From positions 42,904 through 86,820 of the forward strand of contig QHVM01000021.1 in NCBI GenBank assembly GCA_003223555.1: 43,917 nt of DNA, read 5' to 3'. A model generated the notes under the pieces. The model had not been told where the DNA came from. It was given only the letters and a program-made list of their open reading frames with translations, and did not search any database. The position numbers and the translations under genes were made by a program. Below, piece after piece: positions 1 through 43,917 of this stretch. Source of the DNA: Acidobacteriota bacterium. Its GTDB lineage: Bacteria > Acidobacteriota > Vicinamibacteria > Fen-336. The number at the start of each line of letters is the position of its first letter. The stretch's first letter is position 1.

Positions 1-1
1 G

Positions 2-745
2 GTCACCCAGCCTCCGGTCACCACCCAGGCCCCCGCGACCACGACGACCACGACCACCACGACCCTCCCGACCCAGCCATTCTCGGCCTCCTTCGGCATC
101 AGCCCGAACCCGCCCAACGGCAAGGAGCCCCTGGCGGTGACCTTCGACGAGTGCGCGAGCACCGGGGTCGACCTGAAGTTCATCTACGATTTCGCCGGGG
201 ACGGGAACGAGGTCAAGGCCGGGTGCAACGAGACCCGTGTCTACCGCCTGAGCGGAGTCTCCTCCAGCGTCGTCACGACGCTGCCTCCCGCGACCAGGGC
301 CTTCGACGCCGTCGTGTGCGTGGGACAGGCCGCCCGCAAGGAATGCCACAACTGGCACATCGTGGTGAGCGAGAACACCGGCGCGAGCGTAGGGGAGGTG
401 ACGCCGGCTTCGCGGCGCGTGGCCTGGTCGAGCGAGCTGGACCTCGAGGGCGGCAGCGGCCAGGTGGTCGTCAACGGCGAGGCGGCCGCCTTCGCCTCCC
501 GCGGCCGGTCGTCCGGCGCCGTCCAGGGCCGGCGCGGCCTGAACCGCGTCGAGGCCCAGGTCGTCGAGGCGGCCGGGAGGCCGGGGACGTGGCGCTTCGA
601 GCTGGACACCACCGCCAGCCTGCAGGCGGGAAGCGTCCGGGTCATCGCCGGCGAGGTCGCGCTCGTGACCGAGAGCGCCATCGTGTTCCGCTTGAAGGGC
701 AAGCCGGGAGAGCGCGTGGTCTTCAGCTTCAGGACGGAGAGGTAG
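2..745 (+). CDS. Secreted PKD-like domain protein, 5' end outside the window
   Basis: The reading frame is open from base 2, so only the C-terminal 247 or so residues are present. It begins with a Thr/Pro-rich linker (a run of eight Thr around positions 38-61), typical of extracellular tethers. A PKD-like segment follows (FDECASTG then DFAGDGNEV), with paired cysteines that could form disulfides. The last 90 residues look like a beta-rich domain ending FSFRTER. The protein is probably secreted or cell-surface, but no catalytic motif is visible. It converges on the minus-strand glutaredoxin-like gene and overlaps its end by 17 bp. Function is unknown; the PKD assignment rests on motif resemblance only. 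Confidence 0.7.
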   Translation, partial: VTQPPVTTQAPATTTTTTTTTLPTQPFSASFGISPNPPNGKEPLAVTFDECASTGVDLKFIYDFAGDGNEVKAGCNETRVYRLSGVSSSVVTTLPPATRAFDAVVCVGQAARKECHNWHIVVSENTGASVGEVTPASRRVAWSSELDLEGGSGQVVVNGEAAAFASRGRSSGAVQGRRGLNRVEAQVVEAAGRPGTWRFELDTTASLQAGSVRVIAGEVALVTESAIVFRLKGKPGERVVFSFRTER

Positions 746-992
746 TCTCCACTCCGCGGGCGGCCAGCCGCCGGCGCAGCTCGTCTTCTTCTATGCGGTG
801 GCGGGCCACCTCTTCCCCGTCCAGGAGCAGCACCGGGATCTCGAGCCGGTAGCGGCTCCAGCCCGGATCGCGGCGGACGTCCTCTTCCACGAGCACCGTA
901 CCGCGGCCGGCCAGGACGCGCTCCACCACGAGGCGCATCTGGTGGCACAGGTGGCAGCCGGGCTGGCCGAGCAGCGTGAGGCGGCGCGTCAC
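729..992 (-). CDS. Glutaredoxin-family (DUF836-like) thiol protein
   Basis: This is an 87-residue protein with a thioredoxin-fold start (TLLGQPGCHLCHQM) holding a CHLC redox motif at residues 13-16. The cis-Pro region IPVLLLDGEEV and the length match the small glutaredoxin-like DUF836 family, which usually acts in cytoplasmic thiol exchange. Translation starts at a GTG one base after the stop of the cytochrome c-FTR1 gene, so the two are almost certainly co-translated. A role in maintaining thiols for metal handling is inference from that coupling. Confidence 0.85.
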   Translation of the reverse strand: MTRRLTLLGQPGCHLCHQMRLVVERVLAGRGTVLVEEDVRRDPGWSRYRLEIPVLLLDGEEVARHRIEEDELRRRLAARGVETTSPS

Positions 993-993
993 C

Positions 994-2910
994 TCAGCGG
1001 TCCTGGCCCGCCTCCGCCGGCCTCCGCCGCCGCGTGGTCACGGCGGCGGCCGCGATCGCGGCCACGATCGTGAGCTGGACCACGAGGCCGGTGAGGTCGG
1101 GGTGGATGCCCATCCAGGGGATCTCGGGGAAGGTGACCGGCCGCGGCGCGAGGTAGCCGGCGGCCACCAGGTCGTAGATCCCCGAGCCGGCGAAGCTGAT
1201 GGCCAGGGCGCACATCAGCGCGCTGGACACGGCGAAGAACGGGCCGACCGGCAGTCGCGTCACCGTGCGGCTCATGGCCACCGCAAGCCCCATCACGGCG
1301 AGCAGGCCGGCGGCGGCTCCCGCCCAGACGTGGCCACGCTGGCCCGCGCATTCCAGCAGGAGGGCCTGGGTGAAGAGCACCGTCTCGGCCGCTTCGCGGT
1401 AGACGGCCAGGAACGACAGCCCGGCCAGCATCGTCAGGTGGCGGCGGTTCAGGCTCTCCTCCAGCCGCCGGCGCAGGTAGCCCGTCCACCGGCGGGCCTC
1501 GATCTTGGAGATCATCCAGAAGCTGACCGAGAAGAGCACCGTCGCCGCCAGCAGGGCGACGCCCGCCTCCACCAGCTCGCGCTCGTCGGCCCTCACGGCG
1601 ACCGCGCGCTGGAAGATCCACCAGGTGGCGAGCCCGGCGGGAAGAGCCGCCAGCCAGCCCGCGTGGACGTAGCGCCGGGCGTCCGGGCGACCGAGACGCC
1701 GCACGCCGGCGAGGAGGGCACCGACCAGCAACGCCGCCTCGAGGCCTTCCCGGAGGTAGATGAGGAAGGCGGCGGCGAAGGGGACGAGCGGCCGGCCCGC
1801 CGTGCCGCTCGCGGCGAGCAGGCCGTCAAGCCGTTGGGCCTGCCGGTCGACGATCGCGCGATCGCCGCGGCTGATCGCCGTGCGGAGGTCGCGGAAGCCG
1901 GCTTCGACCGCCGCGGTCGCCCCGGCGTCCCGCGCCCGCAGGCGCGCCTCCTGGGGCTCGAATCCCTGGAGGTACGCGTCGAGAGTGAAGCGGTCGGCGT
2001 CCTGGGGCCGGCCCTCGGCGAAGGCCTCCCGCGCCTGGCGGACCATGCGCCGCGTGCGGTCCAGCCCCATCCCGGCCGGCGCCCCGCCGAAGGCCGCCTC
2101 CTGCCGCGCCCACGCCAGCGCTCCGGCGGGGTCAGGGTAACCGTCCCGCTGCAGCTCCTGCAGGAGCTCCCGGTCGGAACGCGAAGCCAGCTCGGGAAGG
2201 GTCAGGTCCACGGGGCCGCGCTGGGGCTCGGCGTCGTGGCCGAGCCGCATGACGTAGAAGGCCAGGTTCCATCGGTCGGCGGGGGAGAGCGACTCGAACG
2301 AGGCCATGGCCGTGCCGGGCACGCCGAAGGTCAACGAGTTGTAGACGCGGAAGGGCGACAGGTCGCGCAGCCGCTCCGGGCTGCGGAAGCGGGCGGGGGC
2401 GGGATCGAGCTGGCGGGCCCGCTCGGTGTCGGCCTCGCCGCGCGGCCCGTGGCAGATCGCGCACGCCTCGGCGTAGAGCTGTTGCGCGCGGGCCAGGGTG
2501 GGGCGCTCGGCGGGCGTCGTCCGGAGGCCGAAGCGGACGATCATCTCCTCGCGCGCGGCCCGGCAGGCTTCCGCCACTGCCTCGGGGGAGGCCTGGGCCC
2601 GCACCCGCGACTCCATCTCGGCCAGGCGACGGCGCGGCCCGTCGTCTCCGGGGCCCGGGGCCAGGAGACCGTCGCCGAGCCGGCGGGCGTCGGCGGCGAA
2701 TCGCAGCTGCTCTTCGTACTCCTCCCGGCTGGCCGGCACGCCGTTGCGGGCGTTCAGGGCGTAGTCTGCGCTCACGTAGTCGAGCAGGGCCACGACGCGC
2801 TCGGCGTCGCCGCCGTCAGCCGCGCTCGGCGGGGACGCGGGGACGCGGGCGCAGCCGACGGCCGCGAGCCATACGGCGGCGGCCATATTGAAAATGAATT
2901 TCAATTTCAT
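994..2910 (-). CDS. Cytochrome c-FTR1 fusion iron permease
   Basis: This is a 638-residue fusion. The N-terminus is a signal sequence with a lipobox-like AVGC at residues 17-20. A c-type haem site CAICH lies at 150-154 with a Met-containing loop after it. The C-terminal half is an FTR1-type permease with the two hallmark iron-binding motifs REGLE (387-391) and REAAE (505-509) on separate transmembrane helices, about seven helices in all. FTR1 permeases move ferric iron, with oxidation of Fe(II) coupled to uptake; a fused cytochrome c presumably provides the electron route. The ATG at 2910 gives a charged signal peptide (MKLKFIF). The alternative ATG at 2886 would lose that charge and put the Fur-like palindrome upstream of the gene. 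The glutaredoxin-like gene follows one base after the stop. Confidence 0.92.
   Translation of the reverse strand: MKLKFIFNMAAAVWLAAVGCARVPASPPSAADGGDAERVVALLDYVSADYALNARNGVPASREEYEEQLRFAADARRLGDGLLAPGPGDDGPRRRLAEMESRVRAQASPEAVAEACRAAREEMIVRFGLRTTPAERPTLARAQQLYAEACAICHGPRGEADTERARQLDPAPARFRSPERLRDLSPFRVYNSLTFGVPGTAMASFESLSPADRWNLAFYVMRLGHDAEPQRGPVDLTLPELASRSDRELLQELQRDGYPDPAGALAWARQEAAFGGAPAGMGLDRTRRMVRQAREAFAEGRPQDADRFTLDAYLQGFEPQEARLRARDAGATAAVEAGFRDLRTAISRGDRAIVDRQAQRLDGLLAASGTAGRPLVPFAAAFLIYLREGLEAALLVGALLAGVRRLGRPDARRYVHAGWLAALPAGLATWWIFQRAVAVRADERELVEAGVALLAATVLFSVSFWMISKIEARRWTGYLRRRLEESLNRRHLTMLAGLSFLAVYREAAETVLFTQALLLECAGQRGHVWAGAAAGLLAVMGLAVAMSRTVTRLPVGPFFAVSSALMCALAISFAGSGIYDLVAAGYLAPRPVTFPEIPWMGIHPDLTGLVVQLTIVAAIAAAAVTTRRRRPAEAGQDR
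2887..2905 (-). promoter_or_regulatory. Fur-box-like palindrome in the signal-peptide codons of the FTR1 gene
   Basis: The 19 bases ATTGAAAATGAATTTCAAT form a 9-1-9 inverted repeat with eight of nine paired positions. They lie in an isolated AT-rich island (2884-2910) within very GC-rich sequence. The GAAAATGA core resembles Fur-family sites, and the downstream gene is an iron permease. The site lies inside the first codons if the ATG at 2910 is used, or just upstream if the ATG at 2886 is used. Binding is inference. Confidence 0.45.
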
Positions 2911-2974
2911 CTTCACCGAGCAGGCTACCTCCCGCGCCCCCACCGCGTCAAATCCGGGGGGCCGAAAGGCTCTT

Positions 2975-3099
2975 AACGCAGAGGACGCAGAGAAGAAACG
3001 AAGAGGACGCAGAGAATGAAAGGACAACATACGGCCTTCTTCTTGAAGTCCGTCTCTGCGTCCTCGGGCCTTTCCTGCCTTCTCTGCGACCTCTGCGTT
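2975..3099. repeat. Imperfect intergenic inverted repeat with GACGCAGAG units
   Basis: Outer arms at 2975-2995 and 3079-3099 are complementary over 21 bp with one mismatch. Inner arms at 3003-3015 and 3053-3065 (GAGGACGCAGAGA) are complementary over 13 bp with none. The arms are built from repeats of a CGCAGAG unit. Repeats with this unit are widespread between genes in several GC-rich phyla. Here the element fills most of the 201-bp gap between the cupredoxin gene and the FTR1 gene, both on the minus strand, and would form a long RNA hairpin that could attenuate or process their transcript. It is non-coding. Confidence 0.8.
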
Positions 3100-3111
3100 T
3101 GGAGGCCGTTG

Positions 3112-3549
3112 CTAGTGGATGATGATCGTGCCCTGGAGGCTGGTGTTGTCCGGCTGGCCGTGGTCGTGATAGCCGCAGGTGCGGGCGATCGTGAAGACGC
3201 CGGTCGCCCGGTTCGCGCCGGGCGCCAGCCCGCCCACCTCGTTGATGGCCGGGCAGTCGGTGTGGACCGGATGGGGATCGGACGCGATCTCGTGGGAGAC
3301 GGTGTCGTTGTTCACGAACGTCACTCGCTGCCCGACGTTGATCTCGATCTGTCTCGGGCTCACCCCGCTGCTGGTGATGGTGACAGCGGGCGTGCCCGCG
3401 GGCAGGGTGGTCGTCGTGGTCACGGTCGTCGGCGAGGAGGAGCTGCTCCCGCAGGCGCCCAGCGCGAACGCGCCCGCGGCGGCCAGGCCCAGCAGCAGGA
3501 CGCCGGCCGAGAGGCGCGAGCGCCAGGGTCCGGGAGACCGAAGGTTCAA
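3112..3549 (-). CDS. Cupredoxin-domain lipoprotein
   Basis: This 145-residue protein has a signal peptide ending in the lipobox LGAC (residues 30-33), a Ser/Thr-rich tether (TTVTTTTTLP) and a plastocyanin-like domain (about 53-145). Probable type 1 copper ligands are His86 (VSHEI), Cys125 and His128 in CGYHDH; no axial Met follows, so Gln132 or no axial ligand is likely. It would be a lipid-anchored periplasmic electron carrier. The start is a TTG preceded by a perfect AAGGAGG seven bases upstream. It lies 44 bp after the DUF5777 gene and before the inverted repeat and FTR1 gene, so it probably shares their transcript. Confidence 0.85.
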   Translation of the reverse strand: MNLRSPGPWRSRLSAGVLLLGLAAAGAFALGACGSSSSSPTTVTTTTTLPAGTPAVTITSSGVSPRQIEINVGQRVTFVNNDTVSHEIASDPHPVHTDCPAINEVGGLAPGANRATGVFTIARTCGYHDHGQPDNTSLQGTIIIH

Positions 3550-3556
3550 GGGACTG

Positions 3557-3563
3557 CCTCCTT
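3557..3563 (-). promoter_or_regulatory. Ribosome binding site deciding a TTG start
   Basis: AAGGAGG on the minus strand lies seven bases before the TTG at 3549. It is the only strong Shine-Dalgarno sequence near the 5' end of the cupredoxin lipoprotein gene and fixes that start. Confidence 0.75.
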
Positions 3564-3593
3564 GCGGGTCGGGGACCCGAGGCCAAGCATAAG

Positions 3594-4496
3594 TCAGAAG
3601 AACTTCCTCGAGATGTTGAAGCCGAGGTACCAGTCGCCTCCGCTTCCCGCGCCGCGGGCCAGCGTGGCCAGGGTGGTGGCGAAGAAGTTGGAGAAGTTGA
3701 GCTGGAAGGAGTGGCCACCCACGCGCTCCTCGATGCCGAAGTCGACGTGGTTCGCGGCCCGCTGGCCGGGGTGCGCGGGGTCGACGCCCTTGAAGCCGGC
3801 CAGCCGGGGGACGAACTCGCCCACCAGATAGGCGGAGGAGCCGAGGCGGACCCGCGCCCCCAGGCCGAGCAGCAGCGTGTCGTCCTGGTCCGACTCTCCC
3901 TGGCGAGCGCTGTTGCCCACCCAGGCCGGCGTCGCGTAGACGGCGGCCCGGGCGCCGAGCTTGCGGGAGACGACGAGCCCCGCCGCCGGCGAGTACTGCT
4001 CCCTGAAGTTGTTCCGGCCTTCCACCGAGCCGTAGAGGGCCAGGCCGAACCCGGAGCGCCGGCGCCCGAGCAGGTCGCGCTCGAGGAAGAAGTCGATCGC
4101 GCGGTCGTTCGTGCGGTAGACGCCGAGCTGGGTCCCCGAGAAGAGGCCGAAACGCAGATCGAGGCCGATCTGGGCCGCCGAGTCCAGCCCGAACAGGTCG
4201 GCCGCCAGGTCGCCGAGGTCGCCCTGGCCCAGGGGACGGGCGAAGCGGTGGGTGACGCGGAAGGCGGCCGCGTGCCGCGGCAGCCGCAGTGTCGTCGGCA
4301 GGTCGACGATCGTGAAGTCGGGCTGGAGAGGATCGAGCTCCAGGTCGTCGTCCGCCCCCGGAGCGGGCGCCGGCGAGGCCGGGGTGGCGGGCATCGCCGC
4401 CTCGACCGGCGCCGTCTCCTGCGCCGCGAGCGGCCCAGCCAGGAGCGCCAGCGCGAGCACCATCCCCGCCCCGGGCCCGGGTCGGAGGGCGCTCAC
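3594..4496 (-). CDS. DUF5777-type outer-membrane beta-barrel protein
   Basis: This 300-residue protein has an N-terminal signal sequence (hydrophobic LALALLAGPLAAQ, cleavage after AAQ). An acidic Pro/Ala-rich linker follows, then alternating beta-strand sequence ending in the aromatic NISRKFF typical of outer-membrane barrels. The segment RLPRHAAAFRVTHRFARPL followed by repeated barrel strands is the DUF5777 pattern; those proteins are often found beside cytochromes and copper proteins. The GTG start at 4496 forms a GTGA overlap with the stop of the CuA-domain gene, so the two are translationally coupled. The substrate is unknown; a role as a pore or scaffold for the periplasmic redox proteins next to it is inference. 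Confidence 0.8.
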   Translation of the reverse strand: MSALRPGPGAGMVLALALLAGPLAAQETAPVEAAMPATPASPAPAPGADDDLELDPLQPDFTIVDLPTTLRLPRHAAAFRVTHRFARPLGQGDLGDLAADLFGLDSAAQIGLDLRFGLFSGTQLGVYRTNDRAIDFFLERDLLGRRRSGFGLALYGSVEGRNNFREQYSPAAGLVVSRKLGARAAVYATPAWVGNSARQGESDQDDTLLLGLGARVRLGSSAYLVGEFVPRLAGFKGVDPAHPGQRAANHVDFGIEERVGGHSFQLNFSNFFATTLATLARGAGSGGDWYLGFNISRKFF

Positions 4497-4891
4497 GGGG
4501 CCCTCGGCAGGACCACCAGCTGGCCCTTCATCCGGCCGTGGCCGGAGCCGCAGTACTCGGAGCACTTGAACTCGTAGGTGCCGGGCTTGTCGGCGACGAA
4601 GTCCACCGCCACCGGCTCGCCCGTTTTCGGCACCGCGACCTTGACGTTGAGCTTCTTGATCGCGAACCCGTGCCCGGTGTCGGTGGAGCGCACGATCAAC
4701 CGCACGCGGTCGCCTTCGGTCACCTGCAGCGTCTCCGGCTCGAACCTGAAACGCGAGGCCGTCATCTCGAAGACCCGTATCGGCGCGGGCGGGGCCTCGG
4801 CCCTCGCGCCGCCCGCGCCAAGCGCGAGCAGCGACGCTGCCCACAGTCCCCGCGCCGTCCCGCGCGTCCGGCGTGTCTTCGATCGATCCAC
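4493..4891 (-). CDS. Periplasmic CuA-domain cupredoxin (CoxII-like)
   Basis: This 132-residue protein has a basic signal peptide cleaved near GGARA (about residue 31) and a single cupredoxin domain. It carries a complete CuA ligand set: His74 (TGHGF) and the motif CSEYCGSGHGRM at 110-121, giving Cys110, Glu112, Cys114, His118 and Met121. This is the cytochrome oxidase subunit II / nitrous oxide reductase type of binuclear copper site, but there are no transmembrane helices and no oxidase genes nearby. It is therefore a soluble electron carrier or copper-delivery protein. The GTG start is chosen because AAGGAGG lies six bases upstream. It is the first gene behind the sigma-54 promoter at 4946-4962 and overlaps the DUF5777 gene. 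Confidence 0.88.
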   Translation of the reverse strand: MDRSKTRRTRGTARGLWAASLLALGAGGARAEAPPAPIRVFEMTASRFRFEPETLQVTEGDRVRLIVRSTDTGHGFAIKKLNVKVAVPKTGEPVAVDFVADKPGTYEFKCSEYCGSGHGRMKGQLVVLPRAP

Positions 4892-4897
4892 CCCTGG

Positions 4898-4904
4898 CCT
4901 CCTT
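4898..4904 (-). promoter_or_regulatory. Ribosome binding site fixing the GTG start of the CuA gene
   Basis: AAGGAGG on the minus strand is separated by six bases from the GTG at 4891. An upstream in-frame ATG at 4942 lacks any such site and would lie beside the predicted transcription start, so the shorter reading is preferred. Confidence 0.75.
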
Positions 4905-4945
4905 CGGAGGACGTCTCCCGCGGCGCTCCACGCCGGCGCCATTTG

Positions 4946-4962
4946 AGCAAGCGCCGTGCCGG
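4946..4962 (-). promoter_or_regulatory. Sigma-54 (RpoN) -24/-12 promoter
   Basis: The minus strand reads CCGGCACGGCGCTTGCT. Against the consensus YTGGCACGRNNNTTGCW only one base differs (C for T before GG), and the invariant GG and GC are exactly ten bases apart. Transcription would begin near 4935, about 44 bases before the GTG of the CuA-domain gene. The gene immediately upstream encodes a sigma-54-dependent response regulator, the obvious activator candidate. Confidence 0.75.
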
Positions 4963-5007
4963 GGGCAAAACGGCCCCGCGGCGCGCTTTCTCGCGCCGGG
5001 GGGTCGC

Positions 5008-5036
5008 CCGCCGTTACGGCGGCGGTAAGGGATTAC
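5008..5036. promoter_or_regulatory. Clustered inverted repeats, possible enhancer for the NtrC-type regulator
   Basis: A perfect 7-1-7 palindrome CCGCCGTTACGGCGG lies at 5008-5022. Overlapping it are alternating TTAC and GTAA half-sites (TTAC at 5014, GTAA at 5025, TTAC at 5033). The cluster sits roughly 70-100 bp upstream of the predicted sigma-54 transcription start, the usual position of NtrC-family binding sites, and lies in the non-coding gap after the regulator gene. Binding is inference. Confidence 0.4.
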
Positions 5037-5058
5037 GCCACGCGAAAGGCTGGCCGGG

Positions 5059-6423
5059 TCACTCGATGCGGTGCTTGGCAAGGTAATAGCTGAGGGCCCG
5101 CTGGCTGATGCCGAGCAGGTCCGCCGCGTCCTTCTTCACGCCCGCCGCGCGCTGGAGCGCCCGCTCGATCGTCTGCCGCTCCACCCACTCCACGTTGTGG
5201 TGGAGCTTCAGCGAAGGCAGGCCGGCCGGGACGGACTCGGTGACCCCGAGCAGCGAGATCTCGCGCCGGGTGATCACCGGCCCGGGCGAGAGCACGACCG
5301 CGCGCTCGATGGTGTTCTCCAGCTCTCGGACGTTGCCCGGCCAGTCGTATTCCCGGAAGGCTTCCAGCACGGCCTCTTCCACCCGGTCGATCCGCTTGCC
5401 ACTGCGCTGGGTGTGCTTGCCGATGAAGTGCTCGGTGAGGGCGGGGATGTCCTCGCGCCGCTCGCGCAGGGGCGGGATGGGGATGGGGATCACGCTCAGC
5501 CGATAGAACAGGTCCTCCAGGAAGCGGCCCTCGCCCACCATCCGCCGCAGGTCCCGGTTGCTGGCCGCGATCACCCGCAGGTCGACCTTCTCGGTGCGCT
5601 CGGCCCCCAGCGGCTCGAACTCGCGCTCCTGCAGCACCCGCAGCAGCTTGGCCTGCACGGTCGTGGACATGGTGCCGATCTCGTCCAGGAAGATCGTGCC
5701 GCCGTCGGCGAGCGCGAAGCGGCCCTTCTTGTTCGACGTCGCGCCCGTGAAGGCGCCCTTCACGTGCCCGAACAGCTCCGACTCGAGCAGGCTCTCGGGG
5801 ATGGCCGCGCAGTTGACCCGGATGAGGGGCATCTCCCGCTGCGCGCTGCGGTCGTGGATGGCCCGCGCCACCAGCTCCTTGCCGGTCCCGGTCTCGCCGG
5901 TGATGAGCACGGTGCTGCGGGACTGGGCGACCAGCTCCAGCTGGCGGATGACCTCCTGGATGGCGCGGCTGCGGCCCACGATGCCGTAGTGGTCGAACTC
6001 CTCCTCGCGCTCGCTGAGCAGGTAGCGGTTCTGGGTGCGCAGGCGCAGGTGCTCGAGCGCCCGGCGGGCCCCCACCAGCAGCTCCTCGACCTCGAAAGGC
6101 TTCTGCAGGTAGTCGAAGGCGCCCAGCTTCATGGCCTCGATGGCGCTCTCGACGGTGGCGTGGGCGGTCATCATGATGATCTGCGGCCGGTCGGCTTCGG
6201 GGGCGGAGGAGGCGAGCTCGCGGATGAGCTCCAGGCCCGTCTTCTCGGGCATCCGGTTGTCGACGACCAGGAGGTCGAACGACCGGCTCGCCAGCAGGCG
6301 CTGGGCCTCGCGCGCGCTGGCGGCCGCCACCACCTCGTGGCCCTCGTCGCGCAGCGCGCGGCCGAGGGCCTTGAGGATCTTCTCCTCGTCGTCCACGAGC
6401 AGGATGGAGCCGCGGGGACCCAT
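5059..6423 (-). CDS. Sigma-54-dependent response regulator (NtrC family)
   Basis: The protein has about 454 residues and three domains. The receiver domain (1-120) has the acidic pair in LLVDDEEK and the phospho-acceptor Asp in VVDNRMP near residue 55. The AAA+ ATPase has Walker A GETGTGKE and the sigma-54 contact loop GAFTGA. A C-terminal Fis-type helix-turn-helix ends near [16 protein letters not shown]. It would activate RpoN promoters after phosphorylation by the kinase encoded just upstream. The ATG at 6423 shares a base with the kinase stop; a GTG one codon earlier (6426) is also possible. The sigma-54 promoter of the copper/iron cluster lies about 100 bp past its stop, which makes that cluster the likely target. 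Confidence 0.95.
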
Positions 6424-8147
6424 CACGCGGCGGGCAGCTCGATGCGGATCCGGGTGCCTTCGCCGGGGCGGCTCTGGGCGGAGATGACGCCGCCCATCGC
6501 GTCCACGATGTTCTTGGCGATGGCGAGGCCGAGGCCGCTCCCGGTGCGCTTGGTGGTGAAGTAGGGGTCAAAGACGTGGGGCAGGTCCGCGGGGTCGATG
6601 CCGGCCCCGTGGTCCTCCACCTCCACGACCAGCCGGCCCGGCTCGGGCGCGCCGGCGCGCAGCTCGATGTCGGCGGCGGCGGGGCCGCGGGCGAGGGCGG
6701 CGTCCCGGGCATTGGCCAGGATGTTGACGAGGGCGGTGCGGAGGCGCTCGGCGTCCGTCGTCACGACTCCGAGGCCGGGCTCGACCACGAGGTGGCAGCG
6801 CGGGCCGCCGCTGCGCGGCAGGGTCGCGGCGACCGCGTCACGGCAGAGGGCGGCCAGGTCGGCCGGGGCGTACTCGAGCCGGACCGGACGCGCGAAGTCG
6901 AGGACGTCGTGCACGATCCGGTTGAGGCGGGTGACCTCGTGGTCGATGTCCGCCGCCAGCTCCCGCAGCTCGCCGGCCGGGATTCCCTCCCGGGCCAGCG
7001 TCCGCAGCGAGGCCTTGATCACCATCAACGGGTTGCGGATCTCGTGGGCGATCACCGTCGACAGCCGGCCGAGGGCGGAGAGGCGCTCGCGCAGGGCGGC
7101 CTCGCGCTGGAAGCGTGCGATCGAGTCGGTGAGGGTGTCGAAGGTGGCGGCCAGCGTCCGGGCGTCCTCGTCGTCCCACGAGCGGCCGAGCCGGATCTTC
7201 CGGGCGAGATCGCCGGTGGCGGTCATCTCGCGCATCGCGGCGGTGATGTCCGCCAGCGGCCGGGTGACCGTGCGCGCCAGCGCGTAGCTGGTCGCGATCG
7301 CCACCACCACCGCAGCCAGGGCCGCCACGACGAGAGCGGTGCGGAGGGTCCGCAGGAACAGCAGCCGCTCCGTGCGCGATCGCAGCACGATCGCCACCGG
7401 GCTTCCCGGCGCGCCGCCCGCGGTGAGGGACCGGGGGCGGGCCACGTACTCGTTCTCCCCCAGGCGCACGGTGCTGATGCCGGTATGGCCGAGGACGCCG
7501 GCCAGCGCCGCGTCGTCGTCGCGGGGCAGGGAGGAGGCGCGGACCTGGCCGTCGGCCGTGAAGGCGACCTCGCCCCCGGCCACGCGCTTGAACTGGGCGG
7601 CCAGGGCGTCGTTGAGGACGAAGCCGAGGCTGAGCGCGCCCAGCACCTCCGGCGGGCCCGGCCTCTCCATGCTGATCGGGACCGTCACCACCTCCAGCAC
7701 GCCGTCCCTTTGGGCGCGGAACGTGGTCGTCTCCCGCCCGAGCAGGGCGGCCTGCACGGCCGCTCGATCGGCGATGGCTCCGGCCGGCCCGCCCAGGGCC
7801 ACCACCACGTCGCCGGACCGGTTGGCGACCGCGAACAGGTCGGACCGGACGCGCTCGCGGTAGTCCTCGGCCACCGGCTGGACGGTGGGCGGGTCCCCTT
7901 CGGCCACCGCCGCCTTGAGCTTGGGGAGGTCCGCGATCAGGCGGGCGGTGAGGACGAGGCTCTGCAGCCGGGCCGCATGCTGCTGCTCCACCAGGGACCC
8001 GCCCTCGCCGAGGCCCCGCATGAGCTCGGCCTCCACCTCCCGCTCCAGACGCGAGGTCACGAAGCGGATCGGGAAGGCGATCGAGAGCACGGCCAGCAGC
8101 GCGCTGGCCAGGAAGATCCGGTTCTTGAGCGACGAGAGCAGCCTCAT
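6423..8147 (-). CDS. Membrane sensor histidine kinase
   Basis: This 574-residue sensor has two transmembrane segments (about 11-31 and 265-290) flanking a 230-residue periplasmic domain that resembles a double Cache sensor. A HAMP linker follows, then a HisKA domain with H-box AHEIRNPLMVI and a HATPase_c domain with N-box NARDAA, DHGAGIDPADLPHVF and TGSGLGLAIAKN. It phosphorylates the NtrC-type regulator whose gene overlaps its stop codon. Its own start overlaps the stop of the cupredoxin-like gene by one base, so sensor, regulator and the envelope proteins form one operon. The signal is unknown; the linked cupredoxin and barrel proteins suggest a metal or redox cue, which is inference. Confidence 0.93.
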   Translation of the reverse strand: MRLLSSLKNRIFLASALLAVLSIAFPIRFVTSRLEREVEAELMRGLGEGGSLVEQQHAARLQSLVLTARLIADLPKLKAAVAEGDPPTVQPVAEDYRERVRSDLFAVANRSGDVVVALGGPAGAIADRAAVQAALLGRETTTFRAQRDGVLEVVTVPISMERPGPPEVLGALSLGFVLNDALAAQFKRVAGGEVAFTADGQVRASSLPRDDDAALAGVLGHTGISTVRLGENEYVARPRSLTAGGAPGSPVAIVLRSRTERLLFLRTLRTALVVAALAAVVVAIATSYALARTVTRPLADITAAMREMTATGDLARKIRLGRSWDDEDARTLAATFDTLTDSIARFQREAALRERLSALGRLSTVIAHEIRNPLMVIKASLRTLAREGIPAGELRELAADIDHEVTRLNRIVHDVLDFARPVRLEYAPADLAALCRDAVAATLPRSGGPRCHLVVEPGLGVVTTDAERLRTALVNILANARDAALARGPAAADIELRAGAPEPGRLVVEVEDHGAGIDPADLPHVFDPYFTTKRTGSGLGLAIAKNIVDAMGGVISAQSRPGEGTRIRIELPAA

Positions 8148-8818
8148 CAGCGCACCACGAAGTCCTGCTCCACGACCCCGCCCTCGTCTCCCACCCGCAC
8201 CGACCGGCTCCCCCGGGTCTCGCCGTCGTTCCAGGCCACGATCGTATAGGTGCCGGGGGGGACGTTGTCGATCCGGTAACGGCCCTCGCCGTCCGTCGTG
8301 GCGAAGAACCGGTGGGCGAACACGAGGATGAACGCGCTCATGTGGGAGTGGATCTCGCAGAATACCCGCACGACGCCCGGCCGGTCGAAGCGCACCGATT
8401 TGGACTGCCCCCGGGCGTAGCGGCCGAGGTCGAAGCGCTTGGCCTTCGAGAGCGAGAACACGTTGTGGTAGGTGCGGTCGCTGTTGGTGAAGTCCACCGT
8501 CGTGCCCACGCCCACCGCGAGCACGTAGGGCACGAACGTCTCGTTGCGCTGGTCCATGACCGTCCGGCCCCGCTCGTGCTCCTCGAAGGCGCCCTGCGGC
8601 GCCGCTTCGAGGTACACGACGCTCCGGCGCCGGTTGGGGACGTCGCGGGCGGCGGGCATGCCCAGCTCCCCGACGGTCGGGCGCGCGTCGGGCGCGGGCG
8701 GCTCGCGGGTGACCTCCACCCGGCCGCGGATGGAGCCGGCCGCGGCCCGCGCCGGCCGGGGTGTGGCCGCGCCGGCGGCGACGGCGAGGGCGAGCATCGG
8801 CAGCCGGGCCATCTTCAT
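8147..8818 (-). CDS. Periplasmic cupredoxin with carboxypeptidase-regulatory-like domain
   Basis: This 223-residue protein has a signal peptide (cleavage near PARAAA, residue 26), a plastocyanin-like domain and a C-terminal carboxypeptidase-regulatory-like beta-sandwich (about 170-207, VPPGTYTIVAWNDG). Probable type 1 copper ligands are His118 (TYHNVF), Cys154, His157 and Met160 in CEIHSHM. Related proteins are often labelled methylamine utilization protein, without direct proof of that role. It lies 7 bp after the beta-barrel gene and overlaps the kinase gene by one base. It could be a periplasmic redox carrier or an accessory of the two-component sensor. Confidence 0.82.
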   Translation of the reverse strand: MKMARLPMLALAVAAGAATPRPARAAAGSIRGRVEVTREPPAPDARPTVGELGMPAARDVPNRRRSVVYLEAAPQGAFEEHERGRTVMDQRNETFVPYVLAVGVGTTVDFTNSDRTYHNVFSLSKAKRFDLGRYARGQSKSVRFDRPGVVRVFCEIHSHMSAFILVFAHRFFATTDGEGRYRIDNVPPGTYTIVAWNDGETRGSRSVRVGDEGGVVEQDFVVR

Positions 8819-8825
8819 CCCGTCT

Positions 8826-10007
8826 CTAGAACCACAGCACGAGCTGGCCGATGGCCAGTCCCAGCTCCTGGACCCGGCCGCCGTTCCGCCAGTTGCGCTG
8901 GTAGCTCACCTTGGCCAGCGCGTGGCGGAAGGGCGTGTAGCCGGCGCCGGCCTCCCCGCGCCACACGGGCGCGTCCCACGACACGGGCCCGCCGGGGCCG
9001 TCGATACGGCTGAAGCCCAGGTGGTCGATCCGGGCCGCGCCGTAGAGGCCGGGCACGAGCTTGCAGCGTACCTCGCCGGTGAGGCCCAGCGCCTGGAGCG
9101 CTCGGGCGAGCGCGGGCGTATCCCACCGGCTCCAGATCGCCTCCGAGCGCACGATCCAGCGGTCGCGGGAGTACTCGAGGTCGGCCCCCCAGGCCTGCTG
9201 AAGGCCGCGTCCACTCCGACCCTCGGGAAGCGCTTGCCGGACGCTGCGGGAGAGGTACTCGCCTCGGGCCCCCGAAGCGCCGAGGACGAGGCCGGTCACC
9301 GGCTTCCACACCGCGCGGACCGAGAGCTGCTTGCCGGAGTTGTCGTCGCGGACGCGCGGGCTCGAGAGCGTCCCCTGGGTGAGCGCCGCGCTCGCCTCCA
9401 CCGGTTCCGAACCGATGCGCACCTGTACCCCCGCGTCCCAGCGCAGGGCATTCACCACCGGGAGTCCCGGCGATGGGTACGCATCGCCCCATCCCAGGGG
9501 GTACCGCACGCGCCAGCCACCGCCGCGGTTGGCGATGAGGTCGCCCGCGCTGCCGGGTGCCGCGTCAGGGCGCAAGCTGGTCAGGTACTGGTAGAGGAGC
9601 GGATAGCCGATGAGCGGGTTGTCGCCACCGTAGCGCCGGCGGGCGAACGCCCCGAACACGGGCGGGATGAGCCCGGCCTGGAGGTCGAAGGCACGCTCGC
9701 GCCACGGTCGCACGCGGGCGTAGAGCGCGTAGACGCGCGGGCGGCCCAGGTTCTCGTCCCGCACCTCGCCGAGCAGCGCCACCGGCTCGCTCACGCGCCA
9801 TTCGGCGGTGAGGCTGAGCCGGGCCAGCCTCTGCGCGCTCTCCTCGTAGGAGGTGTAGTTGAAGAAGCCCCCGTCGTGCGGCCCGACGGCCGCGCTCAGC
9901 TCGGCTCCGACGACGAGGCGATGCGGTCCCCGCGGCGGCTCGGCGGGGGCGGCCTCGGCCGCGGCGGCCGCGGCGACCGCCGCCACCAGCAGGACGAGCG
10001 GCCTCAT
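8826..10007 (-). CDS. Outer-membrane beta-barrel (porin-like) protein
   Basis: This 393-residue protein has an Ala-rich signal peptide (cleavage after AEA, near residue 19) and repeated amphipathic beta-strands. It ends in LVLWF, the aromatic C-terminus recognised by the outer-membrane assembly machinery. Sequences such as VYALYARVRPWRERAFDLQAG resemble phosphate-selective-porin-like or DcaP-like barrels of metal or solute channels. The ATG at 10007 overlaps the pyrF stop (ATGA), so it is read on the same message as the pyrimidine genes. No substrate can be assigned. Confidence 0.78.
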   Translation of the reverse strand: MRPLVLLVAAVAAAAAAEAAPAEPPRGPHRLVVGAELSAAVGPHDGGFFNYTSYEESAQRLARLSLTAEWRVSEPVALLGEVRDENLGRPRVYALYARVRPWRERAFDLQAGLIPPVFGAFARRRYGGDNPLIGYPLLYQYLTSLRPDAAPGSAGDLIANRGGGWRVRYPLGWGDAYPSPGLPVVNALRWDAGVQVRIGSEPVEASAALTQGTLSSPRVRDDNSGKQLSVRAVWKPVTGLVLGASGARGEYLSRSVRQALPEGRSGRGLQQAWGADLEYSRDRWIVRSEAIWSRWDTPALARALQALGLTGEVRCKLVPGLYGAARIDHLGFSRIDGPGGPVSWDAPVWRGEAGAGYTPFRHALAKVSYQRNWRNGGRVQELGLAIGQLVLWF

Positions 10008-10705
10008 GCCCCCCCGTCCATCTCCCGCAGGACGGCGCGCGCCGCCGCGGCCGGGTCGGGCGCCTCGATGACGGGACGGCCGACGACCAGCATGTCGGCG
10101 CCCGCCTTCAGCGCCGCGGCCGGCGTCGCCGCCCGCGCCTGGTCGGCGAGGCGCGACTGCGCGGGCCGGATGCCCGGCGTGACCACGAGCAGGTCCGCTC
10201 CGCAGGCCTCGCGGATGAGCGCCACCTCCTGGGGCGACGCGACGACGCCGTCCACCTCGGCGGCGTGGGCGAGCAGGGCGAGGCGGCGCACCGCGTCGGC
10301 GACGTCGCCGCCGACGCCCACCTCGCCCAGGCTCGCGGCGTCGTGGCTGGTCAGGACGGTGACGGCGAGGAGCCGGGTGCCCATGGCGGGCATGGCGCCC
10401 ACCGCCGCCTCCATCATCGCCTTGCCGCCCAGGGCGTGGACGTCGACGAGCGAAACCCCGAGGCGGCAGGCCGCGCTCACCGCTGCCGCCACCGTATTGG
10501 GGATGTCGTGGTACTTCAAGTCGAGGAACACCTTCTCTCCCCGCGCGACGAGGGCCCGCACGAGGTCGGGTCCCCCCGCGGTGAAGAGCTGGCTGCCGAC
10601 CTTGAACATGCCGGCCAGGCCCGCGAGCCGGTCGACGAGGGTCGTCGCCTCGGCCGGCGTCGGCACGTCCAGGGCCACGATCAGCCGCTCGCGCGCGCTC
10701 AGCAT
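10004..10705 (-). CDS. pyrF: Orotidine 5'-phosphate decarboxylase
   Basis: This 233-residue enzyme makes UMP, the last step of de novo pyrimidine synthesis. It has the family signatures IVALDVP at the N-terminus, the catalytic FLDLKYHDIPNT (Asp/Lys/Asp tetrad) and the phosphate-binding VVTPGIRP and VVGRPV loops near the end. Length is normal for the family. The ATG at 10705 lies inside the last codons of pyrD (7-bp overlap), preceded by a GGAGACGGGAGGGGGG purine tract. The stop overlaps the start of the barrel gene. Confidence 0.97.
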   Translation of the reverse strand: MLSARERLIVALDVPTPAEATTLVDRLAGLAGMFKVGSQLFTAGGPDLVRALVARGEKVFLDLKYHDIPNTVAAAVSAACRLGVSLVDVHALGGKAMMEAAVGAMPAMGTRLLAVTVLTSHDAASLGEVGVGGDVADAVRRLALLAHAAEVDGVVASPQEVALIREACGADLLVVTPGIRPAQSRLADQARAATPAAALKAGADMLVVGRPVIEAPDPAAAARAVLREMDGGA

Positions 10706-11637
10706 CCCCCCCCTCCCGTCTCCTCCGCGTCGGGAAAACGGAGACTGCCCACCACGTCGTTGATGCTCTCGCGCCCGTGCCGCCGGAGGTAGTCCTCGAG
10801 CCCGGCCAGGATCCGGGAATAGACGCCCGGATCGACGAAGTTGGCGGTGCCGATCTGCACCGCCCGGCAACCCGCGATCAGGAACTCGAGCGCATCCTCC
10901 GCGCTGGCGATGCCCCCGATGCCGATCACCGGGATGCGTACCGCCCGGGCGGCCTGCCAGGCCATGCGCACCGCCACCGGCCGGATGGCGGGGCCGGAGA
11001 GTCCCCCGGTGCCGAAGGCGAGCCGGGGCATCCGCCGCTCCACGTCGACGGCGAGGCCGAGCAGCGTGTTGATGCAGGAGAGCGCGTCGGCCCCGGCCTC
11101 CTCGCAGACCCTGGCGAAGACCGTCACGTCGGCCACGTTGGGCGAGAGCTTGGGGATGACCGGCAGGCGGGTGGCCTTGCGCACCGCGGCCACGACCTCG
11201 TGGGTCATCCGGGGGTCGCCGCCGAAGGCCATCCCCCCCTTCTTGACGTTGGGACAGGAGATGTTGATCTCCAGCGCGTCGACGCCCGGCGCCTCGGCGA
11301 TGCGGGCCACCTCCGCGTACTCCTCGACGGTGTCGCCGCACACGTTGACGATGACCGCGGTGTCGTATCCGTCCAGCCGCGGCAGGACGTCCCTCACGAA
11401 GGCGCGGATGCCGACGCCCTGCAGGCCGATCGCGTTGAGCAGCCCCGAGGGCGTCTCCACGATCCGCGGCACCGCGCAGCCGTCGCGGGGCTCGAGGTAG
11501 AGCCCCTTGGAGACGATGCCGCCCAGCCGCGAAAGGTCGAGGATGCCCTCGTACTCGACGCCGTAGCCGAAGGTGCCCGAGGCGGCGATGAGGGGGTTTT
11601 TCAGCCGGAGCCCGGCGAGCTGGACGGCCAGGCTCAC
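10699..11637 (-). CDS. pyrD: Dihydroorotate dehydrogenase B, catalytic subunit
   Basis: This 312-residue FMN protein oxidises dihydroorotate to orotate. The active-site loop INISCPNVKKGGMAFGGDP holds the catalytic Cys that marks class 1 enzymes. Other signatures are the FMN-binding KLSPNV and GIGGIASAEDALEF segments. The partner gene pyrK lies directly upstream with a GTGA overlap, which identifies the NAD-dependent class 1B type. The GTG start at 11637 is fixed by that coupling. Confidence 0.97.
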   Translation of the reverse strand: MSLAVQLAGLRLKNPLIAASGTFGYGVEYEGILDLSRLGGIVSKGLYLEPRDGCAVPRIVETPSGLLNAIGLQGVGIRAFVRDVLPRLDGYDTAVIVNVCGDTVEEYAEVARIAEAPGVDALEINISCPNVKKGGMAFGGDPRMTHEVVAAVRKATRLPVIPKLSPNVADVTVFARVCEEAGADALSCINTLLGLAVDVERRMPRLAFGTGGLSGPAIRPVAVRMAWQAARAVRIPVIGIGGIASAEDALEFLIAGCRAVQIGTANFVDPGVYSRILAGLEDYLRRHGRESINDVVGSLRFPDAEETGGGGC

Positions 11638-12503
11638 CTAAGCACCGCCGCCGCCTCCCGCCGCGCCCGCGACGAGCCCTCGCCGGCCCACACCACGTCG
11701 CGGGCGTCGAAGACGGGACCTTCGGTACAGGCGCAGCGGTACTTCCCCCGCGGCTCGTCGGCGCGCTGGATGCGCACCACGCAGCCCAGGCACGTTCCCA
11801 CTCCGCAGCCCATCCAGGGGTCGAGGCTGACCTGGGCGGGCACGTTCCGCCGCTCGGCCAGCCGGGCCGCCGCGTGCAGCATCGCGTCGGGCCCGCAGGC
11901 GTAGAGGGTGACGGCTCCCGGGCGGGTGTCCAGGTAGGCCTCGACCGCGTCGGTCACGCGGCCGTGATGGCCGAAGCTGCCGTCGTCGGTGCAGCAGGCC
12001 AGCGGCAGGCCGAGCGCGGTAAAAGGATCGTGCCCCTGCAGGTCTCCGGACGTGCGCCCGCCGTAGAACGCCCGCGCGCGCCGCCCAGCGCGGCGCAGCT
12101 CGTCGCCGAAGAGGACGAAGGGGGCGATCCCGTAGCCGCCGGCCACCAGCAGCGCCTCGTGGTCCTCGGGCGGCATCGGGAAGGGACGGCCGAGCGGCCC
12201 CAGGCATCCGGCCGTCTCGCCCGATCGCAGGTCGGCCAGCGCGCGCGTGCCGGAGCCGACGACCTTGAGGAAGAGGGTGAAAGTGTCCTCGGCGGGGTGC
12301 ACGCTCATGATCGAGAACGGCCGGCGCAGGAGGGGATCGGCCGCGGTGTTGGCCTTGATCATGACGAACTGTCCGGCCCGGGTGCGCCCGGCCACCTCCG
12401 GGTGCCGGAATGTGAGCAGCAGGTACGGCCCTTGGAGGGGGCGGCGCGCCACGAGGGGGACGTCGCGGCTCGCGGGAGGGCGAGGGCTCGTCGTCGCCAC
12501 CAT
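11634..12503 (-). CDS. pyrK: Dihydroorotate dehydrogenase B, electron transfer subunit
   Basis: This 289-residue flavoprotein passes electrons from PyrD to NAD+. It has the FAD-binding RRPFSIMS motif, a ferredoxin-reductase-type NAD domain (LLVAGGYGIAPFV, LYACGPDAML) and a C-terminal [2Fe-2S] site formed by the cysteines of CGVGTCLGC and CACTEG. Length is slightly above the usual 260 because of an N-terminal extension. It heads the minus-strand run that continues through pyrD, pyrF, the barrel, the cupredoxin and the two-component genes. Only 48 bp separate it from the divergent membrane phosphodiesterase. Confidence 0.96.
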   Translation of the reverse strand: MVATTSPRPPASRDVPLVARRPLQGPYLLLTFRHPEVAGRTRAGQFVMIKANTAADPLLRRPFSIMSVHPAEDTFTLFLKVVGSGTRALADLRSGETAGCLGPLGRPFPMPPEDHEALLVAGGYGIAPFVLFGDELRRAGRRARAFYGGRTSGDLQGHDPFTALGLPLACCTDDGSFGHHGRVTDAVEAYLDTRPGAVTLYACGPDAMLHAAARLAERRNVPAQVSLDPWMGCGVGTCLGCVVRIQRADEPRGKYRCACTEGPVFDARDVVWAGEGSSRARREAAAVLR

Positions 12504-12531
12504 CGAAGGGGATGATACCGCGCAGGCCGCT

Positions 12532-12537
12532 TATAAT
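12532..12537 (+). promoter_or_regulatory. Candidate -10 box for the phosphodiesterase gene
   Basis: A perfect TATAAT stands 14 bases before the ATG at 12552 inside the 48-bp divergent gap. Transcription would start about 12544, leaving a leader of only seven or eight bases. No matching -35 hexamer is visible, so confidence is limited, though an exact TATAAT is rare in sequence this rich in GC. Confidence 0.35.
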
Positions 12538-12551
12538 CCCCACCCGCCCCG

Positions 12552-14378
12552 ATGCTCCTGCGTTCGATCGCCAGCGCGGCCGTGGCCGCCGCCATCCTCG
12601 CCGCCGATCTCGTCCTCCTCACCCTGTTCCTGAATCCAGAGACCACGCTGCGGCGCGATGGGCCGGCCCTCCTGCTCTCCCTCTTCCTGCCCTACCTCCT
12701 TCTCGCCACCGCCGGCTTCGCGCTCGGGGCCCTCGCGGGGGCCGGCTTCCGGGCCTGGCCCCGCGCGCCACGGCCGCTCCTGCCGGGTCTGCCGTGGTTC
12801 GGCTCGCTGACGTTCGTCTCCCTTCTCGCGGCGGCCGGGCTGTTCTGGCTGAACCTCCTCAGCTACCGCCACTCCGTCCCCGCCGAATCGCTGCGCGGGC
12901 TGGCCGCCTCCGCCGCCGCCCTCACCGCGGCCGCGCTGGTGATGGTGGCCGTGGGCCTCGACGCCTGGCTGTTCCCGCTGCGCAGCCGCGGTGTCGCGGC
13001 CGCCCTCGTCGTGCTGGCCGCCGCCGGCGGGGTCGTGCTGCCGCTGGCCCTCCGGCCGGCGCCGCTGGCCGCCGCGGCGCCGTTCCCGCTGGCCGGGGAG
13101 ACGGTGGCGCCGCTGCGGCGGGTGCTGCTCATCGGCCTCGACGGGATCGGTCCCGAGCAGGTCCGCGACGGCGTGGCGAAGGGAGGCCTGCCCGCCTTCG
13201 CGCAGATCCTGCGCCGCGGGGCGGGCGGCCCCCTGGCCACGATGCGGCCCACCCAGGGTCCGCCGGTGTGGACCACGATCGTGACCGGCCGCCGCCCGCG
13301 CGACCACGGCGTGAAGGGCTTCGCGACGTACCGGCTGCGCGGATCCGCCAGGTCCTTCGACCTGCTTCCGCGCGGCGCCCTCGTCGGCCTGCTCGAGCGC
13401 GCCGGCCTCGTGTCGACGGCCGCGGTCACGTCCGCCTCGCGGCGCCGCCGCGCCCTCTGGAACGAGCTCAACGCGTTCGGGATCTCCACCGGGGTCGTGC
13501 GGCTGTGGGGAACCTTCCCGCCCGAGCGCGTCCAGGGGTTCATGCTCTCGAACTACTTCCACCTGCTCCACCGCGATCCGGCCCGGGCGGCGGAGAGCCT
13601 GTACCCGCGCGACCTTCTTCCGGAGATCGAGGCCCGGGTGGTGGAGCCGGCCGAGGTGGATCCCGCGCTGGTGTCCGAGTTCGTGGACCCGTCGGCCGAG
13701 GTGCCGGGCGACCGCCTTCCCTGGCGCCGCGAGCTGGTGGAGCGCGCGCTGGCTCCCGACCTCACCTACCAGCGCGCGGGCGCCGTGCTGCGCGCGGCCT
13801 ACGACCCGCCCTTCTTCGCCACCTACTTCTACGGCCTGGACGTCGTGGGCCATGCCTTCATGCGCTATGCGGAGCCCGACCGCTTCGGCGACGTCCGGCC
13901 GGACGAGCTTCGGCGCTACGGACGGGTGGTGGACCGCTACGCGGCCCTGCTCTCGCAATGGGTGGGCGAGGCGGTGCGGGGCCTGCGGCCGGGAGAGGTC
14001 CTCATCGTGGTGTCCGGCTATGGGATGGAGCCGCTGCCGCTCTGGCGCCGAGCGGTCGAGAGCCTCCGCCGCGATGCCTTCCGCAGCGGGAGCCACGGTG
14101 GCGCCCCCGACGGCTTCCTCATGGCCGTCGGCGACGGCGTGAAGGCGGGCGCCACGCCGCGGGACGCGTCGATCCTCGACGTGGCCCCGACGATCCTGTA
14201 CCTCATGGGCCTGCCGGTGGCCCGCGACATGGATGGGCGGGTCCTGACCGAGATCCTCGAGGAGGACTTCACGCTCGCGCACCCGGTGACCTTCATCCCC
14301 AGCTACGAGAGCCTGGCCGTCACCCCGCCGGCCGCGCGCGGCTCCGAGCTGCCGCCCCTGCCCGACGAGGAGCCGTGA
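12552..14378 (+). CDS. Membrane-anchored alkaline-phosphatase-superfamily phosphodiesterase
   Basis: This 608-residue protein has five or so N-terminal transmembrane helices (residues 1-190) and an extracytoplasmic type I phosphodiesterase/nucleotide pyrophosphatase-like domain. Metal-site motifs are visible in order: LLIGLDGIGPEQV (Asp), PPVWTTIVTGRRPRDHGV (nucleophile Thr region), YGLDVVGHAFM (Asp/His), LIVVSGYGMEP and SGSHGGAPDGF (His). It probably hydrolyses or transfers phosphate esters on an envelope substrate, but the substrate is unknown. There is no Shine-Dalgarno sequence before its ATG; a TATAAT box lies 14 bases upstream, suggesting a leaderless or very short-leader mRNA. Confidence 0.85.
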   Translation: MLLRSIASAAVAAAILAADLVLLTLFLNPETTLRRDGPALLLSLFLPYLLLATAGFALGALAGAGFRAWPRAPRPLLPGLPWFGSLTFVSLLAAAGLFWLNLLSYRHSVPAESLRGLAASAAALTAAALVMVAVGLDAWLFPLRSRGVAAALVVLAAAGGVVLPLALRPAPLAAAAPFPLAGETVAPLRRVLLIGLDGIGPEQVRDGVAKGGLPAFAQILRRGAGGPLATMRPTQGPPVWTTIVTGRRPRDHGVKGFATYRLRGSARSFDLLPRGALVGLLERAGLVSTAAVTSASRRRRALWNELNAFGISTGVVRLWGTFPPERVQGFMLSNYFHLLHRDPARAAESLYPRDLLPEIEARVVEPAEVDPALVSEFVDPSAEVPGDRLPWRRELVERALAPDLTYQRAGAVLRAAYDPPFFATYFYGLDVVGHAFMRYAEPDRFGDVRPDELRRYGRVVDRYAALLSQWVGEAVRGLRPGEVLIVVSGYGMEPLPLWRRAVESLRRDAFRSGSHGGAPDGFLMAVGDGVKAGATPRDASILDVAPTILYLMGLPVARDMDGRVLTEILEEDFTLAHPVTFIPSYESLAVTPPAARGSELPPLPDEEP

Positions 14379-14436
14379 GCCGAGGGCCCGGCGATCCTTT
14401 GCGCGGGGGCGGGAGTCGAGTTACCATCCGCCCGCC

Positions 14437-14766
14437 TTGGCCACCGTCGACGAGCTCCTCGCCCTCGACCTGCGGGTCGGGACGATCGTCGCGGCCGAGG
14501 CCCTCCGCGGCGCGCGCACGCCGGCCTACTCGCTGAGGGTGGACTTCGGGGAGCTGGGCACGCGCGATTCCAGCGCCGAGATCACCGACCTCTACGAGCC
14601 GGCCGACCTCGTCGGCCTCCAGGTCGTCGCCGTCGTCAACCTCCCGCCTCGCCGGGTGGCCGGCCTCGATTCGGCGGCGGTGGTGCTGGCGGTGGACAAC
14701 GGGAGGGGAGAGCGCGTGCTCGTGATCCCCGAGCGGCCGGTGCCCGACGGCGGCCGGGTCGGCTAG
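14437..14766 (+). CDS. csaA: CsaA-type tRNA-binding-domain protein
   Basis: This 109-residue single-domain OB-fold protein matches CsaA over its whole length: LDLRVGTIVAAEALRGARTPAYSL, then SSAEITDLY, GLQVVAVVNLPPRRVAG and a C-terminal VLVIPERPVPDGGRVG. CsaA homodimers bind tRNA and have been linked to chaperone or export functions. The family begins exactly at MATVDELL, so the TTG at 14437 is taken as the start, although no ribosome site is evident. It ends four bases before pyrR. Confidence 0.9.
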   Translation: MATVDELLALDLRVGTIVAAEALRGARTPAYSLRVDFGELGTRDSSAEITDLYEPADLVGLQVVAVVNLPPRRVAGLDSAAVVLAVDNGRGERVLVIPERPVPDGGRVG

Positions 14767-14770
14767 GGCC

Positions 14771-15385
14771 TTGGAGCCGGCCGCGCCGCCCGGCTACCGG
14801 ACGCGCCAGGAGCTGATGGACGCGGAGCGGATGTCGCGCGCCCTCGCGCGCATCGCGCACGAGATCATCGAGCGCCGCCGCGATGCGGAGGGCCTGGTGC
14901 TCGTCGGCGTCCGCACCCGGGGGGTGCCCCTGGCCCGCCGTCTCGCCCGCCTGGTGGCGGAGGCGGGCGCCCCGCCGCCCCCGGTGGGCGCGCTCGACAT
15001 CACCCTCTACCGCGACGACCTCACCATGGTCGCTCCTCAGCCCGTCCTGCGCGGGACCGAGATCCCGGGCTCCATCGACGGCCGCACGGTGGTGCTGGTG
15101 GACGACGTGCTCTACACCGGCCGCACGGTGCGGGCCGCCCTCGACGAGATCATCGACTTCGGCCGTCCGGCCCGGATCAAGCTGGCCGTGCTCGTCGACC
15201 GCGGCCATCGCGAGCTGCCCATCCGACCCGACTACGTGGGGCAGACGATCACCACCACGCGCGACGAGGTCGTCCAGGTCCTGCTGCGCGAGGAGGACGG
15301 CCACGACCGGGTGCTGCTGCTCGAGAAGCAGGGCCCCCGGCGCCGGGCCCGGCCCGGCAAGGCCAGGGCGGGGCGCCGGGCGTGA
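14771..15385 (+). CDS. pyrR: Bifunctional pyrimidine regulator / uracil phosphoribosyltransferase
   Basis: This 204-residue protein has the PyrR pattern: [30 protein letters not shown], and the PRPP-binding loop [19 protein letters not shown]. PyrR binds pyr mRNA leaders in response to UMP and has weak uracil phosphoribosyltransferase activity. The TTG start at 14771 has only a weak AGGG upstream. The ATG at 14816 has AGGAG only three bases away and would trim the N-terminus. The stop overlaps the pyrB start (GTGA). I could not recognise a PyrR-binding loop or attenuator in the short spaces upstream. Confidence 0.93.
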
Positions 15386-16311
15386 CCGGCTATCCGCATC
15401 GCCACCTGCTCGGCATCGAGCGCCTGCAGCCTTCCGAGATCGCCGCCATCCTCGACACCGCCGACGGGCTGCGGGAGATCCTCGACCGTCCCATCAAGAA
15501 GGTCCCGGCCTTGCGGGGCAAGACGGTGGTCAACCTCTTCTACGAGCCGTCCACGAGGACGCGGGCCTCGTTCGAGGTCGCCGAGAAGGTGCTCTCCGCC
15601 GACAGCCTTTCCGTGGCCGCGGCCGCCTCGAGCGTGCAGAAGGGCGAGACGCTGCTCGACACGGCCCGGAACCTCGAGGCGATGAACCCGGACATGATCG
15701 TGATCCGGCACTCGGCGGCCGGGGCGCCCCACCTGCTGGCCCGGCATTGCCGGGCGGCCATCGTCAACGCCGGCGACGGCGCGCACGAGCACCCCACGCA
15801 AGCCCTCCTCGACGCCCTGACGCTGCGCCAGCGCAAGGGCCGGCTGGAAGGCCTGCGGGTGGCGATCGTGGGCGACCTGCTCCACAGCCGGGTGGCGCGG
15901 TCGAACCTGTGGCTGCTCTCGAAGATGGGGGCCCGGCTCGTGCTCTGCGCCCCGCCGACGCTGGTCCCGCCCGGCCTGGAGGCCTTCGCCCCGGTGACCC
16001 ACCGCATCGACGAGGCCGTGGAGGGGGCCGACGCGGTCATGATGCTGCGGATCCAGCGCGAGCGCATGACGGGCGGCTTCTACCCGTCGGACCGCGAGTA
16101 CCACCTGCGCTTCGGGCTGACCGAGGCGCGAGTGAAGCGGGCCAAGAAGGACGTGGTGATCCTGCATCCGGGGCCGATGAACCGGGGAGTGGAGATCGCC
16201 AGCGAGGTGGCCGACGGCCCCTACTCGGTCATCCTCGATCAGGTGACCAACGGCGTGGCCGTGCGCATGGCCGTGCTCCTCCTCCTCCTCGGCGGCGGGG
16301 CTGAGGGATGA
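15382..16311 (+). CDS. pyrB: Aspartate carbamoyltransferase, catalytic chain
   Basis: This 309-residue enzyme condenses carbamoyl phosphate with aspartate. It has the carbamoyl-phosphate signature [20 protein letters not shown] and the aspartate-side motif MLRIQRERM. The C-terminal [17 protein letters not shown] is also typical. Length matches the family. A GTG start overlaps the pyrR stop and the pyrC ATG overlaps its own stop, so pyrR-pyrB-pyrC are translated together. No regulatory chain gene (pyrI) is present. Confidence 0.97.
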
Positions 16312-17594
16312 AGGTGCTGCTGAAGGGCGGCCGCGTCATCGACCCGTCGCGCCGGATCGACGGCGCGCAGGACGTCATCCTCGAGGACGGCCGGGTGGCG
16401 CAGGTCGGCGCAAAGCTCTCCCCCCGCGGGGCCGACGTGATCGAGGCGCGGGGCCTCGTCGTCTGCCCGGGATTCATCGACCTCCACGCCCATCTCCGGG
16501 AGCCGGGCCGGGAGGACAGGGAGACGATCGCCACCGGCACCCGGGCCGCCGCCGCGGGCGGCTTCACCGCCGTCTGCGCGATGCCCAACACCGAGCCGGT
16601 CAACGACAACTCGGGCATCACCCGCTTCATCCTCGACCAGGCGCGGGCGGAGGGCGCGGTCCGCGTCCATCCCATCGGCGCCATCACCCGCGGATCGCGC
16701 GGGGAAGAGCTGGCCGAGTACGGCGACCTCAAGGATGCCGGCTGCGTGGCGGTGTCCGACGACGGCCGCCCCGTGGAGAGCGCCCGAGTCATGCGGCGGG
16801 CCCTGGAGTACGCGCGGGCCTTCGACCTCCCGGTCGTCGACCACTGCGAGGAACCGGCGCTCTCCGAGCGCGCGGCGATGAACGAGGGTCCGGTGGCCAC
16901 GCTGCTCGGGCTGCGCGGCACGCCCGCCGCGGCAGAGGCGATGGTCGTGGAGCGCGACGTGCTCCTGGCCGAGCTGACCGGGGGCCGCCTCCATGTCGCC
17001 CACCTGAGCACGGCGGGGGCCGCGGATGCGGTGCGCCGGGGCAAGGCCCGTGGCGTGCGGGTGAGCGCGGAGGTCACGCCCCATCACCTGCTGCTGACCG
17101 ACCAGGCCGTGAAGGATTCCGATTACGACGCTTCGACGAAGATGAACCCGCCCCTGCGGTCGGAGGCGGACCGGCGAGCGGTGCTGGAGGCGCTGCGCGA
17201 CGGGACGATCGACGCCATCGCCACCGACCATGCCCCGCATACGATCGACGACAAGCAGGTCGAGTACGAGGAGGCCGCGTTCGGGGTGGTGGGGCTGGAG
17301 ACGGCCGTGGGCCTGGGCCTGGACCGGCTCGTCGCTCCCGGGCTGCTCAGCCTGCCCCAGCTGGTGGCGCTCTTCTCCTCCGGTCCCGCCCGCGTGCTCG
17401 GGCTCCCCGGCGGGACGCTCGCGCCGGGCTCCCCGGCCGACGTGACCATCCTCGACCTCACGCGCCGGCGGAAGGTGGACCCCACGCGCTTCCACAGCAA
17501 GGGCCGCAACACGCCGTTCACGGGATGGACGCTGAAGGGCGCGGCCGTGATGACGATCGTGGGGGGCCGGGTCGTTTGGCAGGACCGGCGCTAG
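16308..17594 (+). CDS. pyrC: Dihydroorotase (class I)
   Basis: This 428-residue amidohydrolase closes the pyrimidine ring. Zinc ligands are visible in [27 protein letters not shown] and the catalytic IATDHAPH. The C-terminal [10 protein letters not shown] and FTGWTLKG segments are typical of class I enzymes, as is the length. The ATG at 16308 overlaps the pyrB stop (ATGA). Its 3' end is overlapped by the start of the ATP-grasp gene. carA and carB are not in the window. Confidence 0.97.
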
Positions 17595-18919
17595 ATCCCG
17601 CCGCGGAGTACAACCGCCTGCTGGCCGCCGACGAGTCGGCGGCGGCCGAGCAGGCGGCCTCGCTGCCGGACGCCTTCACCGCGGCCGGCATCACCTTCGA
17701 CGGCCGGCCCATGCGCACCTTCCTGCGCCCCCACTTCGTGGCCCGCCACCAGTGGGAACGGCTGCGCGGAGATGGGCGCCGCCTGCTGGAGCTGGCGGCG
17801 CGCGTGGCCCGCCGCGCCTTCGACGGTGACGCCAGGCGGCTCTGTGCCTTCCTGGGCACGCCGGAGGCGGAGGCCCGCTGGGTCTCGGTCGACCCCGGCC
17901 CGCCCGACGTCGTGCTGTCCCGGCTCGACGCGTTCCTCGGCCCGGCCGGCGCCCGTTTCATCGAGCTGAACAACGACGCCCCCGCCGGCTTCGGGTACGG
18001 CGACCGGATGGCTGAGGTGTTCGCGCGCCTGCCGGTCTTCCGGGCCTTCGCCCGGCGGTGGGCGGTGGCCTATCGGCCCTCGACTCCCGCCCTGGTCGAA
18101 GCCGTGCTCGGCGCGGCTCCCCCTGGCCTCGTCTCCGCGCCCACGGTGGCGATCGCCGACTGGGCGGAGGTGAAGACGCGGGCCGACCAGCAGATCCTGC
18201 AGTCGGCCTTCGCCGCCCGGGGCGCGCGCTGCCTGCTCGCCGACCCGCGGGCGATGGAGCTGCGGGCCGGGCGGCTGTGGGCGGGCTCGGTGCCCGTGGA
18301 CGTCGTCTACCGTCGGGCGGTCCTGTCGGAGCTGGTGCAACGAGAGGACGAGGTGTCGGGCTTCCTGCGCGGGTACGCCGAGCGGCGGGCGGTCTTCGTC
18401 AACTCCTTCCGCTGCCGGCTCTCGGAGGACAAGGCCTTCCTGGCCCTGCTGACCGACGAGGACTTCGTCCCCCTGCTGAGCGATGCCGAGCGGACGCTGG
18501 TCGCCCGAACGGTGCCGTGGACGCGCAAGCTCGAGGAGCGGCGGACGAGCAAGGACGGGCAGGAGGTGGACCTGCTGCGCTTCGTCCGCGAGCATCGGGA
18601 ACGGCTGGTGCTGAAGCCCGCGCATGCCTATGGCGGCCACGACGTGCTGGTCGGGGACGAGGCGGGCGCCGCGGCCTGGGACGAGGCGGTGCGGGCCGGC
18701 ACCGGGCGCGCGTGGGTGGTGCAGGAGCGGGTGGCCATTCCCGAGGAGCCGTTTCCCGCATGGGTGGACGGGCGGCTCCGATTCGAGGACCTCAAGGTCA
18801 ACGTGAACCCCTTCTACGTCGCCGGCGCCGAGGTGGGGGCGGTCGCGAGGGCCTCCCGCCAGGCCGTCATCAACGTGAGCGCCGGGGGAGGCAGTGTCCC
18901 CGCGTTTGTGGTGGGTTAG
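17576..18919 (+). CDS. Circularly permuted ATP-grasp-type protein
   Basis: This is about 447 residues from the TTG at 17576; an ATG at 17525 would overlap pyrC further. Recognisable parts are the N-terminal FDGRPMRTFLRPHFV, the acidic motif FIELNNDAPAGFGYGDRM, VNSFRCRLSEDKAFLALL, and the ATP-grasp-like LVLKPAHAYGGHDVLVG and WVVQERVAIPEE. The C-terminal VINVSAGGGSVPAFVVG matches circularly permuted ATP-grasp or glutathionylspermidine-synthase-like proteins, which form amide bonds to unknown substrates. It follows pyrC with a short overlap and may be co-transcribed. A radical SAM gene remnant lies right after it. Confidence 0.8.
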   Translation: MAGPALDPAAEYNRLLAADESAAAEQAASLPDAFTAAGITFDGRPMRTFLRPHFVARHQWERLRGDGRRLLELAARVARRAFDGDARRLCAFLGTPEAEARWVSVDPGPPDVVLSRLDAFLGPAGARFIELNNDAPAGFGYGDRMAEVFARLPVFRAFARRWAVAYRPSTPALVEAVLGAAPPGLVSAPTVAIADWAEVKTRADQQILQSAFAARGARCLLADPRAMELRAGRLWAGSVPVDVVYRRAVLSELVQREDEVSGFLRGYAERRAVFVNSFRCRLSEDKAFLALLTDEDFVPLLSDAERTLVARTVPWTRKLEERRTSKDGQEVDLLRFVREHRERLVLKPAHAYGGHDVLVGDEAGAAAWDEAVRAGTGRAWVVQERVAIPEEPFPAWVDGRLRFEDLKVNVNPFYVAGAEVGAVARASRQAVINVSAGGGSVPAFVVG

Positions 18920-18949
18920 ACGGGACGGCTCGCGAAGGGCACCGAGGGC

Positions 18950-19345
18950 TTCGTGCCGGGTTCGTCGGGCTCACCGCCTCCAAGCTTCCCCATCTGTTTG
19001 CTCGCCACTCCGACTTCGTCATCCACGGTGAACCGGAGGAGGCGGTCATGCACCTGGCCGCGGGGGAGCGGCTCGAGGGACTGTGCCCCAGCCAGGAGCT
19101 GTCCGACCTGGCGGTCCTTCCGTTTCCGCGATGGGACCTGGTGGGCGTCACCGGCGACCGGGCCGTCTTCCGCCGGATCTTCACCCGCCCGATCGGCGGC
19201 GTCCCGGTCATGGCCAGCCGGAGCTGCCCACCGCATCCTCACCCGGTACCGGGCCCGCTCCGTCGAGAACATCGCCGACGAGCTCACCGCCGTGTGCGAC
19301 CGCTACTGGCTGGGGAGGCAGACGGCCGCGGCGCTCGCGGGCTGA
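18950..19345 (+). pseudogene. Remnant of a B12-binding-type radical SAM protein
   Basis: One frame (from about 18958) reads FVGLTASKLPHLFARHSDFV, then HGEPEEAVMHL, LPFPRWDLVGV and PVMASRSCP, the usual lead-in to a radical SAM CxxxCxxC site. At about 19225-19230 the frame shifts and the homology resumes with HRILTRYRARSVENIADEL, which normally follows the cluster cysteines. The second and third cluster cysteines are missing, and both ends of the protein are absent. A small deletion across the iron-sulfur motif, followed by loss of the rest, explains this. It cannot encode an active radical SAM enzyme. Confidence 0.7.
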
Positions 19346-19351
19346 CCGGCC

Positions 19352-20326
19352 CTACGTTCCCACTTCCACCAGCACTTTCAACACGCCGGGACGGGCGGCT
19401 TCGGCGAAGGCGGCCACCGCCTCGCGGAGGGGAAAGCGGGCGCGGACGAGCGGCGCGACGTCCACCTTCCCTTCGGCGAGCAGGGCCAGGGCGGGGGCGA
19501 AGGGGCCGCAGCGCGAGCCGACCAGCGTGACCTCGTCGACCACGATGCGCGAGACGTCGAGCGGCGCGCGGCCGCGGTAGGTGCTCTTGAGGACGACCGT
19601 TCCCCGGGGACGCACGGCGCGGCGGGCCAGCTCCAGGCCCTCGGCGTTGCCGGTGCACTCGACGGCCACGTCCGCGCGTCCCTCGGGCATGTCCGCGGAG
19701 GCCATGGTTGCGACTCCGCGCGCGGCGAGCAGGGCCAGCTTGCCCGGATGCCGGCCGGCGACGCTCAGCGCGCAGCCGGTGAGGGCGAGCGTCTGGGCGA
19801 CGAGCTGGGCGAGCTTGCCATCCCCGATCACCACCACCCGATGGCCGGGCCGGATCGCGACTTGCTCCTGGATCTCGAGCGCGGCGGCGAGAGGCTCCGT
19901 GAACACGGCGAGCTCGTTGGGGACGCCGTCCGGCACCTCATGGAGGTTGACGACGGGCAGGCTCAACCACTCCGCGAAGGCGCCGTGACGGCCGCGGATG
20001 CCGAGCACCGTGCGCCGCTCGCAGTGAGTGCGTCGTCCCGCCCGACACGTCCCGCACTCGCCGCACGAGGCGTTGATCTCGCCGACCACGCGTCGTCCCT
20101 CCCACCGCTCGGCCCCCGTCGCGGCTTCCACCCGGCCGACGAACTCGTGGCCGGGGACGCCCGTGAAAGGATAGTAGCCGCGCGCCAGCTCCAGATCCGT
20201 GTTGCAGATCCCGGCCGTGAGCACGCGGATCCGCGCTTCGCCCGGCGGCGCCTCGGGCTCGGCCAAGTCGTCACGGACCCGCAACGCCTGTCGCTCGAGC
20301 CAGAGCCCCCGCATGGTGTCGATCAT
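19352..20326 (-). CDS. Zinc-dependent medium-chain alcohol dehydrogenase family protein
   Basis: This 324-residue oxidoreductase has catalytic-zinc residues in AGICNTDLEL and PGHEFVG, and a structural zinc knot CGECGTCRAGRRTHC. It also has a Rossmann-fold region VVVIGDGKLAQLVAQTLAL, where the usual GxGxxG is altered to GDGKLA. It probably oxidises a polyol, threonine or similar alcohol with NAD(P)+. The ATG at 20326 is used; an ATG at 20314 (MRGLWLERQ) matches the usual family start and is equally possible. It is intact, unlike the gene fragments on both sides. Confidence 0.9.
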   Translation of the reverse strand: MIDTMRGLWLERQALRVRDDLAEPEAPPGEARIRVLTAGICNTDLELARGYYPFTGVPGHEFVGRVEAATGAERWEGRRVVGEINASCGECGTCRAGRRTHCERRTVLGIRGRHGAFAEWLSLPVVNLHEVPDGVPNELAVFTEPLAAALEIQEQVAIRPGHRVVVIGDGKLAQLVAQTLALTGCALSVAGRHPGKLALLAARGVATMASADMPEGRADVAVECTGNAEGLELARRAVRPRGTVVLKSTYRGRAPLDVSRIVVDEVTLVGSRCGPFAPALALLAEGKVDVAPLVRARFPLREAVAAFAEAARPGVLKVLVEVGT

Positions 20327-20335
20327 GCTAGCAGG

Positions 20336-20554
20336 GTGATCGGAGGGCGGCGGGCCTCATGGATCGGCCTCGGGCTTCTCGCGACGGCGGCGCTCGGGCT
20401 GGGTTGGGCGCCGCCGGCGACTCGATCTCATCGACCGGGTGCCCTCCCGGCGCGCCTGTCGGAGCGGTCGATCGCGGATGCGGAAAGGACGGCCGTCCGG
20501 TGGAAGCGGGATCGCGGTGAGTGGCGGGCGTTGAGGTCGTCGTGGTCGCGATGA
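20336..20554 (+). CDS. Possible small secreted or membrane protein
   Basis: A GTG-initiated frame of 72 residues opens in the divergent space next to the dehydrogenase. It starts with two arginines and a hydrophobic stretch SWIGLGLLATAALGLGWAPPA that looks like a signal peptide. A basic, Arg-rich tail without recognisable domain follows (RLSERSIADAERTAVRWKR). No good ribosome site precedes it. It may be a real small protein or a decayed gene start; I do not recognise a family. Confidence 0.35.
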   Translation: MIGGRRASWIGLGLLATAALGLGWAPPATRSHRPGALPARLSERSIADAERTAVRWKRDRGEWRALRSSWSR

Positions 20555-20566
20555 ATCGATAGGGCC

Positions 20567-20854
20567 TCACCGTCCGCCGGCCATCAGCGCGGCGAGCAGC
20601 ACCGCGGAGGCGGTACCGTCCATCGTGGGCTCGTTGCTGGCGTAGTCCTTCACGTCGTCGTGGTAGACGGCCTCGCCCTGGAAGGCGGCGAGGGGATCGG
20701 GCCCGGAAAGGCCCACTCCCTTCAGGCCCTCGAAGATCCGCGCGTAGACCGGCCCGTCGACGAGCCCACCCCGCACGGGGCGGCCGGTCAGGCTGGTGAG
20801 GCTCAGGTGGGGATTGCGGGGAAAGGCTCCGTCCTCGGGCAGCCCGGTGAACAT
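20567..20854 (-). pseudogene. C-terminal fragment of a glycoside hydrolase family 9 enzyme
   Basis: The 95-residue frame carries the end of a GH9 cellulase-type catalytic domain. Its segments GRPVRGGLVDGPVY, AVYHDDVKDYASNEPTMDGT and SAVLLAALMAG match the last part of the (alpha/alpha)6 barrel, including the conserved YxDxxxxYxxNE catalytic region with the Asn-Glu acid. The other 400 or more residues that the family needs are missing. Homology stops at 20854, where a plus-strand TonB fragment begins, so this is a truncated remnant. Confidence 0.75.
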
Positions 20855-20861
20855 CGAGACT

Positions 20862-21020
20862 CGGCATGGGCCCGGGGCGCTCCGGGAGGCGGCCGCGGCC
20901 GCCGTCCGACAGTGGCGCTACGAGCCCTCCGATGCCGGCCCGACCCGGGCCACCATCACCGTGCGGTTCATCCTCGACAAGAAAAAGCCGGACCTGGCCC
21001 TCGAGGTCGGGAAGCATTGA
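20862..21020 (+). pseudogene. C-terminal fragment of a TonB-like energy transducer
   Basis: The frame ending at 21020 encodes GALREAAAAAVRQWRYEPSD, then ATITVRFILDKK and a short basic tail. The (A)xxAVRQWRYEPxxxxG...ITVRF pattern is the last 40 or so residues of the TonB C-terminal domain, which contacts TonB boxes of outer-membrane receptors. The N-terminal anchor, Pro-rich linker and first half of the domain are missing. It faces the GH9 fragment across a breakpoint at about 20855-20862. Confidence 0.65.
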
Positions 21021-21092
21021 CTCGGCGGACGAACGATCCGCGGCCCTTGAACCGGCCGGAGGAGCGGGCGATCATCGAGCGAGGAGGTCGCG

Positions 21093-21428
21093 ATGAGCGC
21101 TCGCGCGAACGCCAAGACGACGGGAAGCCGCTCCCGGAAGAGCCGCTACTGGTCCGCCGGGGTCACGCGACATAGCAACGCGCTGGCCCTCGAGCCCAAC
21201 GTCTTCAAGAAGGCGTCGCCGCGGGCCATCGCCGCTTCGCTGAAGCGCTCGGCCGAGCACAGCCGTCGCCGCAAGGCCGGAGCGTACCAGTCCGCCATGT
21301 CGATGCTGAACTTCTACGTCAACCGGGCGGGTCGAAGCCTGAGCACGGCGGACAAGGCGCGGCTCCAGCGGGCCAAGGACGAGCTGCGGAGGCTCTTCGG
21401 CCGCGAGAGGCCTACTTCGTCTCCTTGA
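21093..21428 (+). CDS. DUF3175 domain protein
   Basis: This 111-residue, strongly basic protein matches DUF3175. The core reads YWSAGVTRHSNALALEPNVF, then ASPRAIAASLKRSAEHSRRR and SAMSMLNFYVNRAG. The N-terminus is a Ser/Arg/Lys-rich tail that could bind nucleic acid. A clear AGGAGG lies five bases before the ATG. The family's function is unknown. Its 3' end overlaps the convergent secreted hypothetical by 17 bp. Confidence 0.88.
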   Translation: MSARANAKTTGSRSRKSRYWSAGVTRHSNALALEPNVFKKASPRAIAASLKRSAEHSRRRKAGAYQSAMSMLNFYVNRAGRSLSTADKARLQRAKDELRRLFGRERPTSSP

Positions 21429-21993
21429 CCTCGGTCAGGCGCACCGGCTCCGAGGCGTAGTTCTCGATCTCGACCACGTGGTCCTCGTTGGCCGTGATCT
21501 TGGCCAGCGGCAGCAGCTTGCCCTGACCTTCGCCTTTCGCGTTCAGCCGCACGTCGATCAGCATGAAGGGATAGTCCAGCGTCCGCGGCTGATTGCTCGC
21601 TTCGAGAAACGACACCGGACGGTCGGTCGCGATGATGATCCGGCGCCCTCCGTCGCTGGTCGGGATCTCGCGCGCGAACCGGAGCGGGTAGCCGATGCTG
21701 CCGGCGCTCCGGATGTAGCCGGCGGGGTCCTTGATCTTCTGGAGCGCGCGCAAGAGGGAATCCGGGCCGCCCTCCCGCAGGGCCGCGCGGAGCTGGTCAC
21801 GCTCCACATCGGTCGACCAGCGGTCGATCACGATGTCGATCGAGCCCGCGCGCGTCCGTCCGGCGGCGTTGCTCATGTCGACCGCGAAGGCGGTCAGCCT
21901 CTCGATCGGCTTGGCGGCCAGGACCGGGCCCATCGCTGCGCCGCTCGTCACGAAGCAGATCGCCAAGATGAAGATGGGTGCCTTCTGTCGCAT
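21412..21993 (-). CDS. Conserved secreted protein of unknown function
   Basis: This 193-residue protein has a clear signal peptide (MRQKAPIFILAICFV, cleavage after VLA near residue 26). The mature part is mixed alpha/beta, with GGRRIIIATDRPVSFLEA and a TLDYPFMLIDVRLNAKGEG segment. Similar secreted proteins without assigned role occur in Acidobacteriota. The start is well supported by GAGGAGG five bases before the ATG. No catalytic motif, lipobox or membrane anchor is visible. Confidence 0.8.
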   Translation of the reverse strand: MRQKAPIFILAICFVTSGAAMGPVLAAKPIERLTAFAVDMSNAAGRTRAGSIDIVIDRWSTDVERDQLRAALREGGPDSLLRALQKIKDPAGYIRSAGSIGYPLRFAREIPTSDGGRRIIIATDRPVSFLEASNQPRTLDYPFMLIDVRLNAKGEGQGKLLPLAKITANEDHVVEIENYASEPVRLTEVKETK

Positions 21994-22084
21994 GGTGGCC
22001 TCCTCTCTCGGGTATACGCCGCGGTCCGTCAGCGGACAAGGGGGCTTCGAGAATACCCGCGGGCGCTCCGCGCGCCGGCGTCGC

Positions 22085-23767
22085 TCACGGCCCGGCCGCG
22101 GCGACCGCTTTCTCCCTGGCCGCTTCGAACTCGTCTCCCGGTTTCCAGTGGGGCATCCGGGGGGCGTTGGCGACCTTCAGGCCGAGATAGAAGAAGAGCT
22201 GGGTGTCCTCCACCGCCCCGGCCAGGTTCCAGTCCGGACGCAGCTCGTCCGAGGGCTGGTGGTAGTCGTTGGCCTCGAACCTCTCCTGCTGCTCCCTGCC
22301 CCAGCCGCGCGGCCGGCCGATGACGTCGGTCCCCGCGTCGAAGTAGGCCGCCGGGACCCCGACCTTGGCGAGGCTGAACTGGTCCGAGCGGTAGAAGAAC
22401 CCCTTGTCGGGGAACTGGTCGGGCACCACGACCCGCCCCTGCATGGCGGCCAGCTTGACCACCCAGTCGTCGAGGCTCGACTTGCCGAGCCCGATCATGG
22501 TGATGTCGCGGGTCCGGCCCCAGATGTTGATCCCGTCGATGTTGATGTCCGCGGCGATGCGGCCGGCGGGCACAGGCGGGTGGGCGGCCAGGTACTGCGA
22601 GCCGAGCAGCCCCTGCTCTTCGGCCGCGACCGCAGCGAAGATCACCGAGCGCCGGGGCGCCTGGGGCAGCGCCTTCATCGCCTGGGCGATCGCGAGCATG
22701 GCCGCCACGCCGGAGGCGTTGTCGAGCGCCCCGTTGTAGATGTTGTCCTGGCCCGCCTTGGCTCCCTCCTTGATCCCCAGGTGATCGTGATGCGCGGTAT
22801 AGACCACCGCCTCCCGCGACAGCGCCGGGTCCCGGCCCGGCAGCCGGCCGATGACGTTGGCGGTCTGCTTCTTCTGGACCTCGTTCTTCAACCGGATGTC
22901 GGCCCCCACCCCCAGGTCCACCGGATGGAAGTCACGCTTCTGGGCGGCCGCGCGCAGGGCGTCCAGGTCCTGGCCGGCCAGCCCGGCGATCTTGCGGGCG
23001 GCCTGCTCGGTGACCCAGGCCTTGACCGGCACCTCGGGCCCGCCTTCGTGGGGAAGCTCGAACTGCTCGCCGCTCCACGACGTCTGCACCACCTGCCACG
23101 GATACCCTGCCGAAGGCGTCGTGTGGATGACGATGGCCCCGGCCGCGCCCAGCCTCGCGGCCATCTCGTACTTGTAGTCCCAGCGCCCGTAGTAGAGACG
23201 GGTCTTGCCGGCGAAGAGCCCGGGGTCGTCCTCGGGGTCGTTGTTCATCATCAGCAGGACCTTGCCCTTGAGGTCGGCGCCCTTGTAGTCGTCCCACTGG
23301 TACTCGGGAGCCACGATGCCGTAGCCCACGAAGACGACGTCACCGCCCTCCGTGCTCGCCTGAGGCCCCTGCACGCCGGCGAAGGCCACGTAGTCGTCCC
23401 GGTAGCGCAGCTCGACCGATTCTCCGCCCCGCGCGAAGCGGACGGTGGCGGGCGCCTGGCTCGTGATCCCGATGACATCGAAGGGTTGGAGCCAGCCGCC
23501 GCCCGGGGCGGCCGGCTCGAGGCCGAGGGTCTCCATGCGGGTCGCGACGTACTCCTCGGCCAGGCGGTCGCCGCGGGTGGCGGGCCCGCGTCCCTCGAGC
23601 AGGTCGCTGGCCAGGAAACGCACGTGGGCACGGATCACCTCGGGCCGGATCTGCCGGGCCGCCGATTTCTCGGCCGGCGTGAGCATCGCGGGCGCCGCGC
23701 CGGGCGGCGCGGCGGCGGAAGCCAGCGCGAGGGCGATGAAGGCGGAAGCGGCGAGGAAGAGTCGCAT
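22085..23767 (-). CDS. M28-family zinc aminopeptidase with PA-type insert, secreted
   Basis: This 560-residue protein has a signal peptide (RLFLAASAFIALALASAAA). Its M28 catalytic domain retains all metal and catalytic residues: His in YTAHHDHLG, Asp in GALDNASGVAAML, the Glu pair in AAEEQGLLGS, Asp in DINIDGI and a late His in NDYHQPSDE. An inserted protease-associated-like domain (about 140-270) precedes it. Such enzymes trim peptides from the N-terminus in the periplasm or outside. The ATG at 23767 is preferred over a GTG at 23785 because it starts the signal peptide directly. It stands alone, divergent from the SUMF1-like operon. Confidence 0.93.
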   Translation of the reverse strand: MRLFLAASAFIALALASAAAPPGAAPAMLTPAEKSAARQIRPEVIRAHVRFLASDLLEGRGPATRGDRLAEEYVATRMETLGLEPAAPGGGWLQPFDVIGITSQAPATVRFARGGESVELRYRDDYVAFAGVQGPQASTEGGDVVFVGYGIVAPEYQWDDYKGADLKGKVLLMMNNDPEDDPGLFAGKTRLYYGRWDYKYEMAARLGAAGAIVIHTTPSAGYPWQVVQTSWSGEQFELPHEGGPEVPVKAWVTEQAARKIAGLAGQDLDALRAAAQKRDFHPVDLGVGADIRLKNEVQKKQTANVIGRLPGRDPALSREAVVYTAHHDHLGIKEGAKAGQDNIYNGALDNASGVAAMLAIAQAMKALPQAPRRSVIFAAVAAEEQGLLGSQYLAAHPPVPAGRIAADINIDGINIWGRTRDITMIGLGKSSLDDWVVKLAAMQGRVVVPDQFPDKGFFYRSDQFSLAKVGVPAAYFDAGTDVIGRPRGWGREQQERFEANDYHQPSDELRPDWNLAGAVEDTQLFFYLGLKVANAPRMPHWKPGDEFEAAREKAVAAAGP

Positions 23768-23875
23768 GGGCCTAGGATAGCGCACCCGCGATTTCCTCGA
23801 TTCCGCGCAGCGCGGCGCCGGTCCGGGTCGCGCGGGGCTTCGTGGTATCCTCGCGTGTTCCAGGGACGCGCGGAC

Positions 23876-24583
23876 ATGCTCGACATCACCTCATCCCTCA
23901 CGGCCCCGGACAGCGCGCGCGTGCCCGGCGGCCGTTTCCTCATGGGCTCGGAGGCCGGCCGGCCCGACGAGCGACCCCGGCACGAGGTCGAGGTCCGTTC
24001 CTTCCGGCTCGGCCGGACCCCCGTCACCCGCCGGCAGTACCAGCCGTTCCTGCGCGCGGGCGCCGCGGGCCCGCCTCCCTGGTGGGACCATCCCGCGTTC
24101 CGCGATCCCGACCAGCCGGTCGTCGGCGTCACCTGGCACGACGCCATGGAATACGCCGCCTGGCTGGGCCGGTTCGAGGGAGGGCGCTGGCGGCTGCCGA
24201 CCGAAGCCGAGTGGGAGAGAGCGGCCCGCGGCGGGCTGGAGTCCGCTCCGACCGCCTGGGGCGACGAGCTGCCCGTCGATGAAGTGCCGGCGGGCCCGCT
24301 CGAGGCTCCGTGGCGCGCGGGCCGCGGCAAGGCGAACGGCTTCGGCCTGCTCGACATGGGCACGATCGTGCACGAGTGGTGCCTCGATTGGTACGCCGAG
24401 ACCTACTACGCCGAGGCCCCGGAGCGCGATCCGCGCGGCCCCGCCGGAGGCGAGCGGCGCGCCAGCCGCGGCGGCTCCTGGCGTCATCGGGTCCGCTGGT
24501 CGCCTCCCGCGGCCCGCAGTAGCCTGCCGCCCTCCTTCCGGTACGCCGACTACGGCTTCCGCGTGTTGCGGGAAGAGGCGTGA
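23876..24583 (+). CDS. SUMF1/FGE-like protein without the catalytic cysteines
   Basis: This 235-residue protein has the FGE-sulfatase fold. Its motifs are VPGGRFLMGS, LGRTPVTRRQYQPF, PVVGVTWHDAMEYAAWLG, WRLPTEAEWERAARGG, GTIVHEWCLDWY and SRGGSWRHRVRW followed by YADYGFRVL. In true formylglycine-generating enzymes the segment after RGGS carries two cysteines; here it reads WRHRVRWSP with none. It is therefore probably not an FGE but another SUMF1-domain protein. It begins an operon whose next gene (PilZ) starts inside its stop codon (GTGA). Confidence 0.87.
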   Translation: MLDITSSLTAPDSARVPGGRFLMGSEAGRPDERPRHEVEVRSFRLGRTPVTRRQYQPFLRAGAAGPPPWWDHPAFRDPDQPVVGVTWHDAMEYAAWLGRFEGGRWRLPTEAEWERAARGGLESAPTAWGDELPVDEVPAGPLEAPWRAGRGKANGFGLLDMGTIVHEWCLDWYAETYYAEAPERDPRGPAGGERRASRGGSWRHRVRWSPPAARSSLPPSFRYADYGFRVLREEA

Positions 24584-24927
24584 GCAGCGCCCCGTCTCCC
24601 TCTCTCCCCGCCGGCCTGGAACGCCGGCGCGCCCGTCGCGTCCCCGTGCCTCGCGACGGTGGGCCGGTATCGGTCGTCGGCGCCCGGCTCCTCGACCTGA
24701 GCCCGTACGGCATGATGATCGAGTCCCCGGTGGCCCTCACCGTGGATTCCGAGCTGCCGTTCCGGATCGTGGTCGCGAGCGAGAAGGCCGACGTCGAGGC
24801 GCGGGTCGCGGTGTGCACGCCCCGGCCCGGCCCGCGGCGGACCTTCGGGATCGGCCTCGAGTTCGTCCGCATCGATGAGGTCTTCCGCGCGCGTCTGAGC
24901 CGCGTCCTGGCCGGGGCGGGGACGTGA
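24580..24927 (+). CDS. PilZ domain protein
   Basis: This 115-residue cytoplasmic protein has both parts of the c-di-GMP-binding PilZ signature: the Arg-rich RRRARRVPV near residue 15 and DLSPYGMMIE (DxSxxG) near residue 38. The rest is a beta-barrel ending IGLEFVRID. It probably controls an envelope or polysaccharide process in response to c-di-GMP. The GTG start and the stop both overlap neighbouring genes by four bases, placing it between the SUMF1-like protein and a glycosyltransferase. Confidence 0.88.
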   Translation: MSSAPSPSLPAGLERRRARRVPVPRDGGPVSVVGARLLDLSPYGMMIESPVALTVDSELPFRIVVASEKADVEARVAVCTPRPGPRRTFGIGLEFVRIDEVFRARLSRVLAGAGT

Positions 24928-25643
24928 CGCGACCGATCCTCTCGATCGTCCTTCCCGCCTACGACGAGGACGCCAACCTCCCCCGGGCCGTTCGCGATGC
25001 CGCGGCGGCCGCGGCCGCCCTCGTGCCCGAGTACGAGGTGGTGGTGGTGGACGACGGCAGCCGGGACCGCACGCCGGCGGTGCTCGCCGAGCTGGGCCGG
25101 GAGCTGGGCCAACGCCTGGTCGTGGTCCGCCATCCGATCAACCGCGGCTACGGGGCAGCCCTGCGCAGCGGCTTCGCGTCGACGCGCGGGGAACTCGTCT
25201 TCTACACGGACTCCGACAACCAGTTCGACCTCGCCGAGCTGGGCGAGTTCCTGCCGCTGATGGCGGACCACGACGCCGTGCTCGGCTACCGGATCGACCG
25301 GAAGGACCCTTGGACGCGGCGGGCGGCCTCGGCCGTCTTCAACGGGCTCTCCTCGTTCGCCTTCGGCATGTCGGTCCGCGACCTCAACTGCTCGTTCAAG
25401 CTCTTCCGCGGCGACCTGCTGCGCGGCCTGCCCCTCGAGTCGGACGACTTCTTCATCGATACCGAGCTGGCCGCCCGGATCCATCGCGGGGGCTGGCGGA
25501 CCGTCCAGCGCGGGGTCCATCACTTCCCGCGCCGCGCCGGCCAATCGACCGTCCGGGCCCGTGACGTCCCGCGCACGATCGCCGCCATCGCCCGCTTCTG
25601 GATCCGCTGGCGCGCGCGGGCCGCCGCGCGCGTCACCGCATGA
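24924..25643 (+). CDS. Family 2 glycosyltransferase (DPM-like)
   Basis: This 239-residue GT2 enzyme has the nucleotide-sugar motifs SIVLPAYDEDANL, VVVDDGSRD and the metal-binding FYTDSDNQFDLAEL, plus a late RDLNCSFKLF segment common in dolichol-phosphate-sugar synthase-like proteins. No transmembrane helices are seen. It would transfer a sugar from a nucleotide donor, perhaps to a polyprenyl carrier. The start overlaps the PilZ stop (GTGA), and the giant membrane protein starts inside its stop (ATGA), suggesting these products work together. Confidence 0.92.
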   Translation: MTRPILSIVLPAYDEDANLPRAVRDAAAAAAALVPEYEVVVVDDGSRDRTPAVLAELGRELGQRLVVVRHPINRGYGAALRSGFASTRGELVFYTDSDNQFDLAELGEFLPLMADHDAVLGYRIDRKDPWTRRAASAVFNGLSSFAFGMSVRDLNCSFKLFRGDLLRGLPLESDDFFIDTELAARIHRGGWRTVQRGVHHFPRRAGQSTVRARDVPRTIAAIARFWIRWRARAAARVTA

Positions 25644-28276
25644 AGCTGGCCTGGCCAGGGGGGCGCCCCGTGGGGCGCCTCGCGCTGGCCGCGCTGGGCT
25701 CGGTGACCCTCGCCTACCAGGTCCAGCTTCCGGTGGCGATGCCGGCCTCGGGAGCGCTCTCCGCGCTGAGCTTCGAGGGGTTCTACCCGGGGGAAGGCGG
25801 GTTCCGGTGGAGCCGCGGTCGCGGCCGCATCGTCTTCCGCGATCCCGGACCGGGAGTGAGGGCACGAATCGAGGCCGACCTGGCGGGGTGGCGGCCCCGG
25901 AGCCAGGAGCCGCCGCTCGTCGTCCTGGAGACGGCCGGCGCCCGCGTGGAAGCGCGACCGTCGCGGCAGGGCCAGACGCTCAGCCTTCCCGTGGTGAGCC
26001 ACGGCTGGTGGCGCTCGGACGTCGTGCTGAGCATGCAGTCCGAGACGTTCCATCCCGGGCCGCAGGACCCGCGGTCTCTCGGCGCGCGCGTCCAGGCGGT
26101 GCGCTTCGTTCCCGAGGGCCCCGTCGTCCGGCTGCGCCGGCCGCCCCTCGGCGCGCCCACCGTCAGCGCCGCCACCGTGCTCCTCTTCTTCGGTGCCCTG
26201 GTGGGGATCGGATCGTCGCCGGAGCGGGCCGGCCGGTGGGGGATCGCCCTGGCCGCCGCCCTCGGCCTCGCTTTTGCCTTCGCCCGCCCCTACACGGCGT
26301 GGGCGTCGGTGCCGCTGCTGTGCGCGATGGCCCTCATGGCGCTCCTCGTCCACGCGGCGCCCACCCTCGCCGGCGCGGCCACCGAGGCCGCCGCCGCCTC
26401 CGTCCGCGCCTGGTCCCAAGGGGCGCGGGTAGTGCTGACCCGGCCGATGCTGGGCGCGATGCTCGCGGGGACGGCGGCGGTGACGGCGGCATATCGGCTC
26501 CATCCGGTGCTCGACGTCGACGTCGGCTCCGGCCGGGAGAGCGGCCTGGCCCGCAACCTCGGCGCTTTCGACGCCGCGGGCGGCGCGACGTTCCGCCAGG
26601 CGATGCGCGGGGCAGCCCTGGACCTGAGGGATTTCGGCAGCGGAGACTGGAGCGTGGCCGTGACCGCGGCCCTCGGAGGAGAGCGGCGCGCGTTGACCCT
26701 GGCTCGCGCGGAAGGCACGCAAGCAAGCGCCATCCTGGGCGAGGGGTGGACCACCACGGTCCTGCGCGCGCGCGCGCCGTGGGGGTGGCGGGCCGGGACG
26801 CAGATCGAGTTCCCCGCCGGCAGCGACGCGCTGGACCTGCGGATCGACCGCGTGCGCATCGACCGCGGAGCCCCGTGGCCGTCCGTGCGCGCGGTCGCCC
26901 TCGTCCTCGGGGCCGGGCTCTTCATGGCCGTGGCGCTGGCGGCCGCCGGCCTGGCTCCCGCCGCGGCCTGGCCGGCCGCGCTCGGGGTCGTGGCCGCAGA
27001 GGCCCTCGCCCTGGCCCTCGACCCGGTGGTGTGGCTCCCGTTTGCGTCCGTCTTCTGCGCGGTCGCCGCGCTCGGCAGCGGCGTCTCGGCGATCCTGGCT
27101 GGCGCGTTCGCGGTGGCCGCGCGACGCGGAGGCGCGGCGGGGCCGGCCCCCGCCGCGGTCGGCGCGACCGCGGCGTCGTTCGTGGCCTTCTTCACGGCCA
27201 GCGCCTACCCGCTCTACCGCGGCGGCCACTTCGACTTCCACAGCCAGATCGCCGAGGAGATCTGGCAGGGCCGCTTCCTCCTCTACTACCTGCCCCACCC
27301 GGGCAGCATGCTGAGCCGACAGGCGCAGTGGGGCGACATCGTCGTGCCGCACCCTTGCCTCTTCCACACGCTGGTGGCTCCGCTGGCCGCGCTTCCCCAG
27401 CCCTGGTTCCATCTGGGCGTGAAGCTGGTCCTCGCCACGTGGCTGGCGGGCGTCGTGCTGGTCGCGGCGATGCTGGCGACCGCGGCCGCCGGCGCCTCGG
27501 CGGGAGCGTGGACGGCCGTGCTCGCCGCCAGCCTGGTGCCGTCGTACCAGCTCCTCGGACTGGGCCACCTGATGACGATCCTTGGCTGCTTCGCCCTGAG
27601 CCTGGCCCTCGGGTTCCTGGTCCTTCGGCTGGACCGGCTGCCCGAACGGCGGACGTGGGCGGCGGCGGTGGCGCTGCTGGCCTTCTGTTTCCTCGCCTAT
27701 ACGGCCGGCTTGCTCTTCGCGGCCTTCGCCATCGCCGCCGCGCTGCCCTTCGTCTTTCGCTCACGCCCCCGGGCGGCCCGCGCCCTCGCCGCCGCGGGGC
27801 TGGCGGGGGCCGCGGTCGCCTTCCTTCTTTATTATGTGAACTGGACCTGGCCGTTCCTGAGCCAGTCCGTGCCCCGCATCCTCCACGGCTCCGGCGCTCC
27901 CGAGGCAGGGGCGACGCCGGTGCTGAGGCGGCTTCTCGCCCTGCCTCACAAGCTCGACTACAGTTACGGCTCGGCCCTCGTCCCGCTCCTGGGACTGGCC
28001 GGCCTGGCCTGGGCGCGGACGATGCGAGGATGGCCGCTGCTCCTTGCCTGGGCGGCGGTGCTGCCGGTCTTCAGCGCCGCCGACTTGTTCTTCAACCTCC
28101 TGCTGAAGCATCACTATTTCACCGCGGCGCCGGTGGCCGTGGGGGGCGGCCTCCTCCTGAACCGGCTGGCCGGGCGGGGCCCGGCCGGCCGGGTGGCGGC
28201 GGGCGTCCTGCTCGGGCTCGCTCTGCTGCTGGGACTGCAGGCGGCCCTCGACACCGCCCTGGGCCGGATTCCTTGA
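25640..28276 (+). CDS. Giant polytopic membrane protein, putative GT-C-like
   Basis: This 878-residue protein has an N-terminal helix, a first extracytoplasmic domain (about 35-165), a block of helices (about 175-260), a second soluble domain (about 285-415) and ten or more helices in the C-terminal half. After the helix near residue 510 comes an extracytoplasmic loop YRGGHFDFHSQIAEEIWQGR, resembling the acidic first loop of GT-C lipid-linked-sugar transferases. Being in one overlapping operon with a GT2 enzyme fits a role in adding sugars from a polyprenyl carrier. This is inference; the family is not recognised with certainty. Confidence 0.75.
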   Translation: MKLAWPGGRPVGRLALAALGSVTLAYQVQLPVAMPASGALSALSFEGFYPGEGGFRWSRGRGRIVFRDPGPGVRARIEADLAGWRPRSQEPPLVVLETAGARVEARPSRQGQTLSLPVVSHGWWRSDVVLSMQSETFHPGPQDPRSLGARVQAVRFVPEGPVVRLRRPPLGAPTVSAATVLLFFGALVGIGSSPERAGRWGIALAAALGLAFAFARPYTAWASVPLLCAMALMALLVHAAPTLAGAATEAAAASVRAWSQGARVVLTRPMLGAMLAGTAAVTAAYRLHPVLDVDVGSGRESGLARNLGAFDAAGGATFRQAMRGAALDLRDFGSGDWSVAVTAALGGERRALTLARAEGTQASAILGEGWTTTVLRARAPWGWRAGTQIEFPAGSDALDLRIDRVRIDRGAPWPSVRAVALVLGAGLFMAVALAAAGLAPAAAWPAALGVVAAEALALALDPVVWLPFASVFCAVAALGSGVSAILAGAFAVAARRGGAAGPAPAAVGATAASFVAFFTASAYPLYRGGHFDFHSQIAEEIWQGRFLLYYLPHPGSMLSRQAQWGDIVVPHPCLFHTLVAPLAALPQPWFHLGVKLVLATWLAGVVLVAAMLATAAAGASAGAWTAVLAASLVPSYQLLGLGHLMTILGCFALSLALGFLVLRLDRLPERRTWAAAVALLAFCFLAYTAGLLFAAFAIAAALPFVFRSRPRAARALAAAGLAGAAVAFLLYYVNWTWPFLSQSVPRILHGSGAPEAGATPVLRRLLALPHKLDYSYGSALVPLLGLAGLAWARTMRGWPLLLAWAAVLPVFSAADLFFNLLLKHHYFTAAPVAVGGGLLLNRLAGRGPAGRVAAGVLLGLALLLGLQAALDTALGRIP

Positions 28277-28690
28277 ATGAGCTGCGTGCTGAGGGCGATC
28301 GGCGAGGAGTTCGACGTGGACGCGTTCCTCGCCACGAGCCCGCTCCGGCCGGACGCGGTCTATCGGAAGGGCGAATCCGTGCCCGGCGCGTCGGGGCGCG
28401 GGCGCCCGCCCTTGGCGTCCGGATTCCACCTTGCCGTCGGCCCTGCGGGTCTCGACGACCTGACCGGCCAGGTCCGCGAGGCGCTCGCGTTCCTCGACGA
28501 GCACGAGGACGAGCTGCGACGGCTCAACGGCTTTGCCGGCGTCGACGCGCTGACGCTGGACTTCGCCATCCGGCGCCGGGAGGGGGTCACCCAGATCGAC
28601 ATCTTCCCTTCGGAGCTGCTATGGCGCGCGGGCGCCCTCGACATCGACCTCACGGTGACGCACTGCTCGACGGCCGAGGAGGCCCACTGA
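28277..28690 (+). CDS. Conserved hypothetical protein (DUF4279-like)
   Basis: This 137-residue cytoplasmic protein begins right after the stop of the giant membrane protein (TGA then ATG). Recognisable patterns are GFHLAVGPAGLDDLTGQVREA, FLDEHEDELRRL and ALTLDFAIRRR, which resemble DUF4279-type proteins of unknown function. The N-terminal SCVLRAIGEEFDVDAFLA looks like a domain start. Its end overlaps the convergent SGNH hydrolase gene by 41 bp. No function can be assigned. Confidence 0.7.
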   Translation: MSCVLRAIGEEFDVDAFLATSPLRPDAVYRKGESVPGASGRGRPPLASGFHLAVGPAGLDDLTGQVREALAFLDEHEDELRRLNGFAGVDALTLDFAIRRREGVTQIDIFPSELLWRAGALDIDLTVTHCSTAEEAH

Positions 28691-29753
28691 GCAGGCCCTT
28701 TTCGAGCAGATAGGCCTTCACGCCCTCGGCCACCGTCTGGTGCTCGAGCGGCCCCCAGTGGCCGTAGGTCTTGAACTCGGCCCCCCGGCGCATCTTGTCG
28801 AGGAAGAACGGGCGCAGGTACATCGACTGGATGCCGCCTCGCCGCCAGTGGGAGAAGAAGAACCGCTCGCGCCCGGTCATGCCCGGGTCGGCCTTGTCGA
28901 TCTCGCCGTACACCGGCAGGTACGCGAAGGCGATGCGGGCGCCGGCGGCGGCGGCGACGGCGTTCATCTCGTCGAGCAGGGCGAGGGTGATCTCCCGCAT
29001 GGCCGCCTGTTCGCGTCCCGTCCGGCGCTCGTACTGGCCGCCGAGCATCGACAGGAGGTCGAGGAACTTCAGCCGGAACGGCTCGCGGGCGAGGACGCCC
29101 TCCGGCGAAGGCACGGGCACGTTCCTCAGGGTCAGCCGGCCGTCCTGGAGGACGAAGCGCGGCTTCGCGTAGTCGCGGAAGGCCACGAGATTCCGCTCCA
29201 TGTCGTCGGGCAGGAAGCCCACGACCACGAGGTCCGGGTGGTACTTCAGGCCCTCCTCTTCCAGGTAGAGCAGCATCTGGTCGTGGCCGTACCCGTGGAC
29301 CCCGAGGTTCAGCACCTCGGTGGCCGGCAGCATTTCCTCCAGGCGGTGCGGCCACGTCTCGGCGTCGTCCACGTCCTCCCCGAAGGTGAACGAGTCGCCG
29401 AGCACCACGATCCGGGCGATCCCGGAGGGCCGGTCGTACGCGTACTCGCGCGCGCCCCGCAGTCCGTGCGTGTTGGAGCTGAGCTTCTTCCCCGGGAAGG
29501 CCTGGACGCCGCGGAGGCCCGGCCGAAGGGTCCAGCCGCGGGAGGGGTGATAGTCGTCGAAGGCGTAGTAGATCCGCCGCTGGCCCTTCTGGCGCTTCAC
29601 CCACCGGAGCCGCCAGGACGCTTCGTCGTTGCCCGCGACCCGCCGGAAGAACCCGTCGGAGGACAGGGCCGCCCGCGACGCGCCTTCGAAGAAGAGCGCG
29701 ACCGCCGCCGCGTAGGCGGCGGCGAGGAGGGCCTTGCGGAGGACGGGATTCAT
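28650..29753 (-). CDS. Membrane-anchored SGNH/GDSL-family hydrolase
   Basis: This 367-residue protein has a single N-terminal transmembrane or signal segment (LLAAAYAAAVALFFEGASRA) and an SGNH domain. The nucleophile block is VVLGDSFTFGEDV, the oxyanion residues lie in LNLGVHGYGHDQM and VVVGFLPDDMERN, and the catalytic His is probably in YGHWGPLEHQ near residue 340. Such proteins remove or move acyl groups on exopolysaccharides or other envelope glycans. It lies downstream of a glycosyltransferase and a methyltransferase on the same strand, which fits glycan modification. Confidence 0.85.
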   Translation of the reverse strand: MNPVLRKALLAAAYAAAVALFFEGASRAALSSDGFFRRVAGNDEASWRLRWVKRQKGQRRIYYAFDDYHPSRGWTLRPGLRGVQAFPGKKLSSNTHGLRGAREYAYDRPSGIARIVVLGDSFTFGEDVDDAETWPHRLEEMLPATEVLNLGVHGYGHDQMLLYLEEEGLKYHPDLVVVGFLPDDMERNLVAFRDYAKPRFVLQDGRLTLRNVPVPSPEGVLAREPFRLKFLDLLSMLGGQYERRTGREQAAMREITLALLDEMNAVAAAAGARIAFAYLPVYGEIDKADPGMTGRERFFFSHWRRGGIQSMYLRPFFLDKMRRGAEFKTYGHWGPLEHQTVAEGVKAYLLEKGLLSGPPRPSSSASP

Positions 29754-29803
29754 CGTGCCGCAGAAGGCTAACGCGGCGGCCGCCGCGCGGACAAACGGCC
29801 GAG

Positions 29804-31102
29804 TCAGTCCCTCGGAGCGGCCCAGTGGTCAGGCCACGGACCGTGAGGGATCGCCGGCCGGGCGGCCGCCCGGGCGATCGCCACCTCGTAATCCTCGCGG
29901 CAGCGGGACGGTGCGTGCGCGGAGCGGACGAACCGCCGGGCCCGCTCGCCGAGCCGGGCCCGGGCGTCGGGGTGGGCGGCCAGGAAGAGCAGGGCCCGGG
30001 TGACGGCGCCCTCTTCGTCGGTGAGATCCGCGCGCATCACGGCGTCGTCGGGCAGGTCGGCGAGGTGCTCGAGGTCCGACACGACGACCGGGCGGCCCTG
30101 GCCGAGCACGCGCAGCAACGCGGCCGAGGTCTCGCGCGCCGTCGGGTAGCGCAGGTGGACGGCGACGTCCGCCGCCGCCATGTACGCGCCCAGCTCCGCC
30201 AAGGGCACCCGCCCGGTCACGATCGTCCGGGACTCGATGCCCCGCTGCTGCAACCGGTGGCGGAGCGCGTCACGGTCGGCCACGGGGCCCACGAGCAGCA
30301 GGCGCAGGTGGGGCAGGTGGACGGCGGCCCGCGCGACGGCGCGGGCCACGGTGCCGATCTGCTTCTCGGGGGTGAGGAGGCCGAAGCAGCCGACCACGAA
30401 GTCCCCGCCGGCCAGGCCCACCCGCGCTCGCAGCGCGCGCTCCTGCTCCGGCGTCGCTTCCGGGGCGGTCACGGGCATGGCCACGCGGACGACCCCGGCG
30501 GCGGGGACCTCGGCCCGGATCGCTTCGGCCATGAACGCGTTGTGGACGGCGGTGAGCCGCGACGCCTCGACGGGCAGGCGGAAGAGCGGGTAGGCGTAGG
30601 GGAGGAGCGCTCCCACCGTGCCGAGCTGCGCCGCGAAGAGGTGCCGGGCGCGCCCGGGATAGCTGTAGGCGAGCTCCGCCGCGTAGGCCTCGAGGGCCGG
30701 CCGGGCGGCCTCCCGGCGCGAAGCGTCGGCCGGTTCCCGAGCGTAGGCGCGGGCCTCCGGCGAATCGAGGAACATGCGCGCCCGCGCGTGGTGCAGCACG
30801 AGGTCGTGCAGCACGAGCAGGCCGGGCAGGCGCGGCAGCAAGCCGTACAGGAAGTCGTGCGCCGGCCCGTTGCCCATCTGGTAGATGACGGCGTCGTAGG
30901 GTCGCCGCCGGTGGCGGTCGACGAGCGTCGCGGCCCGATGCAGTCCGACGCCGGAGGGAAGCCGGTCTGCTTCGACCGCGTCCTGGTCGTGGAAGAGATC
31001 GACCTCGTGGCCGGGAGCGAGAAGGGCCGCCACGTCGGCCGAGTAGTCGGCGATGCCGGTCGGGGCGGGGGGAAGGGGGGAGACGAAGGCGAGGCGGCTC
31101 AC
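29804..31102 (-). CDS. Family 4 glycosyltransferase
   Basis: This 432-residue GT-B enzyme has the N-terminal SRLAFVSPLPPAPTGIADYS, a phosphate-binding loop GCFGLLTPEKQIGTV and a donor-site segment PTARETSAALLRVLGQGRPV. In that segment the usual EX7E motif is only partly kept. It probably builds a surface polysaccharide. The GTG at 31102 overlaps the stop of the methyltransferase gene (GTGA), so the two are coupled. Confidence 0.9.
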   Translation of the reverse strand: MSRLAFVSPLPPAPTGIADYSADVAALLAPGHEVDLFHDQDAVEADRLPSGVGLHRAATLVDRHRRRPYDAVIYQMGNGPAHDFLYGLLPRLPGLLVLHDLVLHHARARMFLDSPEARAYAREPADASRREAARPALEAYAAELAYSYPGRARHLFAAQLGTVGALLPYAYPLFRLPVEASRLTAVHNAFMAEAIRAEVPAAGVVRVAMPVTAPEATPEQERALRARVGLAGGDFVVGCFGLLTPEKQIGTVARAVARAAVHLPHLRLLLVGPVADRDALRHRLQQRGIESRTIVTGRVPLAELGAYMAAADVAVHLRYPTARETSAALLRVLGQGRPVVVSDLEHLADLPDDAVMRADLTDEEGAVTRALLFLAAHPDARARLGERARRFVRSAHAPSRCREDYEVAIARAAARPAIPHGPWPDHWAAPRD

Positions 31103-32382
31103 CGCCGGGCGAGCAGGACGTACTCCTGCGGCGCGTAGATCAGCTCGTTCAGCCGGTGGACGTTCTCGTTCAGGACCTCGGCCGCGCGCGGGGGCAGGCC
31201 GTCCGCCGGCACCGGCTGGAGGCGGGCCGCGGGCTCGACGGGCGAGCGCAGCTCGATGCGCACGTCGCTGAAGCCGGCCGCGGCGGCCAGGAAGCTCAGC
31301 GTGTCGGGATGAAGCGGCTTCTCGTGGGTGAGGTCGCGGTTGAAGACCTCGAGCAGGCCGAGCACCGAGCGGGGATTGACCGTCTCGAGCGCCAGCCGTC
31401 CGCCCGGCCGCAGCACGCGATGCGCCTCGCGCAGGAGCGCCCGGAGGGCCGGGGGAGCGAGGTGCTCGGCCACCTGGGCGGCGAAGACGCCCCCCAGCGA
31501 CCCGTCGGCCTGCCCCCGCAGGAAGTCCAGCAGGTCGCCCTCGCTCACATCGAGGCCGCGGGCGCGGCAGGCGGCCGCGGCGTGCGCGCTCGCCTCGACG
31601 CCGCGGGCGGCGATGCCCTTCGCCTTCAGCAGCTCCAGCAGCTCGCCGCGCCCGCAGCCGAGGTCGACCACCGGCGAGAGGCCTTCGAAGAGGGGCACGT
31701 AGGAGGCGAGCCGCTCGCGCAGCTCCTCGGGCTGGCCGCGGAAGCGGCTCTCGAACGCCGAGTAGGCGGCATCGTCCGCGGCGCGAGCCGCCGCCCTCGC
31801 CACCTCCGGCGGCGGGGCGCCCGCGTCCAGCGTCTCGCGCACGCCCCGTACCTCGGCCGCCACCACCTCCAGCCGGTCGCGTAGCGCCATCAGGCCGTCG
31901 ATGCGGCGGGCCAGGGCTTCCTGCCGGCGGTCGAAGGCCTCCAGGACCAGCTCGGCGCGGGTGGTGGCGAGGGCGGTCGCGACACGGTCGCGCGCGTCCA
32001 CGAGCGGGAGCACCTGCTGCAGGTAGCGCACGAGCGTGCCCACGACCTCGCGCAGGTGGCTGTGCAACCGGGCCGTCTCGTCCAGGTACCCGTTCAGGAC
32101 CTGGACCAGGACGGAGTTGAAGTCGCGCTGGCGGTCGAGCGCCGGCTCCATCACGTTCCAGACGATCCGGGACGGGCTCCACGAGAGGCCGGGCGAGGGA
32201 GGAGGCGAGTCTCGCTCCCAGAGCGAGTTGAGCTGCCCCATCTGCAGGGCCATCTCGGGGAGCTGCTCGGCGGGCAGGGAGAACGCGGCCAGGCGGTCGA
32301 GGGCGTCGAGCAGCGACCCGTAGGCTTTCTCGTGCTCCTCGAGCTTGCGGCGGAGGGCGTCCAGGTCGCCGGCGTCGTCCAA
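31099..32382 (-). CDS. Coiled-coil class I SAM-dependent methyltransferase
   Basis: This 427-residue protein has an N-terminal helical part (1-200), with heptad-rich stretches around LDALRRKLEEHEKAY and RRQEALARRIDGLMALRDRL. A methyltransferase domain follows with the SAM loop VVDLGCGRGELLELL near 240, then LLREAHRVLRPGGRLALETV. The C-terminal YAPQEYVLLARR is typical of glycan-chain methyltransferases such as WbdD relatives, which cap O-antigen chains. That role fits the adjacent glycosyltransferase. The TTG start four bases after thiG has no visible ribosome site, so the true start could be further in. Confidence 0.87.
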   Translation of the reverse strand: MDDAGDLDALRRKLEEHEKAYGSLLDALDRLAAFSLPAEQLPEMALQMGQLNSLWERDSPPPSPGLSWSPSRIVWNVMEPALDRQRDFNSVLVQVLNGYLDETARLHSHLREVVGTLVRYLQQVLPLVDARDRVATALATTRAELVLEAFDRRQEALARRIDGLMALRDRLEVVAAEVRGVRETLDAGAPPPEVARAAARAADDAAYSAFESRFRGQPEELRERLASYVPLFEGLSPVVDLGCGRGELLELLKAKGIAARGVEASAHAAAACRARGLDVSEGDLLDFLRGQADGSLGGVFAAQVAEHLAPPALRALLREAHRVLRPGGRLALETVNPRSVLGLLEVFNRDLTHEKPLHPDTLSFLAAAAGFSDVRIELRSPVEPAARLQPVPADGLPPRAAEVLNENVHRLNELIYAPQEYVLLARR

Positions 32383-32386
32383 GCGG

Positions 32387-33166
32387 CTAGCGCCCGACCA
32401 CGCCTTCGAGGGGAGAGGAGGCCGAAGCGTACATCTTGCGCGGGATGCGGCCGGCCAGGAAGGCCTCCCGCCCCGCCTCGACGGCCTTCCTCATGGCCGC
32501 CGCCATCCGAACCGGCTCGCGGGCGAGAGCGATGGCGGTGTTCATGAGCACCCCGTCGGCGCCCAGCTCCATGGCGATCGTCGCGTCGGAGGCGGTGCCC
32601 ACGCCCGCGTCGACGACCACCGGCACCTTCACCGCCTCCCGGATGAGCTGGATGTTGATCCGGTTCCGGATCCCCAGTCCGCTGCCGATGGGGGCCCCCA
32701 GCGGCATGACCGCCGCCGCCCCCGCGTCCTGGAGCTTCTTCGCCACCACTACGTCGTCGGTCGTGTAGGGAAGGACGACGAAGCCCTCCCTGACCAGGAT
32801 ACGGGTCGCGGCGAGCAACGCCTCGGTGTCGGGGTAGAGCGTCTTCTCGTCCCCGATGACCTCGAGCTTCACCCAGTTGCTGAGCCCGGCCTCGCGGCCG
32901 AGGCGGGCGGTGCGCACCGCCTCGTCCGCCGTGTAGCAGGCGGCGGTGTTGGGGAGGATGAAGAGCCGGCGAGAGTCGATGTGGTCGAGGAGGTTCTCGG
33001 GGCCGCGGCTCTGGAGGTCGACGCGGCGGACGGCCACCGTCACCATCTGGGCGCCCGAGGCCTCGTGGGCCTCCTTCATGACCTGGAAGCTCGGGTACTT
33101 GCCGGTTCCGACGATGAGCCGCGACTGGAACTCGCGCCCGGAAAGGATGAGGGGATCGGCGCTCAT
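32387..33166 (-). CDS. thiG: Thiazole synthase
   Basis: This 259-residue TIM-barrel enzyme makes the thiazole phosphate of thiamine. It has [12 protein letters not shown], the Schiff-base lysine in [26 protein letters not shown] and [20 protein letters not shown]. Length and motifs are normal. It takes sulfur from the ThiS thiocarboxylate; thiS is encoded 235 bp upstream with a tiny membrane protein in between. No TPP riboswitch is visible upstream of the cluster. The methyltransferase gene starts four bases after its stop. Confidence 0.97.
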
Positions 33167-33218
33167 GTCCCGATGGTAGCACGCGCCGCCGCGAGCGCCG
33201 TCAGCGGTCCCCGGACGG

Positions 33219-33344
33219 CTAGCCGACGCCGCCCCCGAACCCCGGCGGATGGTCCTTGGGCTCCGGCCGCGGGCCGGACAGCCACCGGAGGCCCAGCAGG
33301 GCCAGACCCGCCAGCGCGAGCGTCATCGTCACGATGAAGAGCAA
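33219..33344 (-). CDS. Tiny single-span membrane protein in the thi cluster
   Basis: A 41-residue frame starts at a TTG four bases after a perfect AAGGAGGA. It encodes [20 protein letters not shown], a clear transmembrane helix, followed by a short Pro/Gly-rich cytoplasmic or periplasmic tail ([17 protein letters not shown]). It lies between thiS and thiG on the same strand and is the only candidate gene in that 234-bp space. The strong ribosome site and helix make it likely to be real; no family is recognised. Confidence 0.5.
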
Positions 33345-33348
33345 GCCG

Positions 33349-33356
33349 TCCTCCTT
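33349..33356 (-). promoter_or_regulatory. Strong ribosome binding site for the tiny thi-cluster ORF
   Basis: AAGGAGGA on the minus strand is four bases from the TTG at 33344. GTG and ATG codons further in (33332, 33326) are too far from it, so the TTG is the natural start. Confidence 0.6.
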
Positions 33357-33400
33357 CGCAGTCGACCGGAGGAGTTGGACCGCCACGCCGGCCGGAGGGT

Positions 33401-33619
33401 TTAGCCGCCCCCCACGAAGGTCACGATTTCCAGGCGATCGCCGTGGTTCAGGCGCAGGCTGTCGTGCTCGGCCTTCGGCACCACGCGCAGGTTGTGCTCC
33501 ACCGCCACCCGCGCCCGGTCCAGGGCGAGCTGCCGCAGCACGTCGGCCACGGTGGAGCCGGCCGGCACCCGCAGCGGCTCTCCGTTGACGGAAACCTGGA
33601 TCCCCCCGGGTTCGGCCAT
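33401..33619 (-). CDS. thiS: Sulfur carrier protein ThiS
   Basis: This 72-residue ubiquitin-fold protein reads [25 protein letters not shown] at the start. It ends in VTFVGGG, the Gly-Gly tail that is adenylated and thiocarboxylated for thiazole formation. Length and tail are typical. It is upstream of thiG on the same strand. The adenylyltransferase (ThiF) and other thiamine genes are not in the window. Confidence 0.95.
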
Positions 33620-33626
33620 CCTGAAG

Positions 33627-33956
33627 CTATCTGGCGGCGGAACGGCCGGCGAGGTAGGCGAGCACCAGCTCGTCGAGGGACAAGTCCTCCATCACCGTGC
33701 GGTCGCTCGTGAGGTCGAAGCGCCCGCGCTTGACCTCCATGATCATGCCCTTGTGCTGATCTTCCATGAGCTTCGTGATCGCCCCTTCGTTGCCCATCGG
33801 CACGAGGTCCGCGTAGGGGAGCCGCCGCGAGCCGAGGATCTCACCCCCCTTGTAGATGAGCGTCTCGATGAGGGGGTTCGCCGTGCCCTTGTCCTCGGTC
33901 TGGACGTGGTAGACGACGCCCTTGTACTTGACGTCGGTATTGAACCCGGTAATCAT
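33627..33956 (-). CDS. Conserved hypothetical protein
   Basis: This 109-residue protein starts [24 protein letters not shown] and continues with [20 protein letters not shown] and a Met/Asp-rich tail. A family with the FNTD(V/I)...YHVQTEDKG pattern occurs in Acidobacteriota and Myxococcota but has no known function. The ATG at 33956 fits the family start; a GTG at 33995 would add thirteen residues encoded partly by a hairpin. It stops 7 bp before thiS and probably shares its transcript. Confidence 0.8.
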
Positions 33957-33968
33957 CGATTCAAACGC

Positions 33969-33985
33969 GGCGCCCTTCGGGCGCC
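33969..33985. other. Perfect GC hairpin upstream of the conserved hypothetical gene
   Basis: GGCGCCC and GGGCGCC (7-bp arms, three-base loop) lie 13 bases upstream of the ATG at 33956. The hairpin could hide the ribosome site or mark a processed 5' end. There is no U-tract, so it is not a normal terminator. Confidence 0.45.
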
Positions 33986-34174
33986 TGAACTCCACGTCCT
34001 CGCTCCGGCATCTTCATCGAGTTCCGCCTCGTCGGGAGTGAATCCCGCCTCGGCAGAGTGGATGCCTTCGCTGCGGGCGTTCCCGGCAGCGAGCCGGCCT
34101 CGAGCACGCGGCTCGCGCGCCTCCCGCGGGGATTGTCGCATAATGTCGCTCCCCCCTGCACGAGGGCCAGATCC

Positions 34175-34315
34175 ATGGAAGCCACCGGACGGCCGCCGGA
34201 GGACGACGACGCGGTGCCGATCTTCGGCACCTGGCGCGCGATCTACGCCGCGGTCGTCGCCTGCGCCCTCGCCGTCATGGGCCTGATCGCCCTCTTCTCC
34301 GCCTGGCCCTACTGA
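34175..34315 (+). CDS. Small membrane subunit of a sodium:solute symporter
   Basis: This 46-residue protein has an acidic N-terminus (EDDDAVPIFGTWRAIY) and one transmembrane helix (AAVVACALAVMGLIALF). Small proteins with the FG(S/T)WR...Y start followed by a single helix are regularly encoded just before SSS-family symporters in Acidobacteriota and Bacteroidota. Here the symporter GTG follows the stop with no gap. It probably stabilises or targets the symporter. GAGGG lies nine bases before the ATG. Confidence 0.7.
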   Translation: MEATGRPPEDDDAVPIFGTWRAIYAAVVACALAVMGLIALFSAWPY

Positions 34316-35989
34316 GTGAGCCGGCTCGACTGGGTCGTCCTCGTCGCGTACCTGGTGGCGATCGTCTCCTTCGGGGTGTGGGCGGGACGGGGGAACCAGC
34401 GCATCGACGACTTCTTCCTCGCCGGGCGCCGGATGCGCTGGTGGGCGGTCGGCCTTTCGGTCATGGCCACCCAGATCAGCGCCATCACCTTCGTGGGCAC
34501 GACCGGCCAGGCCTACGCGGACGGCATGCGCTTCCTCGTGTTCTACTTCGGGCTGCCGTTCGCCATGGTGACCCTGTGCCTGACCGTGGTGCCGTTCTTC
34601 TACCGGGCGCGGGTGTTCACCGCCTACGAGTACCTCGAGAAGCGCTTCGACCTCCGGACGCGGACGCTCACGAGCCTGCTCTTCCTCTTCGGCCGCGGGC
34701 TCTCGGTGGGGGTGACCCTCTACGCGCCCTCCCTGGTGCTGTCCGTGATCCTGGGCTGGGGCGAGACCTCCACCATCCTGCTCATGGGCGGCTCCACGAT
34801 CGTCTACGTCATCTACGGCGGGAACCGGTCGGTGATCTGGACCGACGTGGTCCAGATGGCCATCATCTGGTTCGGGATCTTTCTCTGCTTCGGGATGGCG
34901 CTGAGGCAGCTGCCGGCCGGCTTCGGCCTGGGCGACGCCCTGGCCATCGCCCAGACGACCGGCCGGCTCCGCGTGATGGACTTCTCGCCCAGCCTCACCG
35001 CGCCGTACACCCTGTGGAGCGGGCTCGTCGGCGGCTTCTTCATCATGCTCGCGTACTTCGGCTGCGACCAGAGCCAGGTCCAGCGTTACCTGGCCGGGAG
35101 CAGCTTGACCCAGAGCCGGCTGTCGCTCCTCTTCAACGCGTTCCTCAAGGTGCCGATGCAGTTCCTCATCCTGCTCACCGGGGTGCTGGTGTTCGTCTTC
35201 TACCACTTCCACACCCCGCCCCTGCTGTGGAACGTCGCGGAGATGCGGAAGCTCGCCGCGGCCGCCCCCGCGGAGCTGCCAGCGGTGCAGTCCCGCTACG
35301 AGGCGGCGCTGGCGGCGCGGACGCAAGCGGCGGAAGCCTTCCGCCGCGGCGAGCGGCAGTCGGCGTCGGGCCGCTACCTCGCGGCCAACCAGGAGGTGGA
35401 GGCCGCGCGGAGGCAGGCGATCGGCCTGGTGGAGAAGCTCAACGGCGGCCAGCGCTACAACGACACCAACTACATCTTCCCGTCCTACGTCCTGGCCAAC
35501 CTGCCCCCCGGCCTGGCCGGCCTGGTCATCGCCGTCATCTTCGCCGCCGCCATGTCGACGCTGTCGGGCGAGTTCAACTCCCTCGCCACCGCCACCATGG
35601 TCGACTTCTACAAGCGCTACCTGCGGCCGGGCGGCAGCGATGCCCACGACCTGCTCGTCTCCCGGCTGTTGACCGCGGCCTGGGGATTCTTCGCCTGCCT
35701 GGTCGCCTTCCAGGCGGGGCGCTTCGGCTCCGCGATCGAGACCGTGAACCGATTCGGCTCGTACGTCTACGGCCCCATCCTGGGCATCTTCGCCCTGGCC
35801 GTGCTCGCTCCGGCCGCCTCGGCCCGGGGCGCCTTCTGGGGCGGCCTGGCCGGGGAAGCGGTCGTGTTCTGGCTGGTGTGGCGCAGCCCGGTCCACTTCC
35901 TGTGGTACACGCTCATCGGGGCCGCCGCGGTCTTCGCCATCGGGCTCGCCATCTCGGCCGTCGCGCCCTTGGAAAGGACGCCGGGGTAA
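34316..35989 (+). CDS. Sodium:solute symporter (SSS family)
   Basis: This 557-residue transporter has about 13 helices. It has the SSS pattern DDFFLAGRRMRWWAVGLSVM, MATQISAITFVGTTGQAY, YEYLEKRFDLRTR and an Ala-rich cytoplasmic or periplasmic insert (about 320-375). IFAAAMSTLSGEFNSLATATMVDFYKRY holds the sodium-site serines. It couples Na+ entry to uptake of an organic solute that cannot be named from sequence. It is preceded directly by a small subunit, and its stop overlaps the lyase start (TAATG), so a linked uptake-and-breakdown route is possible. Confidence 0.92.
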   Translation: MSRLDWVVLVAYLVAIVSFGVWAGRGNQRIDDFFLAGRRMRWWAVGLSVMATQISAITFVGTTGQAYADGMRFLVFYFGLPFAMVTLCLTVVPFFYRARVFTAYEYLEKRFDLRTRTLTSLLFLFGRGLSVGVTLYAPSLVLSVILGWGETSTILLMGGSTIVYVIYGGNRSVIWTDVVQMAIIWFGIFLCFGMALRQLPAGFGLGDALAIAQTTGRLRVMDFSPSLTAPYTLWSGLVGGFFIMLAYFGCDQSQVQRYLAGSSLTQSRLSLLFNAFLKVPMQFLILLTGVLVFVFYHFHTPPLLWNVAEMRKLAAAAPAELPAVQSRYEAALAARTQAAEAFRRGERQSASGRYLAANQEVEAARRQAIGLVEKLNGGQRYNDTNYIFPSYVLANLPPGLAGLVIAVIFAAAMSTLSGEFNSLATATMVDFYKRYLRPGGSDAHDLLVSRLLTAAWGFFACLVAFQAGRFGSAIETVNRFGSYVYGPILGIFALAVLAPAASARGAFWGGLAGEAVVFWLVWRSPVHFLWYTLIGAAAVFAIGLAISAVAPLERTPG

Positions 35990-37362
35990 TGCCGTCGACC
36001 GCGTTCGACTCGTTCTATCTCAAGGACCGCTACGGATCGGCGGCGATGCGGGCGATCTGGGAGGACCGGGCCATGATCCAGCGCTGGCTGGACGTGGAGG
36101 CCGCGCTGGCCGCGGTGGAGGCCGACCTCAAGATCGTGCCGCGCGCGGCGGCGCGGGACATCGCTCGCCGGGCGCGGGTCGAGCTGCTCGACCTTCCCGC
36201 GATGAAGCGGGACTTCGACGCGAGCTGGAACCCCGTGATGCCGCTGGTGGACGCCCTCCGGCGCGTGCTGCGTCCGGCCAGCGCGCGCTGGGTGCACTGG
36301 GGCGCCACCAGCAAGAACATCATGGACACGGCCACCGCCCTGCAGATCAAGGACAGCTACGCGGTGGTGCTGGCCGAGATCGACGCCATCGCCGAGATCC
36401 TGGCCATCCTCGCCGTCCGCCACCGCGACACGCTGATGGCCGGGCGCACCCACGGCCAGCACGCCCTGCCGATCACGTTCGGCTACAAGGTCGCGGTGTG
36501 GCTCGACGAGCTGATACGCCAGCGCGAGCGCCTGCTGGAGAGCCGGCGGCGGGTGCTGGTGGGGGAATTCGGGGGCGCGGTGGGCACGCTCGCTTCGCTC
36601 GGCCGCAAGGGCCTGCGCGTGCAGGAGAAGCTCATGCGCCGCCTGGGCCTGGGGGCGCCCCTCGTGCCGGCCAAGACGGCCGGCGACCGCTTCGCCGAGT
36701 TCTTCATCCTGCTGGCCATGCTCTCGGCGACGCTGGGCAAGATCGCCCAGAACATCTACAACCTGCAGCAGACCGACGTCGACGAGGTGACCGAGTTCGT
36801 GGAGGGCAAGGTGGGCAGCTCGGCGATGCCCCACAAGCTCAACCCCGTCGCCTCGGGCTCCGTGGTGCTGCTCGGCCGGCTGCTCCGCTCGCGCGCGGCG
36901 CCCATCCTGGATTACATCCACACGGAGTGGGAAGACGACCACCGGCAGGGTGAGACGCTGTGGTCCTTCGCTCCCGAGGCGTGCCTGCTCATCGGCTGCC
37001 AGCTCGTGCTGACCAAGCGGCTGCTGGGCAGCCTGGTCGTCAAGCCGGAGAACATGCTGCGCAACCTGGAGCGCAGCGGCGGCGTCGTCCTCTCGGAGGC
37101 GGTAATGATGGCCCTGGCCGAGAAGATCGGCCGCGACCGCGCCCACGCCCTGGTGCTCGAGATCTCGCGCGACGCGGCGGCGCGCAAGGTGTCGTTCCGG
37201 GACGCGGTCGCTGCCCACCCCGAGGTCCGGCGCCGGCTCAGCCCGCGGCGGCTGGCCGCGGCCCTGGATTACCGCAACTCGCTCGGCCTGGCCACCGAGT
37301 TCGTGGACCGGGTGGCGGCGGCCCACCAGGCCGAGCGACGGGGTCGGCGGCGCCGGCGCTGA
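35989..37362 (+). CDS. Fumarase-superfamily lyase (adenylosuccinate lyase / carboxymuconate cycloisomerase type)
   Basis: This 457-residue enzyme has the superfamily signature SSAMPHKLNPV, with the catalytic Ser and stabilising Lys. The first substrate loop reads HWGATSKNIMDTA and the second RTHGQHALPITFGYKVAVW. The GATS...DTA and ALPITFG wording is closer to carboxymuconate cycloisomerase than to standard PurB (GLTS, EPTTFG), whereas SSAMPHK is PurB-like. The substrate is therefore uncertain. It may be the cell's adenylosuccinate lyase or a catabolic lyase serving the co-transcribed symporter. The C-terminus is strongly basic. Confidence 0.85.
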   Translation: MPSTAFDSFYLKDRYGSAAMRAIWEDRAMIQRWLDVEAALAAVEADLKIVPRAAARDIARRARVELLDLPAMKRDFDASWNPVMPLVDALRRVLRPASARWVHWGATSKNIMDTATALQIKDSYAVVLAEIDAIAEILAILAVRHRDTLMAGRTHGQHALPITFGYKVAVWLDELIRQRERLLESRRRVLVGEFGGAVGTLASLGRKGLRVQEKLMRRLGLGAPLVPAKTAGDRFAEFFILLAMLSATLGKIAQNIYNLQQTDVDEVTEFVEGKVGSSAMPHKLNPVASGSVVLLGRLLRSRAAPILDYIHTEWEDDHRQGETLWSFAPEACLLIGCQLVLTKRLLGSLVVKPENMLRNLERSGGVVLSEAVMMALAEKIGRDRAHALVLEISRDAAARKVSFRDAVAAHPEVRRRLSPRRLAAALDYRNSLGLATEFVDRVAAAHQAERRGRRRRR

Positions 37363-37422
37363 GGGCCGCGCAGTGGCGGCGGGGCCGGCGCCGATGTTAA
37401 ATGAAGATCATCGGGAGGGCTG

Positions 37423-38274
37423 ATGTCGAAGGCCAGACGTGATCGGGAGAATACCGGCGGCGGCGGACCGCCGGCGGGGTGGCCGCTCCCGCCCAGCTCG
37501 TCCTTCGTGCCCGGGATGATGGCCGGGGCGAGCCTGGCCGGGATCGCCGTGCTCGTCCTGCTCAGCTACATGAACTGGCAGGAAGCGCGGCAGCTCCGTC
37601 AGAGCCTCAACGACCGGCTGGCCCAGGTCGAGAGCCGGCTGACCGAGCTGTCGGCCAAGGCGGGCCAAGCGCCGGCCAGGCAGGGCCCCGATCCCAACCG
37701 TGTCTACACGGTGAAGACCGAGGGCGCGCCGGCGCGGGGGCCGGCCGGCGCCCCGGTCACGATCGTCGAGTTCTCCGACTTCCAGTGACCGTTCTGCGGG
37801 AGGGTCGGTCCGACCCTCGATCAGATCCGGAAGGTGTACGGCGACAAGGTCCGCATCGTCTGGAAGCACGACCCCCTCGCCATCCACAAGGACGCGCCGC
37901 TGGCGCACATCGCCTCCATGGCCGCCGAGCAGCAGGGAAAGTTCTGGGAGTTCCACGACAAGGTGTTCGCCAGCCAGCCCAAGATCCAGAAGGACTTCCT
38001 GCTCCAATACGCCCGCGATCTGGGGCTCGACATGAAGCGCTTCGAGCAGGATCTCTACTCGCCGCGGAGCAAGGCCCCCATCGACGCCGACATGGCCGAA
38101 GCCAAGGCCCTGGGCGTCACCGGTACGCCGGCCTTCTTCATCAACGGCCACTTCGTCTCGGGGGCCAAGCCGTTCGAGGACTTCGCGCAGTCCATCAATG
38201 CCGAGCTGACGAAGCTGAACGTGCCCGTGCCGGCCGCGGCGGCCTCGCCAACGCCGGTGAAGAAGGGCGGGTAG
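37423..38274 (+). CDS. DsbA-family selenoprotein with UPFC redox motif (TGA recoded)
   Basis: This 283-residue membrane-anchored protein reads through an in-frame TGA at 37786-37788. Residues 32-50 form a transmembrane anchor and 52-80 a short coiled coil. The thioredoxin/DsbA domain runs from about 95 to 265. The active site reads IVEFSDFQ, then the TGA-coded residue 122, then PFCGRVGPTL; homologues have CPFC here, so the TGA takes the place of the first, nucleophilic Cys. Cys125 is the partner and TGTP with cis-Pro236 follows. Homology is continuous on both sides, and a SECIS-like hairpin follows the TGA. Sec-containing DsbA-like proteins are known from bacterial selenoproteome surveys. GGGAGGG precedes the ATG. 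It is probably a periplasmic thiol oxidoreductase. Confidence 0.85.
37786..37818 (+). promoter_or_regulatory. UGA selenocysteine codon and bacterial SECIS element
   Basis: After the TGA (37786-37788) come 11 bases, a 7-bp stem GAGGGTC (37800-37806), the loop GGTCC (37807-37811) and the perfectly complementary GACCCTC (37812-37818). In the well-studied E. coli fdhF element the apical stem also begins 11 nt after UGA, and its GGUCU loop starts 18 nt after it. The loop here also starts 18 nt after the TGA. SelB would bind the GGU-containing loop. The encoded residues (GRVGPTL) do not force this pairing. Confidence 0.8.
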
Positions 38275-38335
38275 ACGCTACCGGATCGACGATTGAAACC
38301 GGGAGCCGTCGCATCGTCATCCTCCCCGGTGGAGG

Positions 38336-39058
38336 CTAGCCGGCCAGGGCCTTGAGGAAGTCCCGAATGCGCCGCGCGTTCGTGCCCACGTCGCCGCGGC
38401 CGACGCGGCTGACCGAGCGCACGTCGACCCGGCTGCCCGCGCCTTCCGGGCGCACGCGAATCACGATGTCGTCCTTGAAGCCGAACCAGCGGGTGGTGTC
38501 GGTGGCCTCGATCCGGCCCTCGGCCGGCGCGGCGGCCACGACCTGCCACCCCTGCGCGCGCGCCACCTGGAGCGCGTGCTCGAAGGCGCGGGCGGGCGGA
38601 AGGGCCAGGGTGGCCGGCGCGATGTCGGGATACGCCTCGCGCTGCTGGGCGGCGATCGCCGGCCCGCCATAGTCGACCGGATTGGTGCCGCCCTGGCGCA
38701 GCGGCACCACGGCCACGAACCTCGGAGGGTCGTCCGTGTCGGTGCTGATGTCGTGGATCGGCGGCCGCGACCGCGCCATCCGCTGGAACTGCCACGGTGG
38801 CAGCATGGCGGCAACCCCGACGAGCAGGCCTAGAGCGGCCAGCGCGCGCCGGCCGCCGCCCACGACTGCGATCAGGGCCAGCGCCGCGCCGGCGACGCCT
38901 CCATAGAAGGCCCAGCGCAGCAGTCCCAGCCCGGTGCGAAAGGACCACCAGCCGATCCGGGTGCCCGGCCCCGCCGCGAGGAGGACGGCAAGAGCCACGA
39001 CCGAGAGAGTCACCGCCGCGACGGCGATCACGCCGGCCGCGCCACGCCGCGCCTCCAT
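38336..39058 (-). CDS. DUF1499 membrane protein
   Basis: This 240-residue protein has three N-terminal transmembrane helices (about 10-28, 38-60, 66-85) and a DUF1499 domain with the signature IHDISTDTDDPPRFVAVV. The later segments are ATDTTRWFGFKDDIVIRVRP and VDVRSVSRVGRGDVGTNA. The family's function is unknown. The ATG at 39058 starts just before the first helix. Its 3' end is 61 bp from the convergent selenoprotein gene. No clear terminator hairpin separates them. Confidence 0.9.
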   Translation of the reverse strand: MEARRGAAGVIAVAAVTLSVVALAVLLAAGPGTRIGWWSFRTGLGLLRWAFYGGVAGAALALIAVVGGGRRALAALGLLVGVAAMLPPWQFQRMARSRPPIHDISTDTDDPPRFVAVVPLRQGGTNPVDYGGPAIAAQQREAYPDIAPATLALPPARAFEHALQVARAQGWQVVAAAPAEGRIEATDTTRWFGFKDDIVIRVRPEGAGSRVDVRSVSRVGRGDVGTNARRIRDFLKALAG

Positions 39059-39104
39059 ACGCGCCACTATAGCGCGGGCGGAGGAGCCGCCGGGGCGACG
39101 AGCC

Positions 39105-40283
39105 TCACCGGTGGCCCCTCCGGCCCGGCTCGTGCCGCGGCGCGGCGGCGGCCTCGCGTGCCAGCAGCCGCCGTTTCCGCTCGGCACCCCACCGGTAGCC
39201 GCCGACTCCTCCGTTCCCGGCGACGACCCGGTGGCAGGGAATCACGAGGGCGACCGGGTTCGTGGCGCAGGCCCGCGCCACGGCCCGCGCCCCGGTCGGC
39301 TGGCCGATGCGGCGCGCAATCTCGCCGTAGGATCGCGTCTGGCCGATGGGGATCGTCCTCAGCTCCTCCCACACGCGGCGCTGGAAGGCCGTCGCCCGCA
39401 GGTCGACGGGCAGGGTGGAGGCGGGCTCCTCTCCCTCGATGCGCTGGAGCACGCGAGCCACCCAGGGGCTCATGACGGCGTCGTCCCGGCGCACTTCCGC
39501 CGCCGGATACTCGGCGCGCAGGGCCGCCTCCAGCGGGGCGTCCGCGTCGCCGAGGCACACCGCCGAAATGCCTCTATCGGTGGCGGCCACCAGCAGGCGT
39601 CCCAGCGGCGATTCGGTGATGGTGTAGGCGATGCGCATTCCCTGTCCGCCCTTGCGGTACGTGCCGGGCGTCATCCCGAGGCGTGATGCCGCCCCTTCAT
39701 ACGCCCGGCTGCTCGAGCCGTAGCCCGCGTCGTAGACTGCTTCGGTCACGTCTGACCCCTTTCTGAGCCGGGCCCGGAAGAGCCCGAGCCGCGCGGCGTC
39801 CGCGTACTGCCGCGGCGTGATGCCCATGAGCTGCTTGAACGTCCGCTGGAGATGGTGGGGGCTGAGGCCCAGCTCGGCCCCGAGGTCCGCCAGGCGCAGC
39901 CGTCCTTCGCCCTGCGCCGCCAGCCGGCGGCAGGCCTCCGCCACCCACGCCGTGCGGGCCTGAGCGGTGGACTCCGCCTTCGGCCGGCAGCGGCGGCAGG
40001 CGCGGAAGCCGGCGCCCTCCGCCGCCTCGGGCCGGGGGAAGAAGACCACGTTGTGCCGGCGGGGCCGGCGGGCGGGGCACGAGGGCCGGCAGTAGATCCC
40101 GGTGGAGCGTACGGCGAACACCATCGTGCCGTCGAAGCCGGCATCCCGGGCCAGCACCGCTTCCCACTTACGGTCGTTCGCTCGCTCGGGAGTAAATCCC
40201 TCGCTCGCTCTTTGAGCTGGGGGGTGCTCCGCACCCCCCAGACCCCCTGCGTCCGCGACCTCGGCGGCCCGCTCTCGACCCAC
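39105..40283 (-). CDS. ada: Ada: O6-alkylguanine DNA methyltransferase and alkylation-response regulator
   Basis: This is a 392-residue Ada with all parts. The N-terminal zinc domain has four cysteines (YCRPSCPARRPRRHNV and CRRCRP), the first of which takes methyl groups from phosphotriesters. A middle AraC-type helix-turn-helix (SPHHLQRTFKQLMGITPRQYA) follows, then a C-terminal methyltransferase with the catalytic IPCHRVV. The start is unclear: the conserved first helix (RKWEAVLARD) is preceded by 35 residues encoded by repeat-like sequence, and the only in-frame start upstream is the GTG at 40283. A GTG at 40157 would cut the helix. Confidence 0.93.
   Translation of the reverse strand: MGRERAAEVADAGGLGGAEHPPAQRASEGFTPERANDRKWEAVLARDAGFDGTMVFAVRSTGIYCRPSCPARRPRRHNVVFFPRPEAAEGAGFRACRRCRPKAESTAQARTAWVAEACRRLAAQGEGRLRLADLGAELGLSPHHLQRTFKQLMGITPRQYADAARLGLFRARLRKGSDVTEAVYDAGYGSSSRAYEGAASRLGMTPGTYRKGGQGMRIAYTITESPLGRLLVAATDRGISAVCLGDADAPLEAALRAEYPAAEVRRDDAVMSPWVARVLQRIEGEEPASTLPVDLRATAFQRRVWEELRTIPIGQTRSYGEIARRIGQPTGARAVARACATNPVALVIPCHRVVAGNGGVGGYRWGAERKRRLLAREAAAAPRHEPGRRGHR
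40157..40246. repeat. Palindrome-containing repeat element at the 5' end of ada
   Basis: TGGGGGGTGC (40218-40227) and GCACCCCCCA (40231-40240) form a perfect 10-bp hairpin with a three-base loop. Next to it, direct repeats of CTCGCTCG flank a GGGAGTAAATCCC hairpin (about 40178-40210). This composition, with GAGCGAACGACCG beside a G-rich palindrome, resembles intergenic repeats of GC-rich genomes rather than coding sequence. Here it lies within the predicted first 40 codons of ada. Confidence 0.6.
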
Positions 40284-40375
40284 GGCTCACCTCCGAGCTT
40301 AGAGATTACGCAGTCGAGGCCGCGGAATCCATCCGATTCTTGCGCTCGAAGTCGGGGTCCGTTCGCGACGGCGGA

Positions 40376-41020
40376 TCAGGGGAGCGCTGCCTCGGGGCGC
40401 GCCGAGGCGACCTGCCGGGCGCGCACCACGAAACGCTCGGGCGCGTGGCCGACGAGGTAGAACGGATAGCAGGTGACGAGGGTGAGCGTCGCGCCGCCAG
40501 CGGCGTCGAGGACGTCGGTACGATCGGGCTCGACGACCTCCGTGCTCTCCACGGTGTACTCGAACCGACCCTGCGGCGTCGTGAGCTGGACGGCGTCACC
40601 GGGCTTCACGTCCTTGAGGGGCCGGAAGAACGTGTCGCGGTGGCCGGCCATCACGACGTTGCCGGACTCGCCCGGCAGCGCAGTGCCGGGCACATGGCCC
40701 ACCGCCCGCCGCAGCGTGGCCGACGAGACGCCCTCGGCCACGATCGCCCGCAGGCCGAGGCGGGGGACCTCCAGGCGACCGACCAGCTCGTCCGCCCTTT
40801 TCGGCGCGGGGCCCAAGCCCGTTCCCGGTTCATCGCCGAGCGCCGCGCGCGGCTCGGAGGCGGAAGGACCCATGCGGATCATCCGATCCAGACGCCGCTC
40901 CTGCCACATCCCATAGCCGCGGGCTTCCAGCACGGTCGCCGCCCACGCCGCCAGCAGGAGGCCGCCGGCCAGGAGCAATAGCCGCTCGATCCAGGTCAGG
41001 ATGTGGTCGTGCCGCGTCAC
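40376..41020 (-). CDS. Class D-like sortase
   Basis: This 214-residue transpeptidase has one N-terminal transmembrane helix (LLLLAGGLLLAAWAATVL). Its sortase domain has the catalytic His in MAGHRDTFFRP, the nucleophilic Cys in TLTLVTCYPF and the Arg in APERFVVRA. The order and spacing match class D sortases, which prefer LPxTA-like signals. It lies 79 bp after a gene whose product ends in such a signal (MPATAS, helix, RRK), so enzyme and substrate are paired. Sortases in Gram-negative bacteria are unusual; the protein would act in the periplasm. Confidence 0.9.
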   Translation of the reverse strand: MTRHDHILTWIERLLLLAGGLLLAAWAATVLEARGYGMWQERRLDRMIRMGPSASEPRAALGDEPGTGLGPAPKRADELVGRLEVPRLGLRAIVAEGVSSATLRRAVGHVPGTALPGESGNVVMAGHRDTFFRPLKDVKPGDAVQLTTPQGRFEYTVESTEVVEPDRTDVLDAAGGATLTLVTCYPFYLVGHAPERFVVRARQVASARPEAALP

Positions 41021-41042
41021 GTCACTGATCCATGAACGAGGA

Positions 41043-41075
41043 AGGCACCCGGCCTCGAGCGGGCACCGGGCGCCT
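41043..41075 (-). other. Hairpin between the sortase substrate gene and the sortase gene
   Basis: AGGCGCCCGG and CCGGGUGCCU (minus-strand RNA, one G-U pair) can form a 10-bp stem in the 79-bp intercistronic space. It could adjust the ratio of substrate to enzyme by stabilising or slowing the transcript. There is no U-tract, so full termination is not expected. Confidence 0.4.
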
Positions 41076-41099
41076 CCTCGGTCGTCTTCTACCCGGGCC

Positions 41100-41639
41100 T
41101 CAGGCGGCCTTCCGCCGCCAGATCCCGACCCCGAGGCCAGCGCTCAGGGCGAACAGGCCCGCCAGGCCCATGAGCGGCAGGGGGCTGGCGGTGGCCGGCA
41201 TACGACGCGTCCCGCGCCGCGCCTTGGTGCCCGTCTCCTCACGCATCGGCTCCTGCGCGGTGCTCGGGGTGGTGCCGGTGTTGGCGGACGGGTAGGCCGG
41301 GTTCGCGTTCGGATTCGCATTCGGATTGGCGTAAGCCGGGTTGGGGTTCGTCGCTCCCGTACCCATGTCGGTCGTGCTCACGCTCGCGGCATGGTAGTTG
41401 CCGCCGGCCAGCTCGTGGTAGTTCACGCTGACCCGGTTGCCCGCCTGGAGCGCGCTCGGCACCGTGCTCTGCGTGTCGACCTTGAAGGTCATCTGGCGGC
41501 CCTCGTCGGTCTGGATCACCAACTGGTCCGACGTCGACGAGACGACCTTCCCGGATACGGTCTTGTCGGTCTGGGCCATCGCCGGGACGGCCAGGACGAG
41601 GACCAACAGGCTCAGTACACATAGGAACGACAATTTCAT
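41100..41639 (-). CDS. Sortase-substrate surface or periplasmic protein
   Basis: This 179-residue protein has a signal peptide (LSFLCVLSLLVLVLAVPAMA). A small beta domain (about 25-90; VSGKVVSSTSDQLVIQTDEG, as in DUF5666-like proteins) and an Asn/Pro/Ala repeat linker (about 98-120) follow. The C-terminal sorting signal is MPATAS at 147-152, a hydrophobic helix (LPLMGLAGLFALSAGLGVG) and RRK. The three-part tail is the form recognised by sortases; the adjacent gene encodes one. The ATG at 41639 has GGGAGGA six bases upstream, and a sigma-54 promoter lies about 70 bases upstream. Confidence 0.85.
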   Translation of the reverse strand: MKLSFLCVLSLLVLVLAVPAMAQTDKTVSGKVVSSTSDQLVIQTDEGRQMTFKVDTQSTVPSALQAGNRVSVNYHELAGGNYHAASVSTTDMGTGATNPNPAYANPNANPNANPAYPSANTGTTPSTAQEPMREETGTKARRGTRRMPATASPLPLMGLAGLFALSAGLGVGIWRRKAA

Positions 41640-41705
41640 TGGTTCCTCCCTTCGGCGGACCGCGTTGCGCGGTCCTGCTCCCGATTTGCGGTTCAATCAG
41701 GAATC

Positions 41706-41724
41706 GAGCAATCGCGGTGCCAGC
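41706..41724 (-). promoter_or_regulatory. Sigma-54 (RpoN) promoter of the sortase operon
   Basis: The minus strand reads AGCTGGCACCGCGATTGCT. It matches CTGGCACGRNNNTTGCW except for one C, with GG and GC ten bases apart. Transcription would start near 41696, 57 bases before the ATG of the sortase substrate. It is the second such element in the window and lies in an otherwise empty 183-bp gap before the TonB-dependent receptor gene. Confidence 0.72.
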
Positions 41725-41822
41725 TCCAGGGGTGGGGGCCGCGGCGGGTCAGAAAAATCCCGGGCCCCAGCGACACGGCCGGCCGCGCCGACGAGCGCCG
41801 AAAACCCCTCCGGCAGAGTCGC

Positions 41823-43917
41823 TTAAAAGGAGACCTTGACTCCCAGCTGCAATTGTCGCTGCTGATACCCGCCGGTCGGGGGGAAGGGCGAGGGTAGCGC
41901 GGCCAGGAGGTTGCCGGCCGCGTCGGTGGCCACCACGCGGTTCACCGCGGCCACGTTCGTGCGGCAGGTAGCGTATGTGGCGGGATCCGAGCAGCCGACG
42001 TTGAGGAGGTTCTTCGCCTCGACGAAAAGCTCGGCCCGGACCCGGCCTACAGGGAGGAAGCGCGAATAGCGGGCGTCCACGTTGACGACCCGGCCCAGCC
42101 GGCCCGTGTTGCGGTCGATGCCGAGCGGCCGGTCGTTCGAGAGCCCGTCCTTGTTCAGGTCCTGGTTGGAGCGGATGTTGAAGGGCAGGCCGCTGTTGGC
42201 CTGGACGACGAAGCCGAGCTGGTTGTTGTTCAGGAGGGCCCGCCCGACCCCGTCGCCCTCGACCCGGGGGGCGAGGACGCCGCTGAAGATGAAGGTGTGG
42301 GTCTGGTTGAAGGGCGACACGCCCTGGTCGCGGTCCGGGTTCGAAGGGTCGGAGAGCCGGTCGTCCTGGCTGCCCACGACGTAGGTGCCGGTGAGCGGCG
42401 AGTCGTCCTCGCCCTTGGCCAGCGTGTAGGAGGCCTGCACCTGGATGCCGTGGCTCATCCGCTTGTTCACCATGACCGTGAAGGCGTTGTAGGTCGCGCG
42501 GGCGATCGACCGGAACGTGTCCGTCTGGTTGAAGGCCGGGTTCACCCGCGTCTGGGCGTTGACCGCCGTGGAGTAGATCGGCCGTCCGTCGCCCAGGGTC
42601 GCCCCGGTCGGGATCAGGTTGGTGTTGACGAGCACCGGCAGGTTGCGGCCCAGCGAGTTCACGTAGCCGACGCTCAGGGAGAGGTCGTTCGTGAGCGCGC
42701 GCTCGAGCTGGACGTTGGTGAGGATCGTGTACTGCGTCGAGAAATCGCCGTCGATCGCCACGATGCTCTGGGTCGGAAGCGCGAAGCCCGGCGGCAGGTT
42801 GGACAGGTCGTTCGGGAAGGCCGGAGCGCCCGCGCTGGTCGGGCTCAGCGTCGTGGTGAAGGACTTGGGGTCGCCGTTCCTCAGGATGGCGTCCTCGTAG
42901 AAGTTCAACAGCGGCGGCTCGTACATGATGCCGGACGAGGCCCGCAGCACCGTTCGCGCGTCCTTGTCCAGCGTCCACGAGAAGCCGGCCCGGGGCGCGA
43001 GATTGTTCTTGTCCTTCTTGAAGCGCTGGGACAGCGCATTGGCCGCGAAGGGCCGCGAGTCGGGGATGTTGAAGAGGTCGTAGCGCAGCCCGTAGAGCAG
43101 CTTGAACGACGGGCCGAGGCGGAAGTCGTCCTGGACGAAGAAGCCGTAGAAGTCGGACCTGTACCCCACCGTCGGGTCGCCGAGGTCTTCCTGGAAGCTG
43201 ACGTAGCTGAACCGGTTGGTGCCGTTCTTGGCCGACAGGTACGAGGCGACGTCCCGGAAGGTATAGATCTGCCGCAGGGTGTTGATCCGATGATCATCGA
43301 TGAGCTGGAGATTGGCGCCCGCCTTGAGGCTGTGGCGCCCGCGGATCCAGGTGAAGTTGTCAACGAGCTGCCAGATCTTCTGGCTGAAGTCGAAGCCCAG
43401 ACTCTGGGTCCCGTCCAGCGGCGACCCGAAGTTGGCCACGCCGCTCACGATGACGGCGGGTCCCACGCCGGCGCCTTCGCTGGCGGTCCGGAACTGGTGC
43501 CGGCGCGCGAACTGCAGCCGCAGCTCGTTCAGGCGGTCGGAGCCGAAGGACGAGACGAGCTGGACCGCGGCCGAGTCCATGCGGTCGTTGAAGTCGGTGG
43601 CCCGCTCCCGCGTATTGAGGTCGCCGCCGATGTTGAACGGCGAGTGGTTCTTGAAGAAGAAGTAGCGGCCGGTCAGCTTGTTCGTGGGGCTGAGGTCGTA
43701 ATCGGTCTTGGCGATGGCGAAGCTCACGTTCTGCTTGGTGGGGATGATGCCGTCGGCCACGGCGGCCGGCGAGAGGCCCAGGGCGGGCGCGCTCGCTACC
43801 GTGACCGGCGCGATGACCTTCGTGACGTCGCGCAGGTCCTGGTTCACGTACTCGTAGCCGAGGTAGTAGTGCCACCTGTCCTTCACCAGGGGCCCGCCCA
43901 GCGTGGCGGTGAGGTCG
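41823..43917 (-). CDS. TonB-dependent receptor (Oar-like), 5' end outside the window
   Basis: About 698 residues of the barrel region are present and the N-terminus lies past the window edge. The visible part starts DLTATLGGPLVKDRWHYYLG, a junction common to Oar-like receptors that carry an N-terminal carboxypeptidase-regulatory domain. Barrel strands follow (YGLRYDLFNIPDSRPF, APRAGFSWTLDKDARTVLRAS, RVRAELFVEAKNLLNV), and the protein ends in LGVKVSF, the aromatic outer-membrane terminus. The plug, with any TonB box, is off-window. Large families of such receptors are characteristic of Acidobacteriota. The ligand cannot be named. Confidence 0.9.
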   Translation of the reverse strand, partial: DLTATLGGPLVKDRWHYYLGYEYVNQDLRDVTKVIAPVTVASAPALGLSPAAVADGIIPTKQNVSFAIAKTDYDLSPTNKLTGRYFFFKNHSPFNIGGDLNTRERATDFNDRMDSAAVQLVSSFGSDRLNELRLQFARRHQFRTASEGAGVGPAVIVSGVANFGSPLDGTQSLGFDFSQKIWQLVDNFTWIRGRHSLKAGANLQLIDDHRINTLRQIYTFRDVASYLSAKNGTNRFSYVSFQEDLGDPTVGYRSDFYGFFVQDDFRLGPSFKLLYGLRYDLFNIPDSRPFAANALSQRFKKDKNNLAPRAGFSWTLDKDARTVLRASSGIMYEPPLLNFYEDAILRNGDPKSFTTTLSPTSAGAPAFPNDLSNLPPGFALPTQSIVAIDGDFSTQYTILTNVQLERALTNDLSLSVGYVNSLGRNLPVLVNTNLIPTGATLGDGRPIYSTAVNAQTRVNPAFNQTDTFRSIARATYNAFTVMVNKRMSHGIQVQASYTLAKGEDDSPLTGTYVVGSQDDRLSDPSNPDRDQGVSPFNQTHTFIFSGVLAPRVEGDGVGRALLNNNQLGFVVQANSGLPFNIRSNQDLNKDGLSNDRPLGIDRNTGRLGRVVNVDARYSRFLPVGRVRAELFVEAKNLLNVGCSDPATYATCRTNVAAVNRVVATDAAGNLLAALPSPFPPTGGYQQRQLQLGVKVSF

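Follow-up and report, generated by a model that had tools for sequence, protein, structure and literature searches.

A DsbA-family gene with a predicted selenocysteine at its active site in a soil acidobacterium

Results

The locus

The window, by which we mean the whole 43,917-nucleotide stretch of DNA that was analysed, belongs to an acidobacterial MAG of 5.39 Mb (151 contigs, 98% complete). Its features of interest here, a DsbA-family gene with an in-frame TGA, the elements within that gene and the gene upstream, are collected in Table 1.

Table 1. Features of the Sec-DsbA locus, in window coordinates.
Feature	Position	Strand	Description	Basis
purB	35989..37362	+	adenylosuccinate lyase; upstream neighbour; ends in TGA used as stop	Pfam
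Sec-DsbA gene	37423..38274	+	283 aa when the TGA is decoded as Sec; membrane helix at the N terminus, then coiled-coil-like linker and DsbA/Thioredoxin_4 domain	translation, Pfam, AlphaFold2 model
Predicted membrane anchor and helix	37504..37665	+	anchor at about residues 28-50, then long leucine-heptad helix to about residue 80	direct sequence reading, model
In-frame TGA	37786..37788	+	codon 122, predicted to encode the Sec of UPFC	translation, alignment to Cys homologues, codon scan
Putative bacterial SECIS hairpin	37800..37818	+	GAGGGUCG-GUC-CGACCCUC, 8-bp form; the alternative 7-bp form has a GGUCC loop	folding, conservation, pair counts
cis-Proline loop	38116..38148	+	GVTGTPAFFIN	alignment of 35 proteins, with T235, P236 and N241 invariant

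Translation of the gene downstream of purB meets a single internal stop, a TGA lying between EFSDFQ and PFCGRVGP at the site of the first Cys in the CPFC motif of homologues. With the TGA taken as a residue, the product scores 101.5 bits against PF01323 (DSBA) and 88.5 bits against PF13462 (Thioredoxin_4), above both gathering scores (25.6 and 23.2 bits respectively), and the matches cover both sides of the TGA. A preliminary description of this DNA had read the gene as one continuous DsbA-family frame with TGA in place of the nucleophilic Cys, and had expected standard annotation to split or miss it. Both statements hold: an ordinary listing of open reading frames breaks the gene into pieces of 121 and 146 aa. 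The gene ends in TAG, and we found no consensus promoter or terminator near it. The gene order SSF-purB-SecDsbA recurs in a genome of the same genus, while no purB-DsbA synteny was found outside the genus among the relatives examined.

The AlphaFold2 model of the protein (mean pLDDT 87.3) contains a confident DsbA thioredoxin domain and a helix over residues 37-80, with low confidence before residue 40. The first 121 residues of the translation include no Cys, and thus no lipobox. Across 35 aligned proteins G106, E116, D119, the U/C-P-x-C motif and T235-P236 of the cis-proline loop are invariant or nearly so. In DsbA proteins the cis-proline loop packs against the active site. The earlier proposal of a membrane-anchored UPFC thiol oxidoreductase is a sound one, as a prediction from homology and the modelled structure.

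Elsewhere in the window, positions 40376-41020 (minus strand) encode a sortase-domain protein (PF04203), here in an acidobacterium, adjoining a gene at 41100-41696 for a small secreted protein that has a hydrophobic stretch at its C terminus.

The codon at the active site across genomes

Among homologues from 60 related genomes, the aligned residue is encoded by TGA in seven genomes (our own and the same-genus genome counted) and is Cys in the other homologues examined. The same-genus genome, Acidobacteria isolate AA35, keeps the TGA in a protein 88% identical over about 275 residues. Flags of one TGA raised for other relatives (G029, G019, G017 and others) were rejected: there the TGA is not at the active site, which reads CPFC.

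We also scanned 84,980 prokaryote genomes with one motif pattern that accepts any TRR codon (TGA, TAA, TAG or TGG), which yielded at least 120 loci and at least 125 matches. All 125 matches listed carry TGA, with TAA, TAG and TGG each at zero among them. This is not how a dead stop codon behaves, and we regard this comparison of codons as decisive for the predicted Sec at the TGA. The pairing of TGA with Cys that had been suggested for testing is what the relatives display, with no other stop in the matches listed.

In a tree built by a quick method, the Sec-DsbA of the window groups with that of AA35 and of the soil acidobacteria AA3 and AA4 (100% SH-aLRT). Sec and Cys interchange ten times on this tree by the least count, four interchanges being forced by well-supported branches. 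The scan also returned a contig (CAMBFS010000190.1) from a MAG labelled Klebsiella pneumoniae, whose Sec-DsbA groups with Candidatus Binatia; this contig is probably mislabelled or misbinned.

The SECIS hairpin

The hairpin downstream of the TGA can be drawn in two forms. The 7-bp form pairs GAGGGTC with GACCCTC (37800-37806 and 37812-37818) around a GGTCC loop (37807-37811), beginning 11 nt after the TGA with its loop 18 nt after it (18-19 nt over both forms). These coordinates agree with the perfect stem, loop and spacings first described. Adding the next G-C pair gives 8 bp and a GUC loop at -14.3 kcal/mol. The hairpin satisfies all constraints of the published bacterial SECIS model (loop of 3-9 nt, stem of 4-16 bp, a G in the first two loop bases, spacing of 16-37 nt and MFE below -7.5; PMC13188914), as had been proposed for this region. 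An Rfam gathering scan of the window gave no match, as expected, because bacterial SECIS elements are not one curated family.

Taken alone, the hairpin folds only moderately better than chance (z of about -2.2 over 30 nt and -1.24 over 61 nt). Since the latter value is too weak by itself, we tested conservation, and it is conservation across relatives, rather than the folding of a single sequence, that gives the hairpin its significance. A hairpin scoring 12 or more accompanies 81% of the 125 Sec genes listed, compared with 23% of 22 Cys homologues (Mann-Whitney p = 1e-8, which is only indicative because related sequences are not independent). Sec genes thus keep the element, and most Cys genes lack it.

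A tight constraint on codons is visible in the 29 Sec genes, among the matches listed and from several phyla, that encode RVGPTL. In these, GTC is the only codon used for the Val, GGT for the Gly and CCG for the Pro of RVGPTL, and 24 of the 29 have the same 18-mer, whereas the Pro and Cys codons next to it differ freely among the same genes. Covariation inside the hairpin is limited because the hairpin hardly varies: two RVGPTL genes have the compensatory AGAGUC/GACUCU (G-C to A-U), and one has a G-U intermediate. In other Sec branches the stem is replaced (by GAGUGCA/UGCACUC or CCAGC/GCUGG, for example), and the loop keeps almost the same position. At the site of the loop-encoded Gly of the Sec proteins, Cys homologues carry T, S, N, M, Q, R or other residues. 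The RNA element thus appears to limit the protein sequence beside the active site.

Selenocysteine-decoding machinery

The preliminary description had pointed to selA, selB, selC and selD as genes to look for in the same genome. The genome contains tRNA-Sec (72.8 bits, anticodon UCA), selB (309 bits, or 335.6 with the C-terminal match) and selD (341 bits, contig C126:2747-3703), but selA was not found in this 98% complete assembly of 151 contigs, and nor was a SepSecS-type synthase of the archaeal/eukaryal route. We rejected a weak selA match on contig C151 (23.6 bits), which is far below the cut-off and covers only 65 profile positions. Among the relatives, selA is above the cut-off in 46 of 60, the same-genus genome included, and each of the six further genomes with TGA in the DsbA gene has it. 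The same-genus contig that bears selA (C370), neighbour gene included, has no orthologous stretch in our assembly. Given a MAG in 151 contigs, the absence of selA is most likely an assembly gap, with true loss the less likely alternative.

Two further observations come from these contigs. The SelD of this genome is itself a selenoprotein, with an in-frame TGA in SCAG-U-ASKLGP at the catalytic Cys; it is a second one, independent of Sec-DsbA. On C370, stretches of about 100 bases (271-385 and 5092-5183) occur in dozens of copies over our own contigs at 85-99% identity, and are a dispersed repeat family of the genus.

Multi-Sec arrays and cyclophilin fusions

In Myxococcota we found DsbA domains joined in tandem, in proteins that carry two or three Sec. 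In one Deltaproteobacteria MAG (M3003), a single frame (L174:3523-6885) encodes five DsbA domains by Pfam, with three in-frame TGAs at active-site Cys positions in the order U, C, U, U, C. A Myxococcales MAG has the same array start (L172, from about 5772), with three TGAs before the locus ends, and two other loci (L092 and L195) carry two Sec-DsbA domains in tandem.

A different arrangement is found in Chloroflexota, where a Sec-DsbA with a UPYC motif continues into a C-terminal cyclophilin-type peptidyl-prolyl isomerase (L103:5395-6912; PF00160, 159.7 bits). Judged from sequence, the same fusion is present in seven more Chloroflexota loci (L104, L148, L155, L165, L204, L210 and L211). Such a fusion would combine disulfide exchange with proline isomerisation in a single polypeptide. 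Our search of a collection of open-access papers found no description of it, which is not proof of novelty; both the multi-Sec tandem chains and the cyclophilin fusions may be less known.

Discussion

Identity and proposed mechanism

We put the probability that the product of this gene is a DsbA/BdbD-type selenoprotein with a UPFC active site at roughly 93 per cent. In the mechanism that we propose, the hairpin just 3' of the UGA would recruit SelB with Sec-tRNA-Sec, and the UGA would be read as selenocysteine to give the UPFC active site, a step for which the evidence is comparative rather than chemical. The N-terminal helix would anchor the protein in the cytoplasmic membrane and place the thioredoxin domain in the periplasm, where Sec, as the low-pKa nucleophile of a U-C selenenylsulfide pair, would exchange disulfides with secreted proteins. 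The protein would most probably act as an oxidase and be re-oxidised by a VKOR-type partner encoded elsewhere in the genome. Sec in such a periplasmic disulfide oxidoreductase might speed exchange or resist over-oxidation.

Weighing the alternatives

The missing selA is what favours the reading of a dsbA gene in decay, with the TGA a simple nonsense mutation or an error of sequencing. However, the other genome of the genus has the same TGA, as do more than 100 genes from other phyla, with no other stop among the matches listed; the frame and active-site motifs are intact downstream of it, the hairpin is conserved, and tRNA-Sec and selB are present, so that we give decay almost no credence. Very improbable too, if a little less so, is that UGA came to be recoded with Cys or Ser after selA was lost, leaving a plain CPFC or SPFC protein. 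The lack of an orthologue in the assembly for selA and its same-genus neighbour gene would suit such a history, but the distribution of selA among relatives, the same genus included, speaks against it, as does the likelier gap in a 151-contig MAG; moreover, selD persists in this genome with its Sec codon intact, and both would decay if SelA were gone. We also considered a changed genetic code, in which UGA is a sense codon genome-wide. Genes of the window that end normally contradict this: purB stops at the TGA at 37360-37362, its expected C terminus, and the Sec-DsbA gene stops at TAG. We treat the probability of such a code as negligible.

No dsbB or VKOR is linked to the Sec-DsbA gene, so the redox partner and the direction are guesses. 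VKOR homologues occur elsewhere in the genome, one of them adjoining a Cys-type DsbA paralogue, and in GVTGTPAFFIN the cis-proline is preceded by Thr, one of the two residues (Thr or Val) expected opposite the active site in a DsbA oxidase. We lean modestly towards an oxidase with VKOR-type re-oxidation. The main alternative, which we consider unlikely without dismissing it, is a disulfide isomerase or reductase whose coiled-coil-like linker would serve oligomerisation, as in trimeric ScsC or BcfH, and whose Sec-Cys pair would be kept reduced by a reducing membrane partner. A leucine-heptad helical linker does follow the membrane helix, ScsC and BcfH are among the structural matches, and the two Cys-type DsbA paralogues of this genome could, with VKOR, already serve oxidation; against this, the closest solved structures by both sequence and fold are DsbA/TsdA of C. 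diphtheriae and BdbD.

Implications

Soil Acidobacteriota gain one well-supported selenoprotein from this locus. More than 120 Sec-DsbA genes among the matches listed come from Acidobacteriota, Rokubacteria, Chloroflexota, Myxococcota, Binatota, Nitrospirota and others, and every such gene is broken at its active site by gene callers for which UGA can only be a stop. With naturally occurring Sec/Cys pairs among close homologues, the reason for a periplasmic DsbA to use Sec could be tested. More speculatively, and at odds that we would place below even, Sec-based extracytoplasmic disulfide exchange could be widespread but overlooked in uncultured soil and subsurface bacteria, with Sec-DsbA repeatedly gained or reverted and elaborated into multi-Sec chains and cyclophilin fusions, and with the hairpin codons of the RVGPTL branch having frozen the protein sequence beside the active site.

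Comparison with known proteins

DsbA-like selenoproteins with a UxxC motif were reported in 2005 and 2008 from the Sargasso Sea and GOS surveys (PMC1088965, PMC2398784) and DsbA-like selenoproteins in bacterial genomes in 2006 (PMC1794560), and DsbA-like form 1 (PF01323, UxxC) is listed in a 2026 review table (PMC13188914). The preliminary description was thus right that Sec-containing families of this kind are established, and since the type has been known since 2005, the present gene belongs to it. It shares with DsbA-like form 1 a DsbA-family domain, Sec as the first residue of UxxC, a SECIS element just downstream and widespread Cys homologues. Compared by description, the surveys concern marine and deltaproteobacterial cases, whereas the present gene comes from a soil acidobacterium, its product has a predicted membrane anchor, and its GGUCC-loop hairpin is frozen.

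The best NCBIfam match is NF041057, the Rcas_1661 family thioredoxin-like (seleno)lipoprotein, which corresponds to the DsbG-like family of the review, has the Thioredoxin_4 fold and includes Sec forms. However, the Sec-DsbA protein scores 103.9 bits against it, below the curated cut-off of 190, and unlike that lipoprotein it has a membrane helix and neither an N-terminal Cys nor a lipobox. Its closest solved relatives are DsbA/TsdA of Corynebacterium diphtheriae (4pwo, 7unn) and BdbD of Bacillus subtilis (3eu3), by sequence (E of 1e-21 and 5e-14) and by fold; these have CxxC, whereas the present protein is predicted to have UxxC. Sec-DsbA is therefore a solid addition to a selenoprotein type already known from other bacteria.
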